A stretch of DNA of 64,000 nucleotides from Melanopsichium pennsylvanicum (lineage: Eukaryota; Basidiomycota; Ustilaginomycetes; Ustilaginales), in the NCBI GenBank assembly GCA_900208305.1, contig OAPG01000005.1, forward strand, positions 930,001-994,000, in the 5' to 3' direction. This document shows positions 1 through 64,000 of this stretch, piece by piece. The notes beneath the pieces were generated by a model that saw only the letters and a program-made list of their open reading frames with translations, was not told the origin of the DNA and ran no database searches. A program made the position numbers and the translations under genes. Numbering within the stretch: the stretch's first letter is position 1; each line of letters starts with the position of its first letter.

Positions 1-132
1 CAGCTGTTGCTACTCTTATAGCATGCAATAGCTTGAAAGCCATTCTTTCATCTAGGAGTCGAATGACCCGCTCATCCATATCATCAACATTCAAGCCATT
101 GCGCAAACCACTCACCTCAAGTCTCGGTCACC

Positions 133-3100
133 ATGGCTCCCTTGCGCCTCGAATCGCGTATGCCGCGCTATGAGGGTCATCTCATCCTCAACCAAGCCAT
201 ACTCACCGACAGCCCACAGACAAGTGCTTGCACCGCCTGGTCAGAGACCTGGTGTAGCTTAGAAGATGCCAAGCTGCTGGTTTACAAAGACCGTATGGCT
301 GCCCTGATCACTCCAGACCACATGTGCGCAGTCATCGATGTTCGCAACTTTGCCTGCGTACAAATTTCCTCGGATCATTCCCTCGAGCTTGTCCTCAGCA
401 CTTGCCTTCCAGAGCCCGCTAAAACATATCCGTTCCGTCCAAAGTCAGCCATGAGCCTGAATTGGCTTGCGACAGAATGTGTAGTACGCGATAACACTGA
501 GGCCGAGCCCCGGCCTTCAATCACCTCCATCGGCCGTATCAGCTTTCAGGCAACTACGACCGCCATAAATGCTTCATCCACCTTCTCGGTCAAGACCGAC
601 GCAGAGAGCCGTCGCAATATGCCATGGACCAAGTTGGCGTCGGGTTCGCGCAAGTTGTATAACAAGGTCTCTTCCAATGGCCCTTTGCGCATCAACGACA
701 CTTGTTCTTCAAATTCTGCATGCACCACCCCCAGCATTGCATCTATCAGCGACCCGAGAGAGTCGATCGACTTTGCATCCAGCGGAGCACCTTCTCCTTG
801 CACGCCTCACTCGGCTACCTTGAGCAACATATTTCAAAGTGTGCCCATCCGTGCATCTTCGGTAGACGCCTTTCAAAGCTGGTTGGACGCCTTGACGCTT
901 ACTCTCAAACTTCATCAAGAGATGGCGCTGGCATCATCGCCCTTCATCACGCAGCAGAAGTGCAGTCCTTCCCGCCCTTCACTCGGCAACGTACCTGGCT
1001 TTCGCACTACTCCAAGCTTGCAAGCTAGTCCCTTGCTCTCAAATTTGGGTCTCGGTAGAGGTTCGACAACAGAAGAGGCAACGCCAAAGGCTTGCCGTAA
1101 ACGACATTCATCTTCAACGAGCCTCTCCTTTGCCTTGAACGCCACACATGAATCTCATCATGACGCCATCGAGCGCTTCGGAAAGACTTCCTTCGGGTCA
1201 CAACAAGCTGCAGATGCTTGGAATGATATTGCGAATCACAACTTGGTACAAGCACCTCTAAGGCGTCCCGACACTTCCGACATGACCTCCTCATCCGCAA
1301 AGCAGAACTTTTCATGCATTGGTGCCAAAAGACAAGATCGCAAACACAAGCGCTCCATCTCTACGGCTTCCTCTTCCCTCTCGTTCTCGGCAGCAGGGCC
1401 GAAGCTGTCACCGCTGCGGCGCAACAGCGTCTCAAGCACGCAGCTGCTGTCCTCCGACAGTGGCGATGCGTCGGTTTCGAGGTCGATCAAGGCGAGCTTT
1501 ACCCACGCCGACACTTTGTCACTTGGAAAACAGTCGACAACGTTGAGCTCCGATCGCGGTGTCATTCACTCTGTAGCAAACCAAGCTGGCACCAAGTCGG
1601 TTTCAATACACCGCCGATCTGGGTCGCTCTTGCGTTTCAACTCGACGCGGATCCTGGCGTGGCGAGACACCTTCACCCCATCCGAACAACCAAAAGCGAA
1701 TACGTCAGTGGGAATAGGTCTCGACGTCGATCAGGGTGATGTTAGCAGCAGTAGCCGCGCTGATACGAAGAGCAAACTGTCCAAAGGTTTTCCGAGACTC
1801 AGATCTTTGCGTCTGCTCCCGAAACGTAATGAGTTTGATGGTAATAACGGCGACGTGTCTGTCCAAGGTCGCCAGGAAGAGAGCTGCAGCTCCGCCACAT
1901 GCGAATCACAATACAGCGAGGATATTCTGACCACATCTTTGCCACGGTCCGCTGCTCCGCCAAAGATAAAAGGAATGTCAAGGACCTCGTCGTTGCTCAG
2001 TCTGACGAAAAACGCCTTGAGCTCGTTCCGCGACAGATCGAGTTCAAAGCAGAATGTCAGACATGTCTTTGACGTGCCGCAGGAAGGAGGTTTGCCGAAC
2101 GATTTTTTGCACGACACGTCAATACGCATCCATGGCGGTGGCTGCGACTTTAGCTACGAGCTCGTAGCACCGACTGGTGAAGCTAGTCCGACGCGCCCGC
2201 CTGCAAATTCATCTAGGCCTGTAGAAGCGGGTTTGCAAGATACAAGTGTGCTGGTAAGCAGCGAGGTTGCATATGACGACGACCTCAGCCAATACCTTGC
2301 GTCCCCAAATTCCGCCATTGCATCAACGTCGGCCACTATGCTCCAGAACATGCACGACGACAATGAAGCATCCTCACCTGCATTTCCGATTGAGCGTATC
2401 CTCCCCCCCGAAACCATGATTTCAACGTTTGATCAGCTGCGCGCGGCCGATCCGACTGGACGCAGCTGTGATTGGCTGAGTCACATCGAAACAGCGTCTC
2501 GTCGAGGTAGTCTCGACAGGGACGCTGCTGCCAATGGTCGCAACACACGCAAACGATCGTTGAGAATGGCTGCTTCGACGCAATTTGATTTGCGAGGTGG
2601 GTGGATGGACTTGGCAAGTGGTGGACAGAGGGTATTGAGGAATAATATGAGTCTGTGGGAGCTCAACCCTGATCGGAATAATTGGGTCAATCGCCACGTG
2701 ATGGGGAAGGAGCAAGATATGGAACGGCTGGAACAGAGGCCGGCCACTCGGAGGATGAGTGAAGACGTGTCTGACTGTGACACACATCGACTGCGTTCGC
2801 TGCCTGCACCGCCACGGGCTTGGAAAAGACGAGGAGGTATCAGCACAAGCACTTGTTCACGATCTGAATCGTCATCGAATTTGGACGCATCGGCATTGCT
2901 GCAGGTAGCAGCAGACGTGAACAAGAAACCGCTAGCAGGAGCGTTATCAGATCGTACGAACAAGAGTATGACTCATACTAGGAAGAGTGAGGGGAAAGAG
3001 TTGCCGGATCTAGAGAGGTTGGTGTTGAACGAGGTGTCAAGCAGGACAATGAAAGAGATTCAGAAGAGTAGCACCACAAAGACGATGACGACGACGACGA

Positions 3101-3219
3101 CTAGCGCAACTTGTGCTAGATCACCTTCGAGGAGACTTGGCGCAACGTCGACGATGCGAAGGTTGTCGACCACAAGGACAAGGACGATTGGTGTGGGCAG
3201 GATTGCTTCTTTGGCTTGA
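133..3219 (+). CDS. large Ser-rich protein with a split PH-like domain
   Basis: I do not recognise the gene by name. The 1028-aa frame is open from an ATG in a good context (CACCATGG). The first ~90 residues look like the start of a pleckstrin-homology domain (RYEGHLILNQ, then SETWCSLEDAKLLVYKD, then a block ending CVQIS). About 130 residues later comes a PH-like terminal helix (FQSWLDALTLTLKLHQE, near residues 244-260). The part in between and almost all of the remaining 760 residues is low-complexity Ser/Thr/Arg sequence without visible enzyme motifs; the last 100 residues are rich in basic residues and threonine. A PH domain would suggest a lipid- or membrane-linked scaffold, but that is inference from two half motifs. 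The 3' end faces the heme oxygenase gene. A fungus-specific disordered protein without any PH fold is the alternative. Confidence 0.7.
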   Translation: MAPLRLESRMPRYEGHLILNQAILTDSPQTSACTAWSETWCSLEDAKLLVYKDRMAALITPDHMCAVIDVRNFACVQISSDHSLELVLSTCLPEPAKTYPFRPKSAMSLNWLATECVVRDNTEAEPRPSITSIGRISFQATTTAINASSTFSVKTDAESRRNMPWTKLASGSRKLYNKVSSNGPLRINDTCSSNSACTTPSIASISDPRESIDFASSGAPSPCTPHSATLSNIFQSVPIRASSVDAFQSWLDALTLTLKLHQEMALASSPFITQQKCSPSRPSLGNVPGFRTTPSLQASPLLSNLGLGRGSTTEEATPKACRKRHSSSTSLSFALNATHESHHDAIERFGKTSFGSQQAADAWNDIANHNLVQAPLRRPDTSDMTSSSAKQNFSCIGAKRQDRKHKRSISTASSSLSFSAAGPKLSPLRRNSVSSTQLLSSDSGDASVSRSIKASFTHADTLSLGKQSTTLSSDRGVIHSVANQAGTKSVSIHRRSGSLLRFNSTRILAWRDTFTPSEQPKANTSVGIGLDVDQGDVSSSSRADTKSKLSKGFPRLRSLRLLPKRNEFDGNNGDVSVQGRQEESCSSATCESQYSEDILTTSLPRSAAPPKIKGMSRTSSLLSLTKNALSSFRDRSSSKQNVRHVFDVPQEGGLPNDFLHDTSIRIHGGGCDFSYELVAPTGEASPTRPPANSSRPVEAGLQDTSVLVSSEVAYDDDLSQYLASPNSAIASTSATMLQNMHDDNEASSPAFPIERILPPETMISTFDQLRAADPTGRSCDWLSHIETASRRGSLDRDAAANGRNTRKRSLRMAASTQFDLRGGWMDLASGGQRVLRNNMSLWELNPDRNNWVNRHVMGKEQDMERLEQRPATRRMSEDVSDCDTHRLRSLPAPPRAWKRRGGISTSTCSRSESSSNLDASALLQVAADVNKKPLAGALSDRTNKSMTHTRKSEGKELPDLERLVLNEVSSRTMKEIQKSSTTKTMTTTTTSATCARSPSRRLGATSTMRRLSTTRTRTIGVGRIASLA

Positions 3220-3510
3220 TCCACTTTGGCTTGAAATTCACACACTTAGGTTGGTTTTTAGGATTTGGCAACCTGTTGTGACTCGAAAGCACGATTTCAT
3301 GACTTGTAATGATGGTTCATGTTGATGTTGACACAGAAGGGAATGATGGATTTGGAAATGATTTTTTTTAAACGTTGTGATTATGATTGAGTAAGTTAGG
3401 TTTTCGAAATGAGATTTTTTTTTTTTTTAAATTGCAGTAGATCCGTCATCCTACCTCGTGGACTGTACAGTACAATTGGAATGTAAGGTCAGGACCGATA
3501 GGGATCGTGA

Positions 3511-4935
3511 CTAGGCAACGTGTTTTTGGTTGGTGGTGTAAGACGATATGTGGAACCAATGTGCAACACCTATGATTAACACTGCCATGATGAAAATTTG
3601 GAAGATTATAGATTTTTGTTGGACTCTACTGTGCGGCTTTAATTTTACTTTTCCTTTTTGTCTCGGTAGGATGGACTGTTTGATTTGTGAATGTACTGGG
3701 TTGATTCTCAAGTTTGCGGGTAGTAGACTTTCGAATAAAGTGGTATTGAGATCAAACGCTCTGTTGGCTTCGTTGATGAATGATTGGATGATGGTATTTT
3801 TGTTTTTTTTTGCTTCGGTTGCTGTTGAAAATCCTTTTTCCATCGCTTCTTTAAACCTCTTTTTTAAATCTTTACCTTTAAAATTATAAAACATAAACCC
3901 ATCAAATCCTATCTTCCCTTCTGTCACCATCATCATCATCATCCTTTTTTCCCTTGTTGTTGTGATTGTAGTATCAACAGGAAAACGTTTAATCAACTTT
4001 TTAACAATATGTTGACCACCACTTAAATCACCCAAATACCTCGTATAAGCATGTGATATCAACAAACCCGATCTCTCACCTTTAAGATCAAGTAGTAAAC
4101 AAGAAACGTATTCAAGTGTGGCTTTAACCTGAGCTGGTTTTAAAAGTGCAAAATGTTCTCTCTCCAAAGTCTTACCAATCGTCATATCATGACAACAACA
4201 AGATGATTCAAATTCCAACGATAATGCATCTTTTACAAGAATCTCTAATCGTTTTCTTGCATCATCATCTTCCACATCTTGATCAACCATACATCCAAAA
4301 TGTGTACCACCATCATTTTGATTTTCTCGATTTTGTTCCATAGATACTTGTGCAAGAGCCTCAAGATCTGCACCAGTATGCAACTCGATTGTTAAAAGAT
4401 GTTTTGAAATATCATCTAGTAACCACCTTGTCCTTGCTAAACTCTGCACCAAATTCAATTCACCATCGTGTTTTTCTTCTTGTTGTTCGAACAAGGGAAT
4501 TAGAAGAGGATTTAGACGAGCTTTATACATGGCAGATTCTAAAGCTGCATAGATGCAAACCAACATGATGTTGAATCGTACATAATCTAACCTGTCAAAT
4601 GCCACACTTTCCTCCCCAATCAATGTTGTTGTTGTCGTCGTCGTCGTTGAAGAAGATGATGATGATGATGAGGAGGAGGTGGTGAGGGAGGAGAGTAGCA
4701 AAGATACACCTTTGGATTTTTCCACTGCCCGATGCGATGCAGCCGTACCCACTCGTAGCGCTTCCGAGAGTGTGAATCCAGCAGAAACAAGGTCAACTTT
4801 TCCAGGTTGGGAAGAAAAAGTGGCGGATGGTGGGGCAAAGCCATGAATAGATTCGAATTGAGCCTTTTGATCAGCAGTCGAGTTTTTGGTCATGGGTGCG
4901 AGAAGCGTTGCGAATTTGGCGAATGGACACGACAT
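3511..4935 (-). CDS. HMX1: heme oxygenase, C-terminally membrane anchored
   Basis: This 474-aa protein should open heme to biliverdin, iron and carbon monoxide at the ER membrane. The first ATG in frame (MSCPFAKF) is chosen as start; the frame is open a further 34 codons but without an ATG. The proximal heme-ligand helix is at about residues 58-72 (GTAASHRAVEKS, His68), and the family signature HAYTRYLGDLSGGQ follows in the second half, then the FYNF block typical of the family. A hydrophobic helix near the C-terminus (IIFQIFIMAVLIIGVAHWF) is the tail anchor, as in yeast Hmx1 and animal HO-1. The enzyme is longer than the usual ~300 aa because of inserted Ser/Thr runs (near residues 90-115) and Asp/Gly-rich loops. 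Codons are AT-rich towards the 3' end. Family assignment is firm; subcellular site is inferred from the anchor. Confidence 0.94.
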   Translation of the reverse strand: MSCPFAKFATLLAPMTKNSTADQKAQFESIHGFAPPSATFSSQPGKVDLVSAGFTLSEALRVGTAASHRAVEKSKGVSLLLSSLTTSSSSSSSSSSTTTTTTTTLIGEESVAFDRLDYVRFNIMLVCIYAALESAMYKARLNPLLIPLFEQQEEKHDGELNLVQSLARTRWLLDDISKHLLTIELHTGADLEALAQVSMEQNRENQNDGGTHFGCMVDQDVEDDDARKRLEILVKDALSLEFESSCCCHDMTIGKTLEREHFALLKPAQVKATLEYVSCLLLDLKGERSGLLISHAYTRYLGDLSGGQHIVKKLIKRFPVDTTITTTREKRMMMMMVTEGKIGFDGFMFYNFKGKDLKKRFKEAMEKGFSTATEAKKNKNTIIQSFINEANRAFDLNTTLFESLLPANLRINPVHSQIKQSILPRQKGKVKLKPHSRVQQKSIIFQIFIMAVLIIGVAHWFHISSYTTNQKHVA

Positions 4936-5707
4936 GTTGCGTGTGCGGTGTAAAGCTGGCTGGGGATGGGATATATCTGATTGAACAGGGAATGCAGATG
5001 GACAATGGTATTCAAGAGAAAGAGTTTGAAATGTCAAGGGGGTGGGGGGGAAAAGAGGTTGGGACGCTTCTTAAATGTACTTTGGTTGTTTATTCTTTGG
5101 CCTGAGGATTGTGATGATGAGATGTACAGATTGGTTGAAAGTGTGTTTTGGGTGATGAAAGGGGCTAAGGGTAAAGCGTACGCAAAAAGGTTGAGCACGC
5201 TGTATAGGATGATGATAAGTTGCCAAGCATATGTTGGCAGAGGAGCTGAAAGGGTTCAGCAAACCTTTGGCGAAGCACTTAGATCAGAGTCGTTTTACCC
5301 TCAAAAAGTTTGAATTTCGTGCTTTGCATACAGTGTAGGATGATGCGAGACAAAAGACAGGGCACTCACCCTCACTTTATTTTCTTGTTGTATTTCAGGC
5401 GTTCTTTGGGCATATTTTGTAATTATTATTTACTCGAATTCACCACGCTGCCATGAGTCGGTATCGTCTGGACAATTCGACGCATTTGGTTTCAAAGGAA
5501 AAGGGTTCTTTTGCACGCACAACACAGCTGAATCACCCTCGCACACAGTCCCCTTGTTTATTTTGCTTTTAGCTGATCTGTGCAAGATACAGGCAAGAAA
5601 TCACGCAATGGATTGTCGAGGTTGACACCCTCTGCTCGTGCTCCCAAGAAATGTTGACTAAATCACTTTGTAGTGAACCTAGATAGCGTGGTTTGACGCA
5701 AAGCCAT

Positions 5708-5719
5708 CTAATCAGATAA
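5708..5719 (+). promoter_or_regulatory. GATA-type motif, copy 1 of CTAATCAGATAA
   Basis: The 12-mer CTAATCAGATAA occurs here and again at 5990-6001, in the same orientation, between the heme oxygenase and RRM genes. The AGATAA core fits fungal GATA factors, which in smuts include the iron regulator Urbs1. A link to iron control of heme oxygenase is inference. Confidence 0.35.
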
Positions 5720-5759
5720 AAGGGGAAAAAAAAGCATGTTTTGATTCCTCACAGCATCG

Positions 5760-5761
<2 letters not shown>

Positions 5762-5798
<37 letters not shown>
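5762..5798. repeat. (CT)n microsatellite
   Basis: An uninterrupted CT tract of about 18 units. A similar tract lies at 7083-7113. Neither is coding. Confidence 0.95.
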
Positions 5799-5799
<1 letters not shown>

Positions 5800-5989
5800 C
5801 TTGGTATGACATGCTGAAGCGGTGGGATTGCAAAAGGCGCCAAGAACTCATCGAGTCATCATCCGCATTTTCGCCGTTCATTTCCCCTTGCCTTTCCTTT
5901 TGTGACACAGCAAAGCGGTCATCCTCTAGTTGTACGCATTCCTAATGCATTCACAGTACTGCTTTGCCAGCAAATGCAGCTTGAGTCTG

Positions 5990-6001
5990 CTAATCAGATA
6001 A
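5990..6001 (+). promoter_or_regulatory. GATA-type motif, copy 2 of CTAATCAGATAA
   Basis: Second exact copy of the 12-mer at 5708-5719, about 280 bases further from the heme oxygenase start. Repetition of a 12-base word in a short intergenic stretch argues for a binding site rather than chance, but no protein is shown to bind. Confidence 0.35.
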
Positions 6002-7079
6002 GATTCCCGCCTTTACCGATTCTCTCCACCCGAGCAAGTCACCGAGAAGAACCCCGTCGAGCTTGGATCACGGCCTTCCGTTTCCCGTTCTAAGAAGCGC
6101 ACATCTTTCAACAATCAACAAGCTCAAGTCGTGACACTCTTGGAACAAGCACTTGACCTACCAACCCAGCCAAAACTATATTCACCTCGCAATACTGGGA
6201 TTAGGTGGGACGTAGTTGATTTGACTTGAATGTATCGTCGAGGTACAAAGCTGATGTTTTAGGTGTCCAATTTTCTACGCTTTGTTGTCAGCTTTCCAGA
6301 GTTACAGCCTATATCCAGTATCCTCACAACCTTGACCTGATCATCAAACTATGTCGAGCTCCCAGCGTGGGCACTAATTTGTGAGAGATTTGCAAGTGGA
6401 AAGATATCTGAGTACAGCAACTACACAACTATCGAGAGCGAAAGCAGGATGGACCGCACTCTTGCCATAAATTGACTTGGAGACTGAATTGCTGCTGATG
6501 ATGAGCAGATGGGGCTAAGAGAGAAACATGGTTGGGAGCGGCAAGAGAAGCAAGATCGACCCCAACTTTGTCTTGGGCTTGGGCAATTTAGTAAGAATGT
6601 TAGGGTTAGAACAAGATACATTTTCTTCGAGAATTAAAATTACGCGAGCTGCGGGTTGGAATGCGCGACACCACTCAACGCGGTTGGCTGTGCTGAGCCA
6701 CGAAAGCCTCGGCAAAACAGTAATGTATTCATACTAATAAACTGCATTTTATTACAGTAATATTTATTTACTTTGGAGTATAGTAATTTAGCTGACCGCG
6801 TGTAGAGTGCTCACCATGGGGGGGAAAAAAAAAAGAAAAAAAAAATAAAAGATTGTGCAGCGTTGGTAGTCAGTCATTGCAGGCAGAATGAGGTTTGAAC
6901 TCAAGAAAGGCGTGCTGTGCTGCATTGAACTGCAAGAGACGAGAGGGCGCGCAGCTTGCAATGCAAACAAATGAATAAAATCAGTTGGCGATTGCCTTTC
7001 AGACAAAGACACAGCCAATAATCAAAAAAAAACGTTTCATCATGGTCGTCGTTGTCACTACCACCATCTCCACCCCCCC

Positions 7080-7082
<3 letters not shown>

Positions 7083-7113
<31 letters not shown>
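7083..7113. repeat. (CT)n microsatellite
   Basis: CT tract of about 15 units at the upstream edge of the pyrimidine-rich leader of the RRM-like gene. Confidence 0.95.
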
Positions 7114-7118
<5 letters not shown>

Positions 7119-7549
7119 ACATCTCCCCTTATCCTACCTTGATTTTTTACATTGCCTCTCTTTCTCAGACTCGCCATCATCTTTTATCCAATTCCAATTT
7201 TGCATTCTCACCAGTCTTCGACGCCACCACTACTTTCAATACTTCACATCTTTTGGCCACACCGTCGTCAATACCCTTTGCACCTCTATTTCGCACTTAG
7301 CATCTTCCTAATTTGTGCTTCTCACACCCTTCTATACTCATCTTTTTATACTCGAAGCCTATCACACAAATCCACGTTTGGCTCATCTTGTTCCTCGTTT
7401 TTCCCGTATCACAAATCGCATCAATCTACTCTAGACTCAACGTTCTTATTTCCCGCCAATCAATCACTGCGTGTCAACTCTCTCCAACCTGCAGCACACC
7501 GACCTTCGATATCGAAATATTCTGCACACTTCTTCGTACCTCAAGCATC

Positions 7550-8512
7550 ATGTCGGTCGCATCAGCATTGCCCCTTCTTTCACCCCTTGTGACCCGCATC
7601 CTTCAACTTTCTGGCTTCCCACCCCAACTCAAGACTCGCGACCTGCAGCAAGTTTTTTCTGCCTATGAAGAAGAAAAGGGCGGTTACAAGATCAAATGGG
7701 TAGACGACACCACCGCTCTCATCATCTTTGCCGACCCTGCCACCGCCAAAAAGGCGTACCTTCGCACCATCATGTCTCCACCACAACAGCTCATCAACGA
7801 CAATGGCGTCCCTGCCAACATCAAACCTTACGACGGTGACGATGCCAGTGCAATCATTTCGAGCGTTTCCAATCGTCAAAGATCACGTTCCAATGGAGGT
7901 GGTATCCTTGGCAGCCCTACCAAGCAGCCCGCCGAAATCGTCGCTCCAGCCACACCAGACAGCCCGTCCAAATCTCTTCGCGCTCACGCACATACACCTT
8001 CATTTGGCCGTTCACTAGGCCACAGACGTCAACAAAGCGGCTCCAACCCCAATCTTCCACCCAAACCTGTCGCAGCTGCTTTGTTCGATGCTGCTAACGG
8101 AGGTCCGTCCCCCGCCAACCGTGTTCTTGCCGGTGTCGACACGCTCAGCGGAATTGCTGGATTACCAGCCAACCCCGTCGCTGCAGCGAGGTCTACAGCC
8201 ATGTCCGAATCTTCATCAAAGATGTCTCGTACAAGCAGCACCACTTCAGAGTCGCTCGACGCCGATCTAGCCAGTCTATCACTCAAGAACAGCAACAGAA
8301 ACAGCAATGGTACAAAGTCTTCGCCCAACGCAAGCTCGCAAGCTCTACTTGCCGAACCAGCCATCATCTCCAATAGTCCAAACAAGCGCAGCACCAACGG
8401 CAGCAATTTGAGGCAGAGCCCGCTTCCACGCGCTCCCGGCGGTATTGCTACCTCACCAACGCCTACGCCCAGCTCAGAAACAGCTAGAGCCGCCACCACC
8501 ACCGTTGGCTAA
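7550..8512 (+). CDS. RRM-like protein of the R3HCC1/R3HCC1L type
   Basis: The 320-aa protein starts at MSVASALPLL; the frame is open upstream, but that part is pyrimidine-rich leader. Residues ~15-75 form one compact domain: a first strand LQLSGFPPQLKTRDLQQVFS, then KIKWVDDTTALIIFADPATA and a following helix. This combination (GFP..KT.DL..VF..Y, IKWVDDT.AL..F) is what I remember from the RRM-like domain of animal R3HCC1/R3HCC1L and their fungal relatives. No R3H domain is visible. The other 240 residues are disordered, rich in Ser, Asn and Pro, with several SP/TP sites. A role in RNA binding is likely but unproven; the partner RNA and pathway are unknown. The downstream gene converges on it. 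Confidence 0.72.
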   Translation: MSVASALPLLSPLVTRILQLSGFPPQLKTRDLQQVFSAYEEEKGGYKIKWVDDTTALIIFADPATAKKAYLRTIMSPPQQLINDNGVPANIKPYDGDDASAIISSVSNRQRSRSNGGGILGSPTKQPAEIVAPATPDSPSKSLRAHAHTPSFGRSLGHRRQQSGSNPNLPPKPVAAALFDAANGGPSPANRVLAGVDTLSGIAGLPANPVAAARSTAMSESSSKMSRTSSTTSESLDADLASLSLKNSNRNSNGTKSSPNASSQALLAEPAIISNSPNKRSTNGSNLRQSPLPRAPGGIATSPTPTPSSETARAATTTVG

Positions 8513-8878
8513 AGGCAGGATCTATCGTAAACTATCGTTATTCATTGTCTTTCCATCGTTCACAGCAACAGAAGTTGGACACGTAAAAGAGCAAGCAAAT
8601 CTTGGAAGATTTGACTACTTTCGTTTGGCCGTACAATCCGGCCCGTGTCTTTTTTTTCTTTTCACTCAATTTGCTACCACCAAGCGGGTATCACGCATTA
8701 TCATTATCATTTATTTATTTATTTATTTTTTAATCTGTATCCTCCCCCCCCCCCTTCATTATCATCCCAGCCCCAGTTCAATTCAGCTCTGGCTAGGTTT
8801 GTTTCATTTCTGAGAGAGTTTCTATCCTCCTTACCTTTCCAACGATCCAAAGTTTCTGACATGAGATTTTTGAGATTT
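8513..8878. other. convergent 3' region
   Basis: Shared 3' flank of the RRM-like gene and RSM22. It contains an ATTT-type short repeat (about 8708-8730) and a run of nine or ten C near 8745. No gene is seen. Confidence 0.7.
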
Positions 8879-11800
8879 TTAAACGTGGCAACCAAAAAGT
8901 TCATCATCCCATCCACCTCTCGATTTCTTTCTTGAACTTCTTCCAACCTTGTCCTTCGACTTGGACGACCAAGTTTGGAAAGACTGTAAACTGCTTTTGA
9001 ACGTTTCTTGCTCCATCTCAACACTGTCGTCACCAAACCTGCTACTTGGATGTACACTGTTTGGTCGACCTACGGTTGGAGGTGTATTGAGATTTGTGCT
9101 GATTGCAGGATGAGTTGGATTGGTGGAATTTTTTTGATGATTGTGAAGAGAAGCATCCCATTTCTTGGAATAGTTCACGTTGATTCGTTTCTCCTGTTTT
9201 CTTGTAGGTGTAACTATGTTGGGACTAATCAATCGATACGATGCCAAATTCGATTCAATCCCAACTTTCCTACTACGACTACTACTACCAATACCAGATA
9301 TAGTAGAACAAGTAACATCAACAGAATGATTTTTAACATCATCAACCGTAACAACGTCCAAATCCAAATCATCCATATCTTCAAAAAACTCCCTCAACAC
9401 CAAATCCACATCTTCCCCTTCCTCCAAACCTACAACCTGAACCGATTTTGATGTTTTCACTCCAACACCACCAGACGCAGATTGACCTTGCATCTTACTT
9501 GGTGTCCTCAAAACCAACTTTTCCGCAAGTTCCTCCAAACTCTTCAAATTCTTCCCCTCCACCTCCTTTCCCCCTTGACATCCTTCCATCATCTCCACTT
9601 GATACTCCAAAGCTGTAAGAGGATTCAACACCTTGACCACACTCTTACTTCGAGATGGATGTGGGAAGAGATCGCCCCATTTGCTCTTTCTAGCATCCTG
9701 ATAAGCCTGTTTACCAGATGCCTTGCTAATCGTAAAGCGTTCAATGTTACCAGATGCACAACACGCGTCCAAGGTAACATGTCCACCTTTTTTTAAAGGA
9801 GACTTGATCAAACGTGGCCACGAGTACGACTCCAACCTCATAGCCAATTCGGATTCGGCAGATGGCGCACCAACCTTCATCATTCCTTCCTCATCTGCTG
9901 CGATCAACGCAGAGCTGTCCTCTTGATCAATTCGAGATGCATCGCTAGTGGTAGCGCTGGTGGTGGTGGTAATGCCATTGCGAGGGGAAGAAGGAAGAGA
10001 GTTGCGAAGAGAGGCCATGATAGAATCCAACTGTTCCGGTGTGAGTTGCGCCTGTTCCGACGAGGAGGAATCCTGAGAGAGTTCGGCTTTCATTGCGTCC
10101 GGAAGGAGTGCCAACAACTGATCTTTGGCCTGTTCATCACTCATCTCTCCATACTCCACGGCAGCGTTGATACCGTCAAGAGGAGCGGTGAGTGCAGCAC
10201 CAGTGTCTACTTCCTCTAGCATGCGTCTTGCAGCACTGACCTTCTTCGCGTTCCTCAACATGTCGAGGATGCCCGTCTTTGTCTTTCTAGCCTCTGTCGA
10301 AAGTTGCTGAAGCGTATCAAAGATTCCATCTTGATTTTCAATCCCCATCCTCCTCTGAGCCTCGCTCAACAAGCTAGGCCTTTGTCCTCTTCTGACAACA
10401 ACGTAGCTGTATCCTACATTCTCTTCACCTCGATCCGAATGTTTGGTTCTACGCAGGAAGGTGGGAGTATGATACCTTGCAGTGAAGCCGCATACTTCTT
10501 TACTCTTGGCCAGATTGCCGGTATCCGACCGAGCACCTACCGCACTTGCTACGCTGGAATTGATAGCGAATGGATGAAGCAGTGGACAAGGTTTGTCGTG
10601 TGAACAGGGTGCTACGACATGTGCCCCGATTCCATCTTTGGTCTGTTTACCCAGTTGGATCAGTTGAGCTCGGGCAGAAGCGACCGAGGCAAATCCACGA
10701 GGTGTAGCAGAGTCGATGATCACAATCACTTGTGCTCCGGAATCCCACATAGCCTGAACAGCTTCGAAACGGTTGGAATCGTTGGTCATGAGCGATAGCG
10801 CGAAAGCTGAGAGCGCTAATGAGCCACCGCCAGAGCCGGTCAACGCGAGGTCTTTGGCCAAGGGGACTGACTGGAAAGTCTTTTGTACTGATGCCATGGC
10901 GGATTTTGCACCCAAGAAGTATTCGAGCGTCGGTTGATTTTCTTCCTCTCTTTGCTCTTGGACAGCTTCTTCGCAGGGTTCCTGCTCGTAGTATGTGACA
11001 CCATCAACTTGGATCTGCTCGCCCTTGTGCCTGAGTCGCACTTCACGTTCGGGGCGTGGCGGGTCGGCGGGAGATACGTTGGAGCTAGCGCTTTGCGCCA
11101 CCTTCTTTCCACTTTTGAGCAAATTTGGTCGTCGATCGTAGCCATGATAATTTTTAAGACTCATACTGCTGTTTGCATCATTACTTTGCCCGAATACTTG
11201 TGCGGCAGCCCAGAGCCCTTCACCGGCCGCACAGTCAAAGTCTAGCACTGTATCCGGTGTCCACCTCGGCAAAGCCTCTTGCAAAGTTTTCGAATCGCCT
11301 TGCACCAAGCTTGTACTAGAAAGCCTTTGACGCACCTCGGAGAAAACTGCGACGATGGCCGCGTATCGATGTGGGGAGACGGTGGCAAGGTGAAGGAGTG
11401 ATGAGCGTTTGGGTGGAATGTGTGCAGCTTCTGCCATGTGTTGTTGAGGATCGGTGAGATGTGCCAGCTTGAGATGGTCGGCTCGGAGAAGTTTGGGATC
11501 ATTGGCAGCAGTGATTAGTTGGGTGATTGCCCATGCGACATACTCTGGCAGGTAGATGGATGAGGTTGATGTGCCTGTTGGTGAAGCGTAGGCAAGCGCT
11601 AACTCGTCCCCTTGCTGAAACTCTTCTGTAGCTGGACCGCTGTTTTCTGCAGCAGCTTGATCAAGAAGCGGAGAGGCGTAAGTCACATGTCGACTAGTTC
11701 CAAACCGAGCAGCACGAGAGCGTCTGGCTTGGGAAGAGCTCAGGTTGAAATAAGCGCTCGCCTCATCGTGGTCAGAGAGCAAAGATTGATTGAGGTCGAG

Positions 11801-12019
11801 TCGGTTTGCGGTCTGGTGAGAATTGTGAGAGCGATCTACGATTGGGCGATTACCGGTATAGAGGCGCTCGGAGGCGGTGATGCTGGCTTCTGCTGCTTTT
11901 GCCAGAGCAGCTGCTCTAGATGAGGTGGCGGATGAGCTCGACGAGATAAGGCGCGCTGACCCAGAAAACCTCGCGGCAGGCACCGAACCTTTCGAAGAGG
12001 AGCACAAGATTGCTTTCAT
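8879..12019 (-). CDS. RSM22: Rsm22/METTL17-type mitoribosome assembly factor
   Basis: Mitochondrial small-subunit assembly protein with a methyltransferase fold. The first ATG gives MKAILCSSSKGSV, an Arg/Ser/Ala-rich mitochondrial presequence; the longer open frame has no ATG. Motifs, numbered from that Met: SAM-fold strand VLDFDCAAGEGLW (~259-271), the cysteine motif CSHDKPCPL (Cys472, Cys478), CGFTARYH (Cys510) and TLDACCASGNIERFT (Cys753/754). The four cysteine positions match those that bind an iron-sulfur cluster in METTL17/Rsm22. At 1046 aa it is much longer than yeast Rsm22 (about 630): there is a ~240-residue insert between the third and fourth cysteine sites and a disordered, basic C-terminal tail of about 250 residues. 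No Cox11 fusion, unlike fission yeast. It diverges from IMA1. The 3' end is AT-rich. Confidence 0.92.
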   Translation of the reverse strand: MKAILCSSSKGSVPAARFSGSARLISSSSSATSSRAAALAKAAEASITASERLYTGNRPIVDRSHNSHQTANRLDLNQSLLSDHDEASAYFNLSSSQARRSRAARFGTSRHVTYASPLLDQAAAENSGPATEEFQQGDELALAYASPTGTSTSSIYLPEYVAWAITQLITAANDPKLLRADHLKLAHLTDPQQHMAEAAHIPPKRSSLLHLATVSPHRYAAIVAVFSEVRQRLSSTSLVQGDSKTLQEALPRWTPDTVLDFDCAAGEGLWAAAQVFGQSNDANSSMSLKNYHGYDRRPNLLKSGKKVAQSASSNVSPADPPRPEREVRLRHKGEQIQVDGVTYYEQEPCEEAVQEQREEENQPTLEYFLGAKSAMASVQKTFQSVPLAKDLALTGSGGGSLALSAFALSLMTNDSNRFEAVQAMWDSGAQVIVIIDSATPRGFASVASARAQLIQLGKQTKDGIGAHVVAPCSHDKPCPLLHPFAINSSVASAVGARSDTGNLAKSKEVCGFTARYHTPTFLRRTKHSDRGEENVGYSYVVVRRGQRPSLLSEAQRRMGIENQDGIFDTLQQLSTEARKTKTGILDMLRNAKKVSAARRMLEEVDTGAALTAPLDGINAAVEYGEMSDEQAKDQLLALLPDAMKAELSQDSSSSEQAQLTPEQLDSIMASLRNSLPSSPRNGITTTTSATTSDASRIDQEDSSALIAADEEGMMKVGAPSAESELAMRLESYSWPRLIKSPLKKGGHVTLDACCASGNIERFTISKASGKQAYQDARKSKWGDLFPHPSRSKSVVKVLNPLTALEYQVEMMEGCQGGKEVEGKNLKSLEELAEKLVLRTPSKMQGQSASGGVGVKTSKSVQVVGLEEGEDVDLVLREFFEDMDDLDLDVVTVDDVKNHSVDVTCSTISGIGSSSRSRKVGIESNLASYRLISPNIVTPTRKQEKRINVNYSKKWDASLHNHQKNSTNPTHPAISTNLNTPPTVGRPNSVHPSSRFGDDSVEMEQETFKSSLQSFQTWSSKSKDKVGRSSRKKSRGGWDDELFGCHV

Positions 12020-12533
12020 ACTTGCGATTGTGCTGTTTATGTCGCTGTGACGATGATGTTGAAGCAAAAAGCACTGCGAAAATTGTTTTGAACGCCGTAG
12101 ATTGATTCTGAAGACTCTGACCAAAATCAATTAACGCTGAGTAAAGAGTGGTATTATTATAATTATTATTAATAATACAATAATACAAGTGCAGCTGAAA
12201 TACTACTTTTTTTGGTTGGTTTGTTCGTTTGAATTGGGTTAATTGGACCCTGAATTATACAATCGACCAAAACCAAAGGCGCTTCAGCTGCTCTTGATTG
12301 AAAAGCAACATCAACATCTCCCATTCCTCCTCCTCCTCCTCCTCCTCCTCCTCCTCCTCCTCCTCCTCTTCATCATCATTCCCTGGCTCCCTTTCCACAA
12401 ATACCGTCACCTGTCACCTTCGCAATCATTCAAGTGCGATTATACTCTCCGTATCTGTCGCATCACCGCGCAGCAAGACCCTCAACTGTCATGCATCCGG
12501 AAGCGTGCTAGGCGTACCATAAACGCTGCATCA
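12020..12533. other. divergent promoter RSM22/IMA1 with (CTC)n tract
   Basis: The 514 bases between two divergent start codons. A CTC/TCC trinucleotide tract runs at about 12325-12368, in the presumed IMA1 leader. Open frames over it would encode poly-Leu or poly-Ser but have no ATG, so I treat the tract as untranslated. Confidence 0.7.
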
Positions 12534-14513
12534 ATGTGGAGGCTGCTGTCCCGGTCTTCGAGGGGCGTATCCGGCTACCCACAGCGAGAATGCTTCTTCT
12601 GTTGCATTACGAGCTTAATTCTACCGCCCTACAAACCAGGTTCATCCTCTGCACCTGGTCCGGTCAGCTTTGGTGATGGCCTTTCCGTGCATTCATCCGA
12701 TGTAGCAACCTCTTCAACCACTACCATCTCGACCGGCACCCCTACCAATTGGTTCTGCGCCAATTGCCACTGCCAAAATGTCTCGACTCGAGACGGCACG
12801 CCGGTTGAACAATACACCCGACCCATGTGGGACGAGGACTGGAATCGAAATCGAAGCGACCTCTTACGTCACACTCGACCCCAAGTATTGCCCGCCAAAG
12901 CGATCGCTATGTCTTCGCCGATTCACCGCACAAGCTTTGCAACCAACGCTAATCTGGATGAAGAGAGCTTTAACTTCTGCCACACATGTCAAACGAACCA
13001 AGTGCTCAGCCTCAACATGCTATCCGACTATCTACCAAGCGAAGATGATTCAGAATACCAACAAAAGCTAACGCAGCTATCGCAATACCAGGCCTCGATA
13101 GCTGCCCGATATCCAGCAGTCTGCGCAGATTGCCAGCCAAAAGTGCAACAGAGGATATGCGAGAGGGATCAGTTTGCGAGGAGTTGGAGCCTGGGCAGGT
13201 GGCTGGATCTCAAAAAGAAGGCGTCAAATGCAGATCTCCACAGTGCCAATGAGCGGGCAAAGTTAGATTCTGCTGGTAAACCAGCACAAAGAGCATCGCT
13301 TCCAGCACCACAATCCGCCGCAAATCGGAGCCTTTGGAGCAAGTCTGTGCGTCTTCTCAGCAAGGCGCTTACTATCGAAAGTGGCTCGACTAGCAGCAAG
13401 CTCATCTTCGCTCTCGTGAACATGAGCATCTTCGGCTTGTACTTGATCACCTGGCTTTGGCCCCTCACCGCTATCTCGACATTGCAAAGGGCATCAAAAC
13501 GCATTGAGACGGAGCCGATGCCGCTGTTGACAATATCGATATTGACGTTGACCTTTTCCTGTCTACCGAAATTATTCGTCGAGTGCTACCGCATGGAGCC
13601 ATTAAAACGCTCCATCGAAAGCGCAAGAGCACGTCGAATTCGAGTCGAAGCGCAAGGGATTTGCTTGTGGCGCGCAACGCAATTGGTTATTCTAGTTCTT
13701 CGTATTTGCACACTCTTGGCGGTTGTGATTGCATCGGCCACGCCAGAGTGGTTCAGGGTGGTGCTGGATTGGCTAGAAGCCTGTACTGACACTAGCTCGA
13801 TACGTCTTCTTCGATTGGCAGCACTCACTATGTTGATGAGCGAAATTTCGCTGATGGCACTTGCTGGTTCCAGACTCCGGGTTCAGACTGCATCGCCTTT
13901 GCAGCTCGTGTCGAAACCCAGTTTGAGCAACAGTCGCCACGTCAAATCCACCGATGTAGCTGCCGATCCACTGCTCACGAGTCTCAGCTTGGACGACCAG
14001 CCGACGCGCGCCACTTTCGCATTCGGCCAGATGGGCGGCTTACACGACTCGATGACTGACTCGATCATGGATGACAGTACATGGATACCTTCGATTCAAC
14101 ACGACATGGACGGGGACGCTGTCATGGAAGATGCTGCGCACTATGCAGCACGCGTATCCACGTGTTCGGACGATGAGGATTGGGAGCACGGGTCTGGGCG
14201 CATTTGTGCACCGCCGTCTGCTTCAAATTGGGCTGCTTCATGGGGAAAAGGTGCGCCGCTACAGAAGAGAGCTTCAGCGATACCCGCAACGATGATGAAA
14301 TCCGCAAGCATAGGAAATGGTGTGACACAAGCCTCTAGTAGGTACAAGGACTTTGAACTAGGACCGCAACGCTTTTGGGAGCCACAGAAGCCGACAGGGC
14401 TCGAAGATGTGTTCGTGCGAGCTGTTTCGCTGGATGAACGACCACAGAGCGATCTTGAGCCTAATTCTGGCGCTCGGTCTGGTGGATGGAGCAAGTGGTT
14501 TGGCTTCACCTAA
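12534..14513 (+). CDS. IMA1: Ima1-type inner nuclear membrane protein
   Basis: A 659-aa integral membrane protein of the Ima1/NET5 (TMEM201/Samp1) family, which sits in the inner nuclear membrane and helps couple chromatin or centromeres to the cytoskeleton. The start is the first ATG (MWRLLSRSSRG). The N-terminal Ima1 domain carries paired zinc-binding cysteines: CFFC (~20-23), WFCANCHCQNV (~73-82), CHTCQTNQ and CADCQPKV, with the typical YTRPMWDEDW and RYPAVC blocks. At least four hydrophobic segments follow: IFALVNMSIFGLYLITWLW, LLTISILTLTFSCLPKLF, LVILVLRICTLLAVVIASA and RLLRLAALTMLMSEISLMAL. The last ~180 residues are soluble and acidic to polar. The first cysteine pair is followed by a ~50-residue Ser/Thr-rich stretch, longer than usual. 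Family call is firm; cellular role is from the family. Confidence 0.88.
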   Translation: MWRLLSRSSRGVSGYPQRECFFCCITSLILPPYKPGSSSAPGPVSFGDGLSVHSSDVATSSTTTISTGTPTNWFCANCHCQNVSTRDGTPVEQYTRPMWDEDWNRNRSDLLRHTRPQVLPAKAIAMSSPIHRTSFATNANLDEESFNFCHTCQTNQVLSLNMLSDYLPSEDDSEYQQKLTQLSQYQASIAARYPAVCADCQPKVQQRICERDQFARSWSLGRWLDLKKKASNADLHSANERAKLDSAGKPAQRASLPAPQSAANRSLWSKSVRLLSKALTIESGSTSSKLIFALVNMSIFGLYLITWLWPLTAISTLQRASKRIETEPMPLLTISILTLTFSCLPKLFVECYRMEPLKRSIESARARRIRVEAQGICLWRATQLVILVLRICTLLAVVIASATPEWFRVVLDWLEACTDTSSIRLLRLAALTMLMSEISLMALAGSRLRVQTASPLQLVSKPSLSNSRHVKSTDVAADPLLTSLSLDDQPTRATFAFGQMGGLHDSMTDSIMDDSTWIPSIQHDMDGDAVMEDAAHYAARVSTCSDDEDWEHGSGRICAPPSASNWAASWGKGAPLQKRASAIPATMMKSASIGNGVTQASSRYKDFELGPQRFWEPQKPTGLEDVFVRAVSLDERPQSDLEPNSGARSGGWSKWFGFT

Positions 14514-14570
14514 ACTCGGCACGTCTTGAGTGTCAAGTAGAGTACAGCATACTGTAGGAGCGTTTCGTCC

Positions 14571-14614
<44 letters not shown>

Positions 14615-15228
14615 TGAAAGCGAAGATGTTACGTTTAGCGGAAAAATGAGCAAGTGTATCGATTTAGCCGCCAGGAGAAAGAGTGTGGATGATTTTTGAG
14701 GGGAACAATTTCGGGTTTATCGTCGGGTGCTGATGATGGGTCGGGAAGTCACGGATCAAGGAACAGGCGCAGCTTCCCCATTAATAAATAAATAAATAAA
14801 TAAATAATTCGAAGTTTTTGAGAAATCAAACAAGACCGATTCACGCTCTGCGGGCTCAAAGTGCCGATTTCAGACGAGGGAAAAGGAGTGCATCATGTTT
14901 CGTCAACTGAATAAGTGGGCGTTAAGTATAATGGGGTGAGAAGAATTGCAGATTTGGGTGAGGTATACGGAGCCACCGGGAGTGTTGGGCAATGTTTCAA
15001 CGATCAACGGACGGTCAAATCAGATTCAAGACACGCCGGTCGGTCCAAAGAGAGCATGCGCTGTTAATGTAGAGTTAGTTGTCTTGGCTCGACTCTCCCT
15101 TGCGCTCAACAAGCACAAAAGATATCAACTTGAGCTTGTCGCATCTTGTCATTTCCCCTTCTTCACCATCTCTCCTTCTTTTCCTTTCATCAGACAGCTC
15201 CAAGTATACGCTCCTATATATTTCAAAA
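14514..15228. other. intergenic with (GCA)n and (AAAT)n tracts
   Basis: Downstream of IMA1 and upstream of fumarase. A GCA/CAG repeat of 14 units lies at about 14572-14613 and an AAAT repeat at about 14783-14807. The last 120 bases are a CT-rich leader. No gene seen. Confidence 0.7.
14572..14613. repeat. (GCA)n microsatellite
   Basis: Uninterrupted trinucleotide repeat of about 14 units just behind the IMA1 stop, probably in its 3' untranslated region. Confidence 0.95.
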
Positions 15229-17427
15229 ATGGTCGCCCGATCTGTTGCTCTTCGATCTCTTAGGGTAAGTCTATATCAAACCTACGACAACACTCGCAGC
15301 ATCAACCCCGTTCCATTCTTAGGCTGACAGTAAGGTCAGTAAGATTTCATATGGGAATCTCTTAGGAAAGCCCGATTCTCGACGCGTTTCTGCTTCGGCT
15401 GCTGCTATTTGGCGCTTCTGCTACTATATTGCTCGGGTCAGATGAGCGACGAATCGTGAATTGGTCAATGCTCATAACATAGTCAGTGCATCGTTTCGGC
15501 TCCAATTACATTTGCGCTTGCTATCCGCAAAGCAGACCAAAAAACGCGATTCCTTCTCTTCCTTCTCCACAGCTTAGTATCAAGCATCCTTGTAACATTC
15601 GGAAGCGGAGATGCTAATAATCTACGCACGACCCTTGAACCATGCCGTGTACTTCCATTGGAAAGATGCGGATGTGTATGAATCGTCGCTCCGTCTGTAG
15701 CGCGAGGCAAGCTGAGATGCTCACCTGGGTTGGCCCGTTCACCTCATCTCCATTGCATCAAGCCTCGCTCGCATGTACCATACTTGAACCCAGTCCTGTT
15801 CGACATTGTGACTTGCTTCTTCACCATTACTTTCCTCGTTGCTGACTTTCTTTACTCCCTTCTTGCCTATCCGCACCATCGTCCCACGCTTCATCTTTTG
15901 TTCATCTCCTCCCCACACTTTTGCCCTCAAAAGGTCTCTGCCCGAGCAGCCCCTCGTTTCGCAGTTGCCTCTATCGCTCCCGTCCGTGGCTTCGCCTCCA
16001 GCTCCTTCGCCATGTCCCAAAAGTTTCGTTCCGAAAAGGACACCTTCGGTCCCCTTCAGGTTCCCGCGGACCGCTACTGGGGTGCTCAAACCCAGCGATC
16101 CCTCCAGAACTTTGACATTGGTGGACCTCAAGAACGCATGCCCGAGCCTCTGATCGAAGCTTTTGGTGTGCTCAAAAAGGCCGCTGCTACCGTCAACAAG
16201 TCGTTCGGTCTCGACCCCAAGGTCGCCGATGCTATCTGCCAGGCTGCTGACGAAGTCATCGCTGGTAAACTCCACAGTCATTTCCCCCTCGTCGTCTTCC
16301 AGACCGGTTCAGGTACTCAGACCAACATGAACGTCAACGAGGTCATCTCGAACCGCGCTATCGAGATCCTTGGCGGTGAACTAGGAAGCAAGAACCCCGT
16401 CCACCCCAACGATCACGTCAACATGTCGCAGAGTTCCAACGACACTTTCCCCACTGCAATGCATGTCGCTTCGGTCACTCAGATCACCAATTCGCTCATC
16501 CCCGCTTTGGAGGAGCTCAAGGCGGCTCTAGACAAAAAGAGGGCCGAGTTTGACGACATTATCAAGATCGGCCGTACCCATCTTCAGGACGCTACGCCTC
16601 TCACTCTTGGTCAGGAGTTCAGCGGTTACGTCAAACAGGTCGAAAACGGCATTGAAAGAGTCAAGGCCGTCATCCCTCGTCTTTCGCAGCTCGCTCAGGG
16701 TGGTACTGCCGTCGGTACCGGATTGAACACTTACGTTGGATTCGACAACAAGGTGGCTGCCGAGATCAGCAACATCACCGGTCTCAGTTTCGAGACGGCC
16801 GAGAACAAATTTGAAGCGCTCGCTGCGCATGATGCGATTGTCGAGGCCAGTGGTGCTCTCAACACTGTTGCGGTTTCGTTTATGAAGATCGCCAACGATA
16901 TTCGATACCTTGGTTCGGGTCCTCGTTGCGGTTTGGGTGAGTTGAGCTTGCCAGAGAATGAGCCTGGATCTTCGATCATGCCTGGTAAAGTCAACCCTAC
17001 TCAGTGCGAGGCACTTACCATGGTTGCCGCTCAGGTGATGGGTAACAATACCACCATCTCGGTTGCTGGTTCTTATGGTCAATTCGAGTTGAACGTCTTC
17101 AAGCCTGTTCTTGTCAAGAACCTTTTGCAATCCATTAGACTTTTGGCTGATGGTGCACGATCGTTCACCAAGAATTGCGTAGTTGGTATCGAGGCAAACA
17201 GGGATACTATCAACAAGATTCTTAACGAATCTCTTATGTTGGCTACCATCTTGAACTCTCACTTGGGTTACGATAATGTAGCCGCAGCAGCAAAGAAGGC
17301 TCATAAGGAAGGAACCAAGTTGATCGACGCAACCGTTGCTTTGGGTTTGATGACAGAGGATGAGTTTAAGAAGATCGTTCGTCCCGAATTCATGCTTGGT
17401 CCTACTGAATACAAGCCCAAGAACTAA
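15229..17427 (+). CDS. FUM1: fumarase (fumarate hydratase), two exons
   Basis: Class II fumarase, fumarate to L-malate in the TCA cycle. Exon 1 is 15229-15264 and encodes [12 protein letters not shown]; it ends at a perfect GTAAGT donor. Exon 2 is 15934-17427, entered at a CAAAAG acceptor with the reading phase kept (phase 0), giving 509 aa. The joined N-terminus is Arg/Ala/Ser-rich with no acidic residue up to the internal Met of [10 protein letters not shown] (residue 39), a textbook mitochondrial presequence. The 669-nt intron (15265-15933) is very long for this window. The catalytic signature [11 protein letters not shown] is at about 357-367. The internal Met at the edge of the conserved core could give the cytosolic form. 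Codons are C-ending in the 5' half and T/A-rich near the 3' end. Enzyme identity is certain; the exon 1 join is very likely. Confidence 0.95.
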
Positions 17428-17839
17428 AAAAAAAAAAGAAGAAAATAAAAACAAACAAAAAACCCTCTTTTCTCCCCCCCTCCCCCTTCTTGTTCAGGCT
17501 TTTGTTTCCACTTAAATAAAGGTTTTCTCAACCAATTCATCCAAGTGAATTTCTGTTGACCAAGAATAAAAAAAATTCAACAGAAAAATAAAATAAAAAG
17601 AAACATATAGATTGTGTACGCTTTCGAAGTCACCATTTTTAGATGGTAGGTTGAGACACTGGAGGCGTTTGTGTGTAATTCGGTGATATGGTGTTCCAAG
17701 AGTTGATGGCAGCTGAGTTTGATTTGAATGTGAATTGCGAGTGCGGGGTGACAGGATTAAAAAAGTTACAAATGAGACCCAATCTTGGAAAATGGTGGTG
17801 CAACTTTTCAAGAAGAATGCCATAAAGTTTCAACCGTCT
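17428..17839. other. convergent 3' region of fumarase and MTG1
   Basis: A-rich just after the fumarase stop, then C/T-rich, with an AATAAA-type signal near 17514 and another A-rich patch at about 17565-17600. No gene seen. Confidence 0.7.
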
Positions 17840-18417
17840 TTACTTTCGCTTCTTCTTACCTCGTTTAGCCCAAGAAGCTTTGTTTGAACTTTTACCTACC
17901 GAAATACCCTTATCCATCCACTTTCTCTTCCTCATTACAACATCTTGCTTCTTTTGCATCTTCTTCGCTTGAGTTCTACTTTCCCCTTCACTTACCCTCC
18001 CTAATCCTAATTTCTTCCCATGTACAACACCTAATCCCACACTAACTTTCCCATCCGTACAAACATTTCCAACATCTTCTCCAATCTCGAAAAATCCTTG
18101 AATCTTCCTCCGAATCTCATCCCCATTCATCGTATTCAGATCAAGCTCAGTATTCCCATCAAGTTTCCCCAATCGCCAATGTTGCAACATGAACGTTGCA
18201 GCTGCATCCAAGTCTCTCACTTTACCTTTACGTAAACTTCCAGGTGCCTTTCCTGCAACGTGCCAAAGCAATTCGTTGATCTCATTCGTTCGACCGTGTA
18301 CATCTTCGCATGTGCTCAGATACTCTTCGAGGCTGAGTGGAAGATTCTTGATATAGCTCGGCAAAGTATCATGCACTCTCTCTTTCTCCGACGTAGTTTG
18401 GATTGAAGAGGTGGTGA

Positions 18418-18456
<39 letters not shown>

Positions 18457-19918
18457 AAGCAGAAGGGTTTGAAGTGGCGCGAAGGTTCAAACGAAACAAG
18501 AGATAGTCTGCGAGAAGCTGAACGTCAAACAGGGAATCCTTGATGCCAGCAGTGATGGCGAGTTTGATGCCGCGTTCAGCACCGGATGCTCCATGACCTA
18601 GGAATGGTACCATTACTCCGGGTGTATCGTAGACATAGATCGGAGGATCTTTTGGTTTCGTGTCCTTCTTTTCGCCTTCAATTTGGATTGTTGGTTCCGC
18701 TTTTTCTGCCAAATCCTTGTTTTCGTTCTCGGTAGATATCATGAATGTCTCACCTCCAAAAGCAGCTTCTCTGTCATCTTGGTCGAGCCGTGTTGATTTG
18801 CGGGAACTTCTTCGACCAGGCATAAACACGTCAGCTTCCACTTTTGTGGGTCCAGCCTTACTGATCCTAACTGTGCCTGTCAACTTTCTCGTATGACCTG
18901 GATGAGGCGCTGTACTAGCAGCTTTACCCTTTCCGGTACCCACCCTTCTCAGTGCATTTAACAAACTACTCTTGCCCACATTTGGCATTCCCAAGATCAA
19001 CAACCTCACGCCTTCCTCTGGGGTTGGTGTATGTCGAAAAGCTCCACTCAACCCCTTTTTCGCCCTCTTCTCGGCTCTTTCACTCAATTGTTTGGGTGGA
19101 GCATTGATCGATCCATCTAAGGCAATTTTTCGAGCTTGTTTCTGAACCCAATAAAGCACTTTCTTGACATCACTGTCGTTGCGAGTGTCGAGAAACAGCA
19201 CGTGTTGCAATGGATGCCTTTCCCGCATCGCTTCCAAGACATTCGCCTCTACTACTGGATCGATCAGATCCTTCTTGAGATATACAATGAGTCTTCGACT
19301 TCTCCACGTACTCGCATCAGCCCCACCCTTGATACGAGAAGAAGAGTCGGAAGACGGTTCGTCCAACCCATCATTGGCAGTAGGTGCTTTTTTTAGCAAT
19401 TTCTCGAATACGGGGTTGATCGACGTTAGGGGCAAACGAGCGTCTCGAGCTTCGATGACGAGTGGTGGAGGATAACGTGCGAGGAGGTAGGGCATACTTC
19501 TTATTGCACGTGCCATGTGACCCGCGTACCATGATGGCGTTGTGGTGGGTAGTGCGAAAGATTGGCGTGGCACAAACTCTGATCTCGTCGCTGGTGACAA
19601 TATTGAAGAGTTTCGAGCAACAGAAGCGTCTGAACTTGATGTGTTCGTTGAGGTGTGTGGGTTCAAATCACTTTGAGGTGATGTTGAGTAAGTCAATGAT
19701 CGATACGTTGAACCTTGCTGCCTATGTATTGACGATGAAGTTGCGACTTTGGTACTCGTCACTGCAGAGCATGGCTGAGTAGCAGCCAGAAACCCCCGGC
19801 TATTGCAGGATAGAGCAACCCTTGAAAAGCTGAAAGGGACTTGCATGAGCCATCGCAGCATCTTGGTTTGGTGTGTGCGCTGCGAAGCGCAAATGGTGGT
19901 GAACAAACCGAACAGCAT
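17840..19918 (-). CDS. MTG1: mitochondrial GTPase Mtg1 (YlqF/RbgA family)
   Basis: A 692-aa circularly permuted GTPase that assists assembly of the mitochondrial large ribosomal subunit. The N-terminus is a presequence; a second ATG at codon 20 (MLRWLMQVPFSFSRV) would also serve. The core starts at WYAGHMARAIR (~130-140) and VIEARDARLP (~154-163). The P-loop LGMPNVGKSSLL is at about 309-320 and the G3 motif DTPGVMVP follows behind a long insert. The G4 site, normally NKxDL, reads LKKDLID at 214-220, so the Asn is not conserved. The protein is about twice the size of yeast Mtg1 (about 370 aa) because of inserts between G1 and G3 (about 90 residues of charged sequence), a poly-Ser tract from a GAT/ATC repeat (18418-18453), and a Lys/Arg-rich C-terminus. 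The upstream neighbour CAT2 is on the same strand. Confidence 0.91.
18418..18453. repeat. (GAT)n tract inside MTG1
   Basis: A trinucleotide repeat of about 12 units on the plus strand that encodes the poly-Ser stretch of MTG1 on the minus strand. It is in frame and does not interrupt the gene. Confidence 0.93.
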
Positions 19919-20295
19919 CGGTCGGGATCAGTTTGCAACTTTTTGTGAACCTTATTCCGCCAACCTTTTTTTTTTTTGGCGTTGCTCCTCCACACCACCT
20001 CTCCGTCCCGATTCTTTGGACACGATTCCTTTTTACAAAGAAAAAGGCAACAAGAAAAAATCTGAGAAAAGAAAACGGGCCACAAAAAAAAAAACTCAAG
20101 TATCGTTCCGTGTTGCATAGTACATTTACAGCACAAGCATAGCATCAGAGGGAAACAACCGCTATGCCATTGTGGCAATCACACAGATGGCATCGGTCTT
20201 CTAAAATAGCTTCGAATTCATGGTTACTTTCATATGCGCACGATAACAGTGTCTTATATACACGGAACCTGACTTGTATCATATGATTAGATCAC
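19919..20295. other. spacer between MTG1 and CAT2
   Basis: Promoter of MTG1 and 3' flank of CAT2. It contains a T run near 19966 and A-rich patches near 20045-20095. No gene seen. Confidence 0.7.
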
Positions 20296-22215
20296 TCAGA
20301 CCTTTGCCTTGGGAGCTTCGTTCTGAAGCCTAAGGTGCAAATCCCTGAGCTCCAGCGCTGACTCGTTGATGTAGTGTTTAAGATCAGCCGATCCCATCTT
20401 CAAAGAGCTGATGGTAAACGTCAACGAGTTCTCCTTGATAGCGTAAGCACATCCGAATCCTTCGGGCGTCACCTCGCCGAATCCCCAACAAGCAAACACC
20501 TCGGACGAGATTTGACTGGTGCTCAACTTCCAAGTGCTGGTCAAACCATATGCAGGATCCTCGTAGATCGCAGGCACCTTCTCTCCCTCCTTCAACAGCT
20601 TCTTCAAACCAAATAGGTGACGATCCACACCTTGGCCATCAGCAGCCGCGGAAGCGTACGAAAGGTGCTGCTTCACTGCCGCCTGGAACTTTTCGTATCG
20701 TTCGGCGTCCGAAGCACTGTGCGACTCCATTGCTTCGCAAAACGTCTTAGACTCGACCGACGAAGATCGGATGGTCTCAGTACGTCCCCACTTGAACTTA
20801 CGCGTCTGAGCAGACTCGTAAGTCGGGCAAGGCTTGCCGAACATCTTGAAATAGGCGAGCTGAATAACCATCTGTACCCATGCGTCAGGCGAGCATTTGA
20901 ACTTCTTGATCGCTCCCTTACCGTAACCCTGGAAGTCGAGCACGGAAAGTTCGTGGCGGCCCATGAGCGAGTCAAAGTCCTTGATGGCTTCGTCGATCTG
21001 CGCTTCCACGGTGGCATCGGTCTTGAAGCTGATTGGCTTGGGTGCAGGCAGATCGGAACGCTTCGAAGAGCCGAGATCGATCTTGCCAGCCTGGAGTGCT
21101 TGAAGGGCAAAATCGTTGAGACGAAGGGTGGGGGTACCGTCCATCATCGAGTGTTCACCCATAAAGCCGGATTTACCGTTGGCAAAAGTGATGATTTGCT
21201 GCTTGTCGTAGAACCTGTTCTTTCCATCTCCGCACCATAGTGCCCAAGCAGTAGTCTCGGCGTTGTGGGGCGCAGTCTCATCCAGGCAGACAACGATGAC
21301 AGAGCTGTCGATGCGCTCAAGCGCCTGCTGGTTGCCAGGCAGGCTGGCGAGTGCCTGTCTCGAGTCGGTCCACTTGTCACGGTTGTTCGAGGACAAAGCA
21401 CCGATGGGCTGGGGAGCAGGCTGGGCGGAAGCAGAGTCGGAGAGGATCCTCTGGAGTTGCGAGTCGATCTCGGCTTCGCTAAGCTCCTGACCGTTGTGAA
21501 TAAGATCGAACTCATAAAAGTGACCGTTGCGAAGTACCACGAGGTGATGGTTGTCCTTCCAGTCATACTTGACAGCAGTGTCGGAAGGCTTCTCGGGGAT
21601 ACGGTTCGAATTGAACATCCACTTGAAGCTCCTCATGCACAGAGGACCAGCCTTGCCCTTTTCGGGAGCAAGCTGCTCCGTCTCGAGTAATCGGCGGAAA
21701 GCGAGGAATGCCTTCAACAATCCAGCTGCACGGTGGGTACCGGTTTTGCGTGTCCTGTCGTCCTTGTGCGAGTAAAAGTAACTGACGTAGGGGACGACAG
21801 GGTCTCGGTAAGCCATGTAGGCTGCTTCGTTCCACCACTCAGACAACCAGCTTTCGCGGCCTTCCTTTGTGGCTCGATCCTCCAGACGCTGCTGAAGGGT
21901 TTGAACGAGTTTCGAGTCAGCGCCTGACAGAGCGGATTTTACGGCTTCTTCGGTCTTGGCCAGAGATTCCTTGGTCTGATGAGGAATTGTCGATCGAAGG
22001 TATTTCTCGAGCGTCTGTTGGAGAGCTGGGACCGGGAGGTGAGGCATGGCGGACTGGCCCTCGTACATTGGGCCATTGCCAATACCCCCTGCCTGGGTGC
22101 TCGTAGAAGAGTGACGCGACATGGCGATGGAGGTTGTGTTTTTGAGCGATGACGATGCGAGAAGTTTGGAAGCTGAGGAACGAGCTTGCGAACGAGCCAA
22201 GCCGATTAGTGTCAT
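20296..22215 (-). CDS. CAT2: carnitine O-acetyltransferase
   Basis: A 639-aa choline/carnitine acyltransferase that moves acetyl groups between CoA and carnitine, linking peroxisomes and mitochondria. The N-terminus MTLIGLARSQARSSASKLL is a mitochondrial presequence without acidic residues; an internal Met (MSRHSSTSTQ, residue 32) precedes the conserved core, which begins at LPVPALQQTLEKYL. Catalytic His355 sits in GEHSMMDGTPTL, and the CoA/carnitine-binding part includes GKGAIKKFKCSPDAWVQ and the C-terminal STSQISSEVFACWGFGEV block. Yeast Cat2 ends in AKL, a peroxisomal signal; here the last three residues are AKV, which is not a canonical PTS1. Peroxisomal targeting therefore remains open. 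The gene is on the same strand as MTG1, which lies downstream. Enzyme identity is certain. Confidence 0.95.
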   Translation of the reverse strand: MTLIGLARSQARSSASKLLASSSLKNTTSIAMSRHSSTSTQAGGIGNGPMYEGQSAMPHLPVPALQQTLEKYLRSTIPHQTKESLAKTEEAVKSALSGADSKLVQTLQQRLEDRATKEGRESWLSEWWNEAAYMAYRDPVVPYVSYFYSHKDDRTRKTGTHRAAGLLKAFLAFRRLLETEQLAPEKGKAGPLCMRSFKWMFNSNRIPEKPSDTAVKYDWKDNHHLVVLRNGHFYEFDLIHNGQELSEAEIDSQLQRILSDSASAQPAPQPIGALSSNNRDKWTDSRQALASLPGNQQALERIDSSVIVVCLDETAPHNAETTAWALWCGDGKNRFYDKQQIITFANGKSGFMGEHSMMDGTPTLRLNDFALQALQAGKIDLGSSKRSDLPAPKPISFKTDATVEAQIDEAIKDFDSLMGRHELSVLDFQGYGKGAIKKFKCSPDAWVQMVIQLAYFKMFGKPCPTYESAQTRKFKWGRTETIRSSSVESKTFCEAMESHSASDAERYEKFQAAVKQHLSYASAAADGQGVDRHLFGLKKLLKEGEKVPAIYEDPAYGLTSTWKLSTSQISSEVFACWGFGEVTPEGFGCAYAIKENSLTFTISSLKMGSADLKHYINESALELRDLHLRLQNEAPKAKV

Positions 22216-25200
22216 AAGTGGTAGCGGCTACTATGGAGGTAGCCTGTGCAGCGATGGACAGGAACAAGAAGGAAAAAGCAGGAAGGAAAGGTGTGGCTGT
22301 GAGGGGAATGAGAGGTCCAAGGACGATGCTCTGATCTATATTGTCAAACCGGCAAAGAGCGGGTGTAGAGGGCGACACAATCTCGTGAGATGAGAAGGAA
22401 GCGGCCAAATGATTGCGTTCGGCGACGGAGCTGGACCGGTAGTCGGCTCCGGGCTTCCACCAAAGCCGTCGATTTTTGGCTTTTCCAACTTTCCCTCCTG
22501 CTACCTGTAGATGGCATTCACCGTGCGTGACGCATCAAAAACCCAAAGCCGAAGCAGAATAAGGGGAGCGGGGAAGCCATGCCGCTTCTTCTTTGCTAGC
22601 ACCGGTCATCAAAGGGCATACTCTCAGGGCCGGTCGAGTGTGACTTGTGAACTCTTGAAGCTGCACAAATCATGATGATTGGCTGAATATCACTTTTTCA
22701 TGACTGTATTTTGTATTTATTCTGCTCAACGCTGTACTTTGTAGATTTTTTTTTTAATTGTTTTGTTTCAGCATGCGCTCCTTTTGACGCCCCAAGAAAC
22801 GGAATGTTCCTGGTGACAAAGGAGCCTGGACTGGAAATTAAATCCAACAAATCTCGCGCTGAGTGTTGTTCCCTTTTTTGCCATCTTGAAAATCCACCCG
22901 GTGAGATCTTGAAACCTTGAAGCCGATGTCTTCCGACAAGTCCGGGAATGTCCTCATCCTTTGTTACCGGTCTCCATCATATTCTTGCGTGTCGGCCCTG
23001 GTCCATCTCGGTTCCATTCTTCTCATTACCGATCTGTGATTCTTGCGCCATTGATGCATGTCTCCTCTCTCGTTTGAAGCAATGACCTATGCGGCTGCTT
23101 AGAATGGATAGGTTGAGATAACCGGCGTGGTTTACGTGGGCATCTACGGAGACAGGCAGGGATTGATACTGTGCCTTGTCTCGCACGCGGATCAGGCCCT
23201 CATCGCTCAGATCTTGAAGCTAACTCGCACGAAAGGCCACGAAAGCGACCGGCGCAAAGGTTCCGAGCATCCTCGTCACGGTTCCAAGCAGTCGGGACCG
23301 CCTTAGCTCTACCTCTCTCTTTCGCCGTCAGATCTCTGCTCCAGTCGGCGTGTCCTAGATGTGAGAAGGAAGCATAGAGATTGGCAAGACTTGGGACAAG
23401 AGATAAAGGCTCACCTTTCATGGCAACAGATCCAGTACAGTGCTGACCTGTACCGGATCGGCCGCATGTGCCAAGATCACCATGATTAGGATCGTGGGTG
23501 ACCATCCTAATCGGTCGATGAAAGCTGTCAATTCGTGCGAGATGACAATTTGGAAAATCAGCCCGATACTGTTATGCCGCGACCCTCAACATGTTTGGAA
23601 ATTTGGGGCTCATGAGAAAGCTGGACGCTCTGTTCATGGGCTTCAAGCGGCTCGGAGACAAGAAGTGGGACGATCTCGCTACGAGACGCCCATGAAGAAG
23701 AACGCCGAAGAAAATTTATATGTGCACTTAGGCGAGGGCCATACTGGAAAGCGACTGCTCTTCAGTTCTTCTTCCACACAAAGTCCGAGCCGCGCCGTAT
23801 TTTGACGCCATTAATTTATGGTTCGCTCTTCGCTTCAAAAAAATTGAAGCTGCACGACTTCAATTCTCGGGTCGCCTTCAGACAGCATGCTGGATTGGCT
23901 GTCTGTTCTGCAGCCTCGCACAGTATTCTGTACTCGACAGGGGGTCCAGTTCAAAACTTCCAAATATTCACTTCATCGTAAGTCTCATTTCCGAAAAATG
24001 CTCGCTCAGATCGCACCAGGCAGCCACACATTTCGGATGTGATCAGTTCGCGTGGGCTACAGTAGGTGAACGCAACCTAAGATGAAACCACGGCGACCAA
24101 TGACCAAGACATCATACCGCTAGCTAATCTGCGAAACCTCAAGCTTTGTTACGTTGCATGCGTCGGATCCTCTCCGATCGAGCTAGCAGATACAGGGTCA
24201 TGCGAGAGCGCGAACGTTGCATCGCCAGAGCTTGTTCTCTATAACATTCTTGCTGTGATAGGCTACGACTCGCCATGTGCCACCAGCTTGGGGTTTGACA
24301 CTCTAGACTTCTCCCTCGAATTGCGCTACAATACTACAGGTAACACATCGCTGCATCGGTACCCGCCAACTTCGCCAGACGGAGCTTGGCGGTGGAAGAC
24401 TTGATATCTTCAATTCTACCGATGATCAAGTATGTTATTTCAGGAGAGGGTCAACTTTGAAGCCTTAGCCACAGTATGCTCCGCTTTGCTAGCCGCGTGC
24501 TCTGTACGATGCTACCTGCATCGGTGTGCCATCCCAGTTGAAGCTCGTCTTGCGTCTAGCTGACTATGTCGGCAGGAAGGAGGTTGATCCATCCGAACTC
24601 AAAGCATCAGCTTGGGCTCGGTTCGTCACAGTGAGGCTTGATGGTCTCAATGCTCTCTGTCGCATGTAACTAAAACCATTTCTTTTGCAGCAGTCGTTGC
24701 GCAGTTGGCGGCAGCCCACACGGAGATGTCGTTGAAGGTGGGGTGAGAGGATCGAAGGCACCAAGAAGCCTCATCCCATGGCTGCCCACGCAGAACAAAT
24801 CTTGACAGAAGGATCAAAGGCGACAGAGAGAGAGAGAGAGAGACAACATAGAAGAGAATCACAATGAACGCTGCCTATCCCACATGCCGCGCGGCACGAA
24901 ATTGATGCTCAAGCGTAAAGGCTTTGCATAAATTCCGGCGTTGACTGCGCACTGCTCGGAGATGCCGAGCTGGCACACTTTTTCTCCCTCTTTCGTTTGA
25001 CCTCTCTGCCTCACTCTAGCCTTGCCCTCCTATTCAGAGTCGGGCCGCAACTCAGTACGGATCTCAACTTAAACCATGACAGAAGCTCGATCTCGTATGT
25101 GCCCCCAAAAAACGCTGACTCTGGAGAGACAAAGGTGAGGGGACAAGGCGAAGATGAAGCTGCTGATTCGATTTCTTCTGGATAAGCATGTCGGAGCAGG

Positions 25201-26167
25201 CAAAGGAAGCGGCAGCGTCGGTTGTCAGTTTTTCGAGCCTCATCTGACCTTGGAGACGTGGTGCGTGCTGTACTTGACGATGCGTGTTGAAAAGCGAGAC
25301 ACGCAGGGCAATCTTTCGAATTTGTGACCCTGGACCAGTGTCTTGAAAAAAGCTCCTTTTTTTGACGCAGAAAATTGAAACTCCTCCATGAGCATCGGCG
25401 GCCACAACGCAAGAAATGCAGGTAATGCAAGAAATCGCGAGAAATCACATATTTTGACCACACGAAAGTTCCACACAACGAGCGTGTGCGCACCGCTATT
25501 TGCTGCCTGGTTCAGAAGAGAGCGAGAGTGTGACTTAAGCCAGCAAGCAGATAGCGTGCGCGACACAAACTCTCTGTCACCCCCACCGCCCCATTGTACA
25601 AATCTCACGCTCACAGAGGCCCACGCAAGCCAGTCACACACACATGGTCAGACCTGGAAGCCCCTTAGCTCGCGGCCCGAACCTGTATATCCCTTCATTT
25701 CGCGCTCTTTTTTCACCACATCACACCGTCGTCCAACCCATCTGTACATCGCCGCTTCGTCATTCAACGGTTCGCAATCACCTCCATCCACATCGGTCTC
25801 GATCCGAGAAAGTAGTTCTTGTTGCAGTGACGCCGCCGATTTCGACATCCCTTCTTGTCCAAATTCATCTCTACGCTAACTGCGACCAAGCTTTTCGCGT
25901 CCCGCTATAACAACGAGCGAGACGAGCAAACTGCTTTGAATGCGACTTTAGACCCTCACGATTGGCATCGGGTATCCCGCAAAGGCTGACTTGAACCTCG
26001 AGCACCGGGACATTTCATTTATAGCTCAGTGCAGGAGTGTGGAACTCACCCATATCACTAGCACTGCAATCTTTCCGAGTACAACGCGAGCCTTGACGCT
26101 CTCTTCTCATCCTAGCATTCGTGCAATTGCACTTACACTCGCTCACACGCGCTAGGGCTGGCCCAGC
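22216..26167. other. 4-kb gene-poor stretch before the NRPS-like gene
   Basis: The longest gene-free stretch in the window. All open frames are below 165 codons, have no recognisable motif and shift strand and frame constantly. There is a GA tract at 24825-24842. The last 700 bases (about 25450-26167) are pyrimidine-rich and look like promoter plus leader of the NRPS-like gene. I could not find a spliced gene, tRNA or transposase here; a non-coding RNA or a decayed repeat cannot be excluded. Confidence 0.6.
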
Positions 26168-29100
26168 ATGAGCGCAGATTTTCCTCTTGGCTTCTTGTAC
26201 AGCCTACCACCACGGCCAAAGACAAGGTCGCTCGGTGATCACATCGCAGAACACGTCACCGACAATGGCAGAATATCGACACTCATCGACTGCTTGCCTT
26301 CCACCTCGAATCCAGCACTCTGGTCTCCGGATCTCGCTCGTCCGCCGCTCGAGCATCGTCAGATCAAGCAATTTGTTTCGAATTTCGTCCTACCATGTTC
26401 ACCCGACGGATCTCCATTGGGACCAAACGATCGCGTAATGATGGCGCTGCCCACGGGTCCTGAAAACGCTCTCGCTCTGCTGTCCGTTGCAGCTTACCAT
26501 ACTTGTGCACCCGTCAATGCAAGCTGCACAGCTGGCGAGTTGCGCGATGACGCTCTTCGCCTCCAAGCACGAGCGGTTGTGACAACACGAGACGCTGTCG
26601 AGCGACTTGACTTGCACACCCTTCGCAATCAGGACAATATGGAGATCATTTTCATCGAACCCCACTCTTCGGGCCCCGCCGGTCTATTCGACATGTCTCT
26701 CCTCGGTGGGAGCGGGATCGCATCCGCTGCCGGTCGTCGACCCTCGGCACCCCACGGACTCGAACACCAGAGTCTCGTGCTTCACACCTCCGGTACTTCG
26801 GGCAAGAAGAAAGTCGTGCCTTACTCGCTCCGTCACCTCATCGTCGGTACCTGCTGTGTCGTCTACTCATGGGATCTTCGCCCTGAAAGTGTGAACATGA
26901 ACATGATGCCCCTCTTCCACGTCGGTGGTATCGTTCGTAACCTGTGGTCGCCCGTGTTCTCAGCCGGCAGCGCCATCATGTGTGCGGGTTTTGATGCCAA
27001 TGCATGGTGGCCACTCGCCAAACAGCTCGGGGCTACCTGGTACTACGCTGCACCAACTATGCACCACGCCATCCTCGCTTCCAAGCCAGAAGGCATCGAT
27101 GCCTCCAAGGAAACCAGCATCAAGATGATCGCCAATGCTGCAGGTGGTCTCTTGCCTTCGCTCGCCGTTCAGCTCAAGGAAACCTTCATCGGATGTGCCG
27201 TGCTTCCTTCGTACGGAATGACCGAGTGCATGCCAATCGCCTCGCCTCCGACAAACTACCAGCTTGACCGCCCTGGATGCTCTGGTGTCGCCTGTGGCCC
27301 CGATCTTTCCATCCGAGATCCTTTCGACAAGGAACGAGAGTTACCCGTCGGACAGACTGGTGCCGTTTCAGTACGAGGTCTTCCTACGTTCTCGGGATAC
27401 GAAGTTTCCGCCGATCCATTTGAGCCTTTGGACACGTCCGCCTTTTCCACTGAAGGCTGGTTCGATTCGGGTGACATGGGTCATATGGATGCCGACGGAT
27501 ACCTTTACATCACGGGTCGATCCAAGGAGATCATCAACAAGGGAGGTGAAGTCGTCTCCCCCTTCGAAGTGGAGGAGGCCATCACTCAGGCCTGTTCCGA
27601 TCGTGTCAAGCAGTGTCTTGCTTTCTCCATTGAACATAACGTTCTTCAGGAGACGATCGGCGTTGTCATCGTGCCAGTGCCCAATCAGCCACGTGTCGGT
27701 CTCGCCGAATTGCACAACATGCTCCGAACCCATTTGCACCCCTCCAAGTGGCCATTTGCTGCTGTCTATATGGATGATCTTCCCAAGAATCAAGCAGGAA
27801 AGTCGCTCCGTATCAAGCTCGGCACTCGTCTCGGCATCGGTCCGCTTTCCGATGATGTGCCACCTCTGCAGCGCCACTTCGAAGCAAAGGCACCAGGCAA
27901 GGAGGTTCCTCTCTCTGAGCCTATCCCTTGCAATCTCGTCACCGTCGATGTACGAGCTGTCGAGCGTGCCTGCTACCGCATCCCTGGTATCGTCGAGGCC
28001 GCTGTGCGTCAGCGACGCGACGGATCGCCAGAAGCTTTTATTCAGGTTGAGGAGGACGCTGACTACGACGCAGCCGACATTGACCGAGCTCTGGCCCAGG
28101 TACTGCACGGTTACGTCGTGCCCAACCCGCTACACGTCTTCCGACAGCCGTTGGCAAAGAACCACGGTCAGATCGACTTCGACACCATGGAGGCCGAGGT
28201 CCGAAGGCAGAACGCTTCCAGCATGACTCGAACCGCCTTGATTGTCCGTGACATCATTGCTCGTCTGCTCGACACCGAGGCTGGTTCCATCACAGCCGAG
28301 TCGGACTTTTTCTTGCTCGGAGGCAACTCCCTCCTGCTTGGTCGACTTGTGCATCTCATCCGCAAAGAGACCGGCGTGTCACTCGAGGTGTCGACCCTAT
28401 TCAACAATTCGTCTGTGGCAGGCATTGCCGACCTTGTGGATGATGAGCAGGGTCTGGAAGATGAAGATGGAGACGACTTTTACGATGGCTATGATGACAA
28501 GGGCGCTCTTGGGGCGACGTACGCCGCTCACAGATACGATGAGGACGAGGATATTGCCTTCCGGAGCCACGGCTACAAACCACGCAGTCAGACTCACCCA
28601 TGGGTCCTCTTTATCCAGATTATCCCGTTCATCTTCTTCTACCCTTTCAAGGCTGCCTGGACCTGGACCGTCATTTTGCACGGTCTCGCCTTCTCTGCAT
28701 TCTACATTCGTGACATCTTCTGGGAGCGTGTGGGCGCTCTGCTAGCATCCATCGTCGTCGCCAGATTGACCAGTCGTATCATCTGCCCCATCACTGCTAT
28801 CGCCTTCAAGTGGATCGTCATCGGCAGGTACCGCCCGGGCAAATACCCCATGTGGTGCAACTACCATCTCCGCTGGTGGATCGTCAACCAATCGCTCAAG
28901 ACCGCCGGTAAGGGTTTGTTTGCCATGACCCCCGGTCTGCAGAAGGTCTACTACCGTCTGCTCGGAATGCAGATCGGATCCGACGTCAAGATCGACCAAT
29001 TCGCGAAGATTGCCGAGCATGACCTTATCACCATCCATGACGGTGCTCGCATCGACAAGTGCCTACTCCGTGGCTTCTGCGTCGAGCGTGACGGATACTT

Positions 29101-30967
29101 CCGACTTGAGCCCATCATTGTTGGTCGCGATTGTGTGGTCAACACTTTCACCCAGATCTCGCCCGGTGCCAGGCTGGCCGACGGTACCGTTTGGGGTCCT
29201 CAATCGTCGTCGCACGAAGAGCCCTCGTCGGACGCGTATGCTGCCTACAACCGCAACAATGCGCCTCAGCCTCACTGGGCGCTCCTGCTCCTCATTGGCT
29301 ACCCTATCATCTTCCTCGTTCGATTCGCCTGCTACGTGCCTTGGTTTGCATCGCTCTTCATGCTCTTGTCGCAGCCATTCGCCTTCAACCACCACGACAG
29401 TGTCAAGGGTGTCATTGCCTGGTTCGCCTACCCACGCCGTATCGGATGGCATTACGTCGCGCGTATCGTGCGAAACGGTATGCCCCCACTCATCAACTTG
29501 GCCTTGGGTATGCTTGTCAAGCGTTTGCTCGGTCTCAACAAGGAAGGTTCGATGCGGAACGCCACCCAGTATGCTCTCTTCCGACGATGGATGAACCAGC
29601 AGCTACTGTCGCAGCCCCGTGTGCGTCGTGCGCTTGCCATTCTCGGTACGCACTACGAAATGACATCGGTTATCTTCCGTGCCATGGGTGCTCGTGTCGG
29701 CAAGCGTGTCTATTGGCCTGGATCCAGCATCTATTGCCCCGACCCAGAATTGCTCGAGATCGGCGACGATGTCGTGTTTGGTTCGCGTTCAGAGGTGTTC
29801 ACGTCGGACAGCATCGGCTGGGCTCGGGTTCGTGTTGGACGTGGCGCCATGATTGCGGATCGTGTCGTTTTGCTTCCCGGTACCATCATTGGCAAGCAGT
29901 GTGTCATGGGTTCCGGCGCCCTCGCACGACGCAATGGGCATTATGAAGAGGGAAGTGTCTGGATGGGCTCCAAGCACGGTGAAGCTGTCAGCTTTGGTAA
30001 GGCGGTACCCGAGAAAAGCGAACGTGGCCTAGGTTCCAACGGCGACGACGAGACCATCACGCCATTCGGCCGTGCATTCTACAGGCGACAGGCCAACTTC
30101 TTTGTGTTCCCTTACCTCATGCTGGTCCTCATCAACGTGGGCATGACCATCTTCTCTTCAGCATACTGGGCCTCGGCAGCTGTGGGCACTGTGCTCGTTC
30201 TCAACTTGCTTCGCAGGCATTTCGAGTACACGTCCGCCGGCTTCCTCTTCGACGACCACTGGTGGCGACCCGGTCTGATCTACGCCATGATCGCGATTCT
30301 GTTTGTGATCATGCTTACAGTTCAGGCGCAGTTAGCATTCTTGTGGACCATAGCAACCAAGTGGGCTGTAATCGGACGACGTCGAGAGGGACGCTTCGAT
30401 TGGGACAAGTCATCGTACTGTCAGCGATGGCAGCTTCACTTGACGCTTCAAAAGCTGCTGGGACGTGGATTCGGTGGTCACATCTACGGTAACATCTCGG
30501 GTACCGCCTATGCAGTTTGGTACTTGCGGGCCTTGGGTGCGAAAATCGGAAAGGACTGCGCGATCTGGGCTGGTGGAAAGCCATCGCTTCAATTAACAGA
30601 GCCAGAGTTGGTGACGATGGGTGATAGAGTTAGCATCGATGACTGCTCGGTGGTAGCGCACATCAACTCGAGAGGTCGTTTCAGCCTGAACAAGCTGCGC
30701 ATTGGGGATGGATGCGCGATGCGTACAGGTAGTCGATTGTTGTCCGGCGCTAGCATGGAGCCGAGATCGATGCTTTTGGAGCACACGCTGGTGGCGTCGG
30801 GTGAGATTGCGGAAGCAGGTGCAGTGTATGCCGGTTGGCCTGCTAGGCAGTTGCGTGTGAGGAAAGCTCACCGTGGCAATGGTATCCAAGGCGAGATGTC
30901 AGCTGGCAGTAGTTCAACCAACTTGCACCAGCAACCTCCGCCTCCTGGCTACTTTGGGCACCAATAA
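26168..30967 (+). CDS. NRPS-like membrane synthetase, Pls/epsilon-polylysine-synthetase type
   Basis: Single 1599-aa exon. Adenylation domain (~1-560): core A3 LHTSGTSGKKK (205-215), A5 YGMTEC (349-354), A7 GWFDSGDMG (430-438), A10 NQAGKSLR with Lys545. Residues ~598-675 look like a second adenylation C-terminal subdomain (RIPGIVEAAVRQR, then NHGQIDFDTM) in which Gln668 replaces the catalytic Lys. Carrier domain ~690-760 with SDFFLLGGNSLLLG; Ser721 is the phosphopantetheine site. After an acidic linker come three repeats of a hydrophobic hairpin followed by a left-handed beta-helix of hexapeptide repeats: membrane ~812-870 with helix ~933-1010, ~1037-1072 with ~1173-1265, and ~1310-1395 with ~1456-1560. 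This A-T-(TM-C)x3 order is that of bacterial Pls and fungal epsilon-poly-L-lysine synthetases, which polymerise one amino acid through side-chain amide bonds. The substrate is unknown; the FDANAWW motif is closer to acyl-CoA ligases. Confidence 0.93.
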   Translation: MSADFPLGFLYSLPPRPKTRSLGDHIAEHVTDNGRISTLIDCLPSTSNPALWSPDLARPPLEHRQIKQFVSNFVLPCSPDGSPLGPNDRVMMALPTGPENALALLSVAAYHTCAPVNASCTAGELRDDALRLQARAVVTTRDAVERLDLHTLRNQDNMEIIFIEPHSSGPAGLFDMSLLGGSGIASAAGRRPSAPHGLEHQSLVLHTSGTSGKKKVVPYSLRHLIVGTCCVVYSWDLRPESVNMNMMPLFHVGGIVRNLWSPVFSAGSAIMCAGFDANAWWPLAKQLGATWYYAAPTMHHAILASKPEGIDASKETSIKMIANAAGGLLPSLAVQLKETFIGCAVLPSYGMTECMPIASPPTNYQLDRPGCSGVACGPDLSIRDPFDKERELPVGQTGAVSVRGLPTFSGYEVSADPFEPLDTSAFSTEGWFDSGDMGHMDADGYLYITGRSKEIINKGGEVVSPFEVEEAITQACSDRVKQCLAFSIEHNVLQETIGVVIVPVPNQPRVGLAELHNMLRTHLHPSKWPFAAVYMDDLPKNQAGKSLRIKLGTRLGIGPLSDDVPPLQRHFEAKAPGKEVPLSEPIPCNLVTVDVRAVERACYRIPGIVEAAVRQRRDGSPEAFIQVEEDADYDAADIDRALAQVLHGYVVPNPLHVFRQPLAKNHGQIDFDTMEAEVRRQNASSMTRTALIVRDIIARLLDTEAGSITAESDFFLLGGNSLLLGRLVHLIRKETGVSLEVSTLFNNSSVAGIADLVDDEQGLEDEDGDDFYDGYDDKGALGATYAAHRYDEDEDIAFRSHGYKPRSQTHPWVLFIQIIPFIFFYPFKAAWTWTVILHGLAFSAFYIRDIFWERVGALLASIVVARLTSRIICPITAIAFKWIVIGRYRPGKYPMWCNYHLRWWIVNQSLKTAGKGLFAMTPGLQKVYYRLLGMQIGSDVKIDQFAKIAEHDLITIHDGARIDKCLLRGFCVERDGYFRLEPIIVGRDCVVNTFTQISPGARLADGTVWGPQSSSHEEPSSDAYAAYNRNNAPQPHWALLLLIGYPIIFLVRFACYVPWFASLFMLLSQPFAFNHHDSVKGVIAWFAYPRRIGWHYVARIVRNGMPPLINLALGMLVKRLLGLNKEGSMRNATQYALFRRWMNQQLLSQPRVRRALAILGTHYEMTSVIFRAMGARVGKRVYWPGSSIYCPDPELLEIGDDVVFGSRSEVFTSDSIGWARVRVGRGAMIADRVVLLPGTIIGKQCVMGSGALARRNGHYEEGSVWMGSKHGEAVSFGKAVPEKSERGLGSNGDDETITPFGRAFYRRQANFFVFPYLMLVLINVGMTIFSSAYWASAAVGTVLVLNLLRRHFEYTSAGFLFDDHWWRPGLIYAMIAILFVIMLTVQAQLAFLWTIATKWAVIGRRREGRFDWDKSSYCQRWQLHLTLQKLLGRGFGGHIYGNISGTAYAVWYLRALGAKIGKDCAIWAGGKPSLQLTEPELVTMGDRVSIDDCSVVAHINSRGRFSLNKLRIGDGCAMRTGSRLLSGASMEPRSMLLEHTLVASGEIAEAGAVYAGWPARQLRVRKAHRGNGIQGEMSAGSSSTNLHQQPPPPGYFGHQ

Positions 30968-31705
30968 GTAGCTTGTTTCTGCCCATTGATATTCTCGCAG
31001 ATTCCAGCGTCATGCCCCGATAGGTGCCTTGTCGTTCGCAGCATGATTCCGCATAACATCGTGATCCCGTTTGAGTACGAGTTCTTTTCCCTTGATACAG
31101 TCATTTGGCTTTACCCTCGCATCGCAGAAGGTGTGGGCCGAACACCATCTTTAAATTTCTTCCAATACTTGTTGAGCATCGGCAATGTTTAGCGCCTAGC
31201 TTTCTCAATGAACAATGTCTAAGCTTGTTTTGCAGTAGTGGAAGGCGAAGTTGGGGCTGTGCGAGCTTACAAATGAACACAGGTTCCTGAGAGGCTCCTG
31301 AGAGGCTGGATCGGGAGGGGAGCGGCCGGTCACCGGGAAAGGTTCAGATTAGCAGCTGGGTCGGCTTGGTCCGAAAAGATTGTCGGTGGTGTATGAAGAG
31401 GCGAATCAGAAGATGAGTGGATCGGGTTGGCGTTTCATCTGACATTACTCTTCAATGTTGAGCGCAGCTCGGCAGAACTGGTGTAACACTCACTATACAC
31501 GCTGAGTCGGTGAATTTGAAAGCTAACGAAGCAAAGAGGATACACGATAAGTACAGAAGCCACGCGAACCAAGAGCAAGTAAAGGAGGGTGAAACCACGA
31601 GAAATACGGATGAGACCCTGCCGTAGATGCAACAACCTATTGGATCGTACCGGGAGCAGTGACCATGCACCTGCACTGTTTATACACTACAGTAAGCGGC
31701 ACTCT

Positions 31706-31747
<42 letters not shown>

Positions 31748-32798
31748 GCTTTCGGGATTGGATCGGGCGAGGTCGCGCCGAAGCACACTGACATCCAACA
31801 CATTGAACGAAGGAAGGCAAATTAGAAGAAAAACCATGCGGAATTCAACGAAACACATCGGCTTAATTACGCTCGCCCCGAAAGAACCAAAAGAATGACC
31901 ATCTCGAGCTCAAGCTTTGAGGAACATGAATACTGTAGTGTAGCATTGAAGGCGGCCTGAGCAACTCGTTAGTTTCGGCGAAAGAGGTGCCTTTATGAAG
32001 GGAAAAGGTCGAAGCTAAGTCTGAGCTTGAGCTCTGTCAAGAAAGAAAGACCGGAAGACCCGATCATGTCCATGGACCACCATCAACTGCGGACATGCTC
32101 AGTAGACCAACACAGGGTCACGAGCGCACGGGGCTGCCGCTATCCTCTCAAAGAAGCAAAGGAATTAGGGAAAAGGAAAGTGACACGTTTCATGGTCATG
32201 GCTCTCCTCGCTTGATTGTGGCTATACCCGAGGAACAGACCAACCCCCCACGCCGAGGGTGTGTATGCAATGTCCCTGCCCCCTCTCACGTGTCTCTTTC
32301 CTCGACTGAGCCACACCTACTGTAGCCAGCTGCCATCTGTGCATGTAATTCAAGGTGAGTGTGTCTGCCAGTTGCCATCACCGGACGGCATTCCGCCGAA
32401 CCTTTCAAAGCTTCAGCTGTAGTAGGGTAATTTACAAAGCAGTACAGGCTCAACTCTTTTCTTGTGTTCCCTCTGTGTGTCCGTCCACCTAGCGTCGTCA
32501 GCGTCGACACAGAGTGTTTGTTCGTGTATTGTCTTTTACACCATCGTCATCACCATCATCACCATTTCCTCCAACGCTACCAAGTCTTTCTGATTTAGCG
32601 TCAGCTACAGATTGGCACATTCGAACGATCGCGTCTCTCCACTTTTCTTTTGTTCTTTCTGAATTTCGGTTGGTGCGTAAGTTGTTTGCTCCCGCCTCCT
32701 GCCTCTCGCTCGCCCGCTCAGGCCCTCGCTTCGGTTTGGTCAAACGATTTGCTCACCTTCATTCCTCCTGCTTTCCGCCCACCATCAAACGCTTGCAG
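30968..32798. other. intergenic with T39 run, before the aminopeptidase
   Basis: No supported gene. Contents: an 11-base direct repeat TCCTGAGAGGC in tandem (31285-31306), a run of 39 T (31708-31746), and from about 32500 a CT-rich leader in front of the aminopeptidase. The frame that includes the proposed first exon is open back to 32514, but the upstream part has no ATG-based support. Confidence 0.65.
31708..31746. repeat. T39 homopolymer
   Basis: Uninterrupted run of T, the longest homopolymer in the window. It could be the copied poly(A) tail of a retroposed RNA on the minus strand, but I see no coding remnant beside it. Confidence 0.95.
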
Positions 32799-35700
32799 AT
32801 GAAACCGCTCTTGTCTCCTCTGTACCTCCGAGCTCCCGTAGCTCTGCGTTCCGTCAACAGTACTCCTCGTCGATTCCCAATCAAGACCGGTAATTTTTTC
32901 TTACAGAGTTCCGCGCTCGTACGTCCTTCTGTTTCCGACCAACTTTCAAAGGTATGCAACATTACCCATCGTCTTCTGCAACCAGTATCAATATCTCCCC
33001 ATAGCTTGATATTTTGAGGCAAACAAGCACTGCCACCGCTCATTTCGCTCATGCTCAGAAGCGCTCACCTTATTCTCGCAATTTCTCTCTTTGCTGCAAT
33101 CCTGGCAAACCTTTTAAATTTCAAACCTCAACGTAACATCTGGCAGTCGCTTCGGTCAGCTTCCTGCTACACATCCTTCCGAAACCACGCAACGTGCACA
33201 CTTGCCGATCCCTCCTTTGCCTCTGTTTCTTCCGCCATGACTGACGCAACCGACAGTTCCAAGTGGTTCCGTTTGCCCCGTAACGTGGTTCCTACCCATT
33301 ACGATATCACCCTCAAGTCCGATCTCGAGGCTCTTCGATTTTCTGGTACCGCCACGATCGACCTCGATGTCCTAGAAGACACTAAGGAGATCGTCTTCAA
33401 CGCTGCTGCCAAGCTCCACCTCAGTAAGTCGCTTGTCCTCAGCCAAGCTCTCAAGACCGACAGCAAAAGCGTCGTTGCGCTTGACATTGACACCAAGCAT
33501 GAGCGAGCTACCGCCAAGCTCCCCAACGTCTTGCCTAAGGGCAGCAAGGCTCAGCTCGTCGTCGCCTTTGCCAGCGACATTGACAACAGCATGATGGGAT
33601 ACTACCGCTCCACTTGGGAGCACGAGGGCAACAAGGGCTATTACGCTTTGACTCAGTTCGAGCCCACTGCTGCCCGCCGTGCCATCCCTACTTGGGATGA
33701 GCCTAATCTCAAGGCGACCTACACTTTTAGGATGATTCATCGCAAAGAGACCACCGCTCTCGCCAACATGAACGTTGTCAGCACAAAGGACATTTCCCAG
33801 GTCGAGCAGGACAAGATCCTGCGTGCTGCTGAGCTTGGCCTTGACGAGGCTTCGCTCTCCAAGACCCAGGGCAAGACCGAAGGAACGACTGAGGGTAGCA
33901 CCAAAGTCCCCTCCACTGCCTCCAACGACTGGACCCTTACCGAGTTTGCCACTACTCCCAAAGTATCAACCTACCTGGTCGCATGGGCTAACGGGCCCTT
34001 TGTCAGCCTGGAAAGCAGCTACACCAGCCCTCTCACTGGCAAGGTCATTCCGATGAAGGTCTACACAACCCCCGAGTACATTCACCAGGCTCAGTACGCC
34101 CTCGATGTTAAGGTCAAGGTTCTTCCCGAGTACGAGCGCGTGTTCGACGTCGCTTACCCTTTGCCCAAGCTCGACACCCTCGTCGCCTCCGATTTCGATG
34201 CTGGCGCCATGGAGAACTGGGGTCTCATCACTGGTCGTACCTCCGTCTATCTGTACGATGACGAGAAATCCGGTCTTCAAGGCCAGAAGCGAACTGCTTC
34301 TGTCCAGTCGCACGAAGTTGCTCACCAGTGGTTCGGAAACATCGCCACTCTGGACTGGTGGGACAACCTCTGGCTCAATGAGGCCTTCGCTACCCTGATG
34401 GGTGAGGTCGTCATTCTGGACCGATGCTTCCCGGAATGGGAGTCGGCAAGTGAGTTCATCAACACTCATCTCGACCGAGCTCTCGACCTTGACGGAAAGC
34501 GTTCGTCTCACCCCATCGAGGTGCCCCTCCAGGGAGAGAATGTTGAAGATGCCATCAACCAGGTGTTCGATGCTATCTCTTACTCCAAGGGTGCTTCGGT
34601 CCTTCGCATGTTGAGCAACATGATTGGCGAGGACGTGTTCCTCAAGGGTGTCTCGATCTACCTCAAAAAGCATCTCTACGCCAACGCTGTCACCAAGGAT
34701 CTTTGGAACGGTATCAGCGAGTCGTCCGGCAAAGACATTGCTTCCATCATGCAGAATTGGATTTTGCAGCAAGGTTTCCCCGTCCTCACCGTTGCCGAGG
34801 AAGCTGATGGTTTGCGTATCACACAGAACCGATTCCTTTCCACTGGCGATCCCGCCCCTGAAGAGGATGAGACCCTCTGGTACGTTCCTCTCATGCTCAA
34901 GACCATCGGAAAGGATGGTAAGGTCACTGTCGACCGCGGCGCATTCCTCAAGTCCGAGCGCGAGGTCAAGATCCCCCTCGAAAACGTCCAGGACACTACT
35001 TACAAGCTCAACGCCGAGACCATCGGTGTCTACCGTGTGGCCTATTCGCCCGAGCGTCTTGCCAAGCTCGGAGAAGAGGCAGCCAAGGAGAAGTCGGCTT
35101 TCTCGCTTGAAGACCGTGTCGGCCTCGTTTCGGACGCTTTCACCCTTGCCTCTGCAGGCTACGGTAAGACCTCGGGCGGACTCTCCCTTCTCAAGGCGCT
35201 TCGCAACGACCCAACCTACCTTGTCAACTCGGCTTCCAGCCTCAACATCGGCACCTTGAGCTCTGCGTGGTGGGAGCAGGACCCCAAGGTGCAGAACGCG
35301 ATCAAGAAGTTGCGTGCTGACATCTTCGGTCCCACCGCTAAGAAGCTTGGTTTCGAATTCGGCCCGAACGACTCGCCCGACCTTAAGCAATTGCGCGCGG
35401 TTGCCATCTCGGCTGCTGCCAATGGCGAGGATGAGTGGACTTTAAGCGAGATCAAGAAGAGGTTCGACCACACGGTAGCCACCGGTGATGACTCTCAGAT
35501 TCACCCAGACTTGCTTCGCACCGTGTTCTCCCGTGCTGTTGAGCACGGTGGCGAGAAGGAGTACGAGGCGGTCTTGGCTATCTACAGGAAACCTCAGACG
35601 CCTACTCACAAGATCGCTGCCATGCTTGCTCTCGGTGCACCCACTGAGGCCAAGCTCTTGGACAGGACTGTCGAGTTCTTGTACAGTAACGAGGTCAAGG

Positions 35701-36032
35701 AGCAGGACTTTATGTACTTCTTCGCTGCGCTCTCTGGCAACCCCAAGGGACGCAGGATCATTTGGGAGGCTACCAAGGCCAGGTGGGATGTTCTGTCCAA
35801 GAGGTTCGCAGGCAATTTCTCGCTTAGCAGGCTTATCGAGTACTCCTTTAGCGCTTTCAGCAGCGAAAAGGATGCACAGGATGTGGAGGACTTTTTCAAG
35901 GGCAAGGACACGGCCAAGTTCAGCATGGGCTTGAGCCAGGGCTTGGATGCTGTCAGGTCAAAAGCCAGATGGGTCGAGAGAGATTCCAAGGATGTCGAAG
36001 AATGGTTGAAGAGTAATGGCTACCTTGCTTAA
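32799..36032 (+). CDS. M1-family zinc aminopeptidase, two exons
   Basis: Puromycin-sensitive-type aminopeptidase (yeast Aap1/Ape2 relatives) that trims N-terminal residues from peptides. Proposed exon 1 is 32799-32951 (51 codons, MKPLLSPLYLRAPVALRSV), donor GTATGC, intron of 195 nt with a CTCAAC branch-like site and GGCAG acceptor, exon 2 from 33147, phase 0. This gives 1012 aa with an Arg/Ser-rich presequence and no early acidic residues. Without splicing, the frame would start at 33051 (MLRSAHLILAISLF). An internal Met, MTDATDSSKWFRLP, marks the start of the conserved core and could give a cytosolic form. Motifs: GAMENWG (~404-410) for substrate N-terminus binding, HEVAHQWFGN (~440-449) with the zinc ligands, and WLNEAFA with the third ligand. 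The ERAP-like C-terminal domain is complete. Enzyme family is certain; exon 1 is likely. Confidence 0.93.
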
Positions 36033-36669
36033 GCGAAGGAGAAAAAGAAGAAAAACTTGTTGATGCTTTTTTGATACAACGAAATGCTACGAGATTGAAA
36101 TCATTGCTGTTGGAAGGTTAGTTTGAGGAACGCTGTCTGTGTGAAATGATTGATAGGCAAATGAGAACGACCCGGCGAAAAAGTTTCTTTTTGTTTTTAG
36201 GCAAAGTGATGCAGCTGTGAAAGCCGAAAAGGTGATGCGGTCTTGACAACTTAGCGGGTTGATGCGCATTTTCAAGAGCGGCTGCAATAGCCTATCGATG
36301 AGAGTTGATTGTCAGGGTTAAAAATGGGTAGGAAGAGAGTGATTTGAAGTGGTTGCGGGAATGGGGACCAAGATCATGACCTAAAGAGTGATTTTTGGTC
36401 TTCACGAACTTGACACTATATTACACATGAAAGAGGTATATGTATGGGAATGAAGAATGAAAGTAGATAAGGATGTAATGAAGAAGAGATGGTTTAGTGA
36501 AGTATGTAGCTATGAGAGTTGGAGGGAATTTTGAAGGAGAGGGAGAGAGGAAGAGAGGACCTGCGAATTTGGAGTGCATTTTTAGCTCTTTTCTTTGCGA
36601 GGGATGCACTTTTCATCAACTTCCTCCATTTTATAGCAAATCACATCGGCTTTACACTTTGTACCCCTA
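36033..36669. other. convergent 3' region
   Basis: Lies between the aminopeptidase stop and the stop of the first small secreted protein. AT-rich, with short open frames only; nothing recognisable. Confidence 0.65.
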
Positions 36670-37349
36670 TCAAAAGCCTCTTTCAAAGACTAGATTGAAG
36701 TTCCAAAATTCAACAAGATTTCCCTTTTTGGTTAGCAATCCACCTCGAAATCAAAAAAAAAAAAAGGTTTTGAAACAAAAGTTACACTTACGGAACCAAC
36801 AGATTCAACGTTCATAGAACCTTGTTTGAGATAATACACTTTGAAAGTATTGACAAATTCTCCATGGGTTACGTAGTTATAGATAATATTGAATATGCGG
36901 TCAACATGACATACGTAGAGCTTGGGTGATTGGTCGATTTGGATATCTTTGGACAAATAATGATCGGGTGATTTGCACCTAGGTGACGTAACCGCTGTTC
37001 GTATTTATAAAGTAATTTCACAGAGAGAATAGCAAGAGAGAGAGAGAGAGAGAGACACGAAAGGTAGAGGGAAGGGGTGGCAGACTGGGGTTAGTGCTTG
37101 GTAGGGAGAAAAAAAAGGAGAAGGCGGGGGGGGGGGGGGGCACGTTGGATGTGAAGGCTTACCGCAAGCAAATTGATTAGGCTTCTCCATGCCATCACCC
37201 CTTGCAGAAGGAAAAGAAAAAGGGTCAATCGCATTGAGCCCGCTATTCTTGTCTTTCCCACCCTCGGCTTCAATTTCGAATTGCCAGGCGTTGGCGGCCC
37301 CCATCGCGAGGGCTGCGAAAAGTACAAGGTGAGAGGGCTTCAGCAACAT
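36670..37349 (-). CDS. small secreted protein, three exons (candidate effector A)
   Basis: Spliced model: exon 1 37163-37349, intron 36995-37162 (GTAAGC...ACAG), exon 2 36792-36994, intron 36724-36791 (GTAAGT, branch GCTAAC, AAAAAG), exon 3 36670-36723. The reading frame is kept through both joins and gives 147 aa. Residues 1-21 (MLLKPSHLVLFAALAMGAANA) are a clear secretion signal. The mature part is small with cysteines at 62, 69 and 91 and an aromatic C-terminal half. Intron 1 is phase 1 directly behind the Cys62 codon, exactly like the neighbouring secreted gene at 38566-39347; both also share a C-x(4-6)-C pair followed by DQS and another Cys. No known domain is recognised. In a smut fungus such genes are often host-interaction effectors, which is inference. 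The first acceptor is the weakest point; an alternative one (CCTAG, 14 nt downstream) changes the frame. Confidence 0.58.
37126..37140. repeat. G15 run inside intron 1 of candidate effector A
   Basis: Fifteen G on the plus strand (C on the transcribed sense). Together with an AG tract at about 37035-37053 it fills the first intron of the small secreted gene. Such tracts are prone to length change. Confidence 0.9.
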
Positions 37350-38565
37350 GTTGATGAGATTCGAAGTAGAAGTCTTGTTTGGAGTAAGAGAGACAGATGA
37401 GTTGCTGAGTCGATTGGTGAAAGAAGCTAAGAGGGGGGTCAGGGATTTGAGAGGTACTTATCCCTTGCCCGCAATGCCTGTACATTTCAGGACGGCCGTG
37501 TCCACCGAAGCGATGGCTTTCGATTCGTTCTCATTCGGAAGCACTGTCAACGAGTACTGTATGCGAAGCATCAGGGATGAAAGAGCGCCAGAGCACACGC
37601 AAACCATTCAGGGGAATGCTACAAATTCATACTGTGGCTTGTGTGAAAATGAGGCTGACATGATGCAAGATTTGATGCATCCAATATGCCGAGAAATGAA
37701 GCACAAACTTGAGTGGGTGCGGACGATGAGTTCAAGAGAGCACCGAATACATTTGGTCGGTGTCGCTTAGGGACAAGGATGAGATGACACAAATGCAGCA
37801 AAAGTGTCGGCACCGTGGGAAGAAAATGCAGGTAGTGTCTATTGTCCTTCTCCACCAGAGACTTTATGTCAGGAGCGCGATATGTCATGTTACTTGACCT
37901 GGTTTTTGCCGGTACTGTGATATGACAAGTAAGTATGGTTGTAGATGAGGTCGGCAATAGCGACGAGCTGCCCGCTCAACACGCGTGGCGACAACACGAG
38001 GAGAGACTTGACTGCAACTTTATGATCCTTGTCAAGATCTCTGCGATACCCGGTCAATTGTCAAGGGTAGGTGCCCAGTACAGATGCATCCTTGCTTTGA
38101 GCGGGATCGTTGAGTATCCTCGAGTCGATCCCACCACTTGCTGCAGTAAAACCCCCTCTCATCAACGCTCGCAATTTGCCGCAATGAAGTCGGTCCCTCC
38201 TTTTTTACCGAATGGTTGACGAAGTTTGCGCGTGTTAGACACACCCAGAGGCTGGAGAGAACGACACAAGGGCCGCTTTCTTCGCTAAGTTTTAGAGATC
38301 TACTTTCCTCTTGTTCAAATTCACAATCACATTCACATTCTACGCCTTTGTATCTACTCAAACCTTGTCACAATGTTTTCCTTGAAAGCCTCCACGTTCC
38401 TCTTCTTTGCGAATCTTACTGTATGATAACAATCTCAGACTCAAACTTTGAGAGACCATTGCGACTTGCGGAATATCATCACAGAGCAAAAGAAAACGAT
38501 TGAAGTTGGTAGAAAAGACAGAAATTCGACCCCGAATTACACAAAGTATCACCACCCAAGCTTCT
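37350..38565. other. spacer between the two secreted-protein genes
   Basis: No supported gene. Several open frames of 90-140 codons exist on both strands, without signal peptide, motif or codon bias. At 38373-38420 a plus-strand ATG opens a 16-codon stretch that resembles a secretion signal (MFSLKASTFLFFANLT) and ends at a GTATGA sequence; this may be an orphan first exon. Confidence 0.6.
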
Positions 38566-39347
38566 CTATCGGTACAAATTAGGGTCATCCAGTGGCACGG
38601 ATTCAGCATTGCTACCATCCTCCTTTCTTGGCTTGGTCAACTTTTTCTGCATCATTGGTTTCACTTCTGTCTTTGATTTGTTCTCCTGTTCCATCGTGTA
38701 CCACCTGTTTGAATCGGTTGCAGCACCAGCACCAGAACCAGAACCAGTATTGACTTCCAGCGTCGTGAACTTTCCTTCGACACTTGGTCGTGCTACGCAC
38801 TTTTGTGCTGAAGTCGGCCAACAGTCGCTCACGAACCCTGCTGAACATTTCGACAAAGTGCCAAGTGCAGAGTCAAGGTATTTTTCGATCCAGTAAACAT
38901 CGGGTACTGTGGAACTTGCATCCCAAACTTGCTGTTGAAGCCCACTGTTATCCGTGATGGATACCAGAGCGAGCTGATAATCACCTTCAGTTGGAATCGT
39001 TTGGGTAGAACTAGAACATTGAGAAAAACTTATACCTTTTGATTGATCAGAGATTTGTTGGGTTCGGATGCATTTTGGAAGTGCTAACAAGACCCGAAAA
39101 CAATTAACCAACCGATAATGTGGATTTAGAGGGAATGGATGGTTAGTAAAATTGACCACATGTGGTCAAAGATGCGAAGAATCCAAGGACGAAGGGGAGA
39201 AGAGTAGACAATGATGGTGAGAATGGAATTCGACTCACTGCAAACAGCAATATTATGACCGGGATTGTGAGAATCAGAAGTGGCTGCCCCAAAACCCGAT
39301 CCGCTCAGTACTACTGCTACTATGAATAGGGTGAAAAGCGTGTACAT
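38566..39347 (-). CDS. small secreted protein, two exons (candidate effector B)
   Basis: Exon 1 39239-39347, GTGAGT donor, 155-nt intron, GTTAG acceptor, exon 2 38566-39083; the phase-1 join is exact and gives 208 aa. MYTLFTLFIVAVVLSGSGFG is a secretion signal; an ATG-less extension and a Met eight codons upstream exist. The mature part has cysteines at 36 and 41 (C-TLPK-C), 60, and three more in SKCSAGFVSDCWPTSAQKC. A GDYQLALVSITDNSG stretch looks like beta structure. The last 50 residues are charged and probably disordered. Intron position (behind the first Cys codon, phase 1) and the C..[KR]C..DQS..C pattern match the neighbouring gene at 36670-37349, so the two look like paralogues. No known family recognised; a Mig-type smut effector is conceivable. 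Function is unknown. Confidence 0.75.
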
Positions 39348-40435
39348 TGCGTTGTTCTTCTTTTTCTGCACCTTTGTTGTGTTCCACCAGAGATGTTGAG
39401 TGAGGGATATTATGTTGATATACTGAAGATAGATGCAAGATAGAGGTTAAGTTGATTAGATAGGATACGATGAGAGAGACGTTGGACTCGGTTTTTGGTC
39501 ACTTGGCATTGTGATGTTCGCCACTGATCCATTCGACACATGACCTTATATCCATACAGGGAGGTGAGCTGACAAGGTGAAAAAAGGTCATGAATGTCAC
39601 AAGAAACAAGAAATGAAGTCAATCTTTTTTCTTTTGCGCCCGCAGTGGGTCGAACATGGCAGTTGTATACAATCGTGGGAAACTCTAGGTGTGCCACTTT
39701 ACCTTTCCCAATAAGATCTCTACAAAATCAACGAGAAGCCTAGACCGCCCCGTCAAATTCTCATTACAGTACGACACAACCAAGTATTGACTTGACTGTA
39801 CTAATCATCGTTACGGATGTAACAACGCCACATGAACGCCTAAGGAGCAGCTAACAACCTTGCAGAAACGCCAATAGCTCAGCTGACAACATCCCTTTCG
39901 TCCTTGTGATAGAGTAGGTACCTGTAAAGACATGTTTGCATAGAGCTCATACTGTACTTCTCCTTCGCATGTGTTATTTAAAGGCAAAGCTTGTGGGTGA
40001 CGCCATTTTCATCTTGATGCAGCCACTCCTCGCCGACCAGATCAAGTTTTGGACCGTCTTTGCCGAACTTTGCATCAAAGTGGGCATGCTTGAGTCAACC
40101 CCACGTGGTTGCCTGGTTACGCATGAACAGACACGGCACTCCTTTCGAGGACGGCGAAACATGAGTAAACGCTTCTGTTACTTTGTGTAGATACAATCGC
40201 ATTATTCAATAGTATGATACTGATGTGGGAGGCAATGCTGAAAACAAGTGCTGAAACGACTAAAAGCCTCCCAAGCGGATTGGCAAAAGTTGGGTAAAAA
40301 CCGAGTCCTACCTTTGAACCAGTCACATGACGGGCAAATTGGTACGAGGACCGCCTTCACGAGCGATTTTCACGCTCTGTCGGTCTCGAAGCTGAACCCG
40401 TCCATGACGTCTGCTTCGCCTATGCTTCAAAGAGT
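39348..40435. other. intergenic, nothing recognised
   Basis: Promoter side of candidate effector B and 3' side of the next minus-strand gene. Open frames are short and without motifs. No repeat or RNA gene seen. Confidence 0.65.
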
Positions 40436-41518
40436 TTATCTTCGGCCTCGGCTCTCCTCGCCATCGTCGCCCTCCTTCATATCTTCCACCTTTGGTAGTC
40501 CCATGTTGCGTGGCGCGGGACTGGCGGTCCTACTACCGTCTCTGCTTGTCGCCCTGGACCTCGACCTACTTGCCGACCTCTGAGCCGGAATGATACCATT
40601 CGGGTACGCACTGTTATTGTGCACGGCTTCATCGTACTCTCTCTTCCTCTCGGACTCGAGCTGTTGTGAAAACTGTTTTTGCTTTTTACTAGTCTGACCT
40701 GCTTGAAGGAAAAGACTGTCCCAGGTGGAGGGTTTGACATGGGCCTGGAGCTCGTCGAGCTTTTCGTCGGTGGTAAACGTCAAGTAGTACTCGCGGTGGG
40801 TGTCGATCGCAGCAAACAGCGATGCGACTAGATAAGGGACCGAAAGATTCGATGGAAGGGAGGTGATAGCGGCATCAAAGTGAGCAACTGTAGCATGAAC
40901 ACCCTTGATCAGTTCTACGAGGGTAGACTTTTGACCGTCGGAATTGCGACGCAATTCAACGTTGAGTGCTTTGAGAGAGCCCTTGATGTAGACGTCGTCG
41001 CTGTTTGATGTGCCAGCCGCAGATGTGGATGGAGAGGTGGTGGAATTGGACGTTGGACGTTCGAGATAATACTTGGATTTGAACAGACCTTTGGTGGAGA
41101 TTTTTGTGCACTTGCCAAAGCTGCCATCTTGCTGCAGTTCGATCACTTGGTAAGTGGAGGATGCGACATGCTTACGTACGGCGAAAGGAGTAGTATTGTC
41201 AGCAGAGACCAAAAGTTTGATGGGGGAAGTGAAGACCTCGTTTGCGCTTCCGACCAGATTTTGGTAGAGCGAGTTGTCAAAGGTACTCTCTCGCGAATAC
41301 TCTAACTGGACGAGCTGGAATACTACGCGTTGATCGGCAGCATTGTCGACAAAGAGAATTGGATCGCGCTTGCGTTCGAGATTCTTGACATTGAGCGAGC
41401 AAGGAAGCTCGTAAGGGAAAGGAGTGGTAGTCGTGGAGGCCTGATAGGAAGGGATGGTTTCAAGTGTGGTTGTGCTGTGTGTGTAGACGGGGAGGTCAGT
41501 TTCTACTTTGGAGTCCAT
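40436..41518 (-). CDS. unrecognised 360-aa protein with Arg/Ser-rich tail
   Basis: A clean single-exon gene starting MDSKVETDLPVY. Residues ~35-155 look like one folded, strand-rich domain (RDPILFVDNAADQRVVFQLV, SPIKLLVSADNTTPFAVRKH, TYQVIELQQDGSFGKCTK). After a Ser/Thr linker a second part (~180-285) continues with KGSLKALNVELRR, HATVAHFDAAITSLP and a TYLTFTTDE-like strand plus helices. The last ~60 residues are polar and basic with RS dipeptides (SASRSRSRATSRDGSRTASP), a possible phosphorylation target. No signal peptide, membrane segment or catalytic motif is visible. The order of strands faintly recalls Tubby/LURP-like folds, but I would not name it on that basis. Confidence 0.82.
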   Translation of the reverse strand: MDSKVETDLPVYTHSTTTLETIPSYQASTTTTPFPYELPCSLNVKNLERKRDPILFVDNAADQRVVFQLVQLEYSRESTFDNSLYQNLVGSANEVFTSPIKLLVSADNTTPFAVRKHVASSTYQVIELQQDGSFGKCTKISTKGLFKSKYYLERPTSNSTTSPSTSAAGTSNSDDVYIKGSLKALNVELRRNSDGQKSTLVELIKGVHATVAHFDAAITSLPSNLSVPYLVASLFAAIDTHREYYLTFTTDEKLDELQAHVKPSTWDSLFLQAGQTSKKQKQFSQQLESERKREYDEAVHNNSAYPNGIIPAQRSASRSRSRATSRDGSRTASPAPRNMGLPKVEDMKEGDDGEESRGRR

Positions 41519-43165
41519 TTTGATCCAGATTTGTTTTCGACTTTTTGATACGATTTGCGATGGGGGAATGAGGAAGGAGGAAAGAGAAGAACAGTTTCAA
41601 CGAGCAATGTGAATGGTTTTTGATAGGGAAAAAGATTGATTCCGATTCTTCAAGAATAGGTTGTAACGTTGCCAAACTTGACAAGATGTAGCCGCGGAAT
41701 TTCAAATGAGAACCAAAGCGTGGCTTTTTCGGTGTCAGTTCCGATACAGCTTGGAGGCTCAAATAAGCATATCTTCTCCAAGCCAAGTCTGACACACAAA
41801 GCTCACACGATCTCTCGCCTCCCCACCCCAACTCTAGCTCAAAATCGCTTTGTGGCTGGCTTACCTTGGCTGAGAGCATGCGAAAATCATTCGGATACTG
41901 TGGTCCGCTCAAGACGTTTTTTGACCGTGTCTTGATCATCCTAATCAATCTGCTTACATCCGAGAATGCTTTGACATTGTGAGGTGGGATGCTACAAATT
42001 GCAGATGAACAACTTATTTTCGCGAACAAGAACGACCATCTTTCGTGTTTTTATCAACTTGCTCATTTCATCGGGCATCTATCGGGCATCTGGTAGAGTG
42101 CTGCTAAGAATCGGTGATAGGAGCGTGGTTTTGGAGGAACAACAGAAACTGTGAAAGTATAGAATTCAATCTGTGCATGGCTACAAGGATAGGGCTCAAG
42201 AGTGAAATCCAGACTTGGCCAAGACACACAATGGAGATCTACCGCCACCTGAAGTTTGTAAAGAAACACTGTCGCATTCACAGATTTGAATTCAAACTTT
42301 TGAATAAATGTTATTCACACATTAAGAAGTGGAGCTGCAGATTCACATGTCAAAGAATTCAACCTGCGGTGGACGCTTCCCGTCGCCTCAATCGCCCGCG
42401 TTCCTTAGGTTAGGCACTGTGCATTACCGTCGTATTTTGTGTGCAGATGCGAGGGTGGACAGTACTTGGCCAGTGTGTAGACACAATCAACAAGACACGC
42501 AAATGAGCTCGTTGGCGGATTGGGGAAATTAGGCTTTTTTTGCACCCTGATCAACACATCAGACAGAGCCTGAGCGCTGCAGCAGCGTAGCGTGGCTGTA
42601 ACCTGTGGCTGTAACCTGTGGCTATCAGCAGTGCCAAGCCTACGGAACGCAAAACAGCATGGCCACCTTAATCCATGGCTCTATGTCTATGCTTGACCGA
42701 GCTTACCATCAAACTCTTTCTTGTAAGCAAGCGTTCTTTCTCCTATGGTAGCATAGGTTCGGTCAGCATCGAGAGGCAAACAGTGGCAGCCATCCAAACT
42801 TCCAAACGGATCAACAAGTCTGAATCAACGCCCGTCCAATGCAAACCTAGACACGGGCTACTCTACTCCTCTTTCTAGCCGAACAAGGCGACTCATCTTC
42901 GGTATCCAGTGGCTGTATTGATATTTATTACCAAACTATCGACTACCGCGGATAAGATACATATCGTTTGCCTCTGCCCCTGAACCCCTTCCGACAGAGA
43001 ACCAACTCTGGCCACATCAACAACTTGTGCCAAGTCCCCTCTAAATGTGGATCTCAATTCTCTCGGCTCGCCGTCTTCTCACTTCCGCCGACCTTGCTGT
43101 ACCAGTAACTTATACAGTAGTACACGAGCTTGTGCTCTCATTACGCACCCCCCTTCCCTTCACAA

Positions 43166-43200
<35 letters not shown>

Positions 43201-44102
43201 CTCTCTCTCTCTCTCTCTCTCGTCTCGTGCGCCTTTCATTTGCGTAAATTTGGACTAGCTTAGCCGCAATCACTTGACACAACCCAAAGTTAATCCCTGT
43301 CGGAATGTACAATGTATCCCACTCACCTCGCTGCGAAACAGGAGAAAGAATGCAGTGCGCCTTTCAAGTTTGATCCATCTACCTCTTCGATCCATGCACA
43401 CTACAGTCATGTGTTTGCTTAGGCCGTATAGTACGTCAACAGGTGAGACAGACCAATTAGCCGTCTTGTTTGCTCCGATTCGCTCCACGTTCTACCCCAC
43501 AGCCTTTTTAGTGGCTCTCGCCCAATGCGCTAAAGGCACCCTGCGCCATATCTTAGTTGGCCTTCCTCTGCCTCTCCTCGCAGCGCGCAGGCCGTTTGAC
43601 CTCATTTACTGTGGCCACACACTCTTTCCCACCCCCATGCCCGCGTGCAAGTTGCGCTATTCCCTGTGCCTCTATTGCTAATTGGCAGCTCTTTATACCT
43701 CCTATCAAATCGGACGTCCCTGTGTATGCTTCTCCCTTTCTCTATACCATCACCTTGCTCGATTCGTCTCCTACCATCCTCTCCGTCCCCGGCCTCTTGC
43801 ATCCTTTCTCGTATCTAGCGCGCGTCTTGTGTCTCTGACTTACTTTTGCTGCCCACTTTTGGCTGCGTCCCACCAGACCCACAATCAACGACTCTTCCTC
43901 GACCCTTCTGGTCAGTCTTGAACATTCTTCATCAAAACACTCGCACACGGACCCTCTTGCGCGATCCTTCTCTCAAACAGCTGTCGTCAGCACTTCGATA
44001 AGTTGCATCTTGATCAACCTTGCTTAGGCCCTGATCCGATCCGCCCTAGTTTCTCATCCACCCGACTTGGCCTCCAAGCTTGATCGTTTCTCAATCTCAT
44101 CC
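41519..44102. other. 2.6-kb intergenic with microsatellites and CT-rich leader
   Basis: No supported gene. Contents: a 13-base unit (about GTGGCTGTAACCT) repeated 2.5 times at 42592-42624, an AC tract followed by a CT tract at about 43169-43222, and a pyrimidine-rich stretch (43490-44100) that is probably the long leader of the glucan-synthesis gene. An upstream non-coding exon is possible but I cannot place one. Confidence 0.65.
43169..43222. repeat. compound (AC)n(CT)n microsatellite
   Basis: About 14 AC units followed directly by about 13 CT units, in the promoter or leader of the Kre6/Skn1 gene. Confidence 0.93.
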
Positions 44103-45986
44103 ATGAGTAACAGAAGCGATCATTACCGCAGCATCCCTGGCTCGCGGCAGCGAGCAATGCACTCGTTCAAGCAGGCTTCTTACACTCCACCCGCAACTCA
44201 ACACCCAACTGGTGCTCGCGCCGTCCCATCAAATCAGCCGCACAGTATGTCCGACTCTTTCTCCAGTGGTGAGAGCGGCGCCGACTCGCGTCTCCTACCC
44301 GCCAACAGCTATCAGTCCCGCGCAAATCAACGATCTGGCCAATCTGGCAATCACAACATGCGCGCCAACACTGCAACCTTCACCGAGTCTGCTCCAGGCT
44401 TCAAGTCTGCTACAAGCGGTTCTGACCAGGCCTTGTTCAATGGCCCTGAAGACGATGACGAGCTGCACGACTGGAAGAAGGAAAGCCACTCTCACGCCAT
44501 GTCGTGGCGAGGAATCGCCAATGTCTTGACGCTTGTTATCCTCGTCGCCGGTCTTGTAGCCCTCTTTGCTGGATATCCCATCATCTCGCACTTTGAGAAG
44601 CTCTACAGCGCATCCAACAAAGGCGGTTTCAACCTCGGCGGCACCAACGGCTCCGGTCAGGTTCCTGACCTTCCGCTCTTCAATCTTGTCGACCCTGACA
44701 CGCCCGCATCTGCTCTCACGCGCACTTCGGCCGCCGACGGTGCATCCTATCACCTCGTTTTCTCGGATGAATTTGAAAAGGAAGGTCGCACTTTCTGGCC
44801 TGGAGATGATCCATTCTGGGAGGCTGTTGACCTCTACTATGGTGCCACTGGTGACTACGAATACTACTCGCCCGAGGCTGTCAACACCACTGGCGGTGCT
44901 CTCACCATCACCATGACCCAGAAGATTACCCACAATCTAAACTTTCAATCTGGTATGGTGCAGTCTTGGAACAAGTTTTGCTTCCAAGGTGGATACATCG
45001 AATTCTCCATGCGCATGCCCGGCTCGCCTAGCACTTCTGGCTATTGGCCCGGTCTCTGGCTGATGGGCAACCTTGCGCGCCCGGGATATGCTGGATCCAC
45101 CGACGGCATGTGGCCTTACTCGTACCCTGGCTGCGATGCTGGTATTCTTCGTAATCAGACTTGGGTCAACGGCACTGGGCCTGAAGCGGCTATCAACTCG
45201 CAAGGCACCTATTCCGTCGGTGGCCGCGTCTCATTCCTTTCCGGAATGCGATCTCCTGCCTGTACTTGCCCAGGTGAGGATCACCCTGGTCCCAATGTCA
45301 ACGTTGCTCGCTCATCACCAGAGCTGGATATTCTCGAGGCTCAGATCCAAAACCATCAAGGTGTTTCCCACGGTTATGCCTCGCAGTCTTATCAGGTTGC
45401 CCCCTTTGATCTCAACTACGAGTGGGTCAACACGTCGGTTGCAGCAAAGATTTATGACGAAGACGTGACCGTCATCAACTCGTACAAGGGCAATGTCTAT
45501 CAGGAGGCTGTTTCTTCGCTCACACAGATCCCGGACACTGGCTACGTTGACAGCTCAGATCAGTACGTCACCTATGGTGTCGAGTACCAACCAGACTGGA
45601 ACGAGAACGGCGGAGGCTCTATCACATGGTATGTCGGTGGCAAGCCTTCGTGGACGGTCAACGGAAAAGCTATGCCTGCCAACCCTCCCATGGACATTGG
45701 TGTTCGAACCATCTCGGTGGAGCCCATGTCGATTATCATGAACTTGGGTATGTCGCCCACTTTCCAGCGCGTCAACTTTGGTGCTGGTGGCGTGACGTTC
45801 CCAGCGACCATGTCGGTTGACTATGTTAGGGTATACCAGCTGGACGGTCAGAGCGACAGAATCTCGTGCGACCCTGCTGACCACCCGACGGCAAAGTATA
45901 TCTCGGATCATATGGATCTGTACACCAATCCTAACTATACTGTCTACCCTCACACGTGGCCCAAGAATAGGTTGACTGGTTGCTAG
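44103..45986 (+). CDS. Kre6/Skn1-type beta-glucan synthesis protein (GH16)
   Basis: A 627-aa type II membrane protein of the SKN1/KRE6 family, needed for cell-wall beta-1,6-glucan in yeast. The first ATG (MSNRSDHYRSIPG) is chosen; the frame is open 12 codons further without an ATG. Order: polar cytosolic tail (~1-140), one membrane helix (GIANVLTLVILVAGLVALFAGY), then a lumenal GH16-like domain. The domain begins at FNLVDPDTP and SYHLVFSDEF, carries the FQGGYIEFSMRMPG strand, and has the GH16 catalytic triad motif ELDILE (Glu407, Asp409, Glu412). The C-terminus ends in the conserved MSVDYVRVYQLDGQ and a Cys near the end. Acts in ER/Golgi. The next gene converges on it. Family identity is firm; whether it is Kre6 or Skn1 cannot be told, as many basidiomycetes have several copies. 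Confidence 0.94.
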   Translation: MSNRSDHYRSIPGSRQRAMHSFKQASYTPPATQHPTGARAVPSNQPHSMSDSFSSGESGADSRLLPANSYQSRANQRSGQSGNHNMRANTATFTESAPGFKSATSGSDQALFNGPEDDDELHDWKKESHSHAMSWRGIANVLTLVILVAGLVALFAGYPIISHFEKLYSASNKGGFNLGGTNGSGQVPDLPLFNLVDPDTPASALTRTSAADGASYHLVFSDEFEKEGRTFWPGDDPFWEAVDLYYGATGDYEYYSPEAVNTTGGALTITMTQKITHNLNFQSGMVQSWNKFCFQGGYIEFSMRMPGSPSTSGYWPGLWLMGNLARPGYAGSTDGMWPYSYPGCDAGILRNQTWVNGTGPEAAINSQGTYSVGGRVSFLSGMRSPACTCPGEDHPGPNVNVARSSPELDILEAQIQNHQGVSHGYASQSYQVAPFDLNYEWVNTSVAAKIYDEDVTVINSYKGNVYQEAVSSLTQIPDTGYVDSSDQYVTYGVEYQPDWNENGGGSITWYVGGKPSWTVNGKAMPANPPMDIGVRTISVEPMSIIMNLGMSPTFQRVNFGAGGVTFPATMSVDYVRVYQLDGQSDRISCDPADHPTAKYISDHMDLYTNPNYTVYPHTWPKNRLTGC

Positions 45987-46541
45987 GTGTGGCACATGCG
46001 CTCTCTGACAACGTTTCTGCAGTCACTCATCGGACATTTCTCTAGCTGTTCTTTCGTGGCGTCTGTTTGCAAATGGCTAGTGAGCGCTCGTCTGAGCATC
46101 GCAAGACATGTTGGCTGCGGCAAGCCGTTACGATTTTTTTTGTTACACCTTCATCTTGTATTCCTTTTGTATTTGTAGATTCTGCTTTCAATTTTCTCAT
46201 TGTGATTGTGATTGATCGCTTGGAAGACATCTTTCGTGAAAATTATACTGCAAAGGGGGGAATCCACCATTTGAGATGGCATCATGCAACGCGCTGTCAT
46301 AAACAGTAGATTGGTCTCACGATCCGACACAGAGCACAAGTTATGGACTGCGATATTGTATCAGCATACCTTTTTAAAGTGGAAGTATGAAAAAGGGAGG
46401 GGGGGGGTATGTTGAGCACCCTGGATGCGATTTTGGAAGTGAGCAGTTCAGAAACAATGTTCGCTATGTTGAGAGCAAGGAATCGGGACTGAAGCTATAC
46501 AGTAAGAATTTGAAATTGGATCTGGAGTGGAAAAAGAGATA
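45987..46541. other. convergent 3' region
   Basis: Shared 3' flank of the glucan-synthesis gene and adenosine kinase. A G8-9 run near 46401. Nothing else recognised. Confidence 0.7.
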
Positions 46542-47579
46542 TTAGAGAACGTTCTCCTTTGGGAATTTGAGGATGGGACCGACCTGACCGATGCACATTC
46601 CACCAAGTTTGTGACCCACCTCGATTGCTTGATCGATACTCTTTCCTAGCACGAGAGCACCAATTACACCACCAGCGAACGCATCACCAGCACCATTGGT
46701 GTCGACAATGTCGGCAGGGTTAATCTTGGGCGTTTCGTGAACAAACTGCTCCTTTTCACCTTTCTTGGCCACAATAGTAGGTTGGGCACCCTGGGTGATG
46801 ATGACAACACGCTTCTCTGCCTTGTTCGTCTTGCTCTCAAAATCGGCAATAGCCTGAGCGATGGTTTTGAGATCCTTGCTATCAAGATTATGCGCTTGAG
46901 CCCAAGCTTCTGCTTCGGTCTCGTTACCAAAGATCACATCGGCGTAAGGAACAACCTGATCAACCTGACTTGTGAAGAATTGAGGAATAAAAGGGGCGCT
47001 GAGGTTCATAGTGAACGAAACATCGCGATTTTTTGCCTCTTGAGCCACAACAAGAGAAGATTCAACACCGTGAGTAAGGAAGAATCCACCAAGGTAAAAA
47101 ATGTTTGCGTTTTTAATAGCCTTATTAGCCTCTTCAGACTCAAGATGAGACTTTGAGAATTTTTCGGCAGCACCGAGGTTAGTGCAAAGCGACCTGTTGT
47201 GACCAGTGATGATAACGGCACACGAACCAGTAGGTTGATCTTGAGAAAATTGGTAGATCGATTTAAGGCCCTCCTTGTCGTTAGCTGCCTGGAGTTGTTT
47301 TGCGAGATCGTCTTTACCAACGCATCCAAGATACGCGGTAGAATTGGGAGGAAGTACGTACTGCGCACATCGAGCAGCGTTCTGTGCAGCACCACCAGCA
47401 ACGTAAGTCACTTGGTAATTGTCAACAATGTCCTGGTAAATGGCAAGTTGCTTCTCATCAGCGAGCACCGCATCGTTGGGCTTGAGACCATACTTTTCGA
47501 GCATAGCCTCGCCGTTTCGAATCTGCATGTCTAGAAGAGGATTGCCCAAGGCAACGAGTTCAAAGTTTCCGCCTGCCAT
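46542..47579 (-). CDS. ADO1: adenosine kinase
   Basis: PfkB-family ribokinase-fold enzyme that phosphorylates adenosine to AMP with ATP; it clears adenosine from the S-adenosylmethionine cycle. The start MAGGNFELVALGNPLLD is the first ATG and gives 345 aa, the usual length. N-terminal substrate motif: ALGNPLLDMQ and the glycine pair in TYVAGGAAQNAARCAQ. C-terminal PfkB signature DTNGAGDAFAGG starts at Asp293, with Asp299 as catalytic base. YLGGFFLTHG and FIPQFF are typical for adenosine kinases rather than sugar kinases. Codons are AT-rich for this window. It shares a 748-base divergent promoter with RAD5. Confidence 0.97.
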   Translation of the reverse strand: MAGGNFELVALGNPLLDMQIRNGEAMLEKYGLKPNDAVLADEKQLAIYQDIVDNYQVTYVAGGAAQNAARCAQYVLPPNSTAYLGCVGKDDLAKQLQAANDKEGLKSIYQFSQDQPTGSCAVIITGHNRSLCTNLGAAEKFSKSHLESEEANKAIKNANIFYLGGFFLTHGVESSLVVAQEAKNRDVSFTMNLSAPFIPQFFTSQVDQVVPYADVIFGNETEAEAWAQAHNLDSKDLKTIAQAIADFESKTNKAEKRVVIITQGAQPTIVAKKGEKEQFVHETPKINPADIVDTNGAGDAFAGGVIGALVLGKSIDQAIEVGHKLGGMCIGQVGPILKFPKENVL

Positions 47580-48043
47580 TGTGAAATTTACGGACGTTTT
47601 ACGATGATACGTGGTAGATGAATGTAGATGGGGTTGAATTGTGGAAGAGAAGGTAAAGTATAGAACAGCCTGGAGTTGTTGCACGAGAAGCTTTCAAAAA
47701 CGTCAGATCTGCGCAAGTGCAGCTCTCTCAACTTTCCATCTAAATAATGACAATACTTTTGCGAAAACGTGTGATGCAAAAGCCGCCAATCTTGTCGTTG
47801 AACCAAATTCCTTGTTCGTAGAGTTCTGTCTCTGTCCGTTTGAGCGAGATTCAGTGATTCACATTGCGCACCAACCACATACATCTCCATTAATTATCTT
47901 TGTTAATTTTCCTTTCCTTTCTTCATCATCGGGATCCGGAAGGAAGAATCTTTTATCGGGAGATATATGTGAAGCAAAGTGGTTCCAGCCGCGTGCACAA
48001 TTTACGCGGTCGCGCGTATGGGTTTTGTCATCTTTGACGCCGA

Positions 48044-48069
48044 GCAACAGATTTGTGCAACAGATTTGT
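48044..48069. repeat. perfect tandem 13-base duplication
   Basis: GCAACAGATTTGT occurs twice back to back in the RAD5/ADO1 promoter. Looks like a recent replication slip; effect unknown. Confidence 0.9.
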
Positions 48070-48242
48070 TGCGAGAAGGGTTAAATTACCGTGGGTTGTG
48101 TTAAGTACTATAAAGCTGAGTTTCACCTGTATTCTCTAAATTAGCAGTGGCAAAATGCTCTTCAATGCCTGAGTGGTCCTTTGTAATATACTCGGGAAAA
48201 TCCAGCACCATCTCAACGCTACGCACAGCTGTACAAACTCCC

Positions 48243-48248
48243 ACGCGT
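48243..48248 (+). promoter_or_regulatory. ACGCGT (MCB-like) box before RAD5
   Basis: ACGCGT is the core bound by MBF-type factors at G1/S genes in fungi. It lies 80 bases before the RAD5 start. Position and gene type fit, but a six-base word also occurs by chance. Confidence 0.35.
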
Positions 48249-48327
48249 GTTCCGCCGTAGCTGACTATTTCACGCTATCATCATCTAGTCGGTATCATAG
48301 TCACTGCTCGGAAACGCGCCGCAAGAC

Positions 48328-51300
48328 ATGATTTCGCAGTCGAGTGCGGATCCGCAATCACAGCCATCTCGAGACTTTTTCGCATCCTCACCTTCAGCAA
48401 CGCCCTCTTCGCCAATCAAAACGCATCCCAACACGGAGCACCTTCCCACCATTCCCACGCCAAATCAGCCTAAAGAAGAAGGGCCCAATAACTCGAATGT
48501 ACATGACACACAGCAAGATGACCGAATGTCTCAAGATTTTAGTTTCGTAGGATCCACCAGCGCTGCCGCCGAGTTTCCCTCTCGAAGACAACTGCCTCGA
48601 AGGGCCGCTGTGGAAAACGCCAGACCGCTATTCCTTACCGACGATGACGACGACGACAACCATGTTACCGGCTGGACAGGGGAGGACGACGACGGAGGTG
48701 ATTTCTTCTCCACCCAAGTTGTGACAAATCAAGAGCTCAAGCCACCAGCTAAAGAAAAATTCTGCAGTGATGAAGAGTACATCCTTCCAAGTGCACAAGG
48801 TGCTTCAGATGAGTCATCGTCGCCATTAGAGCTGGCTCGCAAGCGGTCTCCTCAACCTCAAGCGACAGATTGGCACGCCAAAAGGTTGAAGAACTCATCT
48901 CCATCACCAATCGCCGAACTTCGTACCAAACGTTCACCGACGCCGGATCCACGTCTGCGCCACGATGCTTTCGATCGACGTTTTCTCGGCACCTTTGTCC
49001 TGTCTGCTTGGTCCCTTTCCAAAGGCTCGTCTTATGTTAAACCCGGCGACGCCGTCCGCATATTCCGTCCGCGCAAAAAGCTCAAAGGTTCTGAATCCGC
49101 CGCCAAATTCGCCACTTCGAAGCTCACAAATGGCCGAGTGAAAAAGGGAAAGCAGACCACCCTCAACTTTAGCGGAGGCGCTTCGTCGGGCTCGAGTAGC
49201 TTCTTCGGCTCAAAGCAAAAGAGCAAAGAGAAAGAAGACTTTATCGTTCGTTTCAGCAACATGCGAGGATTCGAGGTGGGACGTTTGCCCCTCGAAGTGG
49301 CGACGTGGATGTCCAAGTTAATCGACACGGGTATCGCCGAATTTGAAGGCGTGGTCGTCGATTGTCCAACATCGTTGACCGTGGGTTGCGATATCATCTT
49401 GCAAGTCAAGGCGTATATCAAGTTTGATGCATTCTTCTTAAACCTGCTCTCGTACAAGTCCGCACACGGCTTCGATGAACAGAATGACGGTCTGCGTCCA
49501 GAGACGACAGAATCGGATCTCGAGAAGACGCTGCGAGAGCGAAAGATCAGTCTCCTCCGCATGCTCAAGGTATGCGATCTCAAGCCGAGCACGAGCAACT
49601 CCATCCTCAAGTCGCATAAGACTAACGGCGACTTTGGCAGCGATGCGATGCTCGATCAGTACGGTGGGGATATCGAGTCGTCTGTAAAGCCGGAAGCTGG
49701 TGACGCAACATCTGTGGCTGATACCAAAACATTTCTTCCGCATGCGCGTAGTGATGCTGCAAGTATCGCGATCGAGATCGACAGTGATACCAACGGTGTG
49801 GCAGAAGAAACCGGTATCGTAGATCAGTTGCAGAAGGCAGTACAGCAGGCAGACGGCGAAGCGGAACCGGAAGAGAACGACGGCACCGAGCTCAACCTCA
49901 ACCAGCTCGACGAAGTGTATCGCAAAGCTCAGGCGAATGATGCGCACTTGCCAGAGGTGGAGCCTCCGGAATCATTCCTTCTCACCCTGCGACCATATCA
50001 GAAGCAGGCCTTGGGTTGGTTGAAGAACATGGAAAAAGCTCCAGGCCAATCTCTCAACTCGGAAGAAGAGGCAACTCAATCGAATGGCGAACGAACCCTT
50101 TCCCTTCATCCATTGTGGGAAGAGTACGAGTTTCCGCTCGACTACGACAATCCCGAAGCAAATGAGCGCTTGGTGTTGAGCCCTACACGCATGTTCTACT
50201 TCAATCCTTACACAGGAGATCTTAGTCTCGACTTCCAGCGAGCCAGCAAAGGCTCGCGAGGCGGCATTCTAGCCGATGAAATGGGTCTGGGCAAGACCAT
50301 TATGGTCGCTAGTCTGCTGCACGCCAACCGCTCCTCTGACCCAGGGGAGGAGAGTGAGCTCGAAGAAAATGCCGATTTGCTCGAGGATGGCACGAAGCGC
50401 AAAGGTGCTGCCAAGCAGACTTTTCTGGCATCTGCGTTTGCCGCATCCACCTCATCCTCTGATCAGCGCAAAGTACTGCTCAAAGCTTCGGTCGCCAAAG
50501 GCAGAGCGTCGCTCGTCATTGCTCCCATGTCCCTCATCGGACAATGGCGAGACGAAGTCATCCGAGCTTCCGCTCCCGGATCGCTCAATCCAGTCCTATA
50601 CTATGCCGACACAAAAGGTGACCTCTTGGCGCAGCTTGAATCGGGTAAAGTCGATGTGGTTATCACCTCTTACGGGACGCTCGTGACCGAATACCGTCGC
50701 TACCTTGATTCAGGAGGCCCTTCCAACCGTCACCTCTCCTCAACCGCGCCACTGTACTGCATCGATTGGCTCAGAGTGATTCTCGACGAAGCGCACAATA
50801 TCAAGAATCGATCCACCATCACCGCACGGGCATGTTGCGACCTCGTCTCGCGCCGTCGTTGGGCTCTTACAGGAACCCCAATCATTAACCGCCTCACCGA
50901 CTTGTTCTCCCTGCTCAAGTTCCTGCGTGTGGAACCTTGGGGTGATTTCAGTTTTTTCAACAGTTTCGTCTGTAAACCATTCCAAGCCAAGTCCACCAAA
51001 GCGCTCGATGTGGTCCAGGTCATTCTCGAATCAGTGCTACTCCGCAGGGAAAAGAGGATGAAGGACAAAGACGGAAATCCAATCGTGCAATTACCGAAGA
51101 AGACGATCGAAATAAGAGAGCTTGAGTTCACGCAGCTCGAGAGAAAAATTTACGATAATGTGTACAGGAAGGCGTATTTGCAGTTCGCGTTCATGAAGGC
51201 GAATGGAACGGTGACGAGGAACTTTTCGGTCATTTTTAGTGTTTTGATGCGGTTGAGGCAGGCGGTTTGTCATCCAAGTTTGGTACTCAAAGCGAATAAG

Positions 51301-52470
51301 GCTAAGTCAGCCAAGCGCCTTGAGGGTAAGAGTGCGTCTGATAACTCTGCTGATGCGATAGCGGTGGATAATGATGACGAAGTCGATGCAGCGCAATTTG
51401 ATCTGGACGAGAAGGACGATGGTACACCTGGAACGGAAGATCTGCGCGATTTAGTATCGCAATTTCAATCTTCCTCAGACGCCACTTCGTGCCAAGACTC
51501 GTTCAGCAAGCATACCGTTGAAAGGCTCATCCGCGAGACTCACGGTTCCAACGCATCCCAACTGGACCAGGAATGCCCGATCTGTTTCGAAGATCCTCAA
51601 GTTTCGCCTTGTTACCTTCCGCGTTGCATGCATAGTGCCTGCAAGTGCTGCGTCGTAGATTACTTGCGGCAGTGTAAGGAGAAAGGCGAAGATCCTGCTT
51701 GTCCAACCTGTCGTGTTGGTCCTGTCGAAGAGGGTGATCTAATCGAAGCTATTCGCACTCGCCCCATCACCCCTACCAGCAGTGGAAATACCTCCCCCAC
51801 TTATCCCACCACAACTGGAATTGGCAACGGCAATGGCAATGGCACTCTAACCGGTGCATTACCTAGCGTTATTTACGTTCGGAACAATCTCAAAACCTCG
51901 ACCAAAGCCTCTGCGCTCATCAACCATCTTAATACTTTGCGTTCTCAACAGGGTCCGTTTAAAGGTGTGATCTTTACGCAATTCACGTCGTTCCTCGACC
52001 TGCTCGAACCTCTTCTGGTTCGATATCGATTCAAGTTTTTGCGATTGGATGGAACAACGTCACAGAAAGTTAGGGAGAGGTTGTTGGTTGAATTTCAAGA
52101 TTCTACTAAGTGTGGAGGAGGGATTGGTGATGGTGGTGGTGGTGGTGAATGTTTACTTTTTTTGATATCGCTCAAAGCGGGTGGGGTTGGATTGAATCTT
52201 ACTGCAGCGAATAAGATTTGGTTGTTGGATTTCTGGTGGAATAGTAGTATTGAGAATCAGGCGATTGATCGTGTTCATAGGTTGGGACAGACAAAGGATG
52301 TTGAAGTGTATAGGTATCTGATTAAGGATTCAATTGAACAGAGGATTCTTATGATTCAGAAGAGGAAGGATATGTTGATTAAACATGCGCTTAATCAAGC
52401 CGGTTCACAAGCAGATGCAAAAGGTAAATCAGAGACGTTGGAGAATTTGGAGCTCTTATTCGGCGATTAA
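48328..52470 (+). CDS. RAD5: Rad5-type helicase and ubiquitin ligase (DNA damage tolerance)
   Basis: A 1380-aa single-exon SNF2-family protein. Order: disordered acidic N-terminus (~1-205), HIRAN domain (~210-370, from RRFLGTFVLSAWSL), SNF2 ATPase with Walker A DEMGLGKT (650-657, Lys656) and DEAH box (820-823), RING finger inserted between the two ATPase lobes (CPICFED... CPTC, 1083-1128), then the second lobe with FTQFTSFLDLLEPLL, GGVGLNLTAAN and the arginine-finger motif VHRLGQTKDVEVYRYL (~1315). It ends with LENLELLFGD, as Rad5 orthologues do. Rad5 extends PCNA ubiquitin into Lys63-linked chains with Ubc13-Mms2 and reverses stalled forks; it works in the nucleus. HIRAN plus RING in this order separates it from Rad16 and Swi/Snf proteins. 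A retroelement relic follows directly in the same frame behind the TAA stop. Confidence 0.97.
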   Translation: MISQSSADPQSQPSRDFFASSPSATPSSPIKTHPNTEHLPTIPTPNQPKEEGPNNSNVHDTQQDDRMSQDFSFVGSTSAAAEFPSRRQLPRRAAVENARPLFLTDDDDDDNHVTGWTGEDDDGGDFFSTQVVTNQELKPPAKEKFCSDEEYILPSAQGASDESSSPLELARKRSPQPQATDWHAKRLKNSSPSPIAELRTKRSPTPDPRLRHDAFDRRFLGTFVLSAWSLSKGSSYVKPGDAVRIFRPRKKLKGSESAAKFATSKLTNGRVKKGKQTTLNFSGGASSGSSSFFGSKQKSKEKEDFIVRFSNMRGFEVGRLPLEVATWMSKLIDTGIAEFEGVVVDCPTSLTVGCDIILQVKAYIKFDAFFLNLLSYKSAHGFDEQNDGLRPETTESDLEKTLRERKISLLRMLKVCDLKPSTSNSILKSHKTNGDFGSDAMLDQYGGDIESSVKPEAGDATSVADTKTFLPHARSDAASIAIEIDSDTNGVAEETGIVDQLQKAVQQADGEAEPEENDGTELNLNQLDEVYRKAQANDAHLPEVEPPESFLLTLRPYQKQALGWLKNMEKAPGQSLNSEEEATQSNGERTLSLHPLWEEYEFPLDYDNPEANERLVLSPTRMFYFNPYTGDLSLDFQRASKGSRGGILADEMGLGKTIMVASLLHANRSSDPGEESELEENADLLEDGTKRKGAAKQTFLASAFAASTSSSDQRKVLLKASVAKGRASLVIAPMSLIGQWRDEVIRASAPGSLNPVLYYADTKGDLLAQLESGKVDVVITSYGTLVTEYRRYLDSGGPSNRHLSSTAPLYCIDWLRVILDEAHNIKNRSTITARACCDLVSRRRWALTGTPIINRLTDLFSLLKFLRVEPWGDFSFFNSFVCKPFQAKSTKALDVVQVILESVLLRREKRMKDKDGNPIVQLPKKTIEIRELEFTQLERKIYDNVYRKAYLQFAFMKANGTVTRNFSVIFSVLMRLRQAVCHPSLVLKANKAKSAKRLEGKSASDNSADAIAVDNDDEVDAAQFDLDEKDDGTPGTEDLRDLVSQFQSSSDATSCQDSFSKHTVERLIRETHGSNASQLDQECPICFEDPQVSPCYLPRCMHSACKCCVVDYLRQCKEKGEDPACPTCRVGPVEEGDLIEAIRTRPITPTSSGNTSPTYPTTTGIGNGNGNGTLTGALPSVIYVRNNLKTSTKASALINHLNTLRSQQGPFKGVIFTQFTSFLDLLEPLLVRYRFKFLRLDGTTSQKVRERLLVEFQDSTKCGGGIGDGGGGGECLLFLISLKAGGVGLNLTAANKIWLLDFWWNSSIENQAIDRVHRLGQTKDVEVYRYLIKDSIEQRILMIQKRKDMLIKHALNQAGSQADAKGKSETLENLELLFGD

Positions 52471-52476
52471 AAGAAT

Positions 52477-52740
52477 AATAATGAGCAAGTAGCTTGCGGG
52501 ACTAACTATGCGGCGAGGGAAGCATTATTTTTCAAATATTTGCTGCGAGATTTGGGAATTTCCGAAGAAAAGCCGTTAATGTTGACGGATAGCATGGGAT
52601 GCGTCCAAGTCAGCAAGGACGCGGCGAAACATTGGAAACTCAAACACATTGATACTCGGTACCATTTCATTAGGGATAATGTGCAATCCGGATCGCTGGA
52701 AATCAAGCACAGCATCCTTCAATCGTATCGGTCCAATCGC
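52477..52740 (+). mobile_element. Ty1/copia RNase H relic
   Basis: Directly behind the RAD5 stop, a frame open to 52797 encodes a piece of copia RNase H: EQVACGTNYAAREALFFKYL, RDLGISEEKP, TDSMGCVQVSKDAAKHWK and KHIDTRYHFIRDNV. The D-x-x-[GA]-[CA] strand, the KHID.RYHF.R block and their spacing are the hallmark of the C-terminal end of copia Pol. The part after residue ~75 loses the usual pattern. No reverse transcriptase, integrase or long terminal repeat is visible on either side, so this is a fragment. It has no start codon and shares its frame with RAD5. Confidence 0.82.
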
Positions 52741-52982
52741 CACCTCGAAGGGAGGGTTCTAAACATGTGCCACACCTTAAACAACACAGGCTTTTGAAGA
52801 CAAGATGGGTTGTCTTCAAAATTAATTTACATGGCATATCATAAACACTGGACGGGAAAGGAATACATTTGTGTGTGTGTATGTGTATCTGTAACAACAT
52901 CCGACTCAAGAGCACTTGAGTAAGACATGATGGCAGAAAGAGAAGGCATTGCCGAGGGAAGCGTTTGCGCTAGCATGTCTCT
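52741..52982. other. 3' flank between copia relic and JmjC gene
   Basis: Short spacer with a GT-rich patch (about 52869-52890). No gene seen. Confidence 0.6.
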
Positions 52983-55475
52983 TCACCAAGGCACTTCCTC
53001 CAGCTCAACTTCTGCACTATCTACGAGAGAGGCGCCAAAGGAGAATCCAACTCCGAAATCTGCTGCTTCAGATTCAAACGTCTCTGCTTGACCCACGTGT
53101 GTTGATCCACCATTGTGCGGTGCTGCTTTGAGCTTCTCCCACCAACTTGGTCCATCCTTAGCTACTTTTTTCTTTGGTACAGGAGCCGTGCGGCGCAACA
53201 AGGCACAAGTGGCTTTCCTGGCTTCTTCCAATTCCTTCACCTGCTCAAGACTTGTCTCGAGCAGCTCTGGATCAAACCGCTTGAGTCGGTCACAGAACAA
53301 CTCGAAGACGTCGAAGCCTGCTCCATCGCACTCTTCGTCTTCTCCGTCTTCAATCCTCGCAACTGGCTTGGTGAGCGCTGCAGTGCTAGCAATGGATGCG
53401 GCTTGTCGTCCTGGGGCCAGTGCAATCGATTTCTCAAGCTGGTTACGTTTGAACCCGCTGAGTTGCTCGGATTTGTTCTTCATAAAGTCCAGCACGATGC
53501 CGAGCTCCGCGGGGGAGACAAAGTTCTGTGTGAGAGCTACAGATTCTTCCAAGTTGAAGACCAGGTGCCACCATCCCGAGGGAACGTAAAGCACTTCGCC
53601 TTCTTCGCATACACCTTCGACCAAAAGTCGATCTTCTGGCCTGTCCGCCTCCGGGCCATAGAGGCAACGTGTTTCAGCAGCAAATTCGAGCAGCCATTCG
53701 GCGATAGAGAGAGGGGCGGTCACTTCCGCTTCGTCCTCGGAAACGTACACACCAGGAGGAGTGACGTGGGGTGGAAGCATCATCCATGCCTTTCGACCAT
53801 TTAACACAGCGTTCCAGGCACTGGTGCCGTTCGGATCCTTGTGCCATCCGCTTCCACTTCTTGCCGGGCCAGCAATAATCCACCTGTGGTCCGGCCTCAA
53901 CAAACCCAAAAGGGAAAAGAGGTCTGAACGGACGGCGGACATGCCGTACTGCGAGCTGGCGTCGGTCGAGGTGGTTGAGATCTGCTGGAAGAATTTGGGA
54001 ACTCTCCACTCCAAGGATGCGTGAGGATCATCGGCGAACGAAGCGTCGAAGAGATAGAAGGGCGACTCGTCGGGGACTGCGTAAGGGTCAAAGGTGGAAT
54101 CGCCATCGTCAGGGAGTGTGGAGAAGAGATGTGTGTCGACGCGGTGAATGGTGAATGGTGTGTCTCTGAGGGGCAGTGCGGATTTGTCGCGCGGGCCAGT
54201 TCCTTCGGAGGGAGTTCCGCCTTCGGACGAAGGAGCCGAAAGACGGCGTTGGGTCTCAAAGGCAGGAATCTCAGCTTCTTCCTCAAGAATGTTCTGGTAT
54301 GTCTGTTCCTGCACATGCTGCATGCCCCGCGAATAGCTAAAGTACGAAGGCAGGCGAGATCGGAAGGCTTCACACTGGAAGAAACGATTGGGCCAGCGCT
54401 GTGCAAGCTTGTCCAAAGACCATTCGCGGCAAGGCCAGTCCTTGGATGGCATGGCATTTTGTATGATAGCCGGCTTGTTGGCGTAAGAGAAATTGTCCTT
54501 GAACAAAGCTATCGCTCCAGGTTCGGCAAGGTCGATTTTAGTGATGGCGTTGAAGACACGACATGCTGGTGCCACAAGGTGGTCCAGAGGAGCCATAGCG
54601 AGGCGGAACGGGTGATAGAGGGTATCTGAAAAGATGAAAGGCGACTGTATCCTTGGAGTGGGGGGATCCAAGAGCGCAAAATGGGAGCCATCCATCGAGT
54701 CCTTTGTCTTTTCGTCAATGCCTGCCCTGTCCATCTTGTAATGCCAGATGAAGGTGCGCTTCCAGCTTCCGCACCAGCGCTTCATCTTTCCGTTGAAGCT
54801 AAGAAGGAAAGCTTCACGCCAGATGGAGTTGGTGGCGTTGATGAAGGTATAGAATCCATGACTGACTTCTTCGAGCTTGACTAGCGTGCTCGGGTCATCA
54901 GCGAATGCCGAGAGGAAGCTGAGGATGAATTCGTCTTCGAAACGGGCAAATAGGCCAAGTGAAGGATTGCGGTCGCTGCGATCCGAGAGAAAAGCATTAC
55001 CCAGCGGCTTGATACCAAGAGGATGGGGCACCTGGGTGTGGCTGTTGTTAGACCTAGCGCGGCGTTGAGCCGAAGCATCGGATGAGCCGATTCGAGCACG
55101 CTTGTGATTTTTTTGCCCAGAAAAGGAGCCGCCGCTGCTGCTGCCAGCTTCATCAGGGGTGGTGGAAGGCTCCGTCGACGGCATTGAAGTGGTACCATCG
55201 GTGTTGGAGCTCGAGTCTTCAGAGTCAGTAGCGAGACGCTTGAGAGCTGCTGAGCTCGGGCAAACCGAAGCATACTTGCGATTGGTTTCCTCGACATCGA
55301 TGGTCATGAGACCCTCGTCATTGCTGTGATCGTCGGCTACGGACAGCATAGGCTTCTCGGATGCTTGAGAGCCTGAGAAAACATTGGGAGCGGAGGCCGG
55401 GACTGACGCTGTCTGAGTGTTGATGTCAGACATTCCTTTGTCGGCGCCCTCCGAAGGAAAGAGCGTGATCTGCAT
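52983..55475 (-). CDS. F-box and JmjC domain protein
   Basis: An 830-aa protein that joins an F-box-like helix set (~210-260: FILSFLSAFADDPSTLVKLEEVSHGFYTF, WREAFL) to a JmjC Fe(II)/2-oxoglutarate oxygenase domain. The start is the first ATG (MQITLFPSEGADKG). JmjC elements: a substrate-entry block KPAIIQNAMPSKDWPC, then GSGWHKDPNGTSAWN with metal ligands His545 and Asp547, GRKAWMMLPPHVTPPG, and GEVLYVPSGWWHLVFNLE with the third ligand His637. All three ligands are present, so it should be active. Sequence order is that of the JMJD6-like subgroup (protein hydroxylases or arginine demethylases). The F-box suggests a link to an SCF ubiquitin ligase. A ~55-residue Ser/Gly-rich insert (~420-480) splits the JmjC part. 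Target protein unknown. Confidence 0.91.
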   Translation of the reverse strand: MQITLFPSEGADKGMSDINTQTASVPASAPNVFSGSQASEKPMLSVADDHSNDEGLMTIDVEETNRKYASVCPSSAALKRLATDSEDSSSNTDGTTSMPSTEPSTTPDEAGSSSGGSFSGQKNHKRARIGSSDASAQRRARSNNSHTQVPHPLGIKPLGNAFLSDRSDRNPSLGLFARFEDEFILSFLSAFADDPSTLVKLEEVSHGFYTFINATNSIWREAFLLSFNGKMKRWCGSWKRTFIWHYKMDRAGIDEKTKDSMDGSHFALLDPPTPRIQSPFIFSDTLYHPFRLAMAPLDHLVAPACRVFNAITKIDLAEPGAIALFKDNFSYANKPAIIQNAMPSKDWPCREWSLDKLAQRWPNRFFQCEAFRSRLPSYFSYSRGMQHVQEQTYQNILEEEAEIPAFETQRRLSAPSSEGGTPSEGTGPRDKSALPLRDTPFTIHRVDTHLFSTLPDDGDSTFDPYAVPDESPFYLFDASFADDPHASLEWRVPKFFQQISTTSTDASSQYGMSAVRSDLFSLLGLLRPDHRWIIAGPARSGSGWHKDPNGTSAWNAVLNGRKAWMMLPPHVTPPGVYVSEDEAEVTAPLSIAEWLLEFAAETRCLYGPEADRPEDRLLVEGVCEEGEVLYVPSGWWHLVFNLEESVALTQNFVSPAELGIVLDFMKNKSEQLSGFKRNQLEKSIALAPGRQAASIASTAALTKPVARIEDGEDEECDGAGFDVFELFCDRLKRFDPELLETSLEQVKELEEARKATCALLRRTAPVPKKKVAKDGPSWWEKLKAAPHNGGSTHVGQAETFESEAADFGVGFSFGASLVDSAEVELEEVPW

Positions 55476-57024
55476 TGATGAAGGCGAAGAGGATTGATCC
55501 GAAAATTTAAGTGGATGGAAAGGGGTAGATGGCAAGAGACTTATGCTTCCAAATTTGGGTAGAGTCTCGTATCAATCGGTCAGCTAAAACACCGAGATAC
55601 AGTAGAGAGGTTTTGGGGAGCGCTATGAAGAGCTAGAAGACATCCGAAGCCGTCTAGCTGGCGACACAGAGACTGCGGCGACCAGGCGGGTTTCCGCTTG
55701 CCTAAGTAGAAAGAGTAGATACTGAGCAAATGGGAGACACTGGTTCTAGATCGAGACTTGAGGACGATAGTGTTCACCAGAAACTCAATCGACCATGCAG
55801 CAGGTAATGGTAAGAGCAATGGACAATCCTTGCAAAGACTGATATCAGCTTTTGCAGCCTTTGCACTGATGGTGCTGATAAGATGAGAGAAGGTCGAATA
55901 ATCCTAACTGGCTTCGAAATTACGCCGAGTCGGATGAAAACGGTTCGATAAGTTGGTACAGGTCAGAATAGAAGCCGTCGGTGGCTTTGCTCAGTGACAT
56001 ATGTCCGTGATGGCCGAGATGGAGAATATAGGAGGGCGTAGAAGGTTGATTGCACCACGACAATTGGAAAAGAGATAGTGGGTGTGAAGAAAAGAGTAAC
56101 TCCAAGAGATGCAGTCGTCACCACAGGTGGCGATGATGAGTAGGGCGGGTTGCGTCGGACGACGGAGCAAAAGCGACTGTACACAGGAACAATGGCGTCA
56201 AGACTTTTCCAACGCCACTTAAGGCTGCTGCACCCTGAAGCCGGAGAAGGAAACGTAAGAATAGCAGAGCAGAGTGACACCACACACGAACCACTTCAGG
56301 AAACGACTGGCAATGCTTCACAAGAGAAGGCACAAATGCTGAATTCCCTGCGCTCTATAGCCACCATTTTCGTGCCTCAGCGCAGAAGGCCTAGCCAAAC
56401 GAAAATGACGCTCAGGTTCAAAGCCACTCACTGTAAAGCATTTGTGGGAGCGGACAGTGTCAGACGAGAGGCAAGCCTTTTCCTGCAGCCGGTCTCATCG
56501 CTCTGCAGATCACGGTATTCCTTTTTGAATCCAAATAAATTGAAAAAGAAACTTCAAGTCAGAAAACCTTGAAAGTATTGAATTTGAAGCCGTCTGGCGC
56601 GCACAGCCTAGCCTGCAGCTTCAGGAGCGCGACCCTCAAAAAGATTCGAGGTCCGGCCACACGGCGAACGCCGCACAGAAATTTCGCTTCAGCCGCGCTG
56701 GATACCGAAGCGCCCTTCTTTGCCTGCGCCCATTTCAGAAAGGGAGGCATGTGATTGTTTACTGCGATATGTCGGTCTTGTTTCTCCCCACAACACGGAC
56801 CGCAGCTGACAGGTGCAGCCTGCAATTACTGCCAAGTTATCTTGATGCTTGAATTGCTTGTTTAGTCTTAGTCTGAGTACGACTTCTTACCGCATACATG
56901 CGCCAACAAGGAAGGCAAGGGTACTCAGTGGAGCAAACTCTATCAGGAACCAGAAATAGGGTGGGGGGATGATCATACCTGCCGTTTGCATGCTGAGCCA
57001 AGTCCTGATGTGTGGCTGGCTAAG
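55476..57024. other. intergenic left of the inverted-repeat element
   Basis: No supported gene. The largest frame (56150-56572, 140 codons, plus strand) has no motif and an opposing frame of similar length. AT/GC content is mixed. Confidence 0.6.
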
Positions 57025-57823
57025 TGTTAAGGCCGTAGGGTCTAGGTACCGCTGTGCAGCTACAGCCGGAATAGGGTCTACGGGTACGGAGAGGTTGTAG
57101 GCGTAGGCAACACAGGCGGTTGGGGTCAGAGCACACTACTGGGTTGCTATAGAGCTAACTTAGTAATACATGCGACAGAGGTTCGGAATGCATTGTGGGT
57201 GGTACCACCTCAATGCTTTGTACCCGCAATTAGATTGTGGACACGCCCGTCGCGACGTGCAGGAAGAGGCGTCCCTGGCACTGGATGAGGTCGGGAGGGT
57301 ACGACCCCTCCTCCCTCCTGCCCTACCTGCCGCCTGGGGACTAGTCGGCCTGAACCGGGGGGTAATGCTAGTGCCCCACCAACCGTAGTCCAAAGAGTGG
57401 GCGCTCGGCCCCCCTCCCGATTGAGCGACCGTCGCAATCGAGCCACGACCGACCCTCTCTGGATCCCTTGCAGAGGAGCGGTCGGCCTAACACGACCCTC
57501 CTACCGTCCAACCGCGGCTGGCCCCTCCGTAAGCAGAATACGGCCGTCGGCAATCTAACATTGTAGCGCCACGGTGGGAGGTAGTTACCGCAGTTGGCAC
57601 GGGAGGTGGTCGATAGCTCTTGGACCTTACCACCCCGCCCCCGCCTGACATGAGGTTGCCTCCGGACCTCGTTGCATGTATTACTTAGTTAGCTCTATAG
57701 CAACGCAGTAGTGTGCTCTGACCCCCGACCGCCTGTGTCGCCTACGCCTACGACCTCTCCGTACCCGTAGACCCTACTCCGGCTGTAGCCGCCCCGTGGT
57801 ACCCAGACCCTACGGCCTTAACA
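57025..57823. mobile_element. GC-rich long-inverted-repeat (foldback) element
   Basis: The outer ~165 bases of both ends are inverted copies. The left arm starts TGTTAAGGCCGTAGGGTCT (57025 to about 57190); the right arm, read on the other strand, starts with the same 19 bases (57823 back to about 57660). By eye there are about a dozen mismatches and two gaps. Inside, weaker inverted similarity continues (for example TTAGATTG near 57229 and its mirror near 57555), so the whole 0.8 kb may be one decayed hairpin. The arms contain a repeated subterminal word (TAGGGTCTA followed by GGTAC). An inner near-palindrome is centred at about 57202 (GGGTGGTACCACC). No transposase is encoded and no clear target-site duplication is seen. 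Best guess: a non-autonomous, MITE- or foldback-like DNA transposon. Confidence 0.85.
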
Positions 57824-58797
57824 AATAGGCAAGCTTGGAAGCATCACCTTGTTGCTAGTTTTCAGCGTGTTGGCAAATGACAAAAATTTTGGACATACAG
57901 GGATCTTTTGGGTGTTTTTTTGGTGTAAGTCTGCTAGGGCTACTTGTGACAATACTGATGGTGCCAGAGACAAAGGGACATGATGCAGATACGATGGATA
58001 GACAGGAGCTGCTGGAACAATCTAGGATGGCTTGATTGCGTCAAAAGAACAGCAGCAGCTTGTGTCTCTTGATGTACATCATTTGTTTTGCAATCAATGC
58101 AATCATACCTACTATGGACATACAGTATGTGCACAGTATGCATCCACACTGTATGAACTTTGATTGGCGGATGGCTTGGACTCTATTGTGCACTGACGCA
58201 AGGTGACGCCGAAATCTTTCGATCAAATACAATGGCGATCTCACAACAATCTAGTTAAGAAAAAAATTTGAACTGGGAAAGTTACGCGCTCTTATGATGC
58301 CGTGATAATTGGCTCTAGGCATTCAAAAAGAGAAGAAAAGAAATTAAAAAAAATGAGATGGCCAATTCTGTATAAAAATAAGTCGAGGTGAGAAGCGAAA
58401 AACAAGAGGCAGCACGCTCGGACCCGTTCGTTGCCTAACCGCTTCCTTGCTGCATTCGTCAGGTTTGGAATTCAGATTCTAGATTCCTTCAACCTTTGAC
58501 ACCGACAACAACGACGACGAAGAAGCAGCATCTTTTGACGACAAGGTGAAGGGTCGTCTTTGGATGTCTGCATACCTAGTCTCATATCATCGTTTTCGTC
58601 TGTATACGCTCAACTTGCACAACGTCCGTCCACCCACACAATTCCAGAGCCATACGCTCATACGCTCAGCCAACACTCGACAATCACCGCCGGCAGTTGT
58701 CATTGGCCTTTTCAAGCCCTCGAGGTAATCAGCAACTTACCAGCACGTGGCACTTCTACTTTAATGGTGAGACACTAGCGCAACGCTCCCGTTCAGC
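57824..58797. other. intergenic, promoter of raptor gene
   Basis: AT-rich spacer from the inverted-repeat element to the raptor start, ending in a CT/CA-rich leader. No gene or RNA seen. Confidence 0.65.
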
Positions 58798-61700
58798 ATG
58801 GCGCACTTAGCCGCTCGCTTTGAGCCGCCCGAAGGACGCCATTCCGCGTCACATTCACCCCATCCATACACGGTCGATCAGAGTTCTCGAAGCTCTTCCT
58901 CTCGCCTACAGCAACAGCAACAGCAACATCAGCAGCAGCAGCATGCTTTCCCCCACACGTCGGATTCATCCAGCCTCGTACGTAGCACCACTAGCTCAGC
59001 AGGCTACCTACCCAACAACGGCACGATGAACAGCACGTATGCATCCATAGAACAAGTCGACGTCGACCCGCAGCAGCTCCCTACTGAGCCCGAGGACGAA
59101 GATGACGCCTCCACCGCCAGTGGCAGGCGTCATGGCGCGCTACTTCTGGAGGAAGTCAACGAGTGGATGCTCCAACACTCTTTCTTCCATTGGGGTCTCA
59201 AACGCCACATCACTCATGGTAACCCTAAACCAAGGGACGAAAGAGATCTTCCAGACTGGAGAATGCGAGAGCGCCTACGAACAGTCACTGCTGCGCTCGT
59301 AATGTGCCTCAACATCGGCGTCGATCCACCTGACGTGTCCAAGACCAACCCTTGCTCCAAGCTTATCTGCTGGATGGACCCTAGCTCGTTGGAAGTGTCC
59401 AAAGCTCTTCCAGCTATCGGCAGAAATCTGCAAGCCCAATTTGAGACGCTCAGCACAAAGACGCGATACAAGCAATACCTGGATCCCATCGTCGAGGAGA
59501 CGCGTCGCTTCTGTACCACCCTGAGAAGAGCTGCCAAGGACGAACGCGTGCTTTTCTACTACAACGGTTATGGTGTACCTAAGCCCACCCCAGGCGGTGA
59601 GATTTGGGTCTTCAACAAGGCCTATACGCAATACATCCCCGTCACGCTTTACGATCTCTTGACATGGCTTGGAAGCCCATGCATCTTCGTTTGGGACGCC
59701 AGCTCGGCAGGTAATGTGGTGGTCAACTTCAAGCGTTTGCAGGAGAGAAAGGCCGAAGAAGAGGCTGCTCGATCCAGCCGGGATCGCGAAGCACATGGTC
59801 GATCCGGTGACCGTGACCGATCCAAATCCACGTCTGGTGCGGATGCCTCCTCCTCCTCATCGAAGAAGACTGGCGCTCCGTCGTCATCCACGGAAGGCCC
59901 GCACTTTCCGTTGCGCGAGTCCATCCACTTAGCTGCTTGTGGTCCCGACGAAGTGCTACCGATGAACCCAGATCTACCCGCCGATCTGTTCACCTGCTGT
60001 CTCACCTCGCCCATCGAGATCTCGCTTCGCTGGTTTGTCCTGCAAAACCCTCTCCCCTCCAAGCTGAACGCCGACATGGTCATGAACATCCCCGGTCGCC
60101 TGCAAGATAGAAGAACACCGCTCGGAGAACTCAACTGGATTTTCACCGCTATCACCGACACCATCGCATGGACCGTGCTGCCTCGCACGATCTTCCGCCG
60201 ACTTTTCCGAGACGACCTCATGGTAGCCGCGCTCCTCCGCAATTTCCTACTTGCCGAACGCATCATGCGCTTCTACCACTGCACGCCAATGAGCCATCCC
60301 AAGCTGCCACCCACGCACAACCATCCCCTGTGGGACAGCTGGGATTTGGCCGTGGACCAATGTCTCGCTCAGCTGCCGACTTTGCTTGCAAAGGAGAGGG
60401 CTCAGGCCGAGGCCGCGGAAGGTGGGCCACCCGTGCCTCCTCATCTGGCTTCATTCGAGTACAGACATAGTACTTTCTTCAGCGAGCAACTCAAGGCGTT
60501 CGAGGTGTGGCTCCAGCAGGGTGGCGTGAGTCGAAAGGGCAGAAGGCGCCGCGTCAATGCTGCGATCACACCTCATGGCAATCCTTCTGCCGGTTTGTCA
60601 TCGGCAGCTACAGGTGCAGATCCCGAGGCCTTTGATGACGACGGAGATGTAAGCCCAGTACGAGAACCACCCGATCAGCTTCCAATCGTGCTGCAGGTGT
60701 TACTTTCCCAGGCACATCGTCTGCGAGCACTCATCCTACTCAGCCAGTTCCTGGACCTGGGACCATGGGCCGTCAACATGGCGCTCAGCATCGGTATCTT
60801 CCCGTATGTCCTCAAGCTCTTACAAAGTCCAGCTGCCGATCTCAAGCCCGTTCTCATCTATATCTGGGCACGTATCCTGGCGGTCGATCGCAGCTGCCAG
60901 AATGATTTGCTTCGCGACAACGGTTTCATTTACTTTGCTGGCGTGCTTAGTCCGTTCCAGAACAACAGTGCCGGTCAGAATGCTGGCGCCAACGCACCAT
61001 CGATCCCAATTCCAAACGTGTCGGAACACCAAGCAATGTGCGCGTTCATCCTCGCCGTCTTCTGTCAGGACTTCCCCGCTGGCCAAGCTGCGTGTCTCGA
61101 GACCGACGTCATGCACTCGTGCTTAGAGCATTTGGAGGATGATGATTTCCTGCTGAGACAATGGAGCGCACTGTGTCTGGCGCAGCTGTGGGATGATAAC
61201 GAAGCAGGAAAGGCAAGGGCCATCTCCCTAGATGCTCACGGGAAACTGTGCTGCATGCTTGGCGACGTTTCGCCCGAAGTCAGGGCGGCGGTCCTGCATG
61301 CTTTGGGTACTCTGCTCGGCGCGAGTGGATCAAGCCAGGATCAGGTTGACATTGTGTCATATTCCACTGGCGAGCCTGTTCCCGTGCCGAACAGTGGCAA
61401 CGGTAGCCGTCCCGCCTCCCAAAGACGCTTCTGCCCCGGAACGGGTGCAGCCACAGGTCTACCCCCAGCCAAGCAGCGCGGGCTCGAAATCGGAATTGCC
61501 ACCGCCATGCTCACCACCAAGAGTGATTGCAGCCCGCTGGTCCGAAAAGAGCTCGTCATCGCGCTCAGCCCTATCGTTGCAGAATACAAGGGTTTCTTCG
61601 TTCTCGCCGCCTACCTTTACTACTCGAGGGAAGGCAATCTGCAGAACCCGCCTTCGCAGCAAGAAAGAACGTCAGCAGCATCCCGAATCAAGGCTGCTGC

Positions 61701-64000
61701 AGATACCCAACGCGGCCCGCTCCGTCGACAGCCTTCGAGCAGTATTGTTGCCGGACCATCGCCAGGTGTACTCGCCATGGAAGAGGCACTGCTCGCGCGT
61801 CTCGCATCCAAGCTTCTGATCGAGGAAGAGATCGAAGAAGATGACATCGCCAACATTCCCGCCTTGACCACCATCTTTGTCGCACTACTGGATCTGAGTG
61901 TCGACTCCAACCCAGAGGTAGCCAATCTCGCATGCACAGTCGTGGATTTTGTCATTGCTCTTTTACTTGAGAGCCATGTTTCGAGCGCTGGCGAGAATGT
62001 GCTCCGCGAATTTGGCACAGCGGAGGCGATCACCCGCTTCACCACGCCGACAAGCACTGACGCTGTACTGGAGGGATACTTCCCTCTGACACCTCGCTCT
62101 ATGGGGACTACGCCTGGTTCAGTCGACGAGATGAGCACGTCGCAGATCGCTGCGATGAACGGAGCCCACGTTCCGCCGTCCGGGTTTGGAACGGGTGGCT
62201 CTGGACCTGCTAGACTGGGTCAGGTGGCGCGTACGCAGACTCATGCGCCACCGAAGCGCACTTCGACGCTGGCTCAGGCAGTGAAAACTTTGGCTACGTT
62301 GGGTTACTCAAGACCCGCTTCGCCCGTGGGGTCAGACCACGACAGTATGGGACGGCCGTTATATGGTGAAGCTGGGCCTTCGGGTATTCCACCACCAGGA
62401 CCAGCGGTGTTGGCACCTCGTAGAAGTCCGGGGACCAAGGCAGCTGCGGCGCAATACAGCTCGCCGTATTTGGCCAAGGACGGTCTGGGTGGACCAACTC
62501 CTCCATCACTCGAACCACTGAGCACAATGTCTACGCCATCCTCGCCGCCGAATGCGACTGCCAAACTCGGTGATCGCTCACAGAGCGCCGAAAGCCTGTC
62601 TTACATCAATGGCAGAGGTGATCGCCGAAAATCAGCAGGCAGCAGCAGCGGTATCACTGAGAGTCAGCGGTACGCCAACGGAAACGGTCATTCTCACGCG
62701 CATGACGAGCATCCAAGCCAAGCTGCCCACGATGGGCAATTCTACGGCGATGAGTTCGATACGGACCCTCATGTTGCAGTGGACGACCATGTCAAGGTGG
62801 GAGATGCACTCGCAGGGTTGATCGCTATGGACATGTATCGGTTCCGTTCTCGCTTCACGGGCTCTGCCGATGGTTCCAGTCAGAACACTCCCGCGTCTTC
62901 TCCTGCTGTTTCTCGTGCAAATCGGTGGGGGTTTGTTCCCACCCCCGGCTCTTCTGGTCTCTCTACTCCATCTGGTTCCGTTGGCTCTGGTGGAGCTGGT
63001 GCACACAACGAATTGCGCGATACTCTGCCTCTGAAATCACGCCTGTTTGCCTGGTGTTCCGAATACTACATCGAACCGCAGATGAAGCAGGCTGAATCAG
63101 AAGAACCTGGTTCGATCAAGTACAACGTTCAGCATTGGAAGAAGCAACGCAATTCGCGTCTGACCGAGCATTCGTGGGAGATCGCAGATGATGCAGCCCA
63201 GAGTGGATGGACCGAACATGGAGGATACATCCGAAACGGTGCTGTTCCTCATCTGATGCTTTTCCATCAGTATGAGAACCATTTGGTCACCGCAAGTGAT
63301 CGCGATACGGTCGCGGTTTGGGATTGGGAAGAGAAGCGATTACTTTCGCGTTTTGCCAATGGAAATCCAGCAAGGACCAACATCACAAGCGCATTGTTTA
63401 TTAATGAGGACTCGGATGCGATGTTGTTGGTCGGATCCGCAGAGGGGAATGTGAGGATCTACAGGCATTACGATTCGCCAGCGCATACAGCCGGTTTCAG
63501 AGGACCAGAGTTGGCGAGCAGTTTCCAAGCTCTCCCGGATCTTGTGAGGTCCAAGCGTCCGAGTGGATTGGTGGTGGATTGGTTACAGGGTTCAGGGCAC
63601 TTGTTGGCAGGGGGTGATAATAGGGTGATCAGGGTTTGGGATGCACACAGGGAGCTTTGCGTGGTGGATATCCCGACTCGAGCGTCGAGTTGCGTTACGA
63701 GTATCAGTAGCGAGTCTGATTTCGGCCACCTGTTTGTCGCTGGGTTTGGGGATGGTACGGTAGGTGTATATGACCGAAGGAATCCTCCCGAGGCGAGCCT
63801 GGTTAGGTTGTGGGAGGAACATCAGACTTGGGTTCAAAACGTTCATCTTCAGAAACGGGGTAGTAGGGAACTGGTCACGGCGAGCGTGGATGGGGAGGTT
63901 AGGCTGTGGGATATGAGGGTCAGGAGTAGTATCGCCAAGCTTTCGTTGGGACAGAAATTGGGTGGGAAATTGTCGACTATGGCGGTACATGAGAGGATAC
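58798..64000 (+). CDS. KOG1: raptor/Kog1, TORC1 scaffold (3' end beyond window)
   Basis: Open without interruption from ATG 58798 (MAHLAARFEPPEGRHSA) to the window edge, at least 1734 aa. Raptor recruits substrates to the TOR complex 1 kinase and signals nutrient state from the vacuole. Order: polar N-terminus with a Gln-rich run (~38-50, CAG/CAA codons); raptor N-terminal caspase-like domain (~110-430) with FYYNGYGVPKPTPGGEIW (~253-270) and CIFVWDASSAG (~295-305); armadillo/HEAT region (~600-1080; for example LGPWAVNMALSIGIFPYVLKL); a long disordered linker; WD40 propeller from ~1490 (HLVTASDRDTVAVWDWEE, GSGHLLAGGDNRVIRVWD, ELVTASVDGEVRLWDMR), with several blades present and the last cut off. 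A charged ~60-residue insert (RERE/SSSK-rich) follows WDASSAG, inside the caspase-like domain. Identity is certain. Confidence 0.96.
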   Translation, partial: MAHLAARFEPPEGRHSASHSPHPYTVDQSSRSSSSRLQQQQQQHQQQQHAFPHTSDSSSLVRSTTSSAGYLPNNGTMNSTYASIEQVDVDPQQLPTEPEDEDDASTASGRRHGALLLEEVNEWMLQHSFFHWGLKRHITHGNPKPRDERDLPDWRMRERLRTVTAALVMCLNIGVDPPDVSKTNPCSKLICWMDPSSLEVSKALPAIGRNLQAQFETLSTKTRYKQYLDPIVEETRRFCTTLRRAAKDERVLFYYNGYGVPKPTPGGEIWVFNKAYTQYIPVTLYDLLTWLGSPCIFVWDASSAGNVVVNFKRLQERKAEEEAARSSRDREAHGRSGDRDRSKSTSGADASSSSSKKTGAPSSSTEGPHFPLRESIHLAACGPDEVLPMNPDLPADLFTCCLTSPIEISLRWFVLQNPLPSKLNADMVMNIPGRLQDRRTPLGELNWIFTAITDTIAWTVLPRTIFRRLFRDDLMVAALLRNFLLAERIMRFYHCTPMSHPKLPPTHNHPLWDSWDLAVDQCLAQLPTLLAKERAQAEAAEGGPPVPPHLASFEYRHSTFFSEQLKAFEVWLQQGGVSRKGRRRRVNAAITPHGNPSAGLSSAATGADPEAFDDDGDVSPVREPPDQLPIVLQVLLSQAHRLRALILLSQFLDLGPWAVNMALSIGIFPYVLKLLQSPAADLKPVLIYIWARILAVDRSCQNDLLRDNGFIYFAGVLSPFQNNSAGQNAGANAPSIPIPNVSEHQAMCAFILAVFCQDFPAGQAACLETDVMHSCLEHLEDDDFLLRQWSALCLAQLWDDNEAGKARAISLDAHGKLCCMLGDVSPEVRAAVLHALGTLLGASGSSQDQVDIVSYSTGEPVPVPNSGNGSRPASQRRFCPGTGAATGLPPAKQRGLEIGIATAMLTTKSDCSPLVRKELVIALSPIVAEYKGFFVLAAYLYYSREGNLQNPPSQQERTSAASRIKAAADTQRGPLRRQPSSSIVAGPSPGVLAMEEALLARLASKLLIEEEIEEDDIANIPALTTIFVALLDLSVDSNPEVANLACTVVDFVIALLLESHVSSAGENVLREFGTAEAITRFTTPTSTDAVLEGYFPLTPRSMGTTPGSVDEMSTSQIAAMNGAHVPPSGFGTGGSGPARLGQVARTQTHAPPKRTSTLAQAVKTLATLGYSRPASPVGSDHDSMGRPLYGEAGPSGIPPPGPAVLAPRRSPGTKAAAAQYSSPYLAKDGLGGPTPPSLEPLSTMSTPSSPPNATAKLGDRSQSAESLSYINGRGDRRKSAGSSSGITESQRYANGNGHSHAHDEHPSQAAHDGQFYGDEFDTDPHVAVDDHVKVGDALAGLIAMDMYRFRSRFTGSADGSSQNTPASSPAVSRANRWGFVPTPGSSGLSTPSGSVGSGGAGAHNELRDTLPLKSRLFAWCSEYYIEPQMKQAESEEPGSIKYNVQHWKKQRNSRLTEHSWEIADDAAQSGWTEHGGYIRNGAVPHLMLFHQYENHLVTASDRDTVAVWDWEEKRLLSRFANGNPARTNITSALFINEDSDAMLLVGSAEGNVRIYRHYDSPAHTAGFRGPELASSFQALPDLVRSKRPSGLVVDWLQGSGHLLAGGDNRVIRVWDAHRELCVVDIPTRASSCVTSISSESDFGHLFVAGFGDGTVGVYDRRNPPEASLVRLWEEHQTWVQNVHLQKRGSRELVTASVDGEVRLWDMRVRSSIAKLSLGQKLGGKLSTMAVHERI

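Follow-up and report, generated by a model that had tools for sequence, protein, structure and literature searches.

What does a smut fungus synthesize with a single membrane protein that resembles the bacterial polymer synthetases in its C-terminal part and a CoA ligase in its N-terminal part? The question is raised by a gene of Melanopsichium pennsylvanicum within a stretch of 64,000 nucleotides (contig OAPG01000005.1, positions 930,001 to 994,000 of the forward strand), which we call the window and to which all nucleotide positions refer unless another contig is named. The original prediction had read the gene product as kin to the epsilon-polylysine synthetase Pls, with adenylation and carrier domains followed by three units of a membrane hairpin plus a left-handed beta-helix, and had offered an isopeptide polymer as a possible product.

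Results

One open frame encodes a loading domain, a carrier, and a membrane ring

The gene occupies 26168..30967 on the plus strand, as an open frame of 1,599 amino acids plus stop that is the sole full-length match in the genome. Since the genomic open frame comprises 1,603 codons versus the 1,599 in the window, there is no long in-frame extension. Pfam located AMP-binding at residues 84-411 (E 5.9e-35), AMP-binding_C at 467-545, PP-binding at 693-757 (E 8.5e-14, with Ser721 within LGGNSL, the carrier serine that had been predicted), and Hexapep at 1221-1251 (E 8e-11). At thresholds up to E 1, Pfam found no condensation, thioesterase, or reductase domain in the protein, as had been foreseen, and no FAD/NAD(P)-binding oxidoreductase domain. 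The lack of a condensation domain distinguishes the protein from canonical non-ribosomal peptide synthetases (NRPS), which have one; condensation-domain matches of this genome lie on other contigs. A classical multimodular NRPS, a frame of 4,148 amino acids with four condensation-domain matches, is found at C7:611784-621011 on the minus strand, and by its size we take it to be the ferrichrome synthetase.

All domains are read from the plus strand. The loading (adenylation) domain, which includes Lys545 and a C-terminal subdomain of its own, spans 26417..27835 (residues 84-556; placed by Pfam, PDB matches, tree, and motifs), and is followed by a second adenylation C-terminal subdomain (A_C) at 27911..28213 (residues 582-682) and by the carrier (thiolation) domain at 28223..28459 (residues 686-764), with Ser721 encoded at 28328-28330. 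By the Pfam match the carrier is intact, serine included, and because ACPS-domain matches occur at three places in the genome, it can probably be primed. The first of the three C-terminal units consists of a helix pair (28562..28819, residues 799-884; model and hydropathy) and a left-handed beta-helix (28961..29233, residues ~932-1022; model and TIGR02353), the second of helices whose second part is weakly hydrophobic (29270..29530, residues 1035-1121; model, with hydropathy for 1033-1069 only) and a left-handed beta-helix (29684..30007, residues ~1173-1280; Pfam Hexapep and model), and the third of a helix pair (30071..30373, residues 1302-1402; model and hydropathy) and a left-handed beta-helix (30533..30862, residues ~1456-1565; model and residue comparison) that holds Glu1478 and His1498, the latter encoded at 30659-30661.

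The surroundings are of a general cellular kind. Pfam matches were obtained in 12 of the 18 neighbouring frames scanned, which were read without intron models, and comprise heme oxygenase, NCBP3/RRM, Rsm22, Ima1_N, a fumarase-type lyase, a GTPase, carnitine acyltransferase, M1 peptidase, SKN1/KRE6, PfkB, SNF2, and cupin/JmjC; given this general kind of all 12, a biosynthetic cluster was set aside. The SKN1/KRE6 gene and the genome size of 21.1 Mb are in keeping with a fungal source. The G+C content of the gene is similar to that of neighbouring coding regions. Upstream, the ~3.8 kb of 22409-26167 hold no frame longer than 163 amino acids and may represent an extended regulatory region or a spliced gene that escaped detection, and Rfam gave no match anywhere in the window. 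Two further observations concern the flanks: the frame at 3511-5037 (minus strand) matches a C-terminal heme oxygenase domain (E 1.7e-16) over the last half of the profile, and downstream of the gene, at ~31690-31750, a long T/A run appears as poly-F or poly-K in mechanical frames.

The predicted structure shows three helix and beta-helix units

We modeled residues 560-1599 using 58 bacterial alignment rows and obtained a mean pLDDT of 70.7 and a pTM of 0.75. The model contains an A_C-like fold, the carrier, and, three times over, long helices that lead into beta-helix turns, as the structural check proposed with the original prediction had anticipated. Confidence fell below 50 at 560-593, 770-783, 1205-1218, 1268-1297, over the 31 C-terminal residues, and at a handful of short sites; a single-sequence model of residues 795-1599 was discarded at a pLDDT of 37.7. 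Of the three hydrophobic hairpins originally claimed, the model contains all six helices, while hydropathy gave five clear stretches (811-832, 854-887, 1033-1069, 1308-1348, and 1364-1398), leaving helix 1078-1121 of the model, the second in the middle pair, below threshold. Hence, six membrane helices are modeled and five are clear by sequence. Among Foldseek rows to E 0.001, the best were NRPS modules, which match the carrier and A_C part, with hexapeptide acetyltransferases from rank 29 (E 5e-4); the VIA rows cover chiefly model residues 25-205 and carry little information on the ring. The plan of the protein matches that of the PosA model as Patel and Gulick describe it (PMC10522769).

The C-terminal part belongs to the Pls/PosA synthetases

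By sequence as well as predicted fold, the C-terminal part belongs to the C-terminal half of the bacterial Pls/PosA polymer synthetases, which make epsilon-polylysine, delta-polyornithine, and kin, and in which a carrier likewise precedes three units, each of membrane helices plus a left-handed beta-helix. The NCBIfam model TIGR02353 of this region matched three stretches of the protein (E 5.9e-57), with scores of 193.5 and 196.6 bits that stay below the curated cut-off of 423.1, in which the protein differs from its bacterial counterparts. When the whole genome was scanned with TIGR02353 to E 1, five matches were listed. Three fall within this gene, the strongest at 1.8e-26; the remaining two are weak (E 9e-4 and 5e-3) and lie elsewhere, in frames of 113 and 239 amino acids.

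The ring region (residues 795-1599) was matched by a frame in 117 of 117 bacterial loci (115 distinct), at E values from 6e-40 to 1.3e-8. When it was compared by tblastn with plasmid records, 60 records matched, 28 of them with one place covering at least 80% of the query; among the 40 matches listed, identities ranged from 20.6 to 30.5%, and 13 were annotated Pls/PosA synthetases. Bacterial and archaeal genomes, scanned with an alignment of four of the bacterial proteins found there, yielded at least 568 relatives, of which 80 were kept. In the planctomycete phylum, 34 of 294 genomes had a ring match at E 1e-3 or better, and in a proteobacterial phylum 75 of 398 did (phyla assigned via loci L056 and L041, respectively), many of these matches being small hexapeptide proteins alone; in the proteobacterial phylum, at least 27 of the 398 genomes had a ring match in a frame of at least 1,300 amino acids. 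Viral contigs gave no relative, and one stretch there fitted a pattern. The five best bacterial ring matches among 90 loci (L056, L057, L058, L059, and L062) are from Planctomycetota, not Streptomyces. For the origin of the ring, these top matches give only a hint, as proteobacterial queries were used to assemble the set.

The ring is ~20-27% identical to those of the bacterial Pls/PosA synthetases. Upon comparing it with 28 non-redundant bacterial relatives chosen from the 90, we found a mixture of kept and altered positions. Arg902, Trp904, Glu1478, His1498, Gly1545, and Glu1546 are kept and are invariant in all 28, and the first four are common to the fungal protein and Pls/PosA; a catalytic role of His1498 is presumed here from hexapeptide acyltransferases in general. 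Asp1231, Asp1491, Val1496, Ser1501, Arg1502, Ser1506, Ala1543, and Ser1544, by contrast, differ from 26 to 28 of the 28 relatives. The conserved bacterial features altered in this way are the QTHLxEDRxMK-type stretch, MKGE, the Asn at 1231 and 1491, and the Trp-x-Gly-Ser (WxGS) turn of unit 1, which reads Glu-Glu in the fungal protein. Position 1206 was conserved in all 28 in this comparison, but not in a second alignment, and is given no weight here. Because several residues conserved in bacteria are altered, the reaction of the ring may differ or be lost.

The loading domain is of the oxalyl-CoA-synthetase-like ligase kind

The adenylation domain, by contrast with the ring, is not of the Pls/NRPS kind and by sequence is of the oxalyl-CoA-synthetase-like ligase kind, in line with the affinity to oxalyl-CoA and acyl-CoA ligases that had been suspected. 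Its nearest solved structures are oxalyl-CoA synthetases (6qjz, E 1.5e-48; 5ie0, 7.8e-46; 8aff, 2.7e-40), and it scored 288.3 bits with a ligase profile built from nine sequences only, the fungal protein left out, versus 21.4 with a Pls profile. We also built a tree of 33 adenylation domains, in which a 100/100 branch set apart the 23 Pls domains and the fungal domain grouped with four oxalyl-CoA-like ligases at 99/99 on a long branch of its own (3.0). By profile score, each of the 108 bacterial relatives whose adenylation domain could be read was of the NRPS kind; the bacterial synthetases thus have an NRPS-kind loading domain where the fungal protein has a ligase kind and an extra A_C. A search of 14 genomes gave a match at E 1e-20 in 11, the closest being bacterial ligases in frames of 512-550 amino acids (31-33% identity), followed by an oxalyl-CoA-synthetase-like ligase of the same fungus (30% identity). 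This fungus has a free-standing ligase of this type with the family stretches intact (L002, C3:1666353-1667729), a probable ordinary oxalyl-CoA-type enzyme.

Where all 28 bacterial relatives have the Asp and Glu that bind diamino acids (Asp217 and Glu221 of PosA), the fungal domain has His251 (26918..26920) and Arg257, which counts against the isopeptide poly-amino-acid product of the original prediction; according to Patel and Gulick, this Asp and Glu are conserved in cationic homopolymer synthetases (PMC10522769). The same source reports fungal homologues of less than 1,500 residues and places most of these in the ornithine-activating branch. The oxalyl-CoA synthetases share the common ligase motifs with the fungal domain but are free-standing, and the HxHG, RS[SC]S, and MTEA-x-H stretches of the four oxalyl-CoA-like ligases read FHVGG, ANAAGG, and MTECMP in it. 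We take these stretches to bind oxalate, and on their alteration we rejected an oxalyl-CoA synthetase as the function. The other ligase motifs and Lys545 are present, with a P-loop in which Lys replaces the usual Pro. As motifs and Lys545 are kept and the family stretches altered, the sequence suggests a domain that is active on another acid than that of the oxalyl-CoA-like ligases.

A second A_C subdomain lies between the ligase and the carrier

Residues 582-682, overlooked in the original prediction, form a second A_C subdomain in which Gln takes the place of the catalytic lysine, and it is nearer to the Pls kind. It scored 18-25 bits with Pls profiles versus 2.1 with the profile of nine ligases, while the first A_C gave the reverse, 9-12 bits versus 73.5. 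In an A_C tree, the second A_C was placed on the Pls side at 100/99, with a very long branch (5.5). This nearness to the Pls kind points to an exchange of the loading domain, of which residues 582-682 would be the likely remnant, left over from an earlier NRPS/Pls-type domain. The segment could instead be a duplicated subdomain of other origin, as the best NCBIfam match to residues 560-690 alone was a fatty-acid CoA ligase model (22.3 bits) and as Pls sequences alone represented the NRPS A_C kind in our tests.

Discussion

The computed architecture is that of a protein of two ancestries, with a second A_C subdomain at their junction. We consider it about even (a probability of roughly 0.5) that the protein is a single-protein, membrane-bound acyl-transfer synthetase that makes a small acyl conjugate from a carrier-loaded carboxylic acid, following an exchange of its loading domain. 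In this scheme, the oxalyl-CoA-synthetase-like ligase domain would activate a carboxylic acid for which an alpha-amino group is not required, and the activated acid would be loaded onto Ser721 of the carrier. The Pls-type ring, with its three beta-helices above the membrane helices, would subsequently hand the acyl group over to an acceptor that diffuses freely and is most likely an amine, and the product would be a small acyl conjugate, with no cationic poly-amino-acid formed. In Pls, as described in a review, the ring joins carrier-bound lysine to freely diffusible lysine or to a chain that is never covalently bound (PMC9205021). The gene itself would have arisen from a Pls-type synthetase that exchanged its loading domain for a complete ligase, a swap that left behind the C-terminal subdomain of the old domain (582-682), minus its catalytic lysine. 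What we infer is that an exchange took place, together with the chemistry, the acceptor, and the product. Since the loading domain is ligase-type, the donor acid probably lacks an alpha-amino group, and the enzyme product is probably other than an amino-acid polymer.

Several other readings share parts of this evidence. As the ring is of the type found in iterative polymerases, keeps Glu1478, His1498, Arg902, and Trp904, and is combined with a loading domain open to non-amino acids, it might still polymerize, using a carboxylic acid with its own nucleophile off the alpha position, such as a hydroxy acid or an omega-amino acid. Through the exchange, a poly-amino-acid polymerase would then have become one that joins non-amino acids at the membrane, and its polyester or unusual polyamide would grow without covalent attachment and be delivered there; yet the bacterial polymerases share a conserved stretch around His1498 that is altered in the fungal protein, and the sequence gives no indication of the monomer, so that we regard this outcome as doubtful, if worth keeping in mind. 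The many ring residues unlike those of polymerases also fit an O-acyltransferase that, like many hexapeptide acyltransferases, moves the acyl group from the carrier to a lipid, sugar, or cell-wall acceptor, and maltose, galactoside, and serine acetyltransferases indeed appear among the Foldseek rows, as do WcaF and other O-acetyltransferases among the NCBIfam matches. Any left-handed beta-helix is expected to give such matches, however, and the membrane helices with the threefold internal plan are of the Pls type, which makes this unlikely.

The altered positions of the ring could further mean that it is a non-catalytic membrane anchor for an acyl-CoA or acyl-carrier ligase, but the 805-residue ring region has remained open with three TIGR02353 stretches still matched, the invariant ring residues are kept, and the carrier and its serine are intact, all of which renders a mere anchor quite improbable. 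Less probable still is a synthetase that makes cationic poly-amino-acids, like Pls or the Epls of Epichloe festucae, but by way of an unusual loading pocket, despite the identical overall plan and the epsilon-polylysine made by the fungal Epls (PMC7179176): the pocket Asp and Glu are His251 and Arg257, and the ancestry of the domain is that of a ligase. Epls, compared by description only, shares with the protein the fungal host, the A and T domains, and the three tandem C domains, but according to the same text it is 51% identical to S. albulus Pls and has a conserved lysine pocket, unlike the protein here.

Two other fungal proteins invite comparison. TmpL and TmpB (PMC2766074, PMC4804170) are likewise fungal adenylate-forming proteins with about six membrane helices, but TmpL has an FAD/NAD(P) domain and is reported to lack thiolation and condensation domains, and this family was rejected for the carrier and beta-helices on one side and the oxidoreductase domain on the other. 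Ann3 of Verticillium dahliae, whose cluster affects antibacterial activity, is described as an AMP-dependent synthetase/ligase with a carrier and five transmembrane domains (PMC13065033). Compared by this description only, Ann3 is a possible relative, with five clear hydrophobic stretches here too.

In a literature search that mostly excluded subscription papers, we found no description of a Pls-type ring joined to a CoA-ligase loading domain, and the bacterial relatives that we checked pair such a ring with an NRPS-type loading domain in 108 of 108 cases. If our preferred reading, that of an acyl-transfer synthetase with an exchanged loading domain, is true, nature has replaced this domain by a CoA-ligase domain and left what looks like a decayed piece of the old one in place, and the ring can work with further acyl donors. 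A single protein would then suffice to test whether the choice of monomer lies with the ring. The gene would also point concretely to a new fungal product and set an example from nature for adapting such synthetases to other acids.
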